A stretch of 64,000 nucleotides of DNA from Candidatus Methanimicrococcus labiotermitis (GTDB taxonomy: Archaea; Halobacteriota; Methanosarcinia; Methanosarcinales; Methanosarcinaceae), in the NCBI GenBank assembly GCA_009784005.1, contig WRCE01000001.1:1-64000 (forward strand). The letters are read 5' to 3'. A model generated the notes under the pieces. It was not told where the DNA came from. It made no database searches and was given only the letters and a program-made list of their open reading frames with translations. The number at the start of each line of letters is the position of its first letter. Within the stretch, counting starts at the first letter, position 1. Shown here in pieces: positions 1 through 64,000 of this stretch. Position numbers and translations under genes: made by a program.

Positions 1-147
1 TAATATGAAAAGGGAAAGCAAAATCAACAAATGGTAAGAATGGAAAATAACGATACTCAGAATCATCAATGTAATGATCTTCGTCCGCGGGTCCAATTTA
101 TGCAAAAAGGATTTGCCGTCAACATAAGCTAAAAACGGGCGCCGCAT
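1..147 (-). CDS. Energy-coupling factor transporter transmembrane protein EcfT-like, N-terminal part only (runs off window edge)
   Basis: Reverse strand from 147 translates as MRRPFLAYVDGKSFLHKLDPRTKIITLMILSIVIFHSYHLLILLSLSY, typical EcfT N-terminus; directly follows the ATPase gene. Confidence 0.75.
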   Translation of the reverse strand, partial: MRRPFLAYVDGKSFLHKLDPRTKIITLMILSIVIFHSYHLLILLSLFIL

Positions 148-148
148 T

Positions 149-1294
149 TTAATCATCTTCTCGGGGTTGACCATCGTTTTTGGAAAGGTCGCTTTCGAAA
201 TTGCCGGTTTTGAAATAAGCGATGATTTCATCGGCGGCTTTGTCGGGACTCCAAACCGATTCCGAAATATCAAAACCCTCTTCGCGAAGGCGCTTCATCA
301 GCTTGACGATGTCGGGAAGGCGGTATTTCCCCGATGAAATGTAGTCGGCCGCGCTGCCGTTAAAGACGACCTCTCCTTTTTCAAAGAAAATGACGCGGTC
401 GGCTTTGAGCAATTCTTTTGGCTCATGCGTGATACAAACAATCGTTTTGCCCCGTTCACGAAGTTCATCCACAATCTTGGTAACGCGCTCTTCGGCGGCA
501 TAATCCAGCATGGAAACAACTTCGTCAAAAACAATGCAATCGGGGTCCATGGCCAAAACGCCGGCAATCGCCGCCGCCTGCGCTTCGCCGCCGCTGAGAG
601 AAGACGGGTCTTGAAAAGCCAAGTCCCGAACGCGAACGGCGTCCATTGCGTTATCGACGCGCTCGCGGATTTCTTTTCGGCTCAAACCCAAATTTTCGGG
701 CCCGAACGCGATGTCCTCTTCCACCGTGTTGCCGACAAACTGGACATACGGGTTTTGGAAAACGATGCCGACTCTTCGGTGGATTTGCGGGATGTGCTTG
801 TTGAGCTTAGTGTCCATGCCGTACACCCGCATTGTTCCCGATGTCGGCCGTAAAAGAGCGTTTAAGTGGTAGGCGAATGTGGATTTGCCCGACCCGTTCA
901 GGCCGGCAATGATCGTATACTCGCCTTTGTAGATTTTGAGATTGATTTTTTTCAAAACCGTCTCGCCGCCCGGGTATGAAAATGAAAGATCGACGGCTTC
1001 GAAAACGATGTCGGAAGATTTCGAAGAGTCTTCGCCGCTGTTTTCATTCTCTTTTCCGTGCCCTTTTTCATTCTCGTTTTTGTTCTCCTTTCCGTGCCCT
1101 TTTTCATTCTCGTTTTTGTTCTCAAAAATCTCTGCTGCCTCCGGTTCGGCGGATTTATCTTCCGCTGTGGAAAGTTTGGCTGAGGCTTCGTTTTTCGGCT
1201 CGTCCCGTAAGTCCGACTTAACAACGGATTCTTCGGGAACCGGCTCTTTTTTCTCAGGCTTTGCAGATTTTTTGAATGGAAACATATGTTTCAC
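149..1294 (-). CDS. ECF-type ABC transporter ATP-binding protein with repeat-rich N-terminal extension
   Basis: Walker A GLNGSGKST, signature SLSGGEAQ, Walker B DCIVFDE; 36-bp repeat in N-terminal extension (ENKNENEKGHGK). Confidence 0.9.
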   Translation of the reverse strand: MKHMFPFKKSAKPEKKEPVPEESVVKSDLRDEPKNEASAKLSTAEDKSAEPEAAEIFENKNENEKGHGKENKNENEKGHGKENENSGEDSSKSSDIVFEAVDLSFSYPGGETVLKKINLKIYKGEYTIIAGLNGSGKSTFAYHLNALLRPTSGTMRVYGMDTKLNKHIPQIHRRVGIVFQNPYVQFVGNTVEEDIAFGPENLGLSRKEIRERVDNAMDAVRVRDLAFQDPSSLSGGEAQAAAIAGVLAMDPDCIVFDEVVSMLDYAAEERVTKIVDELRERGKTIVCITHEPKELLKADRVIFFEKGEVVFNGSAADYISSGKYRLPDIVKLMKRLREEGFDISESVWSPDKAADEIIAYFKTGNFESDLSKNDGQPREDD

Positions 1295-1309
1295 CGTTTT
1301 TTGAAATGT

Positions 1310-1996
1310 TTATGAAATGTTTTTGAAATTGATTTTTTTGTAGACAATTGATGCAACCAAAGCAACGCCAATTGATTTAACGATATCGCCTAAAACAAAC
1401 GGCACAAATCCTGCCTTAAACGCGGTGGTCAACGAAATGTTTGCGAAGAATGACAAATGAACGGTGCCGATACTGAGAATGAGAAGGCTGCCGAGCAAAG
1501 CGATCAGGAGGAAAACCACGGGTTTTAAGAAGTAAGTGTTGATGTCGTCCAAATTGTTTTCATCTTTTAAAAGGAGGGACGCCATTGGTTTTAAGATAAA
1601 AGCCGCGGGTTTTAAGAGGAAAATCGGCGGGTTTTTATTCGCTTTTTCACTGAGAAAACCGACAATAAACGCAACAATAACAAATGAGTACAAGTAACCG
1701 CCTGTCGGCCCGAGAATGACACCAAGACCGCTGCTGCCGCCGGCAAAAACCGGATAACCTATTAATCCGACGAGCAGGTAAACGATAATGCAGACGGGAC
1801 CCCAGTTTCTGCCAAGCGTCACCGCCGCCAGCAGCACGAAAAATGTCTGCAGCGTAATCGGAACAAATGGAAGCGGAATGCGAATCCAAGCCCCGACGGC
1901 GATTAATGCCGCAAAAAGAGCGACGAAAACCATTTTCTTAATCTTTACCGAATTGTCGTTGTTTTCATTGTTGACAAGGTCACTCATAATTATCAC
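1310..1996 (-). CDS. bioY: BioY-family biotin transporter substrate-binding subunit
   Basis: IPLPFVPITLQTFFVLLAAVTLGRNWG and GGSSGLGVILGPTGGYL motifs; adjacent to ECF ATPase. Confidence 0.88.
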   Translation of the reverse strand: MIIMSDLVNNENNDNSVKIKKMVFVALFAALIAVGAWIRIPLPFVPITLQTFFVLLAAVTLGRNWGPVCIIVYLLVGLIGYPVFAGGSSGLGVILGPTGGYLYSFVIVAFIVGFLSEKANKNPPIFLLKPAAFILKPMASLLLKDENNLDDINTYFLKPVVFLLIALLGSLLILSIGTVHLSFFANISLTTAFKAGFVPFVLGDIVKSIGVALVASIVYKKINFKNIS

Positions 1997-2492
1997 ATAA
2001 TTTACAAAATTTACATAATTGTTACAAAAGTTTACAAAAATTTACAAAATCTTACAAAAATTTACAAAATCTTACAAAAATTTATTACAAAGATCAAATA
2101 AGCCGTCGGATTACAGAAAAGGAATCTGACGGATTTATTGTAAACCCAAACACATCAATAGAGTAAACAATCATTTCTTATATATGTTTCTGAAAAACGA
2201 GATTTTACATGAAAAATTAACATTTTGCACGCAGAGTTACAAGCTTGAATGAAAAACAGTTAAATGAGGCATTTATTTTGCCGGTCAAATTCCTCTGTTT
2301 GAACGTCTGATTGCCCGTGCCTTTTTTGTGACCTTAAAATGACGTTTGTTTTGCGTCATTTTTGCATAAAGTCAAATAGAATCAGATGTAAATAATCAAT
2401 GATTTCATTGTCAGTGATTTACTGTCATCGCTATTACTGTTATCGTTATTCTGATATCTCTATTACTCATTTCAAAAGAAAGGTAAAAAATC

Positions 2493-2897
2493 ATGACTAT
2501 TCAAGAAGTTATTTCAGAAGTGACCGAAGAACTTGAAAAAATTGTCAGCGCGCAAACGGTTGTCGGTGAACCGATTACGGCGGGCAAAAAGACTTTCATC
2601 CCGATTACGCGCCTTTCCGTCGGCTTTGTCAGCGGCGGATTTGAAACCGGCAGCAAAGACGGCGCAACGGCTCCCTACGGCGGCGGCGGCGGGGCAGGCG
2701 CTAAAGTCGAACCGGTCGCTTTTATTGTGATTGACGACGACAAAACCGAAATTTTAACCATTCGCGAATCACAACTGGAAGACGAGATTGTCAGATTCCT
2801 GTCTATGATTCCGTCCATCATCGACAAAATTAAAACGGCCGGGAAAAACAAAGAATCCAAACCCAAAACCATTATCATCGATGATGACGAGGTTTGA
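2493..2897 (+). CDS. GerW/YtfJ family protein
   Basis: TVVGEPITAGKKTFIPITRLSVGFVSGG...GGGGGAGAKVEPVAFIVI pattern of the GerW (YtfJ) family. Confidence 0.88.
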   Translation: MTIQEVISEVTEELEKIVSAQTVVGEPITAGKKTFIPITRLSVGFVSGGFETGSKDGATAPYGGGGGAGAKVEPVAFIVIDDDKTEILTIRESQLEDEIVRFLSMIPSIIDKIKTAGKNKESKPKTIIIDDDEV

Positions 2898-2958
2898 TTC
2901 GTTTGATTAAATTCTAAATGCCGCCAACTTCTGATTTGATTATATTTAGATTTGTGTC

Positions 2959-4380
2959 ATGACACTCGAATCCGCTCTTTCGGCGGCCGGCTACTATTTG
3001 CTTTTGGGCGCCGGCCTTATCCTCCTCCTCCTTTTCATCCTTTTAGCTGCGGTTGTCATTGCGCTTGTCATTGCGTTTCTGTTCGCGCGCCTTCACAGCG
3101 AAACCCGCGTCAGAATCGCCCCGTCTTCACTGGAAAGCCGCATTCTTCTTTTTCTCAAAATCCCGTTTTACCGATATGATATCATCGATTATGACGACGC
3201 GATTGATTTTGATGACATTATCGGCTATGTCGGTATCGAAAAGACGGCGCACGGCGCCGATTCCAAACACAAGCCCGATAAAAGCGTCTGCCATGTGATA
3301 TTGGAAGATGAGCATGTCCGATTCAAAACAGTGAAATCCAATAAGCACAGCAGCGAGTACGAAATCCATATTCATTCACATGAAGCCGCCTACATGCACA
3401 TGACAAAAACGGAGAGAGGAGAAGAAACGGGCGAAAGAGAAGAAGCGAATGAAATGAAAGAAACGGATGAAATGAGAGAGGCAGACGTTTCCGATTTTGA
3501 ATATGAGGCGGCGGATGCCGCCGAGCACGAGACGTCAACCGTTGAAGATGACGGTGTTGATTTTGAAGGTGTTGAAGACGCCGATGAAGACGATTACGAT
3601 TTTGAAGATGACGAAGAAGACGATTACGATTTTGATTTCGGCTTTGCCTTTGAAAATATTTCAGAAGACATCTCAAATGAATTGAAGGAAATGAAAAAAT
3701 ATGTGGATTTATCAAACCCGTCTCAATTCGCTTCCGATTCGATTTCGGCCTCTGTTAAAATTTCACGCGCCGCCGCCCGTTTCGTCGGCGCCCTTTTGCT
3801 GAGAACAAACTTTACGGAATTGTCGGCGGACCTGATTTACGGCTTATCCGACCCCGCCGACACGGCGCTGTCATACGGCGGCATCCACTCTTTTAAAGCC
3901 TCCCTTTACGCTTATTTCCTTCACGTCGAAGCAACGTCCCGCTTTTCGAGAAAGAGACAAAAAGCGGGACAGATGGCGGCCGTTATGAGAGACGAGATAC
4001 TCGTTGTGCCCGACCTGTCACAAAGAACCGCCGAGGGCAAAACCGATATCGTATTTTCGTTTTGGCTGCCGCATTTGTGTCTGCCGTCGCTTCGCCTGCT
4101 GCTGAACAAAAACAGCCGCTGGGTTTTCCGGCATTATGTTTATCCTTACTTCATCCGCCATTCTTTCAGGATATGGAAAGAAGAGCGCCAAAAGGAGAAG
4201 GAAGAACAACGAAAGGAGAAGGAAGAACGCCGAAAGGAGAGAGGGGAAAAGAAAAGGGAGAGAGGGGAAAAGAAAAGGGAAGCCGGGGAAATGAAAAGGG
4301 AAGCCGAGGAAATGAAAAAGGGATCTGAGGAAAGGAACCGCGAACACCCGTCACCCGACCCTGCCGTTTCCGGGGTTTGA
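2959..4380 (+). CDS. DUF2953-like membrane-anchored protein with acidic insert and charged C-terminal repeats
   Basis: N-terminal TM, partner position next to GerW-family gene, central DLIYGLSDPADTALSYGG motif; low-complexity E/D and K/E/R regions. Confidence 0.7.
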   Translation: MTLESALSAAGYYLLLGAGLILLLLFILLAAVVIALVIAFLFARLHSETRVRIAPSSLESRILLFLKIPFYRYDIIDYDDAIDFDDIIGYVGIEKTAHGADSKHKPDKSVCHVILEDEHVRFKTVKSNKHSSEYEIHIHSHEAAYMHMTKTERGEETGEREEANEMKETDEMREADVSDFEYEAADAAEHETSTVEDDGVDFEGVEDADEDDYDFEDDEEDDYDFDFGFAFENISEDISNELKEMKKYVDLSNPSQFASDSISASVKISRAAARFVGALLLRTNFTELSADLIYGLSDPADTALSYGGIHSFKASLYAYFLHVEATSRFSRKRQKAGQMAAVMRDEILVVPDLSQRTAEGKTDIVFSFWLPHLCLPSLRLLLNKNSRWVFRHYVYPYFIRHSFRIWKEERQKEKEEQRKEKEERRKERGEKKRERGEKKREAGEMKREAEEMKKGSEERNREHPSPDPAVSGV

Positions 4381-4405
4381 CTTTTATTTAAGGAGGCGAA
4401 ATGCA

Positions 4406-4942
4406 ATGCCAAAGAAGGAATTACGAAAAACGCTCGGTGACCCGAAGGCGCCGTCTGTGGTAACGCTGATGGGCTTGATTGACACACAGAGCAAGGAAAC
4501 AATTCGTAAGTGGTGCCTCGGGTACGCGCAAGACAAGATTTTGCCGATATTTGAGAAGCATTGCCCGGGCGATGAACGCCCGCGAAAAGCAGTTAACGCC
4601 GCTCATGACTACCTTGACGGCAAGGTTAAATTTCCCGTCGTCAAAAATATCATCCTTAATGATTGCCATGGAGCCGCTCGCGAGCTTAACGCGAATCCCG
4701 CGGCGCAGGCGGCGGCAAGGGCTGTCGGCCAAGGCACGGCAGTCGTACACACCTTGACGCACGCGCTTGGCCTGTACTTCTATGCGGCGGCGGCTGTCGC
4801 CTATGACCGCGCGGGACTTGAAGCAACCGATGACGTGTATGCGAAAATTGCAGAGGAAGTGTGCCTTGACTACACAAATGCGCTTCGTGCTGTCGCCGCG
4901 GAGAACGAACCCAATCCGGTCAAGTTGAAATGGAATTGTTGA
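4406..4942 (+). CDS. Putative Imm-5-like immunity family protein
   Basis: SKETIRKWCLGYAQDKILPIFEKHCPGDERPRKAVNAAHDYLDGK and AARAVGQGTAVVHTLTHALGLYFYAAAA match the family annotated as putative immunity protein. Confidence 0.65.
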   Translation: MPKKELRKTLGDPKAPSVVTLMGLIDTQSKETIRKWCLGYAQDKILPIFEKHCPGDERPRKAVNAAHDYLDGKVKFPVVKNIILNDCHGAARELNANPAAQAAARAVGQGTAVVHTLTHALGLYFYAAAAVAYDRAGLEATDDVYAKIAEEVCLDYTNALRAVAAENEPNPVKLKWNC

Positions 4943-5032
4943 AAAAGTCAGAACGAAAATTCAGCATACGCTCCGGTCAACAATCCCGAATCATATGAAA
5001 AAAATCGCTCGTATCATAATTTAGTTTTTAAT

Positions 5033-5061
5033 TTTTGTTCGGGCGCGCGGCCCGAACAAAA
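5033..5061. terminator. Strong inverted repeat (TTTTGTTCGGGC/GCCCGAACAAAA), probable terminator next to tRNA-Thr
   Basis: Near-perfect 12-bp arms, A/T-rich flanks, just 3' of the minus-strand tRNA. Confidence 0.6.
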
Positions 5062-5069
5062 GAAAAGAA

Positions 5070-5141
5070 AGCCCCGTGCGTGATTTGAACACGCGGCCTG
5101 CTGATTACAAGTCAGCCGCTATACCCCTAAGCCAACGAGGC
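5070..5141 (-). tRNA. tRNA-Thr(TGT)
   Basis: Reverse strand folds as cloverleaf: acceptor GCCTCGT/ACGGGGC, anticodon arm GCTGA-CTTGTAA-TCAGC, T arm GCGTG-TTCAAAT-CACGC. Confidence 0.93.
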
Positions 5142-5271
5142 GCTTTGAAGTAGTGCTCAGATACAATTCATAATTAATAAATTTTATGGCATAATGCGAA
5201 ATGATGCTTTTTTAAATGATGCCATCAATAAAATTATCAATAAATCATCAAAAACACCAAAATCATCAATA

Positions 5272-5325
5272 AAATCATCAATTAATCATCAATTAATCAT
5301 CAATTAATCATCAATTAATCATCAA
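5272..5325. repeat. 12-bp intergenic tandem repeat (AATCATCAATTA)
   Basis: Read directly. Confidence 0.85.
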
Positions 5326-5367
5326 TAGACGTCAATAAAAACCATACAATTTTTCAGGTTATCCAAA

Positions 5368-6015
5368 ATGTGGCAGAATATCTCGGCAATCGGCAAAAAA
5401 GTCGTCACTTCCGGCTTGGTGGAGGCAAATTTCGGGAATATCAGCGTTCGCTCGGCATCGGGCAATTCTTTCGTGATTACAAAAACGAAAACGGCGCTGG
5501 ATGAGATTCAAAGAGACAGCGTCATTGAAGTGCCTATCGAAGAGCCTAACGAGGCGCCTGTTGAAACGTTTGCCGAAACGCCTGATTTTGACTCGCCGGA
5601 ATACACGATGATTCCAAAAAGCGTATTTGGCGCCATTGAGAAAACAGCGTCTTCCGAAACACGCATTCATCGCCGAATTTATCAGAAAACGAAAGCGAAG
5701 GCAATCCTTCACGCTCATTGCCCTTATTCCGTTGTCATGTCGATTCTGGAATTTGAAAAGGGAAATACGGAAATTATTCCGATTGACAGCGAAGGAAAAC
5801 TCTTTTTGAAAAGGATACCGATCGTGGAAGGCGGCATTGGGAGCGAAGAACTTGCAAAAAATGCGGCAAAAGCCTTTGAAGACGATAATATTAAAGGTGT
5901 CGTTGTCCTCGGGCACGGAACGATTGCCGCCGGCGAAACGTTGGAAGAGGCTTATTACATCACGGCGCAGCTGGAGCACGCGGCGAAAATCAAATACATG
6001 TATGAGAAGGCTTAA
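5368..6015 (+). CDS. Class II aldolase/adducin family protein (L-fuculose-phosphate aldolase-like)
   Basis: SGLVEANFGNISVR, HAHCPYSVVMS, VVVLGHGTIAAGETLEEAYY motifs. Confidence 0.85.
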   Translation: MWQNISAIGKKVVTSGLVEANFGNISVRSASGNSFVITKTKTALDEIQRDSVIEVPIEEPNEAPVETFAETPDFDSPEYTMIPKSVFGAIEKTASSETRIHRRIYQKTKAKAILHAHCPYSVVMSILEFEKGNTEIIPIDSEGKLFLKRIPIVEGGIGSEELAKNAAKAFEDDNIKGVVVLGHGTIAAGETLEEAYYITAQLEHAAKIKYMYEKA

Positions 6016-6205
6016 AATGTAAACCATAATAAACCAAAACAAAATCAAAATAAACCAAATTCAAACAAAATTCAAACCAAAATAAAACCAAAGAATTTCA
6101 TCCGCTGCCGGCCAATTATTTTTATTATTTTCAATCGAATTGTTATATATAGGTAAAAGAACAAGTATAGAGAAGCAGTTCAAAACAATCAGGGAAATAC
6201 ATCCA

Positions 6206-6901
6206 ATGGCAGCCAATTCGCTCAGACCGTATGTGACAGAAACGATTGTGGACCCGGTCGCAAAGATATTCATAAAGATCGGGATTTCGCCCAATACGCT
6301 TTCGATCATCTCGTGTTTATTTTCAATATTCGCAGGCGTTTTCTATTATTTGGCGGGTGACAATTATTTCCGATTGGACGCGTCTTATTATTTCCTTCTG
6401 GTCGCCGCCATCTGCGTTCTCATCAATTCGGGATTGGACGCCTTGGACGGCGCTGTTGCCCGTTTAAGGGGCATCGCCGGCAAAAAAGGCGACTTTTTAG
6501 ACCATGTTATTGACCGTTACGCCGACGTTTTTATTATTTCGGGTATTGTTTTTGGCGGCTTTTGCTCGTGGTGGATTGGAATCATCGCGTTAGCCGGCGT
6601 CCTTTTGACAAGCTACCTCGGAACGCAAGCGCAGGCCATGGATATCGGGCGGTATTACGGCGGCATCATGGGACGCGCCGACCGTTTGATAATAATTTTG
6701 GCGTCCTCCTTCGCCGACTTCGCTTATATCGCGTGGTACGACACGGCCGCCTCGTTTTGGGGCGTCTCCTTCCTCGGGTGGGCAATGATTATTATTGCCG
6801 TCGGGTCCCACATTACAGCATTCCAGCGGATTTACCACATATGGAAAAAACTTGACCGAGAAGATAAGGACGAAAAGAGCAGGCGGGAAGCTGAAGGTTG
6901 A
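6206..6901 (+). CDS. CDP-alcohol phosphatidyltransferase (archaetidylinositol-phosphate synthase-like)
   Basis: DALDGAVARLRGIAGKKGDFLDHVIDRYAD (DGxxAR...GxxxDxxxD); start chosen at MAANSLRPYV rather than the upstream ORF start. Confidence 0.85.
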   Translation: MAANSLRPYVTETIVDPVAKIFIKIGISPNTLSIISCLFSIFAGVFYYLAGDNYFRLDASYYFLLVAAICVLINSGLDALDGAVARLRGIAGKKGDFLDHVIDRYADVFIISGIVFGGFCSWWIGIIALAGVLLTSYLGTQAQAMDIGRYYGGIMGRADRLIIILASSFADFAYIAWYDTAASFWGVSFLGWAMIIIAVGSHITAFQRIYHIWKKLDREDKDEKSRREAEG

Positions 6902-7013
6902 ATCTGAAAATTGGACCCGAAAGTTGAATCCGAAAGCAGAATTCGAAAGTTAAATCGGCGCGGCCGTTTTTTAAACTTTAACATAAACATAAATTATAAC
7001 TTTTTGAAAACAA

Positions 7014-7466
7014 ATGTCATCAAAAGCCCCTTTTATTTATTTGGATCATATCGCCGATATCCGTTTTATCGCGCGCGGCGAAACTTTAGAAACGCTTTTT
7101 GAAAATGCGGCTCTCGCAACATTATCCGTCATTGCCGATGTTGAAACGGTCACGCCGGAAATTGATTTTGAAATTGAATTGGAAACCGTCAGCTTGGAAA
7201 ACTTAATCGTGGATTTCCTTTCAGAACTTCTTTTTTTGTTTGACTCCGAAGAAACCATGATCGGAAAAGTCAGCGTCTCAGAAATCGGCAAATATGAAAA
7301 CGAGGACGGCGAAGAGAAATATGTCGTCAAAGCCGTTGCCTCGGGCGAGCCGATCAACCGCGAGCGTCAAGATTTCAAGACAGAAGTGAAAGCGGTCACT
7401 TATAGCGGCATCCGTGTTGATAAAACAGAAGACGGATACGAGACCGAAGTTGTTTTGGATTTGTAA
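7014..7466 (+). CDS. Archease family protein
   Basis: YLDHIADIRFIARGETLETLFENAALA...VDFLSELLFLFDSEE...VKAVTYSGIRV; upstream of rtcB. Confidence 0.92.
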   Translation: MSSKAPFIYLDHIADIRFIARGETLETLFENAALATLSVIADVETVTPEIDFEIELETVSLENLIVDFLSELLFLFDSEETMIGKVSVSEIGKYENEDGEEKYVVKAVASGEPINRERQDFKTEVKAVTYSGIRVDKTEDGYETEVVLDL

Positions 7467-7640
7467 ATTTGAATTTGTAAACTCGGATTTGTAAGTTTGA
7501 ATTGTGAATTTGTGGCGCGGTCTGATTCGTGAATTTGGATTGGTAAACGCTGTCAGATTTCATGAGCGCCGTTTCGGAGCCGGCTCAGTCATCAAACATT
7601 TTAAATCAAAAACTCCTTTATTATATTATTCATCTATCAA

Positions 7641-7692
7641 CGCAATCATTTAACGCAATCATTTAACGCAATCATTTAACGCAATCATTTAA
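7641..7692. repeat. 13-bp tandem repeat x4 (CGCAATCATTTAA) upstream of rtcB
   Basis: Four perfect copies at 7641, 7654, 7667, 7680. Confidence 0.95.
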
Positions 7693-7702
7693 AGGGAAAA
7701 TT

Positions 7703-9202
7703 ATGTCAAATCGAAATTATGAAAAAAACGACTTTAACTCACCGGACGACTCATCAGACGTGAGAAAAGATCTAAGCCGCGTCAGCGAAAATATTTGGGA
7801 TATACCCATGTCTCATGCCGGCGGAATGAACGTTCCCGGCCGCATTTTTCTGTCGGAAAAACTGCTTGGGACAATCGACAGGGAAACAATTAATCAGGTC
7901 GCGAATGTTGCCAAACTGCCGGGCATTTTGGATTTTTCCATGGCGATGCCTGACGTTCACATGGGATACGGTTTTACAATCGGCGGCGTTGCCGCGTTCT
8001 GCCCCGAAGAAGGCGTGATCAGCCCGGGCGGCGTTGGTTTTGACATCAACTGCGGCGTTCGCCTGATGAAAACGAATCTTCAACTGGGTGATGTGGAACC
8101 TCATATGGAAAAACTGACGGATAAATTGTTTCACACAATACCGTCAGGTGTCGGCTCTAAAGGACAATTTAAAGTGACCGACGAAGAATTGACCCAAGCC
8201 TTTTTACACGGCTCTCAGTGGGCGGTGGAGGCGGGTTACGGCATTGAAAGCGACACCAAAAACTGTGAATCATACGGCTTTATGGAAGGCGGCAACCCCG
8301 AAAAAGTCGGAACGAAAGCCAGAAAAAGAGGCCGCCCCCAATTTGGAACACTCGGCAGCGGCAATCACTTTTTGGAAATTCAGTACATTGATAAAATTTA
8401 CGACCCTGCCGCAGCCGCCGCTTACGGCTTATCTGAGGGCCAAGTCACTGTCATGATCCACTGCGGCTCCCGCGGCGCCGGCCACCAGATTTGTACTGAC
8501 CACTTGCAGAATCTGAATCAGGCTGTCAAAAAGTACAAAATCAATGTCCCCGACATGCAGCTCGCTTGCGCGCCCGCGCAGTCCAAAGAAGCGCAGGATT
8601 ATTATGAAGCGATGATCTGCGGCGCGAATTACGCTTGGGCGAACCGTCAAATCATCATGCATTGGACGCGCGAGGTCTTTGAACGGTTCTACGGCAAAGA
8701 TACGGATGAATTGGGAATGGAACTGCTCTACGATGTGGCGCACAACGTGGCGAAATATGAAACCCACACAGTTGACGGCAAAAAGAAAGATGTTTACGTT
8801 CACCGAAAAGGCGCCACCCGCGCCTTCCCCGCCGGTCACAATGAAGTACCTTTGCAATACAGAGACGCCGGCCAGCCCGTCTTAATTCCGGGAAGCATGG
8901 GAACGCCGTCATTTATCTTAAAAGGCGGCCCCAATTCAATGTCGCTGTCTTTCGGCAGCGCTTGCCACGGCGCCGGCCGCGTGATGGGCCGCGGGAAAGC
9001 CAAAAACAACATGAGCGGCGAAGAAGTAAAAAAAGAACTGGCGCGCCAAGGCGTCACCGTGCGCGCGGAGAAAGCCGAAGTCATCGCGGAAGAGGCGCCG
9101 AGTGTTTACAAAAACAGCGACGACGTGGTCGATGTGGTGGACCGGCTCGGCATTGCCCAAAAGGTTGCCCGCTTGATTCCGGTCGGCGTGATCAAAGGGT
9201 GA
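7703..9202 (+). CDS. rtcB: RNA-splicing ligase RtcB
   Basis: MPDVHMGYGFTIGGVAAF, GGVGFDINCGVR, GTLGSGNHFLEIQ, HCGSRGAGHQ, GSACHGAGRVMGRGKA. Confidence 0.97.
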   Translation: MSNRNYEKNDFNSPDDSSDVRKDLSRVSENIWDIPMSHAGGMNVPGRIFLSEKLLGTIDRETINQVANVAKLPGILDFSMAMPDVHMGYGFTIGGVAAFCPEEGVISPGGVGFDINCGVRLMKTNLQLGDVEPHMEKLTDKLFHTIPSGVGSKGQFKVTDEELTQAFLHGSQWAVEAGYGIESDTKNCESYGFMEGGNPEKVGTKARKRGRPQFGTLGSGNHFLEIQYIDKIYDPAAAAAYGLSEGQVTVMIHCGSRGAGHQICTDHLQNLNQAVKKYKINVPDMQLACAPAQSKEAQDYYEAMICGANYAWANRQIIMHWTREVFERFYGKDTDELGMELLYDVAHNVAKYETHTVDGKKKDVYVHRKGATRAFPAGHNEVPLQYRDAGQPVLIPGSMGTPSFILKGGPNSMSLSFGSACHGAGRVMGRGKAKNNMSGEEVKKELARQGVTVRAEKAEVIAEEAPSVYKNSDDVVDVVDRLGIAQKVARLIPVGVIKG

Positions 9203-9266
9203 AGGAAATCGATAAAAAAAAATGAAGGAAATCGATTAAAAAAATGAAGGAAAGCGGTGAAAAAAC

Positions 9267-9926
9267 ATGCAAATTGAACCGATTTACGCGGGATATTACG
9301 ATTCATGCATTTATGTGATCAACAAAAGGATTATTATTGACACGGGAATGACGGCCGGCGAGGTTTTGCCTCGGCTGGAGCAAGTGACGCCCCTCAAAAA
9401 CATCGAGTTGATCATTTTAACGCACGCCCATTACGACCACAGCGGCTGCGCCGGCGAGATTCTGGCGCACGGTCACGCGAAGTTGGCGATCCACGAAGCC
9501 GACGCCCCGTTTTTACAAGACAACAGCAAATCGAGCGCGCTGAATTTCGGCAGCAAAATCAATTGCCCGAAACCCGATATTGTGTACAAAGGCGGCGAAA
9601 AAATTCCCATCGGCCAAAATGAAAAAGGCGCCGAGGAATATTTGGAAGTGATTCACACGCCCGGTCACACCGTCGGATGCATCTGTTTATATGAGGAAAA
9701 TTCAAAAACTTTAATATCCGGCGACACCGTTTTTTCAGAAGGCGGCATCGGAAGAACGGATTTTCCGGTTTCCGCGCCTGAAAAAATGACAGCGTCAATT
9801 GACAAGCTGAGAAAACTTAATATTGAAAACTTATACCCGGGACACGGCGGGCCGATGATTGGCGGAGCCGGCCGGTCTGTCGAATTGTCCTATATGATGT
9901 CTTCACGTATGAACAAGCAGTGTTGA
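9267..9926 (+). CDS. MBL-fold metallo-hydrolase
   Basis: LTHAHYDHSG, HTPGHTVGCICLY, SGDTVF, YPGHGG motifs. Confidence 0.93.
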   Translation: MQIEPIYAGYYDSCIYVINKRIIIDTGMTAGEVLPRLEQVTPLKNIELIILTHAHYDHSGCAGEILAHGHAKLAIHEADAPFLQDNSKSSALNFGSKINCPKPDIVYKGGEKIPIGQNEKGAEEYLEVIHTPGHTVGCICLYEENSKTLISGDTVFSEGGIGRTDFPVSAPEKMTASIDKLRKLNIENLYPGHGGPMIGGAGRSVELSYMMSSRMNKQC

Positions 9927-10010
9927 AAAGCAACAGTGTTGAAAAACAACAGAGAGAAACAATACATAGAGAAACAATAGAGAGAAACACCTGAGAGGAA
10001 AAAGAACAGG

Positions 10011-12602
10011 ATGGGTGGCGAAATGCCTGAAACAGAAAAAAAGAAAGAGAAAGATGGGGACGGCAAAGATAATGCCCGCCGGAAAGCGGGTACTTTGGGA
10101 ACCGTGAGCAAAGTCGAAGTCGGTAAAGCCGACAACAGACGCGCAGTGTTAGGGTCGCGAAAATCCGCAGGCAGCCTCGGCGCCGATGAAGCAAAAATCG
10201 TCATGCCGAAACATGAAAAAGAACTCAGCAAAAAGAAGAGCGAAAACACAAAACCGATTGGGCGTCTCGGCGCGGGCGGCACAGGCAGGGCGGGCGGCGC
10301 AGGCGGCGGTGGCGGAGCAAGCGGCAGTGGCGGCAGCGCAGGCAACACGGATTCGGCGGAGGAAAACCCTTCTGATATGAAATTCAAATGGAAGACGGAT
10401 GAACGCGCAGGCGGAAAACCTGAGGAATACGGCGGAAAATCGTCAAGGTTTTCGGATTCGAGGGGAAAGAAAGATTCCGAATACAAGCCAAAATCAAGCA
10501 AATCCGAATCCAAATCAAACAAATACGAATCCAAATCAAACAAACCCGAAACAAAAAAAAACGAAACTGACCAAAAAACCAACCATTTTTTCGAGAAACG
10601 CCGAAAGGAAGCTTTGAGACGGGCGGATGAATTTCTGCCGATGAGCCTTGATGAAGCGAAAAGAAAAGGTTGGGACGAATTAGACATTATTTTAATCAGC
10701 GGCGACGCTTATGTCGACCATTCCGGTTACGGAACGGCAATCATCGGCCGCGTTTTGGAGCGAGAGGGATTCCGCGTCGGAATCATTGCTCAGCCGGACC
10801 AAACGAACAAAGATGATTTTGAAGCGCTCGGGAAGCCGAGACTGTTTTTTTCAGTGAGCGCCGGAAACGCCGACTCCATTGTGAACAATTATACGCCGCT
10901 TTTGTACAAACGCGAAAACGATATGTATACCGCCGGCGGCCATCCCGGGCTACGGCCTGACCGGACTGTCATCGCCTACAGCAACCGCCTCCGCCAAGCG
11001 TATCCCGACGTGCCGATAATCGCCGGCGGCATAGAAGCGTCGCTTAGACGGTTTGCCGAGTATGATTATTTGTCAAACGACGTTCGTAAATCCGTATTAG
11101 CGGACGCGCCCATCGACTTGATCGTTTACGGAATGGGCGAACTTCAAATTAAAGAAATCGCGAAACGGCTGGATGCGAACGAATCAATTTCAGACATAAC
11201 GGACATCCCGGGAACCGTTTGGAAACTGCCCGTCAAAGAATGGAAAAACATAAAAAAAGGACGCGCGCCGGTTGAGCGGATTGAGTCACCTGAATTTGAA
11301 ACGATTGAACAGGTTGAGCCGATTGAACAGGTTGAGTCGATTGAGCAGGTTGAGCCGATTGGGTCGGTTGAGCCGACGGGGTCAATTGAGTCGATTTATT
11401 CCAAGTCTCTGAAATCCGATTCTTATATCGAGTTGCCTGATTTTGAAACGGTTGCCGCCTCCAAGGAACAATACGCGAAAACCTTTAAAATCATTTATGA
11501 AAATCAAAATCCGGTTTCCGGGAAAAAGCTTGTGCAGCCGCATCCAAAGACGGTTATTGTCCAAAACCCGCCGATGAGGGGTCTGACCGAAGCGGAAATG
11601 GATGAGGTGTATGAGTTGCCGTATTTGCGGCTGGAACACCCGTCCTACGAAGAAGCGGTGCCCGGACTGGATGTGGTCCGCCACTCCATTACAAGCCATC
11701 GCGGCTGCTTTGGCGGCTGTTCGTTTTGCGCCGTCACGCAACATCAGGGACGGGCAATCAGCAACCGCAGCGAAGAGTCAATTATTCGGGAGGCGAAAGC
11801 GCTGACGGAGGCGCCTGATTTCGGCGGCATTATCAACGGCATCGGCGGCCCGAGCGCGAATATGTACGGCATGACCTGCCCCGCGTGGGAGAAAAAAGGC
11901 GCGTGCACCGATAAAAATTGTTTGCTTCCCGAAATCTGCCCGTCTTTGAACCCGAGCCATTCCCGTCTGCTTGCGCTTTTAAAGAGACTGCAAGAACTCC
12001 CGGGAGTCCGAAAAGTGTTGACGGGATACGGCGTTCGTTTTGATTTGGCGCTGATTGATGACGGTTATTTGGAGACGCTGTGCGCGCATCACGTTGGCGG
12101 ACAACTGAAAGTCGCGCCGGAACATTTCTGCGACAGTGTCACAGCAATCATGAAAAAGCCGAATCGGGAAACGTATGAGCGGTTTGAGGAGAAATTTAAA
12201 AGCATTAACAAAGAATGCGGCTTGAATCAGTTTTTGGTCACGTTTCAGATATCCGGGCACCCGGGGTGTACGTTAGAAAACGCGGTGGAGATGGCGGAAT
12301 ATATCCGCGACAGGAACCGTTACACAGAACAAGTACAAGATTTTACGCCGACGCCGATGACCGTTTCAACCTGCATGTTCCACACGGGGCTGGACCCGTT
12401 TACGATGGAGGAAATTTACGTGCCGGTCACGAGAACGGAAAAGAAAATGCAGCGCGCTTTGCTTCAGTTCAACAACCCCGATAACCGCGAAATGATTCAA
12501 AAGGCGCTGGAAACGGCGGGACGGGAAGATTTAATCGGCAGCGGACCGAAGTGTCTGATTCCCGATGAGCGAAGAGGGCAAAGACGTTTCAGCGGGAACT
12601 GA
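10011..12602 (+). CDS. YgiQ-family radical SAM protein with long low-complexity N-terminus and internal repeat insert
   Basis: DIILISGDAYVDHSGYGTAIIGRVLEREGFRVGIIAQPD and radical SAM motif CFGGCSFCAV. Confidence 0.93.
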   Translation: MGGEMPETEKKKEKDGDGKDNARRKAGTLGTVSKVEVGKADNRRAVLGSRKSAGSLGADEAKIVMPKHEKELSKKKSENTKPIGRLGAGGTGRAGGAGGGGGASGSGGSAGNTDSAEENPSDMKFKWKTDERAGGKPEEYGGKSSRFSDSRGKKDSEYKPKSSKSESKSNKYESKSNKPETKKNETDQKTNHFFEKRRKEALRRADEFLPMSLDEAKRKGWDELDIILISGDAYVDHSGYGTAIIGRVLEREGFRVGIIAQPDQTNKDDFEALGKPRLFFSVSAGNADSIVNNYTPLLYKRENDMYTAGGHPGLRPDRTVIAYSNRLRQAYPDVPIIAGGIEASLRRFAEYDYLSNDVRKSVLADAPIDLIVYGMGELQIKEIAKRLDANESISDITDIPGTVWKLPVKEWKNIKKGRAPVERIESPEFETIEQVEPIEQVESIEQVEPIGSVEPTGSIESIYSKSLKSDSYIELPDFETVAASKEQYAKTFKIIYENQNPVSGKKLVQPHPKTVIVQNPPMRGLTEAEMDEVYELPYLRLEHPSYEEAVPGLDVVRHSITSHRGCFGGCSFCAVTQHQGRAISNRSEESIIREAKALTEAPDFGGIINGIGGPSANMYGMTCPAWEKKGACTDKNCLLPEICPSLNPSHSRLLALLKRLQELPGVRKVLTGYGVRFDLALIDDGYLETLCAHHVGGQLKVAPEHFCDSVTAIMKKPNRETYERFEEKFKSINKECGLNQFLVTFQISGHPGCTLENAVEMAEYIRDRNRYTEQVQDFTPTPMTVSTCMFHTGLDPFTMEEIYVPVTRTEKKMQRALLQFNNPDNREMIQKALETAGREDLIGSGPKCLIPDERRGQRRFSGN

Positions 12603-12781
12603 AAAGCGCAAAAAACGTAAAAAGCGCAAAAAACGTAAAAAGCGCAGGAAACGCAAAAAGCGCAGAAAGCTTTTCCCATAGAAAAATATAAACTTATATA
12701 ATACAATAAAAACATCCTTAAGTAATCGCAAATGCTTAAAAAAGAGAGTCAAAAAGAGAGTCAAAAAGGGGAGGAAATTTA

Positions 12782-13639
12782 ATGAAATTAGAATACAAGG
12801 TCGTCATGCTGTCCGTGATGATTGGCATTTTATTTATCTTAGCGGAAACTTTTTCGCGTTTCCTCGCATTGGATCCGATGAACAAAAATGTGGACCCGAT
12901 CTCTGTCTTGCATATTTTGTTTGAACCGCTGACGACAAACCAAGGCATCTTTTTTGTTTTAATCATTCTTTTACTGTGTACCGTTTTTGGTCTCCTGCTG
13001 GCGAGTTTAATCAGTCAGGTTTTGAAAGCGAAAGACGCTGTCAAGCAGAAAGACATTGAACAGAACACAATTTTAGAGTTCGTCCCGGAAATTGTCATTT
13101 ACCTCACACTCGATGAATGCATTAAATGGGTCAGCCATTCTTTTTACTTGGAAACGGAGCTGACGGAAAATGATATCGTCGGCAAAAAGATCCTTGAGAT
13201 GAGCGGAAAATTGTTCAAGCCGGAACAATCGAGGATTTTTTTTGATGAATTTGAAGTCAACAAAAGAATTGACATTGAAATCCAAAGTACAAAGGGAAAA
13301 TATTGGCGAATTCTGTCCAATCCGTCCAAGGATGAAAACGGAAGCATTACCGGCTACGTTCTTTTGGCAATTGATATTACCGACAACAAGCGCGATGAAA
13401 AAATAAAGCGCCGCTCATACGAACAGCTGGAAAGCAACATCAATCAGTTTGCCGCAATCGTTGACAACATCCGAAACCCGCTGTCAAGCATTGTCCTGCT
13501 GACGGAAATATACGAAAAAGAAGAAACCGCCGCGCAGGTATTCGAACAATGCGGCGAAATCGAAGAAGTTATTTCAAGACTGGACGAAGGCTGGGCAAAA
13601 TCCGAAGATATTCGTAATTTCCTGAAAGAGCATCTGTAA
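12782..13639 (+). CDS. Two-TM PAS-domain sensor protein with truncated, His-less DHp-like end and no ATPase domain
   Basis: Two N-terminal TMs, PAS/PAC (GKYWRILSNPSKDENGSITGYVLLAIDITDNK), then QFAAIVDNIRNPLSSIVLL, ending shortly after. Confidence 0.75.
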   Translation: MKLEYKVVMLSVMIGILFILAETFSRFLALDPMNKNVDPISVLHILFEPLTTNQGIFFVLIILLLCTVFGLLLASLISQVLKAKDAVKQKDIEQNTILEFVPEIVIYLTLDECIKWVSHSFYLETELTENDIVGKKILEMSGKLFKPEQSRIFFDEFEVNKRIDIEIQSTKGKYWRILSNPSKDENGSITGYVLLAIDITDNKRDEKIKRRSYEQLESNINQFAAIVDNIRNPLSSIVLLTEIYEKEETAAQVFEQCGEIEEVISRLDEGWAKSEDIRNFLKEHL

Positions 13640-13690
13640 GAATCGTTGAGATGCTCTCATTTTTCCCTTTTTTTCCTCTTATTTTTCTCT
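13627..13690 (+). terminator. Stem-loop AGAGCATCT/AGATGCTCT overlapping the stop codon, followed by T-rich tract
   Basis: Perfect 9-bp arms (13627-13635, 13649-13657) and T tract. Confidence 0.65.
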
Positions 13691-13784
13691 TATTTTTTTA
13701 CATTGCAAAAAAAAGATGAGCGTAAGCGCCGTGAAAATAAAGGGGATTGGCAATAAAAATAAATTCACGAACAGGAGGCTGAAC

Positions 13785-14987
13785 TTACTTTTCCGTTGCC
13801 ATACTCAGCAATTCAACAATATCAATGACGGGAATATCGCCGCCGGCATCGCTTAAATTCCTGAGGCAAAGCGGGCAAGTCGTTATGATGTATTGAACGC
13901 CCGCCGGCACATCCCTCAGCCTGCTTTTGGCCATGGCCAATGATAATTCGTTGTAGCCTGAGCGAACACCGCCGCCGCCGCCGCAGCATCTGGATTTTTC
14001 ACGAATGTTTGTCATTTCTTTAAAATTGCCGGCGCCGACGATTTCACGAATCAAAGCGCGAGGGGCGTCAAAGACGCGGTTGTGGCGGCCGGAATGGCAT
14101 GGGTCGTGATATGTCACCGGAATGTCAAGCTTGTGAATATCCGAATTTTCGGCGGCGAGCCAATCTTTGAGCTCGCTGATATGAGACAATATGTATTCAG
14201 AAACAGTCGTCACCGTGATGCCTTCAAGGGCATAATCGTTTTTGAGCGTGTTGAAACAGCCGGCGCAACCGGCAATAATCGTATCGGCGCCGCTTTTTTT
14301 GACCTGCTCCGCGTTGTGTTTTATCAAATCGGCGGCTTCGCGGTCAAAACCGAGACGAATCAGAGGCGAACCGCAGCACTTTTCATTTTCCAAAAGGCCG
14401 GCGCCGAGGTTTTTGAGAATTTTGTAAGTCTTCAGCGCGGTTTGAGGATAACGGTAAGAATCTAAACAGCCGACAAAATAAACGGCTTTGATTTTTGTTT
14501 TGGCTTCCCCTTCCGCTTCTTTAAGCCCCGTTTCGTTAAGCCCCGTTTCGTTAAGCCCCGCTTCTTTAAGCCCCGTTTCGTTAAGCCCCGTTTCGTTAAG
14601 CCCCGCTTCTTTAAGCCAGCCGAGCCTGTCGCCGTCAACGCCGAGCGTATTGGAATACTGCGCCACTGTGTCGCGGATTCTCATCTGTGTCGGCGTCATT
14701 TTTCCGGTTTTCGTTAAGCCTGCGCGCGCCGCTTCCACTAATTTCGGCGGATTGACGCCGGCGGGACACGTTTCTGTACAGTAGCCGCAGGTCGTACAGG
14801 AATTGATGCTGTCAAAAACGGATTCGTCATCCAATTTTCCTTCATAAATGCCGCGGATAATCAAAATACGGCCGCGCGTGTTTTTGGATTCGCGGCCCGT
14901 TTGCTCAAAAGCGGGACAGACGGAGCGGCAATTACCGCAGCTGACGCATCTGTAAAGATCTCTTTTATCCACCTTTTCAAAAGACAT
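13785..14987 (-). CDS. (Fe-S)-binding protein with two CCG domains (GlcF/HdrD-like)
   Basis: CVSCGNCRSVCP, CTTCGYCTETCP, CCG motifs (KCCGSPL, RCCGGGGG); internal LNETG/LKEAG repeat insert. Confidence 0.9.
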   Translation of the reverse strand: MSFEKVDKRDLYRCVSCGNCRSVCPAFEQTGRESKNTRGRILIIRGIYEGKLDDESVFDSINSCTTCGYCTETCPAGVNPPKLVEAARAGLTKTGKMTPTQMRIRDTVAQYSNTLGVDGDRLGWLKEAGLNETGLNETGLKEAGLNETGLNETGLKEAEGEAKTKIKAVYFVGCLDSYRYPQTALKTYKILKNLGAGLLENEKCCGSPLIRLGFDREAADLIKHNAEQVKKSGADTIIAGCAGCFNTLKNDYALEGITVTTVSEYILSHISELKDWLAAENSDIHKLDIPVTYHDPCHSGRHNRVFDAPRALIREIVGAGNFKEMTNIREKSRCCGGGGGVRSGYNELSLAMAKSRLRDVPAGVQYIITTCPLCLRNLSDAGGDIPVIDIVELLSMATEK

Positions 14988-15084
14988 ACTTAAAAAACCT
15001 CTTTGAATTCGTTTTTAATTCAACGATAATGGGAATTGACATGCTGTACATCGACATGCCGTTAATAATTTGAACACCGCTCAT

Positions 15085-15200
15085 TGACGTGCCGTTTATT
15101 GATATGCCGTTTATTGATATGCCGTTTATTGATATGCCGTTCGTTTACATGCCGTTCGTTTACATGCCGCTCATTGACATGCCGTTCGTTCACATGCCGA
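15085..15200. repeat. 15-bp intergenic tandem repeat (ATGCCGTTTATTGAT and variants)
   Basis: Read directly between the Fe-S protein and oxidase genes. Confidence 0.9.
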
Positions 15201-16560
15201 GTTTGCCCGGATTTAAAATGCCGTTCGGGTCCATCGTTTTCTTAATCGCTTTCATCACGTCAAAAGCGGGGCCGCACTGCATTTCAAGATACATGCCGCG
15301 AGCGGCGCCGATGCCGTGCTCGGAACTGACGGTTCCGCCAAGCTCGATGGCAGCCAAATGCAATTTGTCGGCGGTCGCGTGAATTTTTTCCCACTCTTTG
15401 TCATCCAGCACGTCTATGAATAAGCCGACATGGACCGTGCCGTCGCCGGCGTGGCCGTAAATCATCGGTGTCATGCCCGCGCTGTTTGTGATTTCATAAA
15501 CTTTTGAAATCATTGCCGGCAATTCCCGAATGGGAACGCCTAAGTCTTCGCCGACGTAAATGCGCGTCTTTGTCGGGTCGAGTTTGGATATGGCGGCGCC
15601 CAGAAGTCTTCTGGCATCCCAGATTTCTTTCATTTTGGCGGGGTCGTCCGTAATCAGAATACTGCTTGAAATGTCTTCGCAAGCTTTTGCCAGCAATTCA
15701 GCGGATTCGTCAACGGCGTTTTTGCTGCCGTCCACTTCAAACAAAACCACATCGCCGTCGCGCGGGAAGATGATGTTTGGGTCTAACTTTGTCAAGACGG
15801 AAACGGATGTCTTGTCCATTATTTCACAAGCCGACGGCGTCACGCCCGCCGCAAAAACGCGAGAAACGGACAAGCCGGCATTTTCCGGCGACGGGAAAGA
15901 AATCATGATCAATTTTCGGGATTTCGGCAGCGGCGCAATTCTCAAAACCGCTTTCGTAATGATTCCGAGCGTCCCTTCCGACCCGACAAAAAGGCGGGAC
16001 AAATCGTAACCGGAAGAGGATTTTAAACAGTTTGAACCGGTGTGAATAATGGTGCCGTCGGCGAGCACGACTTCCAAATCCAAAACATAATTTTTCATCG
16101 TCCCGTATTTGACGCAGCGCATACCGCTCGCGTTGTTCGCGATTTGGCCGCCGATTGTACAAGTCGCGGCGCTCCCGGGGTCCGGCGGGAAAAAGAAGCC
16201 GTAAGGCTTAAGCGCTTCATTGATTCTGTCAGAAACAATCCCGGGTTCCACTGTGATTTGAATGTTGTTAATATCAACGCTGATGATTTGATTCATTTGA
16301 GACATATCCAAGAGAATACCGCCATTAACAGGAACGGCGCCGCCTGCAAGGCCGGTGCCCGAGCCGCGCGCGGTGACGGGAATCAAATGTTTGTTCGCGT
16401 AAGCCAAGATTTGAGACACTTCCCCGGCGGTTTTCGGGAAAACAACAAAATCGGGACAGCCCTTCACTTGGGACCCGTCGCCGGAATAGCAGCAAAGCTC
16501 AGAAGGCGCAGCCGTAAAGCGACCTTCACAAATGGTTTTCAGTTGTTCGTAGTGGTCCAT
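15190..16560 (-). CDS. FAD-binding oxidoreductase, GlcD/D-lactate dehydrogenase-like
   Basis: VTARGSGTGLAGGAVPVNGGILLDMSQMN, PPDPGSAATCTIGGQIANNASGMRCVKYGTM, GHAGDGTVHV, EHGIGAARG. Confidence 0.93.
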   Translation of the reverse strand: MDHYEQLKTICEGRFTAAPSELCCYSGDGSQVKGCPDFVVFPKTAGEVSQILAYANKHLIPVTARGSGTGLAGGAVPVNGGILLDMSQMNQIISVDINNIQITVEPGIVSDRINEALKPYGFFFPPDPGSAATCTIGGQIANNASGMRCVKYGTMKNYVLDLEVVLADGTIIHTGSNCLKSSSGYDLSRLFVGSEGTLGIITKAVLRIAPLPKSRKLIMISFPSPENAGLSVSRVFAAGVTPSACEIMDKTSVSVLTKLDPNIIFPRDGDVVLFEVDGSKNAVDESAELLAKACEDISSSILITDDPAKMKEIWDARRLLGAAISKLDPTKTRIYVGEDLGVPIRELPAMISKVYEITNSAGMTPMIYGHAGDGTVHVGLFIDVLDDKEWEKIHATADKLHLAAIELGGTVSSEHGIGAARGMYLEMQCGPAFDVMKAIKKTMDPNGILNPGKLGM

Positions 16561-16888
16561 TGAAAATACCGGTTAAAGTTCATTTAAAGTCATAAAAACG
16601 AATGCGAAACGCAAAATAATATTTTGATTGCATTGCGCCGATATATTAAATAAATTTTGTTACGAGCTGAAATCCAGTGAAATTAAGACATGAAAAATTC
16701 AAAGACGGCGACGAAAAACGCGCAACATGCCGGCGAGAATTGGCATAATCGCATATTCTCCGAATTTTGATAAAAACCGCTGAACATCCGCTTTTTCAGT
16801 ATGCCGTTATTTATACCTTGTAATAAATTGATATACTATTGAAACCCATTTCATTCAGTTAATCTCAAAAAATGTGATGTGATACAAG

Positions 16889-18895
16889 ATGGCTTACAGT
16901 TTAGGAATTGACGCGGGCGGTACATACACAGACGCGGTTTTGATTCGCGAAGATGACGGCGTTGTGGTTGAGGCCGGTAAAGCGCTGACGACTTATCCCG
17001 ATCCGATCGGCGGCATCAAGGCGGCGATTAAGATTTTGGATTTTGAAAAGTTGAAGGAAGTCAATGTTGTTTCGTTGTCAACGACGCTTTCCACCAATAC
17101 GATTTTGGAAAACAAAGGTTTTCCCGTCGCTTTGATTATGGTCGGCGAATACCAAATCCCCGACATTTTGCCGGCGCAGATGTATTGTATCGTTGACGGC
17201 GGCCACGACAGCAACGGGGAAGAACTCAATCCCTTGGATGTTGAATCGGTTCGGTTATTTGCCGAAAAATACAAAGACAAAGTCGCGGCCTTTGCCGTTT
17301 CGTCTCTTTTCAGTATGCGAAATGCCGACCACGAGCTTCGCGTGAAAAAGGAAATATTGGAACTGACAGGCCTTCCTGTTGTTTGTGGCCATGAACTGTC
17401 TCAAGATCTCGGCGCTTACGAGCGCGCCGTGACGGCCTTTTTAAACGCTCAGCTGATTCCGATTACATACAGCTTTACCAAATCCATTGTCACCGAAATG
17501 GAAGAAATCGGAATGAACGCGACACTTTTGATGCTTAAATGCGACGGGTCGGCCGTCAGCATCGAAGAAGCGCTTGAAAAACCGATTGAAACGATTTTCT
17601 CGGGACCGGCTGCCAGTTTGATGGGCGCCGCCTATTTGTCGGGATTGAAAACGTGCGCGATGATTGATATCGGCGGCACCAGTACGGATGTCGCGCTTTT
17701 AATGGACGGTCTGCCCGAGATGGATGAATCCGGCGCCGTTGTCGGCGGCTGGTCGACGCGCGTCAAAGCCGTTCGAATGGAAACCGTTGCGACCGGCGGC
17801 GACAGTCACGTTTATACAACCGATGACCCGAATCAGCGAATCTATTTGGGTCCTTTGCGCGTCATGCCGCTTTGCCGCGCCGCCGTCCTCTATCCGGGCT
17901 TTTTGGACAAACTGAAGGCAACCAAGCTGCCGCCGCGTAAATACATCTCCCAATACATCCTTCCTTCCGTTTTCTATATCAAAACGGATTTCCCGCCGAT
18001 TGAGATGACGCGTCTGGAAGAGTTAATTTACGACATTATCGATTCGGATGCACCCGTTTCTTGGAGCGACATGTTTGAAAGGCTGGATAAAAAAATGCCG
18101 ATGTCATCCGTTTTGGAAGCGCTTGTCAAAAAACGTTTGATTCAACCGATTGGCTTTACGCCGACGGATGCGCTCCACATTTTAGGCGAATACAGCGAGT
18201 GGAAGGCGGAAGCGTCTGTTATCGGCGCTCAAAAAGTCGACAGGCTGACGCATATGACCCCTGAGGAGTTTGCGCTTTACACGAAACGCCGCGTTGCTGA
18301 AAACATGTCGGCGAGCTTGATTGAGTATTTGGTTCCCGGAATTTCCAAAAGGGATGTTGAAAAAGTCCTGTCGGGTCGGTATCACACAAAATTCGCCGTC
18401 TCCATTCCGATTGTATTAATCGGCGGCCCTTCCAAAGCCTATGCTGAGGAAATCGGCAAACTGATTCAGGGCGAAATCTTAACGCCCAAGTTTTCCGATG
18501 TCGGAAACGCGGTCGGCTCTCTTGTCGGCCAAGGCGTATACAGAACGGAACTCTTAATCAAGAAAAGCGTTCGCAAAGAAAACGAACTGGAAATAACGGA
18601 ATACATGCTGTTCCACGAAGGCAAACGAATCACATACGCGGTTTATCAGGAAGCCGTCGATGAAGCCATCAGAATCGGCAATGAAACCGTCATGTCCAAA
18701 ATGCGAAAGACCGGCTTAGAAGAGCATCAAATCAACATCTCATTCACGTCAAAAGACCTGAAGGCCGGCTCAGACACCGCCTATGAAACAAAACTGATTT
18801 TCGTCGGCGTTGGAACGTCTCGCTATGACTCGGAGACCGACAAGATTCCGGATTTCGTGAAGTTCATCAACCCCGAAAAGAGCAAACGCGCCTGA
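16889..18895 (+). CDS. Hydantoinase/oxoprolinase family protein
   Basis: SLGIDAGGTYTDAVLI, SGPAASLMGAAYLSG, MIDIGGTSTDVALL. Confidence 0.9.
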   Translation: MAYSLGIDAGGTYTDAVLIREDDGVVVEAGKALTTYPDPIGGIKAAIKILDFEKLKEVNVVSLSTTLSTNTILENKGFPVALIMVGEYQIPDILPAQMYCIVDGGHDSNGEELNPLDVESVRLFAEKYKDKVAAFAVSSLFSMRNADHELRVKKEILELTGLPVVCGHELSQDLGAYERAVTAFLNAQLIPITYSFTKSIVTEMEEIGMNATLLMLKCDGSAVSIEEALEKPIETIFSGPAASLMGAAYLSGLKTCAMIDIGGTSTDVALLMDGLPEMDESGAVVGGWSTRVKAVRMETVATGGDSHVYTTDDPNQRIYLGPLRVMPLCRAAVLYPGFLDKLKATKLPPRKYISQYILPSVFYIKTDFPPIEMTRLEELIYDIIDSDAPVSWSDMFERLDKKMPMSSVLEALVKKRLIQPIGFTPTDALHILGEYSEWKAEASVIGAQKVDRLTHMTPEEFALYTKRRVAENMSASLIEYLVPGISKRDVEKVLSGRYHTKFAVSIPIVLIGGPSKAYAEEIGKLIQGEILTPKFSDVGNAVGSLVGQGVYRTELLIKKSVRKENELEITEYMLFHEGKRITYAVYQEAVDEAIRIGNETVMSKMRKTGLEEHQINISFTSKDLKAGSDTAYETKLIFVGVGTSRYDSETDKIPDFVKFINPEKSKRA

Positions 18896-18983
18896 TGAGC
18901 AAATCCATATCTTTAATCAAGAAGGACACATCTCCTTTTTGGTTTTAGTTTTGGTTTTAGTTTTGGTATTATCTGTCAAATAG

Positions 18984-19076
18984 GGCATATTCAGGGCACA
19001 TTCAAGGCACATTCAGGGCACATTCAGGGCACATTCAGGGCACATTCAGAGCACATTCAGAGCACATTCAGGAGGA
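18984..19076. repeat. 11-bp tandem repeat (CAGGGCACATT) ending at the SD sequence of the next gene
   Basis: About eight consecutive near-identical units. Confidence 0.92.
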
Positions 19077-19082
19077 TTCAAA

Positions 19083-19538
19083 ATGGACATCAGATTTGAA
19101 ACAAAAAATTCATTTTACGTTTCCGGTTACCCGACAGAAACAACGGAAGCGTCTCTTGAAAAAGACTGCGCGATTCTCAGAGAGAAGTACGAGAGCAAAC
19201 TGAGGTCTGTTTCAAACCGCTTCTTTTTCGCTTCATATATGTCAAAAGACGGCGCCCCCGTTTTGCCGATGACAGACGGCGGCGTTATGATTTATCTTTT
19301 CGGCGTTGAAGCGGGAAGTCAAACCCCCGTGACCGAAGGCGCAACCTGTATAGCGATACCCGCCGCTCGTTTCGCTGTTGCCGCCGTACCGAAAGGCGCG
19401 CCGATATTAGCGGCGTGGCATGAATTTTTTGAAAAAGGAATACCGGAAATCGGCGCTGAGATTGACATGAATTACATGTTTTATTTTGAGGCGTTTGACG
19501 AAAACGGCGCTTGCGAGTTGTGGATTCCGGTCAAATGA
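19083..19538 (+). CDS. GyrI-like/AraC-effector-binding-domain small protein
   Basis: Fold-level pattern: FAVAAVPKGAPILAAWHEFFEKGIPEIGAEID...FEAFDENGACELWIPVK. Confidence 0.55.
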   Translation: MDIRFETKNSFYVSGYPTETTEASLEKDCAILREKYESKLRSVSNRFFFASYMSKDGAPVLPMTDGGVMIYLFGVEAGSQTPVTEGATCIAIPAARFAVAAVPKGAPILAAWHEFFEKGIPEIGAEIDMNYMFYFEAFDENGACELWIPVK

Positions 19539-19775
19539 AACTTGACTTTGTATAAGGAAAAGGAAAGGCAAAAACCGACCTTGTATATGGAAGGGGAAAG
19601 GCAATAAGCCTGCCTTGTATAAGGAAAGGGAAAGGCAATAAGCCGACCTTGTATATGGAAAGGGAGATTGGACGAATCGTTTAATCAAACAATCAAACCT
19701 TACGGTTTCTTGTTGTGCAAAAGAACGCGGAAAAGAGATGCATCTCTCGGGTTTTAATTCTAAAAAAAGGAAGAC

Positions 19776-19791
19776 GGGCGCCGAAGCGCCC
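19776..19791 (-). terminator. Hairpin GGGCGC-loop-GCGCCC with T tract on the minus strand
   Basis: Perfect 6-bp GC arms, downstream of the minus-strand transporter gene. Confidence 0.5.
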
Positions 19792-19906
19792 AAAAAGGTA
19801 AACACAATATTTCGTTTTTAGTCAAAAGGTAAAATGAGACCGGCGCCGACAGGCGCAGGCCTCTGTTTTGCCTTGTTTTTTAATGTGAAGTTTTTGTCAG
19901 CGTCGC

Positions 19907-20449
19907 TTAGAGCGGGAACTTGTAGCCGACTTCGTTCAAGACAATAGCCATTGCCGTGTAGAAGGCGAGAAGACCGAGGACGACACACAAAACGCCGGCA
20001 ACCATTGCGAGACCGCCGATCATTGCGTTAACGCCGGAGATGACGAGAACGATTGTCAAAAGACCGAGGACGCCGATTAAGGCTTTTGCCTTTAATTTAA
20101 TGACACCGAGTGTCAATGCGAAGGCAAGGAGAGCCCATACGATCAAGTAGAGACCGGTGGCCATACCGCCTGATCCTGTCAAAAGGATGTAGGCAAAGCT
20201 GAGCCAGAATGAACCAAAGCCGCAGAATGCAACGAGGTCAAAGGTGCTGCCTTTCTTGAATGCCATTAAACCGGCACAGAACTGAGCGATACCGCCGACA
20301 AAGATGGCCATTGCGATAAGGGGGATGGCATCTTCGGCTAATCCTAAATTAACGAACGCTAAGACTAATGTTGACAAACTGAATCCGGTCAAACCGAGTG
20401 CGCCCGGTGTTGCCCAAGAGTCAGAAATTTTAACCACTTGTTCAGACAT
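19907..20449 (-). CDS. GPR1/FUN34/YaaH (acetate uptake) family transporter, copy 1
   Basis: WATPGALGLTGFSLSTLVLAFVNLG; FKKGSTFDLVAFCGFGSFWLSFAY. Confidence 0.9.
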   Translation of the reverse strand: MSEQVVKISDSWATPGALGLTGFSLSTLVLAFVNLGLAEDAIPLIAMAIFVGGIAQFCAGLMAFKKGSTFDLVAFCGFGSFWLSFAYILLTGSGGMATGLYLIVWALLAFALTLGVIKLKAKALIGVLGLLTIVLVISGVNAMIGGLAMVAGVLCVVLGLLAFYTAMAIVLNEVGYKFPL

Positions 20450-21257
20450 AATTATAATCCTCCAAAATTATCAAAACAACGTTTTGAATACTTTTACAAT
20501 AATTTATAATTAATCACACATAACTAAAAGGTAAGAACGCGCACAAGAAAGACAAGAAATTGATTTCCTGCATGCATGGTAATCTATACCTATCAGCAAA
20601 AAGGTAAAGTGTTCAGCCTATTTATAAATCTTTCAGTATAATGGGCGGGGAAACGAAGCGCCGCCCACATCCGTTTTTTGAAATAATCATTACGCCGAAA
20701 AATCCGTAAAAAATGTCAACGAATAACGAATGTTATTCACAAAAACGAAGTTTATATCGACAATTGACTATGGAAAAAATGAAGTGCGCGGAAACAGGGC
20801 AAAATAATGAAAAAAAATCAAAAAAAATCAAAAAAAAAGCGTCAAAAATGAACAAAAAGAATCAAAACTAATCAAAAACAATCAAAAATTCAAAAATTTT
20901 TTCAGCATCAGCTGAACTCTTTTCCGCGCCCGCCCTCTGAAAATTTCAGTTATCTGTTTTCCAAAAACCATATTAAAAATAATTTTTTCCCGTCAAGAAA
21001 AAATGTGAAAATTAAATTGTGCCGCACCATACAAAACGCCCGCCCGCTTTCGCTTTACATCTTGCCTGTCCGCCTGCGTCCGCCCGCTCTTTTGGCGGCC
21101 TGCGTTCGGTCGCGCGCCCGCCCGCCCGTCTGCCTGCCCGTAGGCCTGCCCGTCTGTCCATCCGTTTTCGTTTTGTCGCTTATCTGTCCGCCTGCTCATC
21201 TGCCCGCCTGCTCATCTGCCTGCCTGCTTGCCTGTCTGCCTCTGTCCTGCCCTTGAT

Positions 21258-21366
21258 TGCCCTTGCCACCTGCAATCTGCCACCTGCAATCTGCCACCTG
21301 CAATCTGCCACCTGCAATCTGCCACCTGCAATCTGCCACCTGCAATCTGCCACCTGCAATCTGCCA
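21258..21366. repeat. 14-bp tandem repeat (CACCTGCAATCTGC), about 8 copies
   Basis: Read directly. Confidence 0.97.
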
Positions 21367-21389
21367 CTGCCAACAGCACTTTCCACATT

Positions 21390-21434
21390 CATCTGCTTTT
21401 TTTTGTAACAGCCGTTCGCTTCGCGAACGTGGCA
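21390..21434 (-). repeat. Dispersed element A, copy 1 (45 bp, contains palindrome CGTTCGC-TTC/GAA-GCGAACG)
   Basis: Reverse complement near-identical to copies at 22809 and 23140. Confidence 0.9.
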
Positions 21435-21811
21435 CAGCTACCGCCACTGCTGCCACCGCTCCTCCTCTGTCCATCTTTGCTTATCCTTGCTTGCTTCTGC
21501 CTGCTCGCCTACTCACCTGCCTGCCTGCTTGCCTGTTCGCTCGCCTGCCTGCCTGCTTGCCTGTTCGCTCGCCTGCCTTCTCACCTGCACCCGCTCACTC
21601 ACACTTGCGTATCCTGCCGCACACTCGTACAGACCGCTGAAAAATCGAATTCGCCGACCAAAAAATTATGCCGTCGCGGGTATCAAAATCAATCAAAATC
21701 AATCAAAATCAATCAAAATCAATCAAAATCGTCCCGTCCGGATTCGAACGGATTTTAGATCGTATCGTTTTTAAAAAATAAAAGATGAGAAACGGTTGTT
21801 TCTCATTTTCA

Positions 21812-22375
21812 TTACATCGGAAGCTTGTAACCGTTTTCGTTCAACACGATGGCGATTGCCGCATAAAACGCGGACACGCCCAAAACGAAGGCACAGACGC
21901 CGGCGGCAAGACCGATTGCGGGCACCGCGACAAAGTGGGACGCGGCGGTGACGAAGAATGTCAAAACCAAAAGGGCGAAAATGACAATCAGAGCTTTGAC
22001 ACCCATCTTCAGTGTACCGAAGAACAGGCCCAGACCAAGGATACCCCAGAGAACAAGGTAGAGGCCAAGCGACAAATCACTCGCAGCCGCGGCGCCGAAC
22101 GGCGCGATTAAGATGTAGGCGAAACTGAGCCAAAAGGCGCCGAAGCACGTAAAAGCAACGGTTTCAAACGTGTTTCCTTTTTTCCATGCAAGCATTCCGG
22201 CAAGCATTTGAACCAAACCGCCGACAAAAATCGCCATCGCGATCACAGCCAAATTCTCGCCAAAAATTCCCATATTGTAAAAACTCAGCAACAGCGTTGC
22301 AAGCGAAAATCCTGTCAATCCGAGAGCGCCCGGATTACCGGTCGTGTCCGCAATTTTTATAGTTTGTTCATTCAT
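21812..22375 (-). CDS. GPR1/FUN34/YaaH (acetate uptake) family transporter, copy 2
   Basis: TGNPGALGLTGFSLATLLLSFYNMG; FETVAFTCFGAFWLSFAYIL. Confidence 0.9.
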   Translation of the reverse strand: MNEQTIKIADTTGNPGALGLTGFSLATLLLSFYNMGIFGENLAVIAMAIFVGGLVQMLAGMLAWKKGNTFETVAFTCFGAFWLSFAYILIAPFGAAAASDLSLGLYLVLWGILGLGLFFGTLKMGVKALIVIFALLVLTFFVTAASHFVAVPAIGLAAGVCAFVLGVSAFYAAIAIVLNENGYKLPM

Positions 22376-22808
22376 ATATTTAACCTTTCATTTTTTATAT
22401 AATTGTTAAAATACAATAGCCTGTCTGCCTACTCCGACAGACGGTTCCTGTGGAAACGAATTCACCCTTTAAAAGCCTTTTCGCCCGTCAAATTTTTGAA
22501 AACAAATAGTGAGAGAGGTCCTATTTTTAAAAACGGCAGCAGAAGTTATCGGTATCGGGTTCATTGATTGACGTGAAAAAGGAGCGAATGCCATTTTTAT
22601 AATCGACAGACAACAAAAAATGTAGAGGAGAGTGGGAAAACAGAGGAAGAGGAAACAGAGGAAGAGGAAACAGAGGAAGGAAAAGCAAGGAGCGGCAGAA
22701 AAAACCGGCAGCAAATATAGACAACAATACAGGTAGCGCAAACGGCAGCAGTGGCGGTGGCAGCAGTGGCGGTGGCAGTAGTGGCGGTAGCAGCAGTAGC
22801 GGTAGCAG

Positions 22809-22853
22809 TGCCACGTTCGCGAAGCGAACGGCTGTTACAAAAAAAAGCAGATG
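22809..22853 (+). repeat. Dispersed element A, copy 2
   Basis: TGCCACGTTCGCGAAGCGAACGGCTGTTACAAAAAAAAGCAGATG. Confidence 0.93.
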
Positions 22854-22927
22854 CATGTACAAAAGAAAAAAGAAAAAAGAAGCTTGGTTTTTTCTGCTTG
22901 GTTTTTTCAAAAAAATACTGTTTGCAA

Positions 22928-23009
22928 TTTCTCGTTATATTTTTAGCAGAAAGCTCCATTTTCGGATTTGAGCGCTGCTTCGCATCGCCCAAATCCGAAA
23001 ATGGAGGTC
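22928..23009 (+). repeat. Dispersed element B, copy 1: 17-bp perfect stem with 19-nt loop
   Basis: CTCCATTTTCGGATTTG (22954-22970) / CAAATCCGAAAATGGAG (22990-23006); homologous to 57801-57880. Confidence 0.9.
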
Positions 23010-23139
23010 GGCTTGTGTGGTTTTTTGTTTTTATTGATTCAAGGCGTTCGTTTTCACTCAGATGCAAAGCTACTCGTTTTCATTGAGTCAGCAGCAGTGG
23101 CGGTAGCAGCAATGGCGGTAGCAGCAGTGGCGGTGGCAG

Positions 23140-23184
23140 TGCCCCGTTCGCGAAGCGAACGGCTGTTACAAAAAAAAGCTGATG
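23140..23184 (+). repeat. Dispersed element A, copy 3
   Basis: TGCCCCGTTCGCGAAGCGAACGGCTGTTACAAAAAAAAGCTGATG. Confidence 0.93.
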
Positions 23185-23382
23185 CATATAGAAAGTGCTA
23201 TAAGGTAGCAATACAGGCGGCAAATACAGACAACAAAGCAAAGGAAGAGAAAACAAAAGAAGAGAAAACAAAAGAAGAGAAAACAAAAGAAGAAAAAAAC
23301 AAGAAGAGAAACAAAGTCAATAAAAAAAAATGGCAAGAGAATGAGAGGAAACTCTTGCCAAATGTTTTTTTTAGTTTGATGC

Positions 23383-24774
23383 TTAAAGGGCGTAGTTTTC
23401 CTTGAACTGGAAAACAGCGACTTCTGCATTGTATTTTTCCAAGCACTGGTCGACGAATTTGGCTTTCTCAGCGGGGAGTGCTGCCAAGTCCTTCTTAACT
23501 GCATTGAGGGCATTCTGTTCGAATTTGGTAAGAACGAGTTTGCCGCCCTTGACACCTTCGTCGAGGATTGCGCAGCAGGTTTCTGCGGCTGCCTTGGAAC
23601 GGAGGTATGTGTCGTTGCCGTTCTTTGCGATTGCTTCGCCGACGCGGAATGCGTTGTCGTATGCAAGCACATAGCCCTGGGGGTCTCTGTATTTGTCAGA
23701 GAGGGTGAGGAGGTCACGGAGTAATTTCTCGTTGCCTGTTCTCAGTGCGGTGTTCATCAATGCACAGTCGTATGCAAGGGATTCGACCCAGCACTGGACG
23801 GTTGTACCACCGAATTCGCCGTGGTATTCGACGGATTCGTTGGACCACATGTCACAAACCTGCATTGTCAAGTTGCCCATGATGTCGGAGTGAGCACAGG
23901 TGGAGGATTTACCTTCTTGTGTGATCGGGATACCGGCAATGGATTTGATGATTGAGTTTTCGTAACCGCAGTCTTTACCCGGGCCGGTTGCGCCGGATTC
24001 GTATGCTGCAAGGGTTCTTGCGGCGGAGATACAGCGGGCAACGATGGCTGTTGTGTGGGCGAGGTTCTTGTCGAGGAGACCGCCGGCAATGAACATTGCG
24101 GTGTTGGCCTGGGCACAGTCTGTGTCACCGGCTGCAACGATTTTGTTCTTCTTGGCGATGTTGACGATGTTCTGCCAAACGAATTCCATGTCGCTTGTAC
24201 CGAGGACACCGATACCGAAGAGGATACCTGCTGTGTCGTCACGGATGATTGCGTAGTCGAAGACTTCCTTGCCGCCCATTGTTTCAATGGACAAAAGGTC
24301 AGCGCCCTGTGCGGCACACTGGTCAAAGGCTTCGAGCATGGTGTCGTTCTTCTTTCCGCGGAGGGCGAGGAGGTCTCTGTCTTCACGGATGTCACCGATT
24401 GTGTGTCTGAGAGCACATTTCACGCCGTATTCTTCGTGGAATTCTTCCATGATGGTTTTCTGTGCGTGTGCAACAGCTGCGCCCCAGGAGGGGTTGTTGG
24501 ACATCTGCTGAACGTGCTCGGATTCCAAACAGACAGCGGGGGCACCGATCTGGACGATTCTGCCCATTGCGTCTCTTGTAATTCTTTCGTATTCTTTAAC
24601 GAGTGCTTCTTTGGAAACACCGGCCTGCGGTCTGGGAGCGTAGTTCAATTCGGGAATTGTGAGTCCTGCGCCGATTTCGAGGCCTAAACCTGCTTTAACC
24701 GGGAATTTTGCTCTGCCGAAGGTCATTTCATCTGCATTTGCATATGCCATCTTTGTGTATCTGGTAACTGTCAT
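23383..24774 (-). CDS. mtaB: Methanol:corrinoid methyltransferase MtaB
   Basis: Full-length MtaB-like protein (MAYANADEMTFGRAKFPVKAGLGLEIGAGLTIPELNYAPRPQAG...); directly downstream of corrinoid protein gene. Confidence 0.95.
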   Translation of the reverse strand: MTVTRYTKMAYANADEMTFGRAKFPVKAGLGLEIGAGLTIPELNYAPRPQAGVSKEALVKEYERITRDAMGRIVQIGAPAVCLESEHVQQMSNNPSWGAAVAHAQKTIMEEFHEEYGVKCALRHTIGDIREDRDLLALRGKKNDTMLEAFDQCAAQGADLLSIETMGGKEVFDYAIIRDDTAGILFGIGVLGTSDMEFVWQNIVNIAKKNKIVAAGDTDCAQANTAMFIAGGLLDKNLAHTTAIVARCISAARTLAAYESGATGPGKDCGYENSIIKSIAGIPITQEGKSSTCAHSDIMGNLTMQVCDMWSNESVEYHGEFGGTTVQCWVESLAYDCALMNTALRTGNEKLLRDLLTLSDKYRDPQGYVLAYDNAFRVGEAIAKNGNDTYLRSKAAAETCCAILDEGVKGGKLVLTKFEQNALNAVKKDLAALPAEKAKFVDQCLEKYNAEVAVFQFKENYAL

Positions 24775-24786
24775 TTTGCTGCCTCC

Positions 24787-25563
24787 TTAGTGGGTGTGGA
24801 ATTCATTTCTCAGCTTTGCAATGTCTGCGCCGTTCTTCAAAATGAAGTTCGCGAATTTCGGAGCGACTGCTGCGTCTTCACCGTAAACACCGAGGCTGTA
24901 GGTCTCAACGAAGTCCTGGTTAACAGCGCCGCCGCCACATGCGAACGGAACTTTGATGCCTTTTTCGATGAGTTTGTCGTTGACTTCCTTGAATGCGTAC
25001 ATTGTGGTGGTCATCAAAGCTGTACCTGTCACCATGACGGGTTTGTTTTTGACGACTGCGTCAACAACTTCGTTAACCGGAACGTCACGGCCAAGGTCGA
25101 CAACTTCAAATCCGTCTGCTCTGAGGAGAGCGGCGACGATTGTCTTGCCGATGTCGTGAACGTCGCCTTCTGCAACGTGGCAAACGACAAGTCCCTTTGC
25201 TTTCGGAGCTGTGGTGGACTTGGATTTACAGTAGTCTATACCTTCGAGCATGGCGTCAGCTGACATCATGACGTTGGGGAGGAAAATGATACCCTGGTCA
25301 TATAAGTTGGAGACAACGGCCATTCCGGGGAGGAGGGCTTCGTCGATTAATTTGATCGGGTCTTTGCCGGCTTTAATGCAGCCGTCGAGTGCTGCAATGA
25401 CATCGTCTTCTTCACCTTCGTAAATTGCGACGGCCACTGCTTTATAGAGTTCATCTTTCGGATAAAGTTGCTTTGCTGCTTCGTCCGGGGTCACGGCTTT
25501 TTCCATGGCCACATTATATCTTGTAAGAATTGCTGTAATATCTTCTTTCTTCAAGTCTAACAT
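24787..25563 (-). CDS. mtaC: Methanol corrinoid protein MtaC
   Basis: Cobalamin-binding motif VAEGDVHDIGKTIVAALLRADGFEVVDLGRDVP; adjacent to mtaB. Confidence 0.95.
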   Translation of the reverse strand: MLDLKKEDITAILTRYNVAMEKAVTPDEAAKQLYPKDELYKAVAVAIYEGEEDDVIAALDGCIKAGKDPIKLIDEALLPGMAVVSNLYDQGIIFLPNVMMSADAMLEGIDYCKSKSTTAPKAKGLVVCHVAEGDVHDIGKTIVAALLRADGFEVVDLGRDVPVNEVVDAVVKNKPVMVTGTALMTTTMYAFKEVNDKLIEKGIKVPFACGGGAVNQDFVETYSLGVYGEDAAVAPKFANFILKNGADIAKLRNEFHTH

Positions 25564-25617
25564 ATTAGATTCTCCGTTTCGATCTGTAATTTAAAGGAGA
25601 TGTAAAACAACCGTTTA

Positions 25618-25670
25618 TTTTGCGTTAACAAACATTTTGTGTTAACAAACGTTTTGTGTTAACAAACATT
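25618..25670. repeat. About 17-bp repeat x3 containing GTTAAC (TTTTGTGTTAACAAAC) in the mtaC leader
   Basis: Read directly 55-110 bp upstream of mtaC ATG. Confidence 0.8.
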
Positions 25671-25872
25671 TTCCTCGAACTGCATAACGTTTTAAAGGCT
25701 TTTCAACACACACACGAAACTTTCCTTTGAAACCACACATTTTTTTCAAAATACACAAACTTTTCGAGAAATTAATTATCGTTATTTTGATCAATCAGGC
25801 TCAAAAATTTTGAACAGTCATGATTTTTTTTTAACGAGTTGTCTTATTCCATCTCCTCAGTCACGAACCATA

Positions 25873-25906
25873 CGTGTATAAAGACACAAAAGGATATTTG
25901 CGTCTT
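25873..25906 (-). promoter_or_regulatory. Candidate mtaCB promoter: TATA-like CTTTATAC with abutting dyad AAGACGCAAA-N6-TTTGTGTCTT
   Basis: 10-bp arms with one mismatch at 25881-25906 next to TATA-like element, about 310 bp upstream of mtaC. Confidence 0.45.
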
Positions 25907-26585
25907 TCACAAGTACCCTATTCGTCAAATGTCTATATACATTAACCCCCTCTTTTTTTTTTGAATCGAATTTTCTCCGAATCAAATGAAATAAGAAAAG
26001 CAAAACAAATTTATTTGAAACTAAGCCAACCAAATTTCATTTTAAATTTTATTATGTTCAATGCCTGATTGATTTCAAAATTGCCGGAAAATAAAAAAAA
26101 GAGACGACGAACAAAATTTTGATAGCTTGAATGAATAAGGAATTATTGTCGCAATAATTTTGATTCAAACATAACTAAAATTAGTGACCAATTATAACAA
26201 GAGGAAAAAAACAGATAAATGACAAAAAGGGATGCCGAGGGTTAGATATTTATATCCGGGTACAGCGGCGTTTGATTCCAAACAGGCAAAAATGTAACCG
26301 GGATATAAATTAGAAACAAATTATAAATTAGTAAGCAACTTATAATAGAATGGCAAAATGAGAAAAATCTGACAATCAGATACTTACAGTCGCTCGCCTA
26401 ATAATTATATATCATTCAATTGTATATATCATAATTGCATATTTTCGATTATGTACCTTAGAATTGCATATCTTTTATCGTAAACAATGTGTAAATTGAA
26501 TAATAAAACCACAGTATATATTATAGGTGTATGAGAGAAAGGCAGAAATTTTGGCAATAAATTATCCCAATAACGAATTAGTTCC

Positions 26586-26721
26586 AGAACAGATTGTTTC
26601 TGCAACGGATTGTTGCAACAACAGATTGTTGCAACAGCAAATTGTTTCAACAACAAATTGTTGCAACAACAGATTGTTTCAACAACAGATTGTTGCAACA
26701 ACAGATTGTTTCAACAATAAA
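26586..26721. repeat. Array of near-palindromic 15-18 bp repeats (ATTGTTGCAACAAC)
   Basis: About eight units, several containing the perfect palindrome TTGTTGCAACAA. Confidence 0.9.
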
Positions 26722-26866
26722 TTCATCCCGCTGTGAAACAAGCTAAAATAAAGCGGATAAAGAATAAAGCGGAAAAAATAAAGCAGAAAAGAATAGATCG
26801 GAAAAGAACAAAGCGAAAAAGAACAAAGCGAAAAAGAATAGAGTAGAAAGAAATAAAACGGAAAAA

Positions 26867-28372
26867 TTAAATTCCTTTTCCGATTTCACTCTTTCTGAGC
26901 CAGTCAATATCCGACTGATAAAGCTCTCTTAAATCTTTCAAACCGAGTTTCAGCATCGCGACGCGGCTGACGCCAAGACCCCACGCCAAAACGGGTTCCG
27001 TGATTCCGAGAGGTGCGGTCACTTCTTTTCTGAAGATGCCGGCGCCGCCGAGTTCGACCCATCCCAAACCGTCAACCCAAACCTCGGGCTCAACGCTCGG
27101 TTCCGTGTACGGGAAATAGCCCGGGCGGAAACGGACTTCTTCAAAACCCATCCGGCTGTAAAACTCTTTCAGGCAGCCGAGAAGATTGGCAAAGCTCATG
27201 TCCTTGTCCATGACAATGCCTTCCAGCTGCTCAAATTCAGGCGTGTGCGTCGGGTCAATGGTCTCGCGGCGGTAAGCGCGGTCAATACAAAAAGCCTTCA
27301 CCGGCCCTGTCGGATTGTCCGCCAAATATTTGATGGTCACTGAAGTTGTGTGCGTTCGAAGAACATTTTTTTCCGATATTTCCGAACTCCAAATGCCGCC
27401 CCAACCGACAGACCCCGTGTCACCGCCGTTTTCATGAACATTGCGAATTTTATCCGCGTATTTTTCAGGCAGCTCAGAGCGTGTGTCCAAATGGAAAGTG
27501 TCTTGCATTTCTCTGGCGGGATGGTCCTGCGGCTGGAAAAGCGCATCGAAATTCCAAAAAGAAGATTGAACGATATCGCCTTTGATTTCAGAAAAACCCA
27601 TTTCCAAAAAGATTTGGCGCATCCGGTCTATCAAACGCTGATACGGGTGAATTTTGGCGCCGTAAATCGGCCGCGCGGGTTTTTGAACTTTGTAAGGGCG
27701 GTAGTACTTATTTTCCCAATCGCCGCTTTGCAAAAGCTCGGGCGTGATTTGGGTGATTTCTTCAGCAATCGTAATGCCTTTGGCAGCATAAGACTCACCG
27801 GCGGCGGTAATCATGATTTTGCGTTCTGTGTACTCTTCTTTTTCCAAGAGCTTTCGCTTAATCAAATCGGAAATAACATTATCGGAAGCAACTTCAGCCG
27901 GCAATTCAAAAACAGGGTCAAACGTGTTGTTTTCCAGCGCGTTTTCGTAAAGGTCGCTGAGAATTTTTTCATCGCGCCCCTTCGGCGCGTCGCCGGCCGG
28001 GATTAAAACGCCGTCTTCGATTTTCGCCCATTTCTTTTTCAGCAGCCAGCCGGTCGCGATACCGACGATGTGAGGCGGGAATGTTTTTCGAATGTGTTCA
28101 AGAGACGTTGCGTCTTTGATGCTGTTGATAATTTGCCTCTCCGGCAAACCGTCTTCAGCGTATTGTTTTCCTTCGCCCGATAAACCGTAAAGTTCAAAAG
28201 ACTCTTCAATGACTTTCGCCAAGCCCTTTTCTTCCAATAAAAAGGCGGCCTGTAAGGATGCGTCGCCGTTTAAATCCGAGATTTCGATAATCTCTTTCAA
28301 TCCGGCCGTTTCGAGCTCATTCAAAGCCAAAAGAACCTTTTTTTCATTATTCGTTAAATTGTAATCCGTCAT
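26867..28372 (-). CDS. pheS: Phenylalanyl-tRNA synthetase alpha subunit
   Basis: Class II motifs: [80 protein letters not shown]. Confidence 0.97.
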
Positions 28373-28506
28373 TTCAAAACACCAAAAAACGAGCTGAAAC
28401 GCCCATCGTCAATTTTACCTGTTAGAATGGAATTCATCTTTTATATTTCCTCTGTTTTGAACATTTCCGCTGTTTTGAATAATTCCTCTTTGAATTCCCT
28501 GTTCAT

Positions 28507-28580
28507 TTTTCATTTGCGCCGTTCAATTGCGCCGTTCAATTGCGCCGTTCAATTGCGCCGTCCAATTGCGCTGTTCATTT
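28507..28580. repeat. 13-bp tandem repeat (TGCGCCGTTCAAT)
   Basis: Five consecutive units. Confidence 0.93.
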
Positions 28581-29960
28581 GCGCCGGTAATCGATACCGA
28601 AAAGAGGTAATTTATCGTAAGCTTCTTCCCGTTTCTTTTGATGATCAATCAAAAAGGCTTCCATTTTGCCGGCCGCTTTCTTTTTACATTCGCCGCACAA
28701 AATGTTCCCGCTTGAACAATCCACCCTGATCTGAAGCAATTCTTCATCGTCATCCGCCAAATGGAAGAAATATAATTCATAAACGGAACACTTGTCAAAG
28801 TCGCCGCCGTTTTTTCGCTGCTCTTCCGCCGATTCACAGCCCCCGGTCTTTGCTTTCATGATTTTCTTGACCGCCGATTTCGGGTCCTCGGAAAGCGCGA
28901 TGTTGCTGTCAGGAATGCTGCTGGACATTTTGCCGCCCGTCAGCCCGCTCATAAAGCGGTGGTAAGTAGAAGCAGGCATGATAAACGCGTAACCGCCGTG
29001 AGCAAGCTCCGCATTTTTGACGATTTCTTCCAATTCGTTTTCACTGATGTCGCCGAAAATATCAAGATGCTCTTTTGAAAGTTTTGTTAAAACGCCGGCG
29101 CCGCCGACTCCGCTGCCGGTTCCGCCGCCACCGCCGCCGACCCCGCCGCCGAATACGCCGCGAATATTTTGTTCAATCGTTTTTAATGCCCCTTCCGGCG
29201 CTCCTTTTCCGCGAACGCTCCAATAAGGGAGGCCTGTCTTTTGGTCGGCGCGGCGCTCGATGAGGAACATGTTCATTTTGGAAGCGACGTCGCGCGTCAG
29301 GCGGATGTGGGGGTCTTGGTCGGCGCCGACCGGAACGACAACGGGGACCGGGCCTTCATAAACCGAAAGCTGGGAGTGCAAAATGTCGGCGCCCTGCGTC
29401 AAAACGCTGATCATATGCGCCAAATGCGTCTCGCCTGAAAAACCGTAAATGGCAGCCATGTCTGAAAAATTGACTTTCGTTCCGATTTCAAAGGCCAAAT
29501 CCTTCACCGGCTGGCATTCCGATTGGAAATAAAGGCGGGCGTTTTCCGGCTGAAGCCCGAGCGCGATAAGACTTATTATATATTCTTCAACGCCGATTCG
29601 TTTACACTCTTCCCATGTTAATTCGCGAACGGCGTGCGCTTCGCGGTCAGCCATCCCGACAACCGCGACCGCTCCTTGCTGTTGGTACCAAACAATTTGG
29701 TCCATCACCATTTTGTGACCGAAATGAGCCTTGCCTGTCGGCATAAATCCGTCAAGAACGACAAAAGGCTGACGGCGTTTCATCGCGTCCGTAATCTTTT
29801 CATAGCCGCGGTGGCCGAAAATGAGCCCTCGCCTCATATATTTGTGCGGGCAGGGAATCTCGTCCAGCACATCGGAAAACGGAGAAATGCCAAACTCTTC
29901 AAACAGTTTTGAATAATCGCTGATTTCAGACGACTTCCACGGGTCCAGTTTTTGCGCCAT
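28575..29960 (-). CDS. trpS: Tryptophanyl-tRNA synthetase with glycine-rich insert
   Basis: [48 protein letters not shown]. Confidence 0.95.
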
Positions 29961-30127
29961 AAAGAATCACTGACATACTAATAACAAATAATAAAAGATA
30001 ATAAAAGAATTTGATAAGTCATTGAAATTAAGAGGTTAAAAAATTTAATTTTTGATTTCTCTTGAATCATTATTCTCATTCTTATTTATTTCTGTTTCTG
30101 TATTTTTTGAAGACGGCAGAAACAAAA

Positions 30128-30285
30128 GGGGAGAATAGAAGCAAAAGGAGAAGCATAGAAGCAAAAGAAGAGCAAAGAAGCAAAAAGAGGAGCAAAGAAG
30201 CAAAAGAAGAACAAAGAAGCAAAAGAAGAGCAAAGAAACAAAAGAAGAGCAAAGAAACAAAAAGAGAATAAAAGAAACAAAAAGG
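30128..30285. repeat. Purine-rich tandem repeat (AGAAGCAAAAGAAGAGCAA variants)
   Basis: Read directly. Confidence 0.88.
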
Positions 30286-30294
30286 GTTAATCAA

Positions 30295-30369
30295 TAGCGA
30301 GGGATGGATTCGAACCATCGGTCTACGGGTTATGAGCCCGTCGGGATCTCCTGGCTACCCCACCTCGCT
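30295..30369 (-). tRNA. Initiator tRNA-Met(CAT)
   Basis: AGCGAGGTGGGGTAGCCAGGAGATCCCGACGGGCTCATAACCCGTAGACCGATGGTTCGAATCCATCCCTCGCT; GGG/CCC pairs in anticodon stem are the initiator hallmark. Confidence 0.93.
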
Positions 30370-30575
30370 TCTTGAAAACAAAATCGGCTTAAAACCGTTT
30401 CAATTGAATCGGTCATTAGAAAGCAGGTTAACAAATGATTTCTTTTATTTATAGCTTTAGGTTGAAAGCGAAGCCTTAAGAAATAAATCTTTAAATATTG
30501 TAATGAAGTGTTATAGGGTACGCGAAAATTATTATTTGAACTGACTCATGATTATTTTACTTATCAGGTGAATCA

Positions 30576-31034
30576 ATGCCACACAGATGTACAAAATGCG
30601 GTTCGGTTTTTGGTGACGGCGACTCTGTCATATTGACCGGCTGTCCGGAATGCAAATGGAATAAATTCTTTTATGTCAGAAACGAAGAGGCCGGCACCGG
30701 CGCGGCCATGACCGAGATTGTCACGGAAGAAAAACCCGATAGCTGGAACATTGAAGAACGGGTCAAAGAAAAAGAAGTCAAATCCATTGACAGCGTTTTG
30801 GAAGACATAGACCGCGCCTTAGAGTCTGATGAGGTCAATAAAAAAGACTTGGACACCGACCGTGTCGACTCCATTCGTATTTTGGACACAGGCTCCTATG
30901 AACTCAATTTGTGTTCCATTATGAACAAAGAAGAAATCGTTGTCGGCATCAAAGAAGAAGGACAATACGCCATTGACTTGCCCACGATTCTTCAGCAGTC
31001 CAACAAGTCGTCGTCAAAGAAGAAAAAGAAATGA
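30576..31034 (+). CDS. Archaeal Zn-ribbon protein (OapC/DUF2072-like)
   Basis: N-terminal HRCTKCGSVFGDGDSVILTGCPECKWNKFFYV and conserved C-terminal SYELNLCSIMNKEEIVVGIKEEGQYAIDLPTIL. Confidence 0.8.
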   Translation: MPHRCTKCGSVFGDGDSVILTGCPECKWNKFFYVRNEEAGTGAAMTEIVTEEKPDSWNIEERVKEKEVKSIDSVLEDIDRALESDEVNKKDLDTDRVDSIRILDTGSYELNLCSIMNKEEIVVGIKEEGQYAIDLPTILQQSNKSSSKKKKK

Positions 31035-31050
31035 CATTATCTGTCATTTC
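31028..31050 (+). terminator. Stem-loop GAAATGACA-TTATC-TGTCATTTC overlapping the stop codon
   Basis: Perfect 9-bp arms. Confidence 0.5.
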
Positions 31051-31143
31051 TAAAACAATTATTACATTATCGCATCGACAATTTTATCGATAATTGATGA
31101 ATTTTTGGTATTCTTCGAAGATTTGGAAAAAGAAATTCGACGT

Positions 31144-31938
31144 TTATTGTTTCTTTGAATTTTTGACCGCAATCACACCCATGTGATCGGCATGGAACGG
31201 CGCCAAATCCACTGTCCTCAAAACCTTAAACGAAACATCGTCGCTCTTCTCAAGAATCTTAATTTCCTCGCCGAAAATCTTTTTCGGGTTTTTGGCGACA
31301 TCAATGCTTCTGGCTTTTAAAGATAAAATCAAATAGCCGCCGTCTTTTAAGAAGTAAGCCGCGTTCCGGCAGGCGATTTCCGCCTGATTGGCTTGCGCGA
31401 CATCCTGAAAAATCACATCAACGGGCTCGACGATCGGGAAATAAAGTTCCGGCCGGGACGCGTCGGAAAAGATGGGAATGATGTTGCTGCGCTTTTCGGC
31501 AAGCATCACGAGGCTGCGCATCGGCTTTTCTGAGAATTCGACGGCGTAAACGACGCCGTTGCCGCCATCGGCTAAAATGTCAGAGACGTAACTGACCGTT
31601 GTTCCCGACGCGGCGCCTAAATAGAGGACGCGGGAATCGGAGCGAAGGGGAACAGGGAGGCGTTTTTGATACAAAGCGCCGAGTTTGCTTCGTTTCGGGT
31701 CCCATGAGCGGTATTCCGTGCCGTCGTCGGTGATGAGCGTTTTTTCGCCGTAAACGGAAATTCCGGGGGCGGCGTTTTTTGTGTAAATCTGAAACTTGCC
31801 TTTCGCGCGGCCTTCGTAAACGCCGCTTGAATATTGTGTTAAAAGGGAGCCGGTCTTTTCAGTCGCTTCGGTCGCCTTGTTCACTTTGTTCGCTTCGGTC
31901 TCCTTGTTCACTTTGTTCGTTTCGGTCGCTTTGGTCAT
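31144..31938 (-). CDS. flpA: Fibrillarin-like rRNA/tRNA 2'-O-methyltransferase with repeat N-terminus
   Basis: YRSWDPKRSKLGALYQKRL, VLYLGAASGTTVSYVSDI, VYAVEFSEKPMRSLV, DVIFQDVAQANQAEI. Confidence 0.95.
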   Translation of the reverse strand: MTKATETNKVNKETEANKVNKATEATEKTGSLLTQYSSGVYEGRAKGKFQIYTKNAAPGISVYGEKTLITDDGTEYRSWDPKRSKLGALYQKRLPVPLRSDSRVLYLGAASGTTVSYVSDILADGGNGVVYAVEFSEKPMRSLVMLAEKRSNIIPIFSDASRPELYFPIVEPVDVIFQDVAQANQAEIACRNAAYFLKDGGYLILSLKARSIDVAKNPKKIFGEEIKILEKSDDVSFKVLRTVDLAPFHADHMGVIAVKNSKKQ

Positions 31939-33317
31939 TTCGGCCCCTCCGCTTTTTGACAGGAAACGTTTTGTTTGATTTTGACGGCTTTGAGATTGAA
32001 ATCGGATTCGATTTCAGGCTTAAAAACGCCGGAATAGTAATCCGTCCGCGCCGCCAGACTGATTGCGGACGCGAAAGCTCTGGCAATTTTTCCGCGCGCC
32101 TTAAACGGCGCTGTATTCAAGACAGGGTGGCTGAAAATAATACCGTGTTTCGGAGACGGCGCATTGGCGCGCAGGTGTTTGACCATCGCTTTTTCGGCGC
32201 CCATCACCTGAATGCTGCCGGAAGGCATCGCCGCTAAGTTTTTTAAACCGCCGGCCATACTGAGCAGGCGCGCGCCCAAAACGACGCCGGCGACTTGAGA
32301 TAAATTCGGCGCCGTTTCTTTCATTTTGTCAGAAATAAATAACTCAACGGCCGCTTTTCGTTCATAAAGAGATAAAATGTCGCCCGCAAATCCCTGAAGC
32401 ATACGAAGGTCCTCTTCATTGGCAGGCGCGCCCATCAAAGACTGAGATGCCGATTCGGGAATTTCAGAAACGAAGCGGACATAAGCGTCGCCCGGCAAAT
32501 CCAATTCGGGATAATAAACGCTGTACCATTCCGTCAGCCGTTCCGTTAAATGATTGATCGTTTCATTCAAATCGTTGAGCGCTTCCACCGAATGGGTGAC
32601 CTTTTTGTCTTCGGAAAGCGCGGCGGAAAGCTGTTTTCGCGCAGAGCGAATGGCAACGTTACGAAGAAGAGAGAGATATTCGGAATCGGAGTCCGCCAAC
32701 CCCGCATCCGACGCAAGCTTTCTGTAATCCGGTTTTTCAGGTACGGCAGACGGTTTTAAAAAGGAAACCGCTTGAATATTTGGAATATTTGGATTATTTC
32801 GAATACTCTGAATATTTCGAATATTGGCGGACGCTTCGGGGGATAAAGCGGATGAAACGGCAATGAAATCATCCGCCAAAAAGTCAGGGTCTGCCGTGTC
32901 ATGTTTTCTGGGTTTGGCAGAAAAGCCGGACTTGGGTTCATAGTCAACGGTACCGAACCACGCTATAAATTGAATACTTTCAGACGATTTCGAGCCGGAT
33001 GGATTTGAACCGGACGGTTTCGAGCCGGATGGATTTGAACCGGACGGTTTCGGGCCGGACGGTTTCGAGCCGGATGGATTTGAGCCGGACGGTTTCGAAC
33101 CTGACGGTTTCGAGCCGGATGGATTTGAGCCGGACGGTTTTGAGCCGGACGGTTTCGAGCCGGACGGTTTCGAGCCGGACGGTTTCGAGCCGGACGGTTT
33201 CGAGCCGGATGGATTTGAGCCGGACGGTTTCGAGCCGGACGGTTTCGAGCCGGATGGATTTGAGCCGGACGGTTTTGAGCCGGATGGTTTCGAGCCGGAC
33301 GGATTTGAATCAGACAC
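31935..33317 (-). CDS. NOP5/NOP56 C/D box RNP protein with about 19 PSGSK/PSGSN pentapeptide repeats at N-terminus
   Basis: ETINHLTERLTEWYSVYYPELD, NLSQVAGVVLGARLLSMAGGLKNLAAMPSGSIQVMGAEKAMVKHLRANAPSPKHGIIFSHP. Confidence 0.93.
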   Translation of the reverse strand: MSDSNPSGSKPSGSKPSGSNPSGSKPSGSKPSGSNPSGSKPSGSKPSGSKPSGSKPSGSKPSGSNPSGSKPSGSKPSGSNPSGSKPSGPKPSGSNPSGSKPSGSNPSGSKSSESIQFIAWFGTVDYEPKSGFSAKPRKHDTADPDFLADDFIAVSSALSPEASANIRNIQSIRNNPNIPNIQAVSFLKPSAVPEKPDYRKLASDAGLADSDSEYLSLLRNVAIRSARKQLSAALSEDKKVTHSVEALNDLNETINHLTERLTEWYSVYYPELDLPGDAYVRFVSEIPESASQSLMGAPANEEDLRMLQGFAGDILSLYERKAAVELFISDKMKETAPNLSQVAGVVLGARLLSMAGGLKNLAAMPSGSIQVMGAEKAMVKHLRANAPSPKHGIIFSHPVLNTAPFKARGKIARAFASAISLAARTDYYSGVFKPEIESDFNLKAVKIKQNVSCQKAEGPK

Positions 33318-34305
33318 TGTATTCCGCCCCTGTGTTATTGGCTTTCGTGATCAATACTTCGCTGCCGGCGGGCATTTTCTCTAAAAGGGTTTCACGAATT
33401 TCTTCGGATTGTTTTCTGCTTTCTGAGAAACCGTAAATCGCGGGGCCGAACGAGCTGACGCCCGCGCCGTAAAGACCGCTCTTTAACATCAGAGCAGCCG
33501 TTTCTTTGACAACGGGGGGCTGAATTTCAACTTCATATTTTTTAAAGCCGAGTTCTTGGATACGGTTGACGGCATTTCCGAGGTCTTCAATATTTTGTTC
33601 CACAATCGCCGGGAACATCTGCATTAAAACGATGTGAGAAATCTCGCGGACATCTTCAATCGGAACCGGACAAACGCTTTGGAAGAACGCTTTTTCTGCG
33701 TCCCCGCTGATACCGCGAGCGGGCGGAACAGCAACCACGACGTCCCAGTTCGGGAAATCCAAACGAAACATCATATCCGCCGGCGGCGCCGTACTTCGTG
33801 ACGAAGGTAAAAACCCGTCCTTGTCCGCTGTCTTGTGACCGCAGTCAACAATGAATCCGCCGCTTTCAAAAGCTAAAACGCCGATGCCCGACGTGCCGCC
33901 GCGGCGCACGATTTTAGCCAAATCGCGAACACCTTTGCCCAGAGAATATAAATCATTAACGGCTGCCGCAGCCGAAAGAGCGATTTGGGTGCCCGACCCG
34001 AGACCGATATGTTGGCGAACGGGAGAGAGAAACTCGAATTCGGCGCCTTCATTTTCAGGCAGCAGCGGCGCTACAATGTCTTGAATGTGTTTGGAAAAAA
34101 CAGGGTCGCATAATTTTGTATCCGCGCGGCCGCTGCCGAACCGTTCGGTCACGGTCACGGTATCCGATCTTTTGGCGCGGAGATGAATGCCGCCGTCTTC
34201 AAGGGATAAACCGACACTGCCGTCGATTCTTCCAAAGCGCCCGTTCATGTCAATTAACGTGACGTGAACGCGGGAAGGCGTTTTAATTTCAAACATGGAA
34301 TTCAC
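33310..34305 (-). CDS. Beta-ribofuranosylaminobenzene 5'-phosphate synthase (RFAP synthase)
   Basis: PSRVHVTLIDMNGRFGRIDGSVGLSLEDG, QHIGLGSGTQIALSAAAAVN, RRGGTSGIGVLAFESGGFIVDCGHK. Confidence 0.93.
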   Translation of the reverse strand: MNSMFEIKTPSRVHVTLIDMNGRFGRIDGSVGLSLEDGGIHLRAKRSDTVTVTERFGSGRADTKLCDPVFSKHIQDIVAPLLPENEGAEFEFLSPVRQHIGLGSGTQIALSAAAAVNDLYSLGKGVRDLAKIVRRGGTSGIGVLAFESGGFIVDCGHKTADKDGFLPSSRSTAPPADMMFRLDFPNWDVVVAVPPARGISGDAEKAFFQSVCPVPIEDVREISHIVLMQMFPAIVEQNIEDLGNAVNRIQELGFKKYEVEIQPPVVKETAALMLKSGLYGAGVSSFGPAIYGFSESRKQSEEIRETLLEKMPAGSEVLITKANNTGAEYSV

Positions 34306-34794
34306 AGTGAATAATGAATAATAAAATTTATAAAACTAATAAAATTTCGGCAAAACCGGAACAATCGCAACGAGGAAACGGCCAAACGCAGGAATTGTTC
34401 AGAAATGCGCGCTTAAATATAACCAAAAAACATAGCTCAAATAGTTAAATCTATTGTTTGCAAACTCAGAAATTACAGACATTTACAAAATAACAAAGAA
34501 TTGTGCCGACAATAAAAAATTCCTACCATAAGACTTTCAGTTTTATGAGATGAAAAACTCTATTCTGTTGCCTGTTGGAAATAAAAAAAAAGAAAAAAAG
34601 GAAAAAAAGAAAAAAAAGAAAAAATAAAAAACGCTTTGTTTGAAAGCGTCGGAGGGTGGCTGTGTCAATAGGAATGACAGAGATATCTTAACTTAACAAA
34701 AGAGGTCTGAAACTTTTTTGTTGTTACGATACGATGTAAAAGTAATACATAGTATAATAAGTTTGTTCTTGGTTAAGACTGCAACTCAGGCGAA

Positions 34795-34900
34795 ATCTTC
34801 CATTTCAGGATTGATTCAATCAGGATTAGATTCAATCGGGATTATAATTCAATCAGGATTAGATTCAATCAGGATTAGATTCAATCAGGATTGATTCAAT
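34795..34900. repeat. Intergenic tandem repeat (ATTCAATCAGGATTAG, about 16-19 bp units)
   Basis: Read directly. Confidence 0.85.
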
Positions 34901-35009
34901 CGGCATTATGCCGATTCTCCATGCCGCGAATGCTTTGCCGGCACACGCGTGACGTAAAAGTAAAATGGGTATCATGACCCGGATTTCGGGTCTTTTTGTT
35001 TACCGCATT

Positions 35010-35888
35010 TTACTTTTCCTTTTTCAGAAACTTCTTTTTCGGCGCTTTCTTTTCAGCGGTCTCGTTTTTGGAGCCATCCTTCTTGGATGTATCCGCTTTT
35101 TCGGTTGCCGCCTCGGGCGCGTTTTCATCATGGTCGCCGTAAAACTCGCCGGCGAGCTTGTCATAAAGTTCGTCGTCGGAGTTGTCATTAAACTTGCTGA
35201 TAAGCTTGTCATAAAGCTCGTCATCGAATTTGCCGTCAAGCGTGTCATAGAGTTCGTCATCGAACTTGTCAAAGACGCACGCCGCTTTGTCCGGCGATTC
35301 GGAACCGGTGATCAATTCTTCTTCGTCTATGATATCGTCTTCGGGATGAACGGTGTCGGGGGTGGATGTATCGATGTCTTGGACCAAACCCGTTAATTCT
35401 TCAGAGAATTGTTCAACCAAATGCTCCTCGAAGTGGCCGGCGGAGCTTTGTTCATGGTCGCGGTCCAAATCCACGTAAACATAAGAACCTTCGTGGAAGT
35501 CATAGTCGTCGCAATAATCGCCTTGGCGCTTGCCGCAGTAAGCGTCATGAAGCGTCTGGTCGCACGGCGGAATATTGATGTTATAAGCCGCTCTCGCAAT
35601 CACGTGGCCGGCAACGGGCGCCGTCATGATGAGGAAAATGCCGATTGCGATTGCTTTGAATCCAAAAGGCGTAAAACCTTCCTGAATCAAAATGCCGAGA
35701 AGGACGAAAAAAGCGCCGGTTGTCGCGATTTTCGTTGTGGCGTGAAGCCTGTTGTAAACATCGGGTAGGCGGATTAAGCCAATCATTCCAATCAAAAGGT
35801 CAACGGCGCCGAAGAGAATGAAGAAGTAACTGACGTAAAGGCGAATGGTTGCGAAATCCAGCCAAGCGAGCAAAGATTCCGACATCAA
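35010..35888 (-). CDS. mrpG: Mrp Na+/H+ antiporter subunit G with long acidic C-terminal extension
   Basis: MnhG core GAVDLLIGMIGLIRLPDVYNRLHATTKIATTGAFFVLLG; overlaps mrpF by ATGA. Confidence 0.9.
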   Translation of the reverse strand: MMSESLLAWLDFATIRLYVSYFFILFGAVDLLIGMIGLIRLPDVYNRLHATTKIATTGAFFVLLGILIQEGFTPFGFKAIAIGIFLIMTAPVAGHVIARAAYNINIPPCDQTLHDAYCGKRQGDYCDDYDFHEGSYVYVDLDRDHEQSSAGHFEEHLVEQFSEELTGLVQDIDTSTPDTVHPEDDIIDEEELITGSESPDKAACVFDKFDDELYDTLDGKFDDELYDKLISKFNDNSDDELYDKLAGEFYGDHDENAPEAATEKADTSKKDGSKNETAEKKAPKKKFLKKEK

Positions 35889-36157
35889 ATCACTTCTCCT
35901 TTGTCAATGTATTTCGCCATTGCCAAAGTACCGATGAAAGAAATCAAAGCGAGCAAAAGAGCAATATTGATCAGGAACTCCGACTGCTGTGAAAAAGCGT
36001 AAATCGCGAAAATCACGACCAACGTATTGCCGATGGCGTCTGACGCCGCGACGCGGTCCATAACCGTCGGGCCGACGAAAACCCTGTAAACCGCCAAGAA
36101 CAAAGCAATGGTTGAGATTGTCAAAGCAATATTTGTCACCGTCACGAGCCCGATCAT
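35885..36157 (-). CDS. mrpF: Mrp Na+/H+ antiporter subunit F
   Basis: VYRVFVGPTVMDRVAASDAIGNTLVVIFAIYA; gene order. Confidence 0.93.
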   Translation of the reverse strand: MIGLVTVTNIALTISTIALFLAVYRVFVGPTVMDRVAASDAIGNTLVVIFAIYAFSQQSEFLINIALLLALISFIGTLAMAKYIDKGEVI

Positions 36158-36666
36158 TCAAACGCCTCCAAAACAGGCTGTTCTATGTCATCGCGAATGA
36201 TGTCACGAACGGCTTTCGGGCTTTCGATGTAAATCGAATGGACGTAATAAATCCCCGGGCCTTTTAATGTCGGATTTTTGACGTGAACGTCCACAATCAA
36301 AGTTCCGGGCGTCAGAGAAATGGTGTTGGCCAAAAGCGTCGTTGAAATGCTTCGAGACGTCGTAAACGGATAAGCGATAATGCCCGGGCGGATGTCCAGC
36401 TTGGGCTGAAGGATTTTATAAGCCATATAGAAGTTGGCCTTCACAATTTCGCGAATTAAAACATAGAGATAAAAAATCTTTTTCGGGATTTTACGAATGA
36501 TATCCCGCGTCGTATCCGTGAAAGTGAACATGTCCTTAAACGGATACAAAATCATATACGAAAGGAACACACCGAGCAAGAAATTGCCGATGGAAAAGCC
36601 GCCGCTGATCAAGAGCCAAATGAAGCCCATCAGCACGTAAATTGCATATTTCATTGGTCGAATCAT
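36154..36666 (-). CDS. mrpE: Mrp Na+/H+ antiporter subunit E
   Basis: LANTISLTPGTLIVDV and gene order. Confidence 0.93.
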   Translation of the reverse strand: MIRPMKYAIYVLMGFIWLLISGGFSIGNFLLGVFLSYMILYPFKDMFTFTDTTRDIIRKIPKKIFYLYVLIREIVKANFYMAYKILQPKLDIRPGIIAYPFTTSRSISTTLLANTISLTPGTLIVDVHVKNPTLKGPGIYYVHSIYIESPKAVRDIIRDDIEQPVLEAFE

Positions 36667-38504
36667 CTGGGTGCCCTCTCAAGAACGGTTGTGATATATT
36701 CGGTCGGATCAAGGATCTGCGTCGCGATAATATTGGAAATTTCGTAAAGCGGTTCGGGGTAAATGCCCAAAAGAATTACAGTCCCGCACAAAGCAAGAAT
36801 CGGAAGCACGATTTCAAGAGAAAGGCCGTGCTTTTTCTTTGCCCCGTGCGCCCCTGCATGCGCGTGTGCCCCTGCTTGCGCGTGCGCCTCTGTCTGTGCG
36901 TGTGCCCCTGCTTGCGCGTGCGCCTCTGTCTGTGCATGTGCCCCTGCTTGCGCGTGCGCCTCTGTCTCTGCGTGTGCCCCCGCCCCTGCTTGTGCGTGTG
37001 CCTCCGCCCCTGCTCCATGCGCCTCTGTTCCATGCGCCTCTGCTCCATGCGCCTCTGCTCCATGCGCCTCTGTCAACGCGTGTGCCTCCGCCAACGCGTG
37101 TGCTGCTGCCGCGGCTGCTGCCCTTTCAGCGTCTCTGAGATGGCCTTTGTTTTCACCCCAAAAGACCGCAATCCATGTTCTGAACATGTAAAAGACGGTG
37201 ACGACAGCCATCACGACCGCGATCAGGAGCGGCAAAAAGAAACCATCGCTGACGGCTGCTTGGAACAAAGCGAATTTGGAAATGAAACCGCCCGTCGGCG
37301 GGAAACCGGCAACGGACATCGTGCCGACCAAAAATACCGCGGATAAGAGCGGCAGGACCGTTATCAAGCCCCCCATCTTTCGAAGGTCGCGCGTATGCGT
37401 TTCATGAATAATGCCGCCGGCGACCAGGAAAAGCATTGATTTGGCAATGGCGTGGTTCACCAAATACATAATCGCCGCCGTGATCGCGCCGATTGTTCCA
37501 AAGGATAATCCAAGCAAAACATAGCCGATCTGAGACACACTGGAATACGCTAAAACGCGCTTCAGGTCCGCTTGTCCCATGGCGGATATCGCCCCGACCG
37601 CGATTGTCAGGAGGGCGAAGAACATGAGAATCGGGAGGAAAAAGGTTTTCGCCGGCGCCAAAACCAAGAACAAAACGCGAAGCATGCAATACGCGCCGAC
37701 CTTAATCATAATACCGCTCAGCATGGCTGAAATAGGCGTCGGCGCTGTCGGGTGAACATCGGGCAGCCAGAAGTGAAGCGGAACAAGCGCCGCTTTGTTG
37801 CCGAAAACAACAATAAAGAGAAGCGCTGCGCCGTAAACAACCCACGGAACGGTTCCGGCGTCGTCCAAAACACGAATCTTTGCCGCTATGTCGGCCATGT
37901 TCAGTGAGCCGATCGTCGCGTAAATCGTCGCGATGGCCGCCAGCATCAAAAAGGAGCCGAGCATGCCGAGGAGCATGTATTTGTAAGTCGCCTCCAGCTT
38001 ATGCGAAGTGTCCGTGACGTTTAATGATTCGTTTGCCATAATCAAGCCGGCTGATGCCAAAAACATGATTTCAAAGAAAACGAACAAATTGAACAAATCG
38101 CCCGTGACGAAAATACCGAAAATGCCGCCCAGCATCATGAAATAAAGCGGATAATAGCTGTTGCTGAGGGACTTCTTTTCAATGTAATCGAAAGAGTAAA
38201 TCATGACCCAAAGAGAAATGAACGCGGTCAATAAAACAAGCAGCGCTGACAGCATGTCGGCGGCCAGAACGATGCCGTATTTGCCGAATTCCCCGATATC
38301 GTAAACCTGAATGCCTTGTGTGTAAACGGTCCAAAACAGCAAAGCTGAAAGTCCCAAAAGGGCAAGAGAGGCAAGAACGGCCAAAACTTTTTGAAAGGTC
38401 GGGCTGCTTTTTATGAAAAGCATAATCGGCGCCATCAAAAGACAGACGGCGACCGGCAAAACAACGGCGTTGCTTTGAAAAAATTCTAATAACCAGTCGG
38501 TCAT
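36663..38504 (-). CDS. mrpD: Mrp Na+/H+ antiporter subunit D with Ala/His-rich repeat insert
   Basis: NuoM/MrpD-type protein (LKRVLAYSSVSQIGYVLLGL, KAALVPLHFWLPDVHPTAPTPISAMLSG). Confidence 0.93.
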   Translation of the reverse strand: MTDWLLEFFQSNAVVLPVAVCLLMAPIMLFIKSSPTFQKVLAVLASLALLGLSALLFWTVYTQGIQVYDIGEFGKYGIVLAADMLSALLVLLTAFISLWVMIYSFDYIEKKSLSNSYYPLYFMMLGGIFGIFVTGDLFNLFVFFEIMFLASAGLIMANESLNVTDTSHKLEATYKYMLLGMLGSFLMLAAIATIYATIGSLNMADIAAKIRVLDDAGTVPWVVYGAALLFIVVFGNKAALVPLHFWLPDVHPTAPTPISAMLSGIMIKVGAYCMLRVLFLVLAPAKTFFLPILMFFALLTIAVGAISAMGQADLKRVLAYSSVSQIGYVLLGLSFGTIGAITAAIMYLVNHAIAKSMLFLVAGGIIHETHTRDLRKMGGLITVLPLLSAVFLVGTMSVAGFPPTGGFISKFALFQAAVSDGFFLPLLIAVVMAVVTVFYMFRTWIAVFWGENKGHLRDAERAAAAAAAHALAEAHALTEAHGAEAHGAEAHGTEAHGAGAEAHAQAGAGAHAETEAHAQAGAHAQTEAHAQAGAHAQTEAHAQAGAHAHAGAHGAKKKHGLSLEIVLPILALCGTVILLGIYPEPLYEISNIIATQILDPTEYITTVLERAPR

Positions 38505-38920
38505 CCGTGGAGCCTCCTGAGTTCATCGACGTCGGTTGTCCCGTACTCTTCACTGATACGGTAAGCCAACGTCAGTAATATGGCTGTGGTCGCGAAGCTG
38601 ATAACGATGGCTGTCAACACAAGCGCCTGCGTCAGCGGGTCGGAATAATTGACGCTGTCCGCGGCTCCCGTTATGACCGGCGACAAAACGCCGCCTGCAA
38701 AATCATCAGCGAAAATGAAACCGGCGTGCTCATTAACGGAGTCCGTCAAAATGGCGACAAGGGGCCCCGTGAAAATGCCGGACGTCACAATCGTTAAGTT
38801 AACGGAGTGGCTGATTAAGCAGAATCCGACCACGATTTTCATAATGTCGCGGCGAAGGATCATGTAGACGCCGATTCCGAAAAGGAGAGAAATGGTCAAA
38901 GCTGTCAATACTTCAGTCAT
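38501..38920 (-). CDS. mrpC: Mrp Na+/H+ antiporter subunit C
   Basis: NuoK-like: GIGVYMILRRDIMKIVVGFCLISHSVNLTIV; DPLTQALVLTAIVISFATTA. Confidence 0.93.
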   Translation of the reverse strand: MTEVLTALTISLLFGIGVYMILRRDIMKIVVGFCLISHSVNLTIVTSGIFTGPLVAILTDSVNEHAGFIFADDFAGGVLSPVITGAADSVNYSDPLTQALVLTAIVISFATTAILLTLAYRISEEYGTTDVDELRRLHG

Positions 38921-39048
38921 TGCGCTTCCTCCGTCATTGCGATTCCGCCGCTTTTGCGGTTTACCGTCATTGCGATTCCGCCGCTTTTGCGGTTTACCGT
39001 CATTGCAATTCCGCCGCTTTTGCGGTTTTCGCTGCGGTTTTCAGTCAT
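38917..39048 (-). CDS. 43-aa repeat ORF between mrpB and mrpC (MTENRSENRKSGGIAMTVNRKSGGIAMTVNRKSGGIAMTEEAQ)
   Basis: ATG overlaps mrpB TGA (39045-39048) and its TGA overlaps mrpC ATG (38917-38920); codon-by-codon reading; 33-bp repeats. Confidence 0.5.
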   Translation of the reverse strand: MTENRSENRKSGGIAMTVNRKSGGIAMTVNRKSGGIAMTEEAQ

Positions 39049-39614
39049 TGCGCTTCCTCCGCTTTTGCGGCTTCCGCTGCTTGTAAAAGCCGCGCCGGCG
39101 TTTTCGGTCTTAAATCCACGTCTTCCGTTTCATCGCGGCTGTCGACGTTTTCAGACATCTTGATGATGACGGATTTCGGCTCTTTGACTTTGTCGGAAGC
39201 GATGCTTGTAATGATAAACAGCAAGGCGCCGATTACGGTGAAATAAACGCCGATGTCAAACATCATCGCCGATGCCAATTCGAAATGGCCGATGTGTATG
39301 CCAAAGACATCAATGTAGAAGAACTGAAATGCGCTTCTGAAATAATTGTAATTGACAAGCATCGGCGCAATGGCTGTCAGAGACGCGAACAGCAGTCCGT
39401 AACTTGCCCAAGTCAGCCAATTCGGCCGCAGCCTTGTATTTATGTATTTCATGCCGTAAATGACATACACCAGCGCAATGCCGCAAACGAATAAAACGCC
39501 GCCGACGAAACCGCCGCCGGGATAGTTCGCGCCGTTGAGCATCAAGTAAATGGAGAACAGTATGCTGATTAAGAGGACGCCTCTTGAGATTGTTTTCGTT
39601 ATAATCGAGGTCAT
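39045..39614 (-). CDS. mrpB: Mrp Na+/H+ antiporter subunit B
   Basis: MnhB-like: LMLNGANYPGGGFVGGVLFVCGIALVYVIYG. Confidence 0.93.
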   Translation of the reverse strand: MTSIITKTISRGVLLISILFSIYLMLNGANYPGGGFVGGVLFVCGIALVYVIYGMKYINTRLRPNWLTWASYGLLFASLTAIAPMLVNYNYFRSAFQFFYIDVFGIHIGHFELASAMMFDIGVYFTVIGALLFIITSIASDKVKEPKSVIIKMSENVDSRDETEDVDLRPKTPARLLQAAEAAKAEEAQ

Positions 39615-42196
39615 TTTCTGTCTCCTTTGTTATCAAGATTTTGAAGGGCTTGGCCGATATGCCGTTCGCCTGAATTTTTGTCCGGCGACTCTGTGTCGCA
39701 CGGCACATGCCCGAATGCGGGGTTTCCGCCGGTCGGCAGGCCGGGGATCGGGCAGCTCGGGATAAAGACGCCCTGCGCGTTCGTTTCATTTAAAGAGGTC
39801 TCGGCATCTGTGTCTTCTTTGTTCGTCGCGAAGCGGCTTTGAATCAAATTGTAGACGGCCAACGCGGCAATCGCGAGAACGGAAATTTCACCCAGCGTGT
39901 CATACCCTCTGAAATCGACGACGATGACGTTAACGATGTTGCGGCCGCCCGTGAGTTCAACACCTCTGTCTATGAAATAGTGAGAGAAGGATTCAAACGG
40001 CGCCGCCAAATTTGCTCCCATCAGTAAGAAGAATAAAACGGCGCTGCAGCTGAGGGCGATAAGCGCGTTTCTGATTTTGACGTTTCTTCGCTCGGGGCGA
40101 ACGGCTTCTTTGTTCCAAAGTTTCATGATGACAATCAAAAAGATGATTGTTGTAAGCGTTTCAACACAAAGCTGCGTCATGGCTAAGTCGGGAGCTTTGA
40201 GGTACGCGAAAAGCAGCGCGACGAAGAGGCCGCAAGCGGACGCCGCTAAAATCATCGGGATGTATCGCGGCAAAAACGAAGCGCCCCATGCCGTCAAAAT
40301 AATCAGGAGGAACAAAATAAGCTCAGGTATCGCGATTTTGTAAATCAGGGCGGGTGAGAAAATCGACATTCCCGAAAGGACGGCAAACCCGAGCGGAAGC
40401 ATGACCATGAAAACGGCGAACACCAGCATCACTTGCAAATATCCGCGCGGCGGCCCTTTTTGAAGCAGGCGGCCGAATGTGGCGCCGAATCTGAACGCGT
40501 TATTAACCATTCCGTTGTAAATGTAATTCAAACTGATTTTGGGATACCTTTCATTGAAACGGACTTGCCAACGAGCGATTTTATCATATCCGTTATAAAC
40601 CAATATGCCGAGGGCGAATGTAATAATCGTCATGAATAGCGCGGGCGTCAACCCGTGCCACAGATAAACGTGCATATGTGCCGCGCCGGGCGCAATGGCG
40701 TTCACGGCCGGCTGGACGAAAGCGTCAACAAAAGGCGTCGGAACCAAACCAATCGCGATGATTAAGACCGCCAAAAGAGCCGGCGGCGCCAGCAATACCC
40801 ACGACGGGTCATGCACATGCTTTGGAACATCGGGGTCGGTTGTTCTTTTTCCCATGAAAATTTTGATGATAAGACGGAAAGAATAAGCGAACGTTAAAAC
40901 GCCGCCGACGACCGCAAGAACAGGGATTAAGTAGGCGATGCCGCCACCCAGCGCGGTTGCCATGTCAACGGATGTCTCATAAAAGATTTCTTTGCTCAAA
41001 AAACCATTAAGCGGCGGGATGCCGGCCATTGCCGCCGCGGCGATGACCATTAAGATAAACGTTATCGGCATCTCTTTTCGCAGGCCGCCCATTTTGCGAA
41101 TGTCACGCGTATGCAGTTCGTGGGCGACAATGCCGACAAGCAGGAAGAGACAGGCTTTGAACGTCGCATGGTTCAGCAGATGGAAAACGGCAGCAGGGAC
41201 GCCGAGCGCAGGGTTGGCGTATGTGGTAAACCCAAACATTGCCATGAGATAAGCCAGCTGGCTGATGGTTGAAAACGCGAGAATCGCTTTGAGGTCGGTT
41301 TGCCGAAGCGCTAAGAATCCGGCGACGACCATTGTGACCAAACCGAGACAAGAAACGAGGATGAACCAATCAATCGTTCCCGAAAACATCGGATGCAAAC
41401 GGGCGACGAGAAATACGCCGGCCTTGACCATTGTGGCTGAGTGCAGGAAAGCGCTGACGGGCGTCGGGGCTTCCATGGCGTTCGGCAGCCAAATAAAAAA
41501 GGGACCTTGCGCCGATTTGGCGAGAGCCCCAATCATGATGAGAAGAAGCGTGACCGTGAACAACGGGCTGTTTTTAACGGCCGAAATCGCCGCGGGGTTT
41601 GTCAGCATTTCGGAAATGCCGTATGTGCCGGTGATGCTGTAAAGGAACATGAAACCGACGAACATGAAAAGGCCGGCGCCGCCTGTAATGAGGAGCGCTT
41701 TTGTGGCGCCGTAAATTGATTCTTTGGTTTTTCTGTAATAACCGATAAGAAGGAATGAACTGATGCTCGTCAGCTCCCAAAAGACAAACAGCTGAATCAG
41801 GTTGTCGGAAAACGCGACACCGAGCATGGAACCCATGAAGACGAGGAGATACTGATAGTAGCGAACCAGATCTTCGTCTTTTGACAAATATTTAGTGGAA
41901 TACGCCAGAATCAATATGCCGATAAACGACACGATGGCGCCGAGAAGAACCGCGAGACCGTCGGCGTAAAACGAAATGTTGACGGAAAGCCCCGGAATCC
42001 AAGAAACCGCGCCGGCCGGATAATGACCGTCGGCGACGGACGGAATGAGCGAAGCGATAAGAATAAAGCAAACAGCTGCCACTGCGGCCGCGAACCATCC
42101 GACTTTATCTTTCAAAACCTTGTAAGCAAGCGGTACCGCCGGCGCCATCAGAAAAGGCAATAAAACGATGAACGCTATAAAATAAAATGTATCCAT
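39611..42196 (-). CDS. mrpA: Mrp Na+/H+ antiporter subunit A
   Basis: NuoL/MrpA-type protein; start at MDTFYFIAFIVLLP rather than the upstream ORF start. Confidence 0.93.
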   Translation of the reverse strand: MDTFYFIAFIVLLPFLMAPAVPLAYKVLKDKVGWFAAAVAAVCFILIASLIPSVADGHYPAGAVSWIPGLSVNISFYADGLAVLLGAIVSFIGILILAYSTKYLSKDEDLVRYYQYLLVFMGSMLGVAFSDNLIQLFVFWELTSISSFLLIGYYRKTKESIYGATKALLITGGAGLFMFVGFMFLYSITGTYGISEMLTNPAAISAVKNSPLFTVTLLLIMIGALAKSAQGPFFIWLPNAMEAPTPVSAFLHSATMVKAGVFLVARLHPMFSGTIDWFILVSCLGLVTMVVAGFLALRQTDLKAILAFSTISQLAYLMAMFGFTTYANPALGVPAAVFHLLNHATFKACLFLLVGIVAHELHTRDIRKMGGLRKEMPITFILMVIAAAAMAGIPPLNGFLSKEIFYETSVDMATALGGGIAYLIPVLAVVGGVLTFAYSFRLIIKIFMGKRTTDPDVPKHVHDPSWVLLAPPALLAVLIIAIGLVPTPFVDAFVQPAVNAIAPGAAHMHVYLWHGLTPALFMTIITFALGILVYNGYDKIARWQVRFNERYPKISLNYIYNGMVNNAFRFGATFGRLLQKGPPRGYLQVMLVFAVFMVMLPLGFAVLSGMSIFSPALIYKIAIPELILFLLIILTAWGASFLPRYIPMILAASACGLFVALLFAYLKAPDLAMTQLCVETLTTIIFLIVIMKLWNKEAVRPERRNVKIRNALIALSCSAVLFFLLMGANLAAPFESFSHYFIDRGVELTGGRNIVNVIVVDFRGYDTLGEISVLAIAALAVYNLIQSRFATNKEDTDAETSLNETNAQGVFIPSCPIPGLPTGGNPAFGHVPCDTESPDKNSGERHIGQALQNLDNKGDRK

Positions 42197-42380
42197 GATG
42201 ACCACGCCGCTTGTTTTAGAATCAAATAAGATGTCGTACCGTGTTTTATAAAGCGTCAAAAAACGAAATCTTAAGTGAACCTGCTTATATATCACGATTT
42301 CACAATATATAAGTTTTGGTTTTCAAAGAAGGAAACAGTATATGAAAAAATGCTTGGAAATAAATAAAAAAAGAAAATGT

Positions 42381-42470
42381 TTGTTTGATGTAAGTTTGAT
42401 GTAAGTTTGATGTAAGTTTGATGTAAGTTTGATGTAAGTTTGGTGTAAGTTTGACATAGGTTTGAAGTAG
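42381..42470. repeat. 11-bp tandem repeat (GTTTGATGTAA)
   Basis: At least five exact units plus degenerate ones. Confidence 0.93.
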
Positions 42471-42703
42471 GTTTGAAGTGTGTCTGAAAAAACAGGATTT
42501 TGACGAAACCGGAAAGTAAAAACGGCTGACTGAAACGCATTCAGTCGTAAAAAATAATACGGCTGCAATTGATATTCTTCAACAAAATTTAAGCTGAAAT
42601 AATTTCATATACAATAGAGACCGATGCTTTTTTAGAATTCATTTGAATTCTAATATATTCTCTTACATTCTCTTTATTATCATCAAAGGAGAAAGATCAA
42701 TAC

Positions 42704-42805
42704 ATGGCAACGAAAAAGACTGAAGCAAAACCTGCAAAAGCAGCACCGGCAGCAAAAGAAGCACCCAAAAAAGCAAGTGGCGGATGCGCCTCAAAGAAAA
42801 AATAA
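42704..42805 (+). CDS. Small Lys/Ala-rich protein, 33 aa (MATKKTEAKPAKAAPAAKEAPKKASGGCASKKK)
   Basis: Strong SD (AAAGGAGAAAG) about 10 nt upstream, biased composition, downstream hairpin; below the ORF-track length cutoff. Confidence 0.65.
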   Translation: MATKKTEAKPAKAAPAAKEAPKKASGGCASKKK

Positions 42806-42842
42806 TCACGCTTTTTAAAACAAATTAAAACCGCTTAATAAG

Positions 42843-42885
42843 TGAGATTCTTTTGCCGGAAGCGGCAAACGACTCATCTTTTTCG
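42843..42885 (+). terminator. Hairpin TTTGCCG-GAAG-CGGCAAA with T-rich tail, 3' of the small ORF
   Basis: Perfect 7-bp stem, outer TGAG/CTCA, T-rich tail. Confidence 0.55.
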
Positions 42886-43011
42886 TTTTTTTATCGAATT
42901 TTTTTGTTGAATTAAGAGAATAGAATACATTCTGTTATCGTAGAATACATTCTGTTATCGTGTTTTTGAAGCTTTTTTGAAACTTTTTTGAAACTTTTTG
43001 AAGTAAACCCT

Positions 43012-43299
43012 TCATCCTCTAATCTTTTTAATTTCCGCGGCAATCCTGCGAACGGAGAGGTTCTTCGCCTGCGTGTTCGCAATCATGACACGGCCGCTTT
43101 TTTCCCACCATGAGCGGGGATAGTATTTGTCTTTTTCCGGCACGGGTTCCAAACTGAGATTCTGCGCCGCCTGAACAATTTCATCAAAGGTCGGCTTGGA
43201 AAGTGCGCTTTTTTTAGAAATAATACGGCCTTGGGCTCTGGTTCTGTCCCGGTCCAAATATGCCGGCCAAATGACAAGCATGCCTTCATCTTTCATCAT
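43012..43299 (-). CDS. srp19: Signal recognition particle 19 kDa protein
   Basis: VIWPAYLDRDRTRAQGRIISKKSALSKPTFDEIVQAAQNL...YPRSWWEKSGRVMI. Confidence 0.93.
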   Translation of the reverse strand: MMKDEGMLVIWPAYLDRDRTRAQGRIISKKSALSKPTFDEIVQAAQNLSLEPVPEKDKYYPRSWWEKSGRVMIANTQAKNLSVRRIAAEIKKIRG

Positions 43300-43447
43300 A
43301 ATTTGTCAAATCCTGAAAATTTACTAAACTCATTAAACCCAAATCATTTAAAACTATTTCTATTCATGCCTTTTGCAAACGGTTTATTCCTCGTTATTTT
43401 CTTCGCCTTTATTCTTCGCCTTTATTCTTCGCCTTTATTCTTCGCCT

Positions 43448-45136
43448 TTATTCTTCGCCCTTACCTTCACTGTTATCTTCACCCATATCTTCACCCATAT
43501 CTTCACTCATATCTTTATCCGGATTTTCGACAACGCGGCAGACTTTTTCCAGCTGTATGAAACAGGACTTGTCGAATTCGTTCAGCCGCTTGCCTTTAAC
43601 AAAGGTGAACTCGGCGCCGGGATTCGCTGAAATCAATTCGATTGTGTTTGACAGCGCTGTTTTTAATGACAATTCCGTTGTCTTGTTTTGAATTTCCGCG
43701 TTGAACGGATAGTTCTCTTCCAACTCGGAAGGAAAAGCGCCAAAAGGCGGCTTGAAATAGAGTATATGGTCGAAATCGGCGTCTTTTAATCCGCTTTTGT
43801 TGTAGCGGGGGGGACGGATGAGCACTTTGCCCGACAGGGAAAAACGATTCAGCCGTTTGGCGTATCTGTAAACTTCGGGCCTCTCGGCGGACTTGTCGCT
43901 GCACTCAAAGAAGGTGGATTTGACAGCGGGGTCACACTCTTCCAGCCACGAAACGTGGTCGCACAAAGCCGACAGCGCGCTGACCATTTGCGGGTGCGAG
44001 TGGCAGCGCAGTTCCACCAATTCCATGAGTTTGCCGTCATGGATGGCCTGCTTTATCAGGCGGATTTCTTCAAATGTCACGTACAGGTTGTGGCGGGCCA
44101 AAAGCTCTTCTTTGTCGGCGGCCTGTTTCATGCTTTCCGCCGTGTGCTTGGTACAAACCGGACACGAGCAGGGCAAATACTTGAGGCGGTCCAATTGGTA
44201 CGTGCCGTTCACGGTAATGTAGCGCCCGCCGCGGGCATACAGCGCGTAAGCGGCCGAATCGAACAAATCGCAGCCGAGCGCGACCGCCAACGCAAACATC
44301 ATCGGATGGCCGGCGCCGAACAAATGAACGGGAACGGTCGGGTCTAAATTCGATTTAACGGCAGCGATGACATGCACCAAATCTTCATAGCGGTAGGCTT
44401 CCATCAGCGGAACGACGGCGCCGATCGGACAGACATCAAAATCCAACCCCGAAACAAATTCGGCGCTTTCGCGCCTCAAATCCAAATGCGTCGACCCCTG
44501 AATCGGACCGGCGAGAAGCATGTCATCGCCGCGCCGGTTCGCCGAACCGTTCGCCGAGCCGTTTGCCGAACCGTTTGCCGAACCGTTTGCCGTTCCATTT
44601 ACCGTCCCATTTGCTGAGCCGGCCGCCGAGCCGGCCGCTGCGTTTTCGCCGGCGCCGAGACGTCGCTCTTCCACGAGGCGACGGGCTTCAGCCAGCCTTT
44701 CGTTTGTTATTTTTAAATCTGACTGTGCCTGTTCATACGAAACGTCGGGAGCCGTCGGGATATCCAGCGGGACGCCGATGTCGGTTCCGATTGCCTGTTC
44801 AAAGGCAATGATTTCATGATTTTGAACATTCACTTCGCCGTAAACGGAAAGCTGAAATGAACCCGAATCGGTCATAATCGGGCCGTCAAAGCCGAGTAAA
44901 CTGTGGAGGCCGTCTTTTATCGCTTTTTCGCGAAGTTCCTGCTTGCTGTAAATGATATAAGAATTCGTAATGAGAATTTCAGCGCCGAAATTTCGCATTT
45001 CGGCGGGGTCTATGACCCACCGATTCGGATGAATCACCGGCATCACGGTCGGCGTTTCAACGATACCGTGCGGTGTCTTAAGCTTGCCGATTCTTCCGGC
45101 GGCATCCTTTTCAATAATTTCAAAAATTTTAGACAT
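43448..45136 (-). CDS. tgtA: Archaeosine tRNA-guanine transglycosylase with (SANG)n insert
   Basis: MSKIFEIIEKDAAGRIGKLKTPHGIVETPTVMPVIHPN; TDSGSFQLSVYG; CSCPVCTKHT zinc site. Confidence 0.93.
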   Translation of the reverse strand: MSKIFEIIEKDAAGRIGKLKTPHGIVETPTVMPVIHPNRWVIDPAEMRNFGAEILITNSYIIYSKQELREKAIKDGLHSLLGFDGPIMTDSGSFQLSVYGEVNVQNHEIIAFEQAIGTDIGVPLDIPTAPDVSYEQAQSDLKITNERLAEARRLVEERRLGAGENAAAGSAAGSANGTVNGTANGSANGSANGSANGSANRRGDDMLLAGPIQGSTHLDLRRESAEFVSGLDFDVCPIGAVVPLMEAYRYEDLVHVIAAVKSNLDPTVPVHLFGAGHPMMFALAVALGCDLFDSAAYALYARGGRYITVNGTYQLDRLKYLPCSCPVCTKHTAESMKQAADKEELLARHNLYVTFEEIRLIKQAIHDGKLMELVELRCHSHPQMVSALSALCDHVSWLEECDPAVKSTFFECSDKSAERPEVYRYAKRLNRFSLSGKVLIRPPRYNKSGLKDADFDHILYFKPPFGAFPSELEENYPFNAEIQNKTTELSLKTALSNTIELISANPGAEFTFVKGKRLNEFDKSCFIQLEKVCRVVENPDKDMSEDMGEDMGEDNSEGKGEE

Positions 45137-45347
45137 CTTTTTCCCCTGAATCAATCATCAATTATCAGCATTAATCATCATTGTCAATCGTCATCATCAA
45201 TCGTCAATCATCAATTGTCAATCATCAATTATCATTCATCAATTGTCAATCATCAATTGTCAATGTAAACAGCCATTGTGAAATAACTTCCGTTGTAAAC
45301 CATCATCGGTGTAAACGGCTGCCAATGTAAACGGCTGCCAATGAACA

Positions 45348-46376
45348 TCAAAACCATTGATCTAATGTCGGCTGCTTTGTTTTTGTCTCAAAACCGGCAT
45401 TAATTTTCTCCCATGCGGATACGACGCGGGATTCCAAGAAATCGCGTTTACCGCAGAGGAATTCTATCATTTTTTCTTTGTCGGGGCGTTCCCACTTCAA
45501 CGTATAATCCGATATCGTCGGCGGGTGGTCGAAGAATTCTTTCGCCGCCGCGTACCGCTCGATTTGGTCATCCGCCCCTTTGAATTTGAGAACCGCTTCA
45601 AAACTGCCGTGTTCTTTGATGAGCTTGAGAGCGGTTTTGGCGCCGACCCTGTCAATGCCTTTATTGAAGTCGGTGCCGATGCACAGCGCAATATCGATAA
45701 ACTGACCCCGCGTCACGCCGAGCCGTTTTAAATTATTCTCCAAAATCACTTTTTCGGGCAGCACGTCGATGTAAACATTTTTGCCGGGCAACTTCCGCTT
45801 TCCCGAAATCGTTAAATTTCGGATGACAACGCCGGCGCCGAAGACGAAAGCGTCGTAATCCTGAGACGAAACATAATCCACGTCTCCTTTTTCAGCCATA
45901 AACGACGCCTGAGCTTCTCCTTCGGAAGGAGCTTCAACAATGGGAATACCCATCATGCTCAAAAGCATTTTGGACTCATCAATAATTTGCGGGTCAATCT
46001 TCACGGCCGCCTGCGAATACTTTAAAATCTCGGCCGTGTCGCCGCGCTCCATCGCCGATTTCCATTTTTCATGCGCCTCATTGCGTATTTCGCGGCGCTT
46101 TTCAATCGTTTCCGCCTTCAGCTCAGGCGGCACGCCGTCAAAAACAAAAACGGGCTTAATGCCGTCTTCAACAAAACCGGCCGTCCGGTAAAGAAGACCC
46201 GAGAGATGAGACGTGACGCTGCCGTTCATATCCGTGAGCGGCTTACCGTCTCGCCCCCGAATGGATGTAATAAATTGATAAATAACATTGTAAGCGTCAA
46301 AAGCAATGATTTTTCCTTTGAGTTCGCCTGAAGAAAGTTCCTCCCGCTCCAGCAAATCTCCGATGGCAACACCCGT
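45348..46376 (-). CDS. fen: Flap endonuclease 1; start placed at ACG where ATG is expected
   Basis: (T)GVAIGDLLEREELSSGELKGKIIAFDAYNVIYQFITSIRG...; C-terminal PIP box QPTLDQWF; SD-like GGGAGGCGGAG upstream of ACG. Confidence 0.85.
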   Translation of the reverse strand, partial: TGVAIGDLLEREELSSGELKGKIIAFDAYNVIYQFITSIRGRDGKPLTDMNGSVTSHLSGLLYRTAGFVEDGIKPVFVFDGVPPELKAETIEKRREIRNEAHEKWKSAMERGDTAEILKYSQAAVKIDPQIIDESKMLLSMMGIPIVEAPSEGEAQASFMAEKGDVDYVSSQDYDAFVFGAGVVIRNLTISGKRKLPGKNVYIDVLPEKVILENNLKRLGVTRGQFIDIALCIGTDFNKGIDRVGAKTALKLIKEHGSFEAVLKFKGADDQIERYAAAKEFFDHPPTISDYTLKWERPDKEKMIEFLCGKRDFLESRVVSAWEKINAGFETKTKQPTLDQWF

Positions 46377-46489
46377 AAAACTCCGCCTCCCGAATCTGTC
46401 CGATATTGATTTTAAGTAAAGGTTTTTTTTCGAATAAAGGTATCCCACCCTATAAAAAACAGCGGTATAAAAAAATGACGCGAAAGGAA

Positions 46490-46605
46490 AAGAGCCGCAC
46501 GAAAGGAAAAGAGCCGCGCGAAAGGAAAAGAGCCGCGCGAAAGGAAAAGAGCCGCGCGAAAGAAAAAGAGCCGCGCGAAAGGAAAAGAGCCGCACGAAAG
46601 GAAAA
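46490..46605. repeat. 19-bp tandem repeat (AAAGGAAAAGAGCCGCGCG), about 6 copies
   Basis: Period of 19 measured between units at 46502 and 46521. Confidence 0.93.
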
Positions 46606-46645
46606 AAGGAGACGGAAACAAAAGGCAACGGGCGAAAGCCTTGCC

Positions 46646-47113
46646 TTAATTTCTTCCGCCGGCGGGTTGATACTGTTTGACCGTGACTTCCGCTTCATCG
46701 AAGAAAGACATTGAGTCGGGGTCGGGGTACGCTTTGACATAAATGACGTGCTTTATACCCGCGTTGATAATCATTTTCGTACAGAGGATGCAGGGCTGAT
46801 GCGTGCAGTAAAGGGTTGAGCCCGACGTTTGAACGCCGTGGACGGCGGCTTGGATAATCGCATTTTGCTCGGCATGGACGGCGCGGCATTTTTCGTGCAT
46901 CGTTCCTGACGGAATGTTTTGAATGTTTCGAATACATCCGATGTCCAAGCAATGAACAAGGCCGCGCGGCGCGCCGTTATAGCCGGTCGTCAAAATCCGG
47001 CCGTCGCGAACAAGAACGGCACCGACTTTGTTCCGAAGACAAGTCGAACGCTTGGCAACGGTTTCCGCGATCTCAACAAAATATTCATCCACCGAAAGTC
47101 TCTCATCAAGCAT
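46646..47113 (-). CDS. Deoxycytidylate (dCMP) deaminase family protein
   Basis: VHAEQNAIIQAA and TLYCTHQPCILCTKMIINAGI zinc motifs. Confidence 0.92.
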   Translation of the reverse strand: MLDERLSVDEYFVEIAETVAKRSTCLRNKVGAVLVRDGRILTTGYNGAPRGLVHCLDIGCIRNIQNIPSGTMHEKCRAVHAEQNAIIQAAVHGVQTSGSTLYCTHQPCILCTKMIINAGIKHVIYVKAYPDPDSMSFFDEAEVTVKQYQPAGGRN

Positions 47114-47298
47114 AAAAGAACAAAGGGAGACAAAGATATATAAATTACTTGAAAAGTAACACATACATTCTTTTATCTTTATCATATATCTTTTTCAAAT
47201 ATCTTTTCCAAATATCTTTTCCAAATATCTTTTCCAAATATTTTTTTCAAAAATCTTGTTCATACAACTTGTTCATAAAATAAACGAAGGGATTGACT

Positions 47299-48219
47299 AT
47301 GAGAATTGAACTCTACAATTATATCCATCCGTTTTTCCAAAAGACGGAAAATAAAAAACTGATTGCAATCCCGCTGACGATTTTAGCCATCGCGCTCATC
47401 ATTATCGCATCCATGACAATATACACCGGAAGTCCGGTCCCCTTAGGCATGGACTTCGTTGGCGGAACACAATTTACTGTCACCTCCTCCTTATCGGAGA
47501 AACAGTTCCAAGATATGTTTTCTGACTTTCCGCTCAACGATATACGCATGTCGGGAAGCCGTACCATTCTTCAATTCAGTCAAATGAACAGCGACGAGTT
47601 GACGGCGCTTGAAAGGCTGATTTGGGACAATCAGGCTTTCACCGATATTGATCAAAAGCAAGTTTCGCCCATTTACAGCCAGCAGCTGCAAAAAACAGCG
47701 CTTTACGCCCTGATTCTTTCATTTATCGGAATGGCGATTGTTATTTTCATATTATTCCGGCAGGTCGTGTCTTCTGCGGCCGTTATCACATCGGCGGCAT
47801 CCGATATTCTCATCGCGGTCGCTTTTATGAACATATTCCGTATCGAGCTGACACTTGGAACAGTCGCCGCTCTCTTAATGCTCATCGCTCTTTCGGTTGA
47901 CAGCAACATTTTGCTGACGAATCGCGTGTTTAAACGAAGCGGCAATCTTGACGATAAACTATCGGGCGCCATGCGAACGGGACTCTTAATGTCAACGACA
48001 ACAATCGCCGCTTTTACGGTGATGTTTGTCGTCTCGACATTCCTGCATTATATTGTTCCGGGCGTTCCGCCGATTCCGCTGCTCTCTCAAATTTCATTAA
48101 TCGTTCTCATCGGCTTGCTGATGGACATCATAAACACTTGGTTCCTGAACGCGGGTGTTTTGCGGATGTATCTGACGCGTTCTAAATCAAGATCAAAGAA
48201 AGGAGGCCGGCGCGCATGA
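47299..48219 (+). CDS. secF: Protein-export membrane protein SecF
   Basis: GMDFVGGTQFTV; LIALSVDSNILLTNRVF; overlaps secD by ATGA. Confidence 0.94.
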   Translation: MRIELYNYIHPFFQKTENKKLIAIPLTILAIALIIIASMTIYTGSPVPLGMDFVGGTQFTVTSSLSEKQFQDMFSDFPLNDIRMSGSRTILQFSQMNSDELTALERLIWDNQAFTDIDQKQVSPIYSQQLQKTALYALILSFIGMAIVIFILFRQVVSSAAVITSAASDILIAVAFMNIFRIELTLGTVAALLMLIALSVDSNILLTNRVFKRSGNLDDKLSGAMRTGLLMSTTTIAAFTVMFVVSTFLHYIVPGVPPIPLLSQISLIVLIGLLMDIINTWFLNAGVLRMYLTRSKSRSKKGGRRA

Positions 48220-49925
48220 TTGAAGAAAAGAAAGACAAGCCTCTTTACAAGGATTACAAAGTGATCCTGCTGATTGCCGCCCTTTTGATTTCCGTCTTCG
48301 CGATTGTAAGCCCTGTCGGGTACTTCGCCGAAGAAGACAGTCTCCTGAACGTTCACTACGGTCTTGACATCAGAGGCGGGTCAACCATTTATTTGAAATT
48401 AAACGGCGCTGTGGCGCAAGTTGACGCGCAGCCGCGTGACATTGTCTCAACCATGGGCAACGCGGAATTCCCAAGCGGCATTGAAATCGTCAGTTCGATG
48501 GTTTACGACAACGGCTCGGCTTTTGTAACATTCAGAACGGCCGACCCCGTGAATCAAACGCGGCTGGAGTATCTGTTCGGCACAAACGATGTTCACGTCA
48601 GGCGAACCGGAAATGTGTCGGAAGTCAATATCTCTGCAACAAAAGTCGGTTTCATCACATCGTATTTGACGCAAGCATACGGAAAAGAGATTGTACCGCA
48701 CTTTGTTCGACACGGCATTGAATATGAAATCCGTACCGCGACAACGGAAGAAGAGCTCAGCCGGCACATGCGGGCCGTGAACGGCAGCATTTCAAGAGAC
48801 GCGTCGGGAACGCCGTTGTACCGCGACGGAACGACCGCGCAAACGATGCAGACAACGATTGATGTTTTAAACAGCAAACTCGGCAACGGCCTCGGCGTGA
48901 AAGACCTGCCGATTCGGGCAATCGGAAACGAATTCATCATGATCGACTTCGCCGGCGTCAGTTTATCAGAGGCGAGAGGGTTAGTGGAAACTCCGGGACG
49001 ATTTGAAATCAGAATCCAAACGTCCGGCACCGAAACTGTCCATGTCCTTTACGGCGATTCGATTGAAAGCGTCGGCGTTGTCAGCCAAGACCAATCAACG
49101 TGGTCATACGGCGTGCCTTTCACCCTCAATGAAGAAGGCGCCCGTTCTTTGCAACAAATGGCAATCAGCACCGGCGCGACAATGAATCCAAATGCGCATA
49201 ACCTTTTGATGCTTCTTGACGATGTCGTGGTGTACGCGGCCCCCCTCAGCCCGAGCGCGGCGTCGCAGTTGAATTCGATGCCGATTTACTCATGGCAGGC
49301 GGGCACAAGTTCCCGTGAAGAAGCCAGAGAACTGCAAATTCACCTGCGTTCAGGCGCGCTGCCGGTCAATGTTGAAATTGTCAGCGCGGGACAGGTTGAC
49401 GCAAACCTCGGCCAAGGATTCTTAAGAGGCGCAATCATCACGGGCATCTTTGCGATGTTCGCTGTTGCCCTTCTTATTTACAACCGCTACAGACAGCCGA
49501 AAATCGTTATCCCGATGGTCGCCACGTCATTCAGTGAAGTGATCATCTTGGTCGGATTTTCAGTGCTGATTATGCAAGACTTGGACTTAGCTGCCATCGC
49601 CGGTATTATCGCCGTGATCGGTACGGGTATAGATCACCTGATTATCATCACCGAAGAAACGATTCACGAAGGCAAAACGCCGTCGGATAAAGTGTATTTG
49701 GCGCGTATGGGAAAAGCCTTTATGATCATTTTAGGCGCGGCCGCAACGACCATCATCGCCATGGCGCCGCTGGTCTTCCTCGGGTTTGCCGCGCTGAAGG
49801 GTTTCGCGATTACCACAATCGTTGGTGTTTTCATCGGCGTATTGATTGCCCGCCCGGCTTATTCCTCAATCTTGAGATACATCTTGATACAAAGCGGAAT
49901 GAAGGATGATAAGCTGACGGAATGA
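48216..49925 (+). CDS. secD: Preprotein translocase subunit SecD
   Basis: LDIRGGSTIYLKL; IAVIGTGIDHLIIITEETIHEG. Confidence 0.94.
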   Translation: MIEEKKDKPLYKDYKVILLIAALLISVFAIVSPVGYFAEEDSLLNVHYGLDIRGGSTIYLKLNGAVAQVDAQPRDIVSTMGNAEFPSGIEIVSSMVYDNGSAFVTFRTADPVNQTRLEYLFGTNDVHVRRTGNVSEVNISATKVGFITSYLTQAYGKEIVPHFVRHGIEYEIRTATTEEELSRHMRAVNGSISRDASGTPLYRDGTTAQTMQTTIDVLNSKLGNGLGVKDLPIRAIGNEFIMIDFAGVSLSEARGLVETPGRFEIRIQTSGTETVHVLYGDSIESVGVVSQDQSTWSYGVPFTLNEEGARSLQQMAISTGATMNPNAHNLLMLLDDVVVYAAPLSPSAASQLNSMPIYSWQAGTSSREEARELQIHLRSGALPVNVEIVSAGQVDANLGQGFLRGAIITGIFAMFAVALLIYNRYRQPKIVIPMVATSFSEVIILVGFSVLIMQDLDLAAIAGIIAVIGTGIDHLIIITEETIHEGKTPSDKVYLARMGKAFMIILGAAATTIIAMAPLVFLGFAALKGFAITTIVGVFIGVLIARPAYSSILRYILIQSGMKDDKLTE

Positions 49926-49983
49926 TCTCGTTATCGAAAACGAATGAAAATTCAAAAACATAAAGACTCAAAAACAAATAAAA

Positions 49984-50052
49984 GCCCCCTGATTTCTCTA
50001 TCGGGAGCCGTCAAAAGCTCCTGATTTCATCAGGGGTCTTCTCTTTTTTTAA
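49984..50052 (+). terminator. Compound stem-loop terminator after secFD
   Basis: CCCCTGAT...ATCAGGGG enclosing GGGAGC...GCTCC, followed by TCTTCTCTTTTTTT. Confidence 0.75.
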
Positions 50053-50117
50053 AAACCGCGCGAAAATTATTGAATATTTTTATTGAATGTTTTTATTGAA
50101 TATTTTTATTGAATGTT

Positions 50118-53100
50118 TTATTGGTTATTTTTGGAATGCTCATCAATCAGCCACTGCTCAAAAGCCTCCTGTATATCGGCTTTCGCGGGGGTTTTCGGCT
50201 CTCCTTTTTTGTCGCCGGTTTTGTAAACGGAGGCTTCCTTTACGGCTTCCATATGAGATGATGTTTCAAAACCGGAAGTATCGAACAAGCCGTTTTGGAT
50301 GCGATGCCAAACCGCTTGAATTAATCGGCGCAAATGATCTAAATCCGCGTCAGGCACCGGCACGAAAATGGGGTCGTCAATTTTTTCATAACCGGAATCT
50401 TTCGTAGGCACGACAAAAATATCGGCTCCGCCCGAAACAGTCCAGCCGTCAAACTCAGGCGAATGATTAATCAGAAGTTTATAGAATTGAAGCTGTCTGT
50501 GATAATCCGAAGAGGGGGTTTTGCTTTGCAGAGTTCCGGTCTTGTAGTCGTAAATGCGTATGGTCTTTGTTTCGTCGTCAAAAGCCAGCAAGTCGCATTT
50601 GCCCGTTAACTGTATCCCGTCCACCTTGGCGTTGAGCCATAATTCTGTTTTTACCGTCATCTCAAGCGGCACCTTAAAATCGGGCAGGAATTTTTCGGCA
50701 ATCAAGTCAAAGCGCTGTACATAAGGTTCTTTTTCGAGAGGGGCAAAATCAAGAAAGCTGATTTCGCGCCTGTAATCTTCCAGCAGGCGTTCAACTGTTG
50801 TATCCTTGGCTTTGATGACCCTGTTCACATAGTCTTCCATGAAAGAGTGTACCACTACACCGAATGCGTTGCTGATTTGGGGAAGCTCCGGCAATTTCAG
50901 GAGACGGAGCAGGACAAAATCCGTCTTTTTGGATTCTTCTGCCTCGTATTCAACAAATTTGTTGAGAAGAGAAGGGGACATCCTGACGGTTGAGAGGTGA
51001 GGGAATAAAAGGGCTTCCGTTTCGGCGTCTTTGGGGTAGTAACTGTCTTTCCAGCAGTGTTCGGACTGGTCCAAAATGGCTGTCGTCTCCGGCAAAATCG
51101 GGACAATTTCCATTTCTTCAAGCAGCTCGCCGACGATTTCAGACTTGCCGAAAGACACTTCCAACGCTGAGCGGGCTCGCGTGACGGCCACAAACAGAGA
51201 GCGCCGAACGTCGTTGGCGTCGCCGCTGCCTGAGAACAGCATGTTTTGGCAGAGCATGGCTTCGCCTTTTGAACCCGCCTTGTGCCAAGTGTCTTGGTCG
51301 GCGTCAATGAGATACACAAGGTCAAACTCAAGACCCTTGGAACTGTGAGCGGTGGTGAGCGTGACGGCGTTGGGGCGGCCGACCGGAATCTCAATGTCAA
51401 TGGGTATGTCGAAGCAACCCGTTTGGTCTAAAAGAGCGGTCACGTCGGCGAGGCGTAAAAACCGTTCGCCGCCGCTTTCTGCCGATTCGTGCGCCAATCC
51501 CGCCGATCCATGCGCCAATCCCTGCGCCGATTCCCGCTCCGTTTCAACGAGATCCAACAACGCTTTTAAACCGTAATTGAACTCAATAACGCTGAGGGGG
51601 TCGGTTTGTTCAAGCTGCTCAAGCCGCTCATAATACGATCGGACCGGTTCCGATAGCTCAAAAATTGTTTGCCGCGCCGGAGCGGAGATTGCTTTTTTGG
51701 AGACTTCCGACAACCAATCATGAAGGCCGCTGAGTTTGGAATTCGGATGACCCTCCATGGCGTTCATCCAACCGATACGCTTTTCTTTCGCTTCGAGAGC
51801 GAAGGAGAAGTAAACGGACGATGCCAATCCGAATTCCTCAGATGCCAGTATTTGAGGAAGAAACGCGTCGGCGTCAGCGGTTCGGCCGGCGGCATAAGAG
51901 GAAGAAAAACGCATCAGCGCGAGGAGCGTTTGAAGGGATTTCGCTTCTGAAACGGCGGAAGTGATTTTGTATTTGTAATCGATTTTTTGGGCGTTGAGAT
52001 AGGGCAAAAGGGAGCGAAGGCTTTTGTTTTGTGTGGCGATGACCGCGATTGCCGTGTCAGGGTCTGATGCGTTTTGGATAAAGCCGGCGTCTGTTTTTTC
52101 CCGAATTGATTTTGCGATGTCGTGATATTGGAGGCCGGGATTGGGGTATTTTCGCGCCGTGAATGTTTGAGGCGCGCTTTCCTTCTTGAAAGCCGTGAGC
52201 TTTTTTTCTGTCAGGCTGAGAGGGGAGCGGTTTTCGATTTTGCCGGCAACCGCCTGTCCGATGCCGACCAATGAAGGCGTGGAGCGGTAGTTGGTGACAA
52301 GAGCAATGCGGGTGACGTCTCTGTAACGCTTTTCAAACTGATTGATGTACTCAACGCTTGCGCCTTGAAAGCGCATGATGGCTTGGTCGTCGTCGCCGAC
52401 CGCCAATATGTTTGGAGAGGGGCTGTGGTCGCAAAGCAAATCGAGCAGGCGCATTTGTGTCCCGTTTGTGTCTTGGAATTCATCCACCAATAAATAGCGA
52501 TAGCGTTCCTGTAAGTTGTGTTTGAATTCAGCCGACTCACGGAGAGCGTCAATGGCTTCTTGGATCATGTCGTGATAGTCATACATGCCCGCCCGGTCGA
52601 GGCGTTGTCTGTACGCTTCGTAAATCGAGGCCGCTGAAAGCAGTTTCCGGCAGCGTTCCAAGTCTTTGAAGACATAACTTTTCGTGTGGTCCTTTTTGAA
52701 GAAAGTGTCGCGAAGCTCTTGGTACGCTTCGGTTTTGCCCGTGTCGGGGTCATACAGTTCTGTGTTTAAGAATGCGTCTTTGATGAGAGCGGCATAGGGC
52801 AGATAGATGCCGGGAACATTGACGGCGGGCTTTATAAGAGAAGCGAAAGAAGCGGAAATCTCTTTCATGATTAATGCCACATGTTTTTGAAGATCGTCAA
52901 GAAGCATTGTTTTTGCCGCTATGCCGCCGGTCAAAGGCGTATTTATCAGATCGAGCAGGCCGGTCTTTTGTTCAATATGTTCAAAAAAGGCAATGTTCTG
53001 CTTGATAATGGCGCGGAACTCTTCGGTGCTGAGGCCGGAGCGTTGGAAATTCTCGATAAATGTCAAAACGTTTCTCAGGTTGGAGGCTGTTTTGTTGTAG

Positions 53101-53537
53101 GGATTGGGCTTATTGTAAAGAGGGTCGGTGACGGGCAGTGTTTGCAATAATTCGTTGATGAGCCGCTTTGTCTGAAGGTCGGATATCGGGCGAACCAAGG
53201 CGCCGCGCTTGAAATACTCAGGAAAGCGGCTGCGCAGGTGTTCGGCAAAACTGTGAAACGTGGCAATGTGTACCGCGTAGGCGTCTCGCCCGATAAAACC
53301 GGCAAGACGGTGGGTCATCGCTTCGGCGCCGGCGGTCGTATAAGTCAGGCAAAGGATATTTTCAGGCGAAACGTCGCGCTTTTGAAGAATATTCACAATA
53401 CGAAGGCTGAGAAGCTGTGTCTTGCCCGTGCCGGGGCCCGCAATCACGAGAACGGGACCGTCAATGGCTTCCACCGCGCGGCGCTGCTCAGGGTTTAACC
53501 GCTCCAATTCATGGGCGAGATTCAAAGTGTTGTTCAC
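50118..53537 (-). CDS. UvrD/Rep-family ATP-dependent helicase fused to a PD-(D/E)XK nuclease-like domain
   Basis: LNPEQRRAVEAIDGPVLVIAGPGTGKTQLL; LLVDEFQDTN; VGDDDQAIMRFQGA; TTAHSSKGLEFDLVYLIDAD; GKCDLLAFDDETKTIRIYDYKTG. Confidence 0.93.
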   Translation of the reverse strand: MNNTLNLAHELERLNPEQRRAVEAIDGPVLVIAGPGTGKTQLLSLRIVNILQKRDVSPENILCLTYTTAGAEAMTHRLAGFIGRDAYAVHIATFHSFAEHLRSRFPEYFKRGALVRPISDLQTKRLINELLQTLPVTDPLYNKPNPYNKTASNLRNVLTFIENFQRSGLSTEEFRAIIKQNIAFFEHIEQKTGLLDLINTPLTGGIAAKTMLLDDLQKHVALIMKEISASFASLIKPAVNVPGIYLPYAALIKDAFLNTELYDPDTGKTEAYQELRDTFFKKDHTKSYVFKDLERCRKLLSAASIYEAYRQRLDRAGMYDYHDMIQEAIDALRESAEFKHNLQERYRYLLVDEFQDTNGTQMRLLDLLCDHSPSPNILAVGDDDQAIMRFQGASVEYINQFEKRYRDVTRIALVTNYRSTPSLVGIGQAVAGKIENRSPLSLTEKKLTAFKKESAPQTFTARKYPNPGLQYHDIAKSIREKTDAGFIQNASDPDTAIAVIATQNKSLRSLLPYLNAQKIDYKYKITSAVSEAKSLQTLLALMRFSSSYAAGRTADADAFLPQILASEEFGLASSVYFSFALEAKEKRIGWMNAMEGHPNSKLSGLHDWLSEVSKKAISAPARQTIFELSEPVRSYYERLEQLEQTDPLSVIEFNYGLKALLDLVETERESAQGLAHGSAGLAHESAESGGERFLRLADVTALLDQTGCFDIPIDIEIPVGRPNAVTLTTAHSSKGLEFDLVYLIDADQDTWHKAGSKGEAMLCQNMLFSGSGDANDVRRSLFVAVTRARSALEVSFGKSEIVGELLEEMEIVPILPETTAILDQSEHCWKDSYYPKDAETEALLFPHLSTVRMSPSLLNKFVEYEAEESKKTDFVLLRLLKLPELPQISNAFGVVVHSFMEDYVNRVIKAKDTTVERLLEDYRREISFLDFAPLEKEPYVQRFDLIAEKFLPDFKVPLEMTVKTELWLNAKVDGIQLTGKCDLLAFDDETKTIRIYDYKTGTLQSKTPSSDYHRQLQFYKLLINHSPEFDGWTVSGGADIFVVPTKDSGYEKIDDPIFVPVPDADLDHLRRLIQAVWHRIQNGLFDTSGFETSSHMEAVKEASVYKTGDKKGEPKTPAKADIQEAFEQWLIDEHSKNNQ

Positions 53538-53889
53538 GGTCTTTCTTCCTTTCTTCCTTTATTCCTTCGTCCTTTATTCCTTCGTCCTTTCTCTTTTTCT
53601 TCCCTTTTTCCTTTCCCCCTTCTCTCTTTTTTTTGAAAGGATTCTGTTAAAATGCACAGACGGATTATATAATTATGGGAAACTGCTCAAAGTTCTCTTT
53701 TAAAGTTCTCTTTCAAAGTTCTCTTTCAAAGTTCTCTTTCAAAGTTCTTTTTTCAAAATTCTTTTCTCATCACCGCTTTGCTTTCGGATGAAAAAGATTT
53801 AAATCAAAAGGAAACGGATTCATATCCGTTCGCTTAATTATTTTTATTATTGTTTTATTACTGTTTTAAACCAACGGACTTGAACGCAT

Positions 53890-54936
53890 ATGAAAGATGT
53901 TTGGACACTGAAATACCGCCCCGGCACCTTAGACGGCATCCTCGGAAACCGTCAAACCGCCAACACGTTAAAGAGCCTCGCGGCTTTTGGTTCCATGCCT
54001 CATCTGATTTTGTTCGGCCCTGAAAATTCCGGCAAAATGACGGCGGCGTTTGCGCTTGCCGGCAGTCTTTACGGGGATGAGGCAGAGTTGAATTTCACTT
54101 ATTTCAACGCGTCTGACTTTTTTGAACAGGGCAAAAATTATCTCGTCAAAGACCCGCGCTTTTACAGATTTCTCGGAACGGACGACCCGAAAAAGATTCA
54201 AAAAAGCGTGATCTCTATTTTCAAAGACATCATAAACGAATACGCGGCGCTCGCCCCGATGAACGCGGATTACAAAATCATTTGCATCGATTCCGCCGAA
54301 GCGCTCACAATGGAAGCCCAGCAGGCGCTTCGCCGCATTATGGAAAAATATTCCAAAACCTGCCGCTTTATTTTATCATCCAAAAGCATTTCAAAAATCA
54401 TCCCGCCGCTTCGCTCAAGAGGCGTCACGCTTTTCTTTTCGCCCGTAACGCCGGAAGAACTGACTTCATTTTTACAAGATGTCGTCCAAAAAGAAGGATT
54501 TGCCGCCCCCGATGACGTCCTTTTGGAAATTGCGCAGCAAACCCGCGGCAACGTTTCAAAAGCGCTGGAACTGTTACAAACAAGCCTTCTTGAAGCGCAA
54601 GCGCTGAAAACGCCGCTCACCCTCGGCATGGTCCAAATGCAGCTTTCGCTTGAAGTCGAAGACGACGTCACGGAACTTTTCAACGAAACCGTTTACGCCA
54701 AAAACTTCACGACCGCCCGCGAAAAACTGGACGCTCTGTTAATTGACGACGGCCTGACCGGCGGCGAAATATTGGAAAGGCTGCAAAAAGCCGTCCTGAC
54801 GGATGAAAAAAAGACCGGCGATGAAGCGAAAGCCGCCGCCCGTTTGATTAAAATCGCCGAGTGTGATAAGATGCTGTCTTCCGCCTCCAATGACAGGATT
54901 CAGCTGGAAAATTTGATCGCGAATTTCGATGGGTAA
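53890..54936 (+). CDS. Replication factor C small-subunit-like protein with degenerate AAA+ motifs
   Basis: WTLKYRPGTLDGILGNRQTANTLKSLAAFGSMPHLILFGPENSGKMTAA; MEAQQALRRIMEKYSKTCRFILSSKSISKIIPPLRSRGVTLFF. Confidence 0.88.
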   Translation: MKDVWTLKYRPGTLDGILGNRQTANTLKSLAAFGSMPHLILFGPENSGKMTAAFALAGSLYGDEAELNFTYFNASDFFEQGKNYLVKDPRFYRFLGTDDPKKIQKSVISIFKDIINEYAALAPMNADYKIICIDSAEALTMEAQQALRRIMEKYSKTCRFILSSKSISKIIPPLRSRGVTLFFSPVTPEELTSFLQDVVQKEGFAAPDDVLLEIAQQTRGNVSKALELLQTSLLEAQALKTPLTLGMVQMQLSLEVEDDVTELFNETVYAKNFTTAREKLDALLIDDGLTGGEILERLQKAVLTDEKKTGDEAKAAARLIKIAECDKMLSSASNDRIQLENLIANFDG

Positions 54937-55187
54937 ATAAGGAAAAAAGTAAATCTTTGGCTGTTCTTCTTTCTTTTTAATGCAAATTTTAATGCAAATT
55001 TTTAATGCAAATTTTTATTGCAGATTTTTATTGCAAATTTATTACAACCAAAAAAAGGTGACAACGCCGGAATTTGACCTCCGGCGCCCTGTTCCCATTT
55101 GTATTTTGTCGAGATTATTTCACCCGCGGATGACTTCATAATGCCTTAAAACTCATTCAAAAAGATGAGTGAGAAAAAAGAGAGGCA

Positions 55188-56567
55188 TTATTTAAAAACA
55201 AGACCAAAGCCTTCAAGTTTCTTTTTGGCTTCTTCGTAAACTTTGACGTGCTCATCGGTGGGCGTGATGGTCTTGACGTCGTAACATTCTTGGAAGGTTT
55301 TGCCTGACGGAGCGCTGCCGTAGCTCTTTTCGTAGCTGCCGACAAGTTTGTTTAAGATTTTGTTGACCTCGGCGATGTCTACGCCGGCGGCGGCTCTGGC
55401 GACTTCGCCCATCATGCGAGCTTCCATGCCGGTGGTTTTGTCGGTCACGACGCCTTTGGCGGATGCAACGCCGGAGAGGATTTCTCTGCCGGACGCGGAG
55501 TCGGTGACAGCCTGCGCGGCGAGTTCTAAGAAACACATTTCCGTACACGGGCCGGCGCACGGGTAGTACTGATTACCCATCAGGAAATCGGTGTTGTTCG
55601 TGACGGCGGCGGAGGCCCAGCCGGCAATGGCGAGGGTTTCTCTTGTGTTTGTAGAACCCCATCTGATGTGGACGGGGCCGTCGAGGTGCCAGCTCGCGCC
55701 GGACATGACGAACGCGTTGATGGAGGTTGCAACGTCGATGATGGCCGTTTCTTCAAGGCCGCCGGCGTAACCGCCGTAAATAGGCATCTGTTCGTCCATG
55801 AGAATGTCGCTGTTGGCGTGGTAGTGAGCAATAACGGAGATGGCGTCAAGGTCAATCTTGAGTTCGTTTAATTGTGACACTTCGTGGCTGTCTGAAGCAA
55901 TCATGCCGCCGGCACAGTCCGCGCTGATGTTGCCCTGCGCGGTCAGTGATGTTTCGGGGCCCTATATGGCCATTCCCGGTCGTCCCGCGGCGGCTGTTGC
56001 CAATTTGATAATTCTTCCTTCTGTCTTCGCGGCGAGAATTTCATAAGGCGTTTTTGGAGACGGCGGGAAGCCGCGAATAGAGGTCAAAACGCCGTTAACG
56101 ATTGTGTCAACTTCTTTTTCAAGCGCGTATGACATGTGAACTTGATAGAAAACGTCTTCTGAAATCGGGGAACCGGTCGGGCCGCCCTGAATGATGGGGC
56201 CGCGTTTGTCGCCGACTTGTCTCTTTTTCACAGTGACGGCGTCTCTGCCGGTACCGAGTTGGAATTCAGGCATGGGATTTCGAATAGAGTCCCAAATCTC
56301 ATCCGCCGTGTATTTGACAATTCTTTGCGTGTCCGTGACAAAGATGCCCGCTTCAAGAAGCATGTCAAAACCCGCTTTGAAGAGCTTGTCGGCCATGTCG
56401 GCGTCGGTCGGGATGAATTCGCCCTTAAAGTCAAGACCGTATCTTTGTTTGATTTCCATAGCTTTCTCAGGGATTCGCATTAAGTCCCAGTCATCCTGAG
56501 AACATTTTTCGCCGGCTTTTGAGCGGTTGTAGAATTCGTATGCGTCGATTGATTTTTTGTATGCCAT
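55188..56567 (-). CDS. mtmB: Monomethylamine methyltransferase MtmB, copy 1, with in-frame TAG (Pyl202) at complement(55962..55964)
   Basis: Two ORFs join through GRPGMAI-TAG-GPETSLTAQGNISADCAGGM, the known Pyl site; both flanks are MtmB. Confidence 0.97.
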
Positions 56568-56576
56568 TGTAACACC

Positions 56577-57245
56577 TCAGACCTTGACTTTGGACGTCTC
56601 GACATCCATGATTTTTCTTGCGACAATAACCGCTTCCGCCGCGTTTTCGGCTGTTCCGTCCGCGCCGATTTCTTCAATCCACGCTTTGGAAACAGGCGCC
56701 CCGCCGAACATGCATTTCACTTTACCGCGAACGCCTTCTTCATTAATCAAGATCATTAAATCTTTTTGACCGAGCATTGAGGTCGTCATGAGCGCTGAGC
56801 CCGCCAAAAGAACCTTGTCGCCCGGCGCCTTTTTAATTTCTTCAATGACAACTTCGTTGTCAACGTCAACGCCGAGAACCTTTACAGTAAAACCGTTTGC
56901 GCCAAGCATTGTGGCAACCAATCTGTTGCCGATATCGTGAATGTCACCGGATTGAACAAAAGAGAGACAGTATCCCGCACTTGCAGACGCCCCACCTTTC
57001 GCGAGTTCCGGGTTAAGGAGTTCCATGGCATTGTTCATGGCTTTCGCAGACATCATAATCTGCGGTAAAAAGAGTTCGCCCGCTTCAAATTTGTCGCCGA
57101 CGATTTTCATGCCTTCGGAAAGGCCTTTTTGAACGATCTCAAGAGCCGGAATGCCCGATGCAAGAGCTTCCTTTGTTTTTTCGACAGCGCCGCTGATGTT
57201 TTGCGTCATAACGGCGTCTGTAATTTCCTTAAATATTTCTGACAT
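56577..57245 (-). CDS. mtmC: Monomethylamine corrinoid protein MtmC, copy 1
   Basis: VQSGDIHDIGNRLVATMLGANGFTVKVLGVDVDN; upstream of mtmB. Confidence 0.96.
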   Translation of the reverse strand: MSEIFKEITDAVMTQNISGAVEKTKEALASGIPALEIVQKGLSEGMKIVGDKFEAGELFLPQIMMSAKAMNNAMELLNPELAKGGASASAGYCLSFVQSGDIHDIGNRLVATMLGANGFTVKVLGVDVDNEVVIEEIKKAPGDKVLLAGSALMTTSMLGQKDLMILINEEGVRGKVKCMFGGAPVSKAWIEEIGADGTAENAAEAVIVARKIMDVETSKVKV

Positions 57246-57446
57246 TTTTTAACCTCCGTACATTAGGATGGATGTAGATGGATGTAAATGGATGTAAATG
57301 GATGGAAAAACCGAATGTATGCCCGCACGACGAATCGTTTTGTAAAAATTTGTAAAAAATTAAAGAATGAAAGAATGAATAAAAGGCGAGCATACACAAA
57401 TAAACAAAAATAAAAACAGAAATCCCCATTACATCCGTTTTTAGAA

Positions 57447-57506
57447 GATTGCGCTGAAACAGCCGCAATCAACAATTCAAAAAAAGCCGATAAAGTATAT
57501 AATTTA
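57447..57506 (-). promoter_or_regulatory. Predicted mtmCB copy 1 promoter (TATA-like about 57496-57506) and 5'-terminal stem-loop (57447-57470)
   Basis: Stem GATTGC/GCAATC, conserved at equivalent position in copy 2. Confidence 0.5.
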
Positions 57507-57794
57507 AATTGAATAGAATTTTTCAACATCGGCATACATTTTAAAAGATTTTGCAATATAACAATAGTTTAAAAAGAATATAAATCAAATGATTTTTTCC
57601 AACGCCGTTGTAATATTTCAAAGGGATTGAGACAATTGAAAATATATTAAAAAAGACGAGCTCGATGTTGAAAAACGAATTGAAAGGAAAGGAAAAGGAA
57701 AGGAAAGGAAAAGGAAACAAATATGAAACGAGACAAAACGAGATGATAACAAACAAAACGAGATACAGCACGATAATAACAAACAAAAACATAT

Positions 57795-57880
57795 AACCAC
57801 CTCCATTTTCGGAGTTGGGCGATGCGAAGCAGCGCACAAATACGAAAATGGAGATTTCTGCCAAAAAATAACGAGAAATA
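57795..57880 (-). repeat. Dispersed element B, copy 2
   Basis: Reverse complement matches 22928-23009 including TTTCTCGTTAT...GCAGAAA flank, arms and loop GCGCTGCTTCGCATCGCC. Confidence 0.9.
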
Positions 57881-58076
57881 TCAAATATCCTGTTTTTTGA
57901 AAAAAGCAAGATGAAAAGAATGAAAAAAGAATGAAAAAACAAGATGAAAAGAGTGAAAAGAGAAAAAAGAGAAAAGAGAAAAAAACTTGTTTTAAAAAAA
58001 CTTGTTTTAAAAAAAGAAATCAGAAAGAGGCAAGCTCATTCTGATTCAATCCATATGAAATGGAAGCTGAAAAACA

Positions 58077-59096
58077 TCAGTATTTAGACGCTTTGGCGTA
58101 CTCCGCAAAAGCCTTCAGGTTCTCTGTCGGGGTCGCGGAAACGGTGCCGCATCCCAGTGTAACGATTTTTGAACCCTTCTCAAAAACGTTCGCGCATTCG
58201 GCTTTGATGGCGTCGGGCGTGCCCTTCCACATCAATTGGACGGGGTCAAGATTGCCGATGATAATGGCAGTCTTTGAAGCTTCGGCGGCCTTTTGAATGT
58301 TGACCTTTTGGTCAACGCTGATGGCGTCAATGCCGGCTTGGTCCATCAAATGAATACCTTTTGTCGTGTCGCCGCAAATGTGAAGAACGGTCAGAGCATC
58401 CATGGCTCTCATGGCGGCGGCGATCTTTTGGTGATACGGAATAGCGAACTTGGAATAGAAATCATCCCCGAGAAGCTCGTAACTGGCCGTCGGGTCGATG
58501 ATGACAATGCAGCTTGCGCCGGCTTTAACCATTTCCTGCGCGTAGCGGATACAAAAGTCCGTTGTCATGTCAATCAAAGGCTGAACAACCGGATCATCTG
58601 TCATAAGACCCATAAACCAGTCATCACCGTTGAGGTGCTGCGCGAGGGAGAAGGGACCAATCATAGAACCGATAATGGGTATTTCATCACCGTATTTCGC
58701 TTTCAGAATCTTGACGGATTCAATGATTCTGTCAACGCGCGTTGTGCCGCCGAATGAGAAATTTTTCAGTTTGTCAACATCTTCGGGCATCGCGGCGACG
58801 TGACCGATGACAGAGGGCTGCTGTTCGCGCGTACCCGCTTTAAGTTTGCAGCCGAAGAATTCCGCTTCGGCCGTAATGTCAAACGGAACGCGAACCGCTT
58901 CGTAACCGACAACAGTGTGACCCGCTTCTGCCAACTTTGCAATCAACTCAGGCTCTTCATTGGCTTGAGGCCAAAAGGCGCCGCAGGCTTCCATCTGCTC
59001 GACAGTAGCTGTTTGCGTAAAACAAACGGCGGGCATTCTGTCAACATCCATTTTCCGTAAGGAGCGGTATAATCTTTCTTTTGGTGTGTAGCTCAT
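58077..59096 (-). CDS. mtbA: Methylcobamide:CoM methyltransferase, MtbA-type, copy 1
   Basis: Uroporphyrinogen decarboxylase-like methyltransferase: [27 protein letters not shown]...[31 protein letters not shown]; adjacent to mtmCB. Confidence 0.88.
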
Positions 59097-59284
59097 ATTG
59101 ATTCTCCCAATTAGTTTTTTCTGTTTTTTTATTTACTACTGTTTAACTTCTAACTTCAAACTTCTATATTTCTTCTATTTCTTCTATTATATCAAACGTT
59201 TGACGACCGGCAAATATTGAGCGTATCAGTCCAAATAAGAACGGGCCGGATGTTTTGAGAAGACACCGACAATGAAAGTCGGTA

Positions 59285-59550
59285 GTGAATGCCGGCAATG
59301 AACCGGCAATGTAAGTGCAATGTAAGTTGACAATGAACCGGCAATGAACCGGCAATGAATCGGCAATGTAAGTGCAATGTAAGTGCAATGTAAGCCGACA
59401 ATGAACCGGCAATGTAAGTGCAATGTAAGTGCAATGTAAGCCGACAATGAACCGGCAATGTAAGCCGGCAATGTAAGCCGGCAATGAACCGGCAATGTAA
59501 GCCGGCAATGAACCGGCAATGTAAGCCGGCAATGTTAAACCGACAATGAA
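59285..59550. repeat. 9/18-bp tandem repeats (CCGGCAATGTAAG / CCGGCAATGAA) in the region upstream of mtbA
   Basis: About 20 units over about 265 bp. Confidence 0.95.
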
Positions 59551-59693
59551 ACCGTCAACGAACCATGACGTTAAAAGACGGCGATAAACCTGATCAAACG
59601 AATAAACTTATATCTTTCACCCGAAAAATAAATATGATGAATGCGGCCGAGCGACCGCATTCTTTTTCTTCGTTTTCTTTTTCTTTTTCATTA

Positions 59694-60896
59694 TCAAGGA
59701 GCTTCGCTCTTGATAAAGCCTGAATCGTCGCTGAACATTTCCTCATCCGTAAAGGTACCGCGGGTGATTTTTAAGATAATTCCCACGATGATACCCAAAA
59801 TGAGTGTCGCGACAAACACGAAAACCGCACCGAGGAGGTTGTCCACAACGGTTGCGCCCGCCGCGTGTTCCGCGCCGAGCGTGATTGCAATCAAAGACAC
59901 TGCCACACCAATCCATCCGGCGACGCCGTGGAGGTTGTGAACGCCCATGACGTCAAGCGCCTTGATTTTGGAACACAGGAACGGCTGGAGGTAGATGAAG
60001 GACAGAGCCGACACGGCGCCTGCCACAAGACCAACACCAAGAGCGGCCCACGGCCCAATCATCAGGAGCGGGGCGCCGATAGCGACAGGACCTGCCAGCA
60101 TCGCGTATGTGTAAATCAGCGGGTTGACCTTCTTCTGAATCACCTGACAGACAATCCACGCGCTCAATATCGACCCGATACCGCCCATGTAACAGACCAT
60201 CATACCCCAGAAGACTTGTTCCATCGGAAGCAACGCCGTCACGAATGCCGGCCAAAGCACCCACAAAAGCATCGCGGCAAGCCAGACGAACGAAACACTG
60301 TGCGTTGTCGTGTGCATCGGTTCCTTAAACGCCCTCTTCTCTCTGATACCAATCGCGCAGCCGAGACCGAAGTACGCGGCGCACATGTGCACAAGAATTG
60401 AGCCGCCCGCGTCACTCACAGACAAGACGTCGAACAGAACCACTTCAAGAAGAACGAACACCGGCGCGAACAGTAAACCGACAAGCAGATACTGCCACAT
60501 TTTGACCGTCCCGAGGAAACAGCCTATGGCAATCACCACGGTAATGGCGCAAATCACACCCATCAACAACATCGTCTGATTCCATTCAGTGCCGAGAACG
60601 AATTGGTGAATCGCCAAATAGACGATAAAGCTTCCCGCCGCCGATAAAAGAACCGCGAGCGCGACGCTCCATTCAAACTTCTTAATGAAAATCATCAAGA
60701 ACGCGACGAGCATCAGCATGAACCAAATCATGATGTTCTTCACGAACATGAAGTTCTCCCAACCCGCCTCGCCAAATCCTGAGGGCGTATTAAAGCTGCT
60801 CTGCGCAGCCGCCATCGGGGCTGCGAAGAGGACGAGAGCCAAAACCAAAAGCGTCATCAAGACCATCGGTCTTAATGCAATCTTTTTCATTTGCAT
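59694..60896 (-). CDS. Ammonium/Rh-family transporter downstream of mtmB copy 2
   Basis: Start at MQMKKIALRP; SVSDAGGSILVHMCAAYFGLGCAI and DVMGVHNLHGVAGWIG resemble Rh-type signatures. Confidence 0.88.
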   Translation of the reverse strand: MQMKKIALRPMVLMTLLVLALVLFAAPMAAAQSSFNTPSGFGEAGWENFMFVKNIMIWFMLMLVAFLMIFIKKFEWSVALAVLLSAAGSFIVYLAIHQFVLGTEWNQTMLLMGVICAITVVIAIGCFLGTVKMWQYLLVGLLFAPVFVLLEVVLFDVLSVSDAGGSILVHMCAAYFGLGCAIGIREKRAFKEPMHTTTHSVSFVWLAAMLLWVLWPAFVTALLPMEQVFWGMMVCYMGGIGSILSAWIVCQVIQKKVNPLIYTYAMLAGPVAIGAPLLMIGPWAALGVGLVAGAVSALSFIYLQPFLCSKIKALDVMGVHNLHGVAGWIGVAVSLIAITLGAEHAAGATVVDNLLGAVFVFVATLILGIIVGIILKITRGTFTDEEMFSDDSGFIKSEAP

Positions 60897-60927
60897 ATTA
60901 TCACCTTTGAAAAATAAGCAAACGGGA

Positions 60928-62307
60928 TTATTTGAAGACGAGACCGAATCCTTCGAGTTTCTTTTTGGCTTGTTCGTAAACGCTGACGTGCTCATCCGTG
61001 GGCGTGATAGTCTTAACGTCATAACATTCTTGGAAGGTTTTGCCTGACGGAGCGCTGCCGTAGCTCTTTTCGTAGCTGCCGACAAGTTTGTCCAAGATCT
61101 TGTTAACCTCAGTGATGTCAACGCCTGCCGCGGCTCTTGCGACTTCTCCCATCATACGGGCTTCCATACCTGTTGTCTTGTTCAGCGCGACACCTTTTGC
61201 GGATGCGACGCCTGAGAGAATTTCTCTGCCGGACGCGGAGTCGGTGATGGCTTGCGCGGCGAGTTCAAGGAAACACATTTCCGTACACGGGCCCGCGCAC
61301 GGGTAGTACTGGTTGCCCATCAGGAAGTCTGTGTTGTTGGTGACAGCTGCGGATGCCCAGCCGGCAATGGCGAGGGTTTCTCTGGTGTTTGTGGAGCCCC
61401 ATCTGATGTGAATCGGGCCGTCAAGGTGCCAGCTTGCGCCGGACATGACGAACGCGTTAATGGATGTCGCGACGTCAACGATTGCCGTCTCTTCAAGGCC
61501 GCCGGCGTAACCGCCGTAAATCGGCATTTGTTCGTCCATAAGAATGTCGCTGTTGGCGTGGTAGTGGGCAATAACGGAGATGGCGTCAAGGTCAATCTTG
61601 AGTTCGTTCAGCTGTGACACTTCGTGGCTGTCTGAAGCAATCATGCCGCCGGCACAGTCCGCGCTGATGTTGCCCTGCGCGGTCAGTGATGTTTCGGGGC
61701 CCTATATGGCCATTCCCGGACGACCAGCGATGGCCGTTGCCAGTTTAATCGTTCTTCCTTCAGTCTTCGCGGCGAGGATTTCAGCGGGCGTTCCCGGCGC
61801 CGGCGGTAAGCCGCGGATGGTTGCCATCACACCGTTAACGATGGTGTCGACTTCTTTCTCAAGCGCGTAGGATGTGTGAAGCGCGCAGAACACGTCTTCG
61901 GAAACCGGTGCGCCGGTCGGGCCGCCCTGAATGATGGGGCCGCGTTTGTCGCCGACTTGTCTCTTTTTCACAGTGACGGCGTCTCTGCCGGTACCGAGTT
62001 GGAACTCAGGCATCGGATTGCGGATGGAATCCCAGATTTCATCTGCCGTGTATTTGACGATTCTTTGTGTGTCCGTGACAAAGATACCCGATTCAAGGAG
62101 CATGTCAAAGCCTGCTTTGAAGAGTTTGTCTGCCATGTCTGCGTCGGTTGGGATGAATTCGCCCTTGAAGTTGAGACCGTATCTTTGTTTGATCTCCATG
62201 GCTTTCATCGGAATGTGCATTAAGTCCCAGTCGTCTTGCGTACATTTTTCGCCGACTTTCGCGCGGTTGTAGAATTCATACGCGTCAATTGATTTTTTGT
62301 ATGCCAT
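60928..62307 (-). CDS. mtmB: Monomethylamine methyltransferase MtmB, copy 2, with in-frame TAG at complement(61702..61704)
   Basis: Same architecture and length as copy 1; MAYKKSIDAYEFYNRAKVGEKCTQ...GRPGMAI-TAG-GPETSL. Confidence 0.97.
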
Positions 62308-62318
62308 TGTAAAACACC

Positions 62319-62987
62319 TCAGACCTTGACTTTGGATGTTTCGACATCCATAATTTTTCTTGCGACAATGACGGCTTCCGCCGCGTTTTCGGCTGTTCCG
62401 TCCGCGCCGATTTCTTCAATCCATGCTTTGGAAACGGGAGCGCCGCCGAACATGCATTTCACTTTTCCGCGAACGCCTTCTTCGTTGATCAGGATCATTA
62501 AGTCTTTTTGACCGAGCATTGAGGTCGTCATGAGCGCTGAGCCTGCAAGCAAAACTTTGTCGGCAGGGGCTTTTTTGATCTCTTCGATGACAATTTCGTT
62601 GTCAACGTCAACGCCGAGGACTTTGACTGTAAAGCCGTTTGCGCCAAGCATCGTGGCAACCAATCTGTTTCCGATGTCATGGATGTCGCCTGACTGGACG
62701 AATGAGAGACAGTATCCCGCGCTGGCGGAAGCGCCGCCTGCTGTAAGCTCGGGGTTGAGAACTTCCATTGAGTTGTTCATCGCTTTCGCAGACATCATGA
62801 TCTGCGGTAAAAAGAGTTCGCCTGCTTCAAATCTGTCGCCGACAATTTTCATGCCGACAGAAAGACCCTTTTGAACGATTTCAAGAGCAGGGATGCCCGA
62901 GGCAAGAGCCTCTTTGGTTTTTTCAACAGCACCGTTGATGTTTTGAGATGTTACGGCATCTGTAATTTCTTTGATTATATCTGACAT
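62319..62987 (-). CDS. mtmC: Monomethylamine corrinoid protein MtmC, copy 2
   Basis: Start MSDIIKEITDAVTSQNINGAVEKTKEALASG; cobalamin motif DIHDIGN. Confidence 0.96.
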   Translation of the reverse strand: MSDIIKEITDAVTSQNINGAVEKTKEALASGIPALEIVQKGLSVGMKIVGDRFEAGELFLPQIMMSAKAMNNSMEVLNPELTAGGASASAGYCLSFVQSGDIHDIGNRLVATMLGANGFTVKVLGVDVDNEIVIEEIKKAPADKVLLAGSALMTTSMLGQKDLMILINEEGVRGKVKCMFGGAPVSKAWIEEIGADGTAENAAEAVIVARKIMDVETSKVKV

Positions 62988-63145
62988 ATTTACCACCATA
63001 TAAAAACGTACTAAAAATGTACTGAAAACGTACATAAAAACCGTATACGAATCTGCTTTTGAAAACAGGGGAAAACGCTGTTCTTGCTGTTCTTGCTGTT
63101 CTTGCCGGTCTTGCAGTCCCTGCTATTCTCAGCTGTTTTCAGAAA

Positions 63146-63205
63146 AATTGCCGCTCAAAAAGCCGCAATTCATCTTAAATTATGGATAAAATGATATAAT
63201 AATTA
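63146..63205 (-). promoter_or_regulatory. Predicted mtmCB copy 2 promoter (TATA-like about 63194-63200) and 5'-terminal stem-loop (63146-63170)
   Basis: Stem AATTGC/GCAATT at the same distance from the TATA-like box as copy 1. Confidence 0.5.
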
Positions 63206-63639
63206 AATCGAAATGCTTTTTACGCTCGCCGCGTTTTTTATAACGCCTCTGAATAATTCAAAAGCGTTTACAAAATGACAAGGCACTGAAAATAACAGAG
63301 CCGACGAAATGCTGAAATGCTTCACAAAAAACAAACAAAAATGAAAAAAACAACGACAAAAGACACGCTAATATTTTTTCCGAAAAACAGAAAAGATTCA
63401 GATACAGAGAATACCTTAATCGGAAAAAGTTCTGAAACGGAATTGAAATGAAAAAAACGATGAAAATGTTTGAAAAAAAACGATAAAAATTGAAAAAAAC
63501 GATGAAAGGTTTTGAAAAAAAACGATGAAAATGTTTGAAAAATAATCATAAAAATATTGGAAGGAGTGAAACTCATTCCAATAAAATTCGACTCAAATTC
63601 CAATCATATTCCAATCAAATTCCAATCAAATTCTGCGTA

Positions 63640-63722
63640 TACGTCACTGAAATCAGTACTGCTCAGTGCTTTATCGCTCAGTGCTTTACCGCTCAGTGCT
63701 TTACCGCTCAGTGCTTTGCCGC
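63640..63722. repeat. 15-bp tandem repeat (GCTCAGTGCTTTACC) downstream of mtbA copy 2
   Basis: Read directly. Confidence 0.92.
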
Positions 63723-64000
63723 TCAGTACTCTGACTCTTTCGCGTATTCAACAAGCGCTTTTAAATTCTCGGTTGGGGTCGCGGAAACTGTACCGCATCC
63801 GATTGTCACGATTTTTGCGCCGCTTTCACTGATTTTGACGCATTCGGCTTTGATGTCGGCGGGGGTTCCTCTCCACATCAATCGGACAGGGTCCAGGTTG
63901 CCGATGATGACGGCGCCCTTTGCTGATTCTGCTGCCGGTCGGACGTTGACTTTTTGGTCAACGCTGATACCGTCAACGCCGGATTGGTCCATCAAATGAA
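63723..64000 (-). CDS. mtbA: Methylcobamide:CoM methyltransferase MtbA-type, copy 2, C-terminal part (runs off window)
   Basis: [51 protein letters not shown]...[25 protein letters not shown] matches copy 1 C-terminus. Confidence 0.88.
   Translation of the reverse strand, partial: HLMDQSGVDGISVDQKVNVRPAAESAKGAVIIGNLDPVRLMWRGTPADIKAECVKISESGAKIVTIGCGTVSATPTENLKALVEYAKESEY

Follow-up and report, generated by a model that had tools for sequence, protein, structure and literature searches.

Probable tandem copying of the stop-start junction between mrpB and mrpC in a single Methanimicrococcus-like lineage

The mrpB and mrpC genes in the 64-kb stretch of DNA analyzed here (the window) are separated by an array of short repeats that is best explained, with a probability of roughly 75%, by the mrpB/mrpC stop-start junction having been amplified in tandem in this lineage alone, with mrpC started at the last of the copied Shine-Dalgarno (SD)-ATGA sites and the small peptide encoded across the array likely functionless. 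The expansion is most likely neutral or nearly neutral and specific to this species. The window belongs to a single draft assembly (1.69 Mb in 62 contigs) that is Methanimicrococcus-like, and the closest named match to its MrpB is from a Methanimicrococcus sp. assembly (72% identity, locus L031).

Pfam matches identify the genes flanking the array as mrpB (MnhB, 1.4e-28) and mrpC (Oxidored_q2, 1.1e-26), and further matches around them to MNHE, MrpF, PhaG, and Proton_antipo indicate an Mrp-type antiporter operon running from mrpA to mrpG. Both genes lie on the minus strand and are intact: mrpB (39045-39614) encodes an MnhB-type antiporter subunit of 189 aa, within the range of 179-206 aa found in genus relatives, and mrpC (38501-38920) encodes a protein of 139 aa that aligns with genus relatives from residue 1. 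Since both proteins are full length by this comparison, a truncated MrpB tail and a misplaced MrpC start were rejected as explanations. At every other mrp junction in the window the neighboring genes share 4 nt, ATGA at mrpA/B, C/D, D/E, and E/F and TTGA at mrpF/G, in agreement with an earlier model-generated reading of the sequence (the sequence-only reading). The direct distance from mrpB to mrpC is 124 nt, which falls outside the stop-to-start range of termination-reinitiation (about -8 to +10 nt). The intervening space holds a bridge ORF of 43 codons (38917-39048, minus strand), present exactly as the sequence-only reading had claimed, which encodes the 43-aa peptide MTENRSENRKSGGIAMTVNRKSGGIAMTVNRKSGGIAMTEEAQ; its ATG shares bases with the mrpB TGA and its TGA with the mrpC ATG, so that mrpB/bridge and bridge/mrpC each form a 4-nt ATGA overlap within that range. 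A GGAGG motif is found 7 nt 5' of both the bridge and the mrpC ATG, as is common but not universal in termination-reinitiation.

Tandem Repeats Finder reports a period of 33 bp, 3.0 copies, and 98% matches at 38931-39028, and the copies lie head to tail with high identity as in a minisatellite-type tandem array. The array extends further when followed by its stop-start sites, for there are five ATGA sites, with ATGs at 39048, 39003, 38970, 38937, and 38920 (spacings of 45, 33, 33, and 17 nt), and the 33-nt stretches around all five are similar. The internal unit aligns without gaps to 39040-39072, which comprises the mrpB end and an mrpC-like start, with 28/33 identities, a value reached by none of 20000 dinucleotide shuffles, the best of which gave 24. 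Read from its sequence, the 33-bp unit is a degenerate copy of the junction, combining the last ∼24 nt of mrpB, including its GGAGG SD, with ATGACTGAA of mrpC, and the array as a whole is five copies of a single SD-ATGA module. All five copies are on the minus strand. Copy 1 (39040-39072) is the mrpB 3' end followed by ATGACTGAA and carries the ancestral sequence with GGAGG. Copies 2 (38995-39027), 3 (38962-38994), and 4 (38929-38961) are internal and have GGCGG in its place, copy 2 being offset from copy 1 by 45 nt (33 + 12), and copy 5 (38912-38944) is at the mrpC start. The last spacing of 17 nt corresponds to the ancestral 33-nt unit with 16 nt deleted and 0 mismatches, and through the loss of these 16 nt in copy 5 the bridge ORF and the mrpC ATG are in different frames. 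Between copies 2 and 3, both internal, the only difference is ATT/ATC, which is silent in the bridge frame, although this concerns one site only. The sequence-only reading had proposed duplication of the junction, with a repeat placed between the two copies; the duplication is borne out, but the 28/33 identity of the unit with the junction leaves no separate repeat to be inserted. The CCGC/GCGG hairpin that it had pointed out in each unit is present, and because it occurs already in the first copy, at the mrpB end, it was inherited with the copied sequence. A structured RNA was rejected, since the region folds no better than shuffled sequences (z = -1.0) and Rfam gives no match up to E = 1 across 38400-39700.

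The strength of the SD sites was calculated with an anti-SD sequence, GATCACCTCCT, taken from 16S genes of genus relatives because the 16S gene of the source genome was not found in its assembly; the 16S genes of two genus relatives have GGATCACCTCCT at their 3' ends. The GGAGG preceding the first ATGA, at which the bridge ORF starts (39056-39060, minus strand), and the GGAGG 7 nt before the mrpC ATG (38928-38932, minus strand) both pair with an energy of -9.5 kcal/mol, compared with -5.0 to -6.1 kcal/mol for GGCGG in the three internal copies and -6.3 to -10.5 kcal/mol at the other mrp starts. The ATGAs of the bridge ORF and of mrpC are thus predicted to be good start sites and the internal ATGAs weaker ones. 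The sequence ATGACTGA at the mrpC start (38912-38944, minus strand) has stops in both of the frames not used by mrpC, one TGA giving a 4-nt and the other an 8-nt overlap, so that an out-of-frame ribosome would be halted at the mrpC start either way; the 8-nt version of the mrpB/mrpC overlap is in use in relative G001.

Comparison of this junction with related genomes, which the sequence-only reading had named as a check, covered 29 relatives (4 of the genus, 24 of the family, and 1 of the order). Every one of them has a direct mrpB/mrpC overlap, which measures 4 nt in most and 8 nt in some (in one relative with two possible starts the overlap is either 1 or 4 nt), and none of the 29 has an insert. 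An SD-like sequence lies inside the mrpB end in nearly all of them. The bridge peptide was found in one of 112 family genomes, namely that of the window itself. A search of 60 genomes for the stacked SD-ATGA pattern gave one match in the source genome, at this junction, and one match in each of two of the 59 other genomes, where the sequences look unrelated and are not repeats. Within the collections searched, the event is therefore confined to this lineage. A dispersed or mobile repeat was also rejected, as the source genome contains no second array of the 33-bp unit.

A parsimonious sketch of events can be drawn from the arrangement of the copies. The copied module would have been ∼33 nt long and have run from the SD-containing 3' end of mrpB through the ATGA into the first mrpC codons; slippage or unequal recombination may have amplified it, in a genome where tandem arrays abound. 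An initial 33-nt duplication would place an upstream ATG in frame with mrpC and create an N-terminal extension of 11 aa; a 16-nt deletion in the last copy would then shift the frame, so that the extension ends on the mrpC ATGA and becomes a separate ORF; and the middle copy would have diverged and subsequently been amplified. Some translation of the bridge ORF is probable, given its start codon at the mrpB stop and the good SD in front of it. The start of mrpC at the last SD-ATGA could occur by termination-reinitiation after the bridge ORF or by direct initiation at the intact SD, and the peptide itself is most likely incidental and without function.

The retention of both ATGA overlaps means that a ribosome could pass from mrpB to the bridge ORF and on to mrpC, and the sequence-only reading had taken this as translational coupling kept through the expansion, giving a new coupler peptide. 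The overlaps stand, but the implied functional role does not follow from them. In a simple model of this one junction, with flat priors and the insert left out, random tandem duplications with units of 12-60 nt gave at least one stop-start overlap leading up to the mrpC start in 64% of cases, an in-frame extension of MrpC in 34%, and neither in ∼2%; with one indel added, 62% were coupled, 30% fused, and ∼8% neither. Units of 33 nt with one indel yielded a single bridge ORF as observed in 35%, a fusion in 60%, and neither in ∼5%. In more than 90% of simulated junction duplications mrpC is thus left coupled or fused, because every copy brings its own ATGA, and within this model the simulation shows that the double overlap would need no special explanation. 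Kept coupling, as the default result of junction duplication, is therefore not evidence of selection at mrpB/mrpC, and the simulation cautions more generally that coupling which survives duplication of a coupling site should not count as evidence of function. Neither can unit counts discriminate, since 33 nt is 11 codons and a change in unit number cannot break the frame.

The alternative that survives best, though we regard it as unlikely, is that the ORF has been kept open by selection to carry ribosomes over the 124-nt gap and keep MrpB and MrpC in step, in which case its translation would matter and not its peptide. This reading is favored by the 4-nt overlap and strong SD at each end, by the conservation of the direct overlap in all relatives compared, and by experiments in Haloferax volcanii and Escherichia coli in which gaps of ∼20 nt nearly abolish coupling, together with the enrichment of overlaps among subunits of complexes (PMC10666635); given such a distance limit, an untranslated gap of 124 nt would uncouple two subunits of one complex, which leaves room for selection. 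Against it stands the simulated default, and the insert is known from one species only. Moreover, mrpC has its own intact GGAGG and could start alone, and the bridge may thus be unnecessary for its start. An assembly artefact, in which the unit number or the whole array is wrong in the draft, is very improbable: assembly from short reads often collapses short tandem repeats, but the 128-nt insert is about one short read long and its copies differ at several places, which presumably helped correct assembly, both flanking genes are intact, and a miscount of whole units would not alter the frame. An action of the 43-aa repeat peptide itself, for instance on the Mrp complex, is extremely improbable. 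In its favor is an open ORF with a good start context; against it, the sequence is simply the mrpB end in another frame, repeated, the peptide has no homologue in any of the 111 other family genomes searched and no NCBIfam match, and its Pfam score for DUF2158 (21.7 bits against a cut-off of 22.3, with no single stretch passing) was judged a chance resemblance of the repeated KSGGxxMTV string, so that membership of this small protein family was rejected.

The preferred reading, amplification of the junction, places the locus beside known cases of ATGA termination-reinitiation in archaea and bacteria (PMC6728339, PMC10666635), with which it shares the 4-nt ATGA, an SD in the 3' end of the upstream gene, and products that are subunits of one complex. 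It differs in that the module is present fivefold with an extra small ORF between the genes, and in that coupling is predicted here from sequence. Reinitiation in H. volcanii and E. coli requires that the genes overlap or lie very close together (PMC10666635), and 15 nt of upstream gene are sometimes enough for it; the contribution of the SD is variable, and in Haloferax initiation on 5' leaders does not make use of it (PMC6728339). Methanosarcinaceae may differ from Haloferax, the source of the archaeal coupling data. By analogy with these systems, ribosomes may resume translation on the bridge ORF after the mrpB stop and a second time on mrpC, or mrpC may be initiated directly from its SD. 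A further parallel is the short upstream ORF coupled to a downstream gene, as in iraD (PMC5574718). Both are short ORFs in a position where translating them could enhance translation of the following gene, but the ORF at mrpB/mrpC is a spacer that arose from repeats inside an operon and shows no sign of regulation. If translated, the bridge would provide a natural test case for the passage of ribosomes across the gap between two subunit genes and for the origin of small ORFs in operons, from what is so far a single case in a single genome. It is conceivable, albeit doubtful, that tandem copying of SD-ATGA modules spreads an overlap over more than 100 nt with coupling never lost, because each copy has its own stop-start signal, and that bridge ORFs are a birth route of small operon genes that are kept first for passing ribosomes on.

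The window is rich in tandem repeats, with 85 non-redundant arrays occupying 6.2 kb or about 10% of its sequence, many of them intergenic with periods of 10-20 bp, and an array at mrpB/mrpC, although as a repeat far outside what chance would produce, is therefore unsurprising; relative G001 has a single tandem array in its 12-kb mrp region. A search of the literature found nothing on tandem repeats in Methanimicrococcus. By chance one third of periods are multiples of three. In the window such periods account for 25 of the 34 arrays inside ORFs and 19 of the 51 outside, and the 33-bp period fits a translated array, which is mild evidence at best. Arrays in the window show no clear tendency to lie near gene ends: those within 60 nt number 14 against 8.9 expected (p 0.03), with no excess at 100 or 150 nt. 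Repeats also occur elsewhere in mrp genes: the mrpB tail of one relative (L049, G005) has repeats of its own, in MrpD of the window the main domain is followed by a long repeat insert rich in Ala, His, and Glu (GAHAQTEAHAQA...; 36845-37103, minus strand), mrpD of another relative (L047, G004) contains an 18-bp array at 8397-8492, and in MrpG of the window a long acidic repeat tail (DDELYDKL...) precedes a Lys-rich end (35010-35250, minus strand).

Two further arrays on the minus strand likewise start at an overlapping gene junction and have a period that is a multiple of three. The first, of 323 bp (32986-33308, units of 15/45 bp), encodes PSGSK/PSGSN repeats that begin immediately behind the start codon of a protein of 460 aa; we take this protein to be NOP5-like, and the start of its gene has an 8-nt overlap with the preceding one. 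The open frames of three genus relatives are about 80-130 aa shorter than that of its gene (31935-33317), and the repeat extension thus looks specific to the source genome. The second, with a 27-bp unit (31863-31937) encoding TEANKVNK-like repeats, starts at an ATGA junction and forms an in-frame N-terminal extension of the downstream protein, presumably fibrillarin-like. Both arrays are fused to the downstream protein, whereas at mrpB/mrpC the 16-nt deletion parts the array from mrpC.
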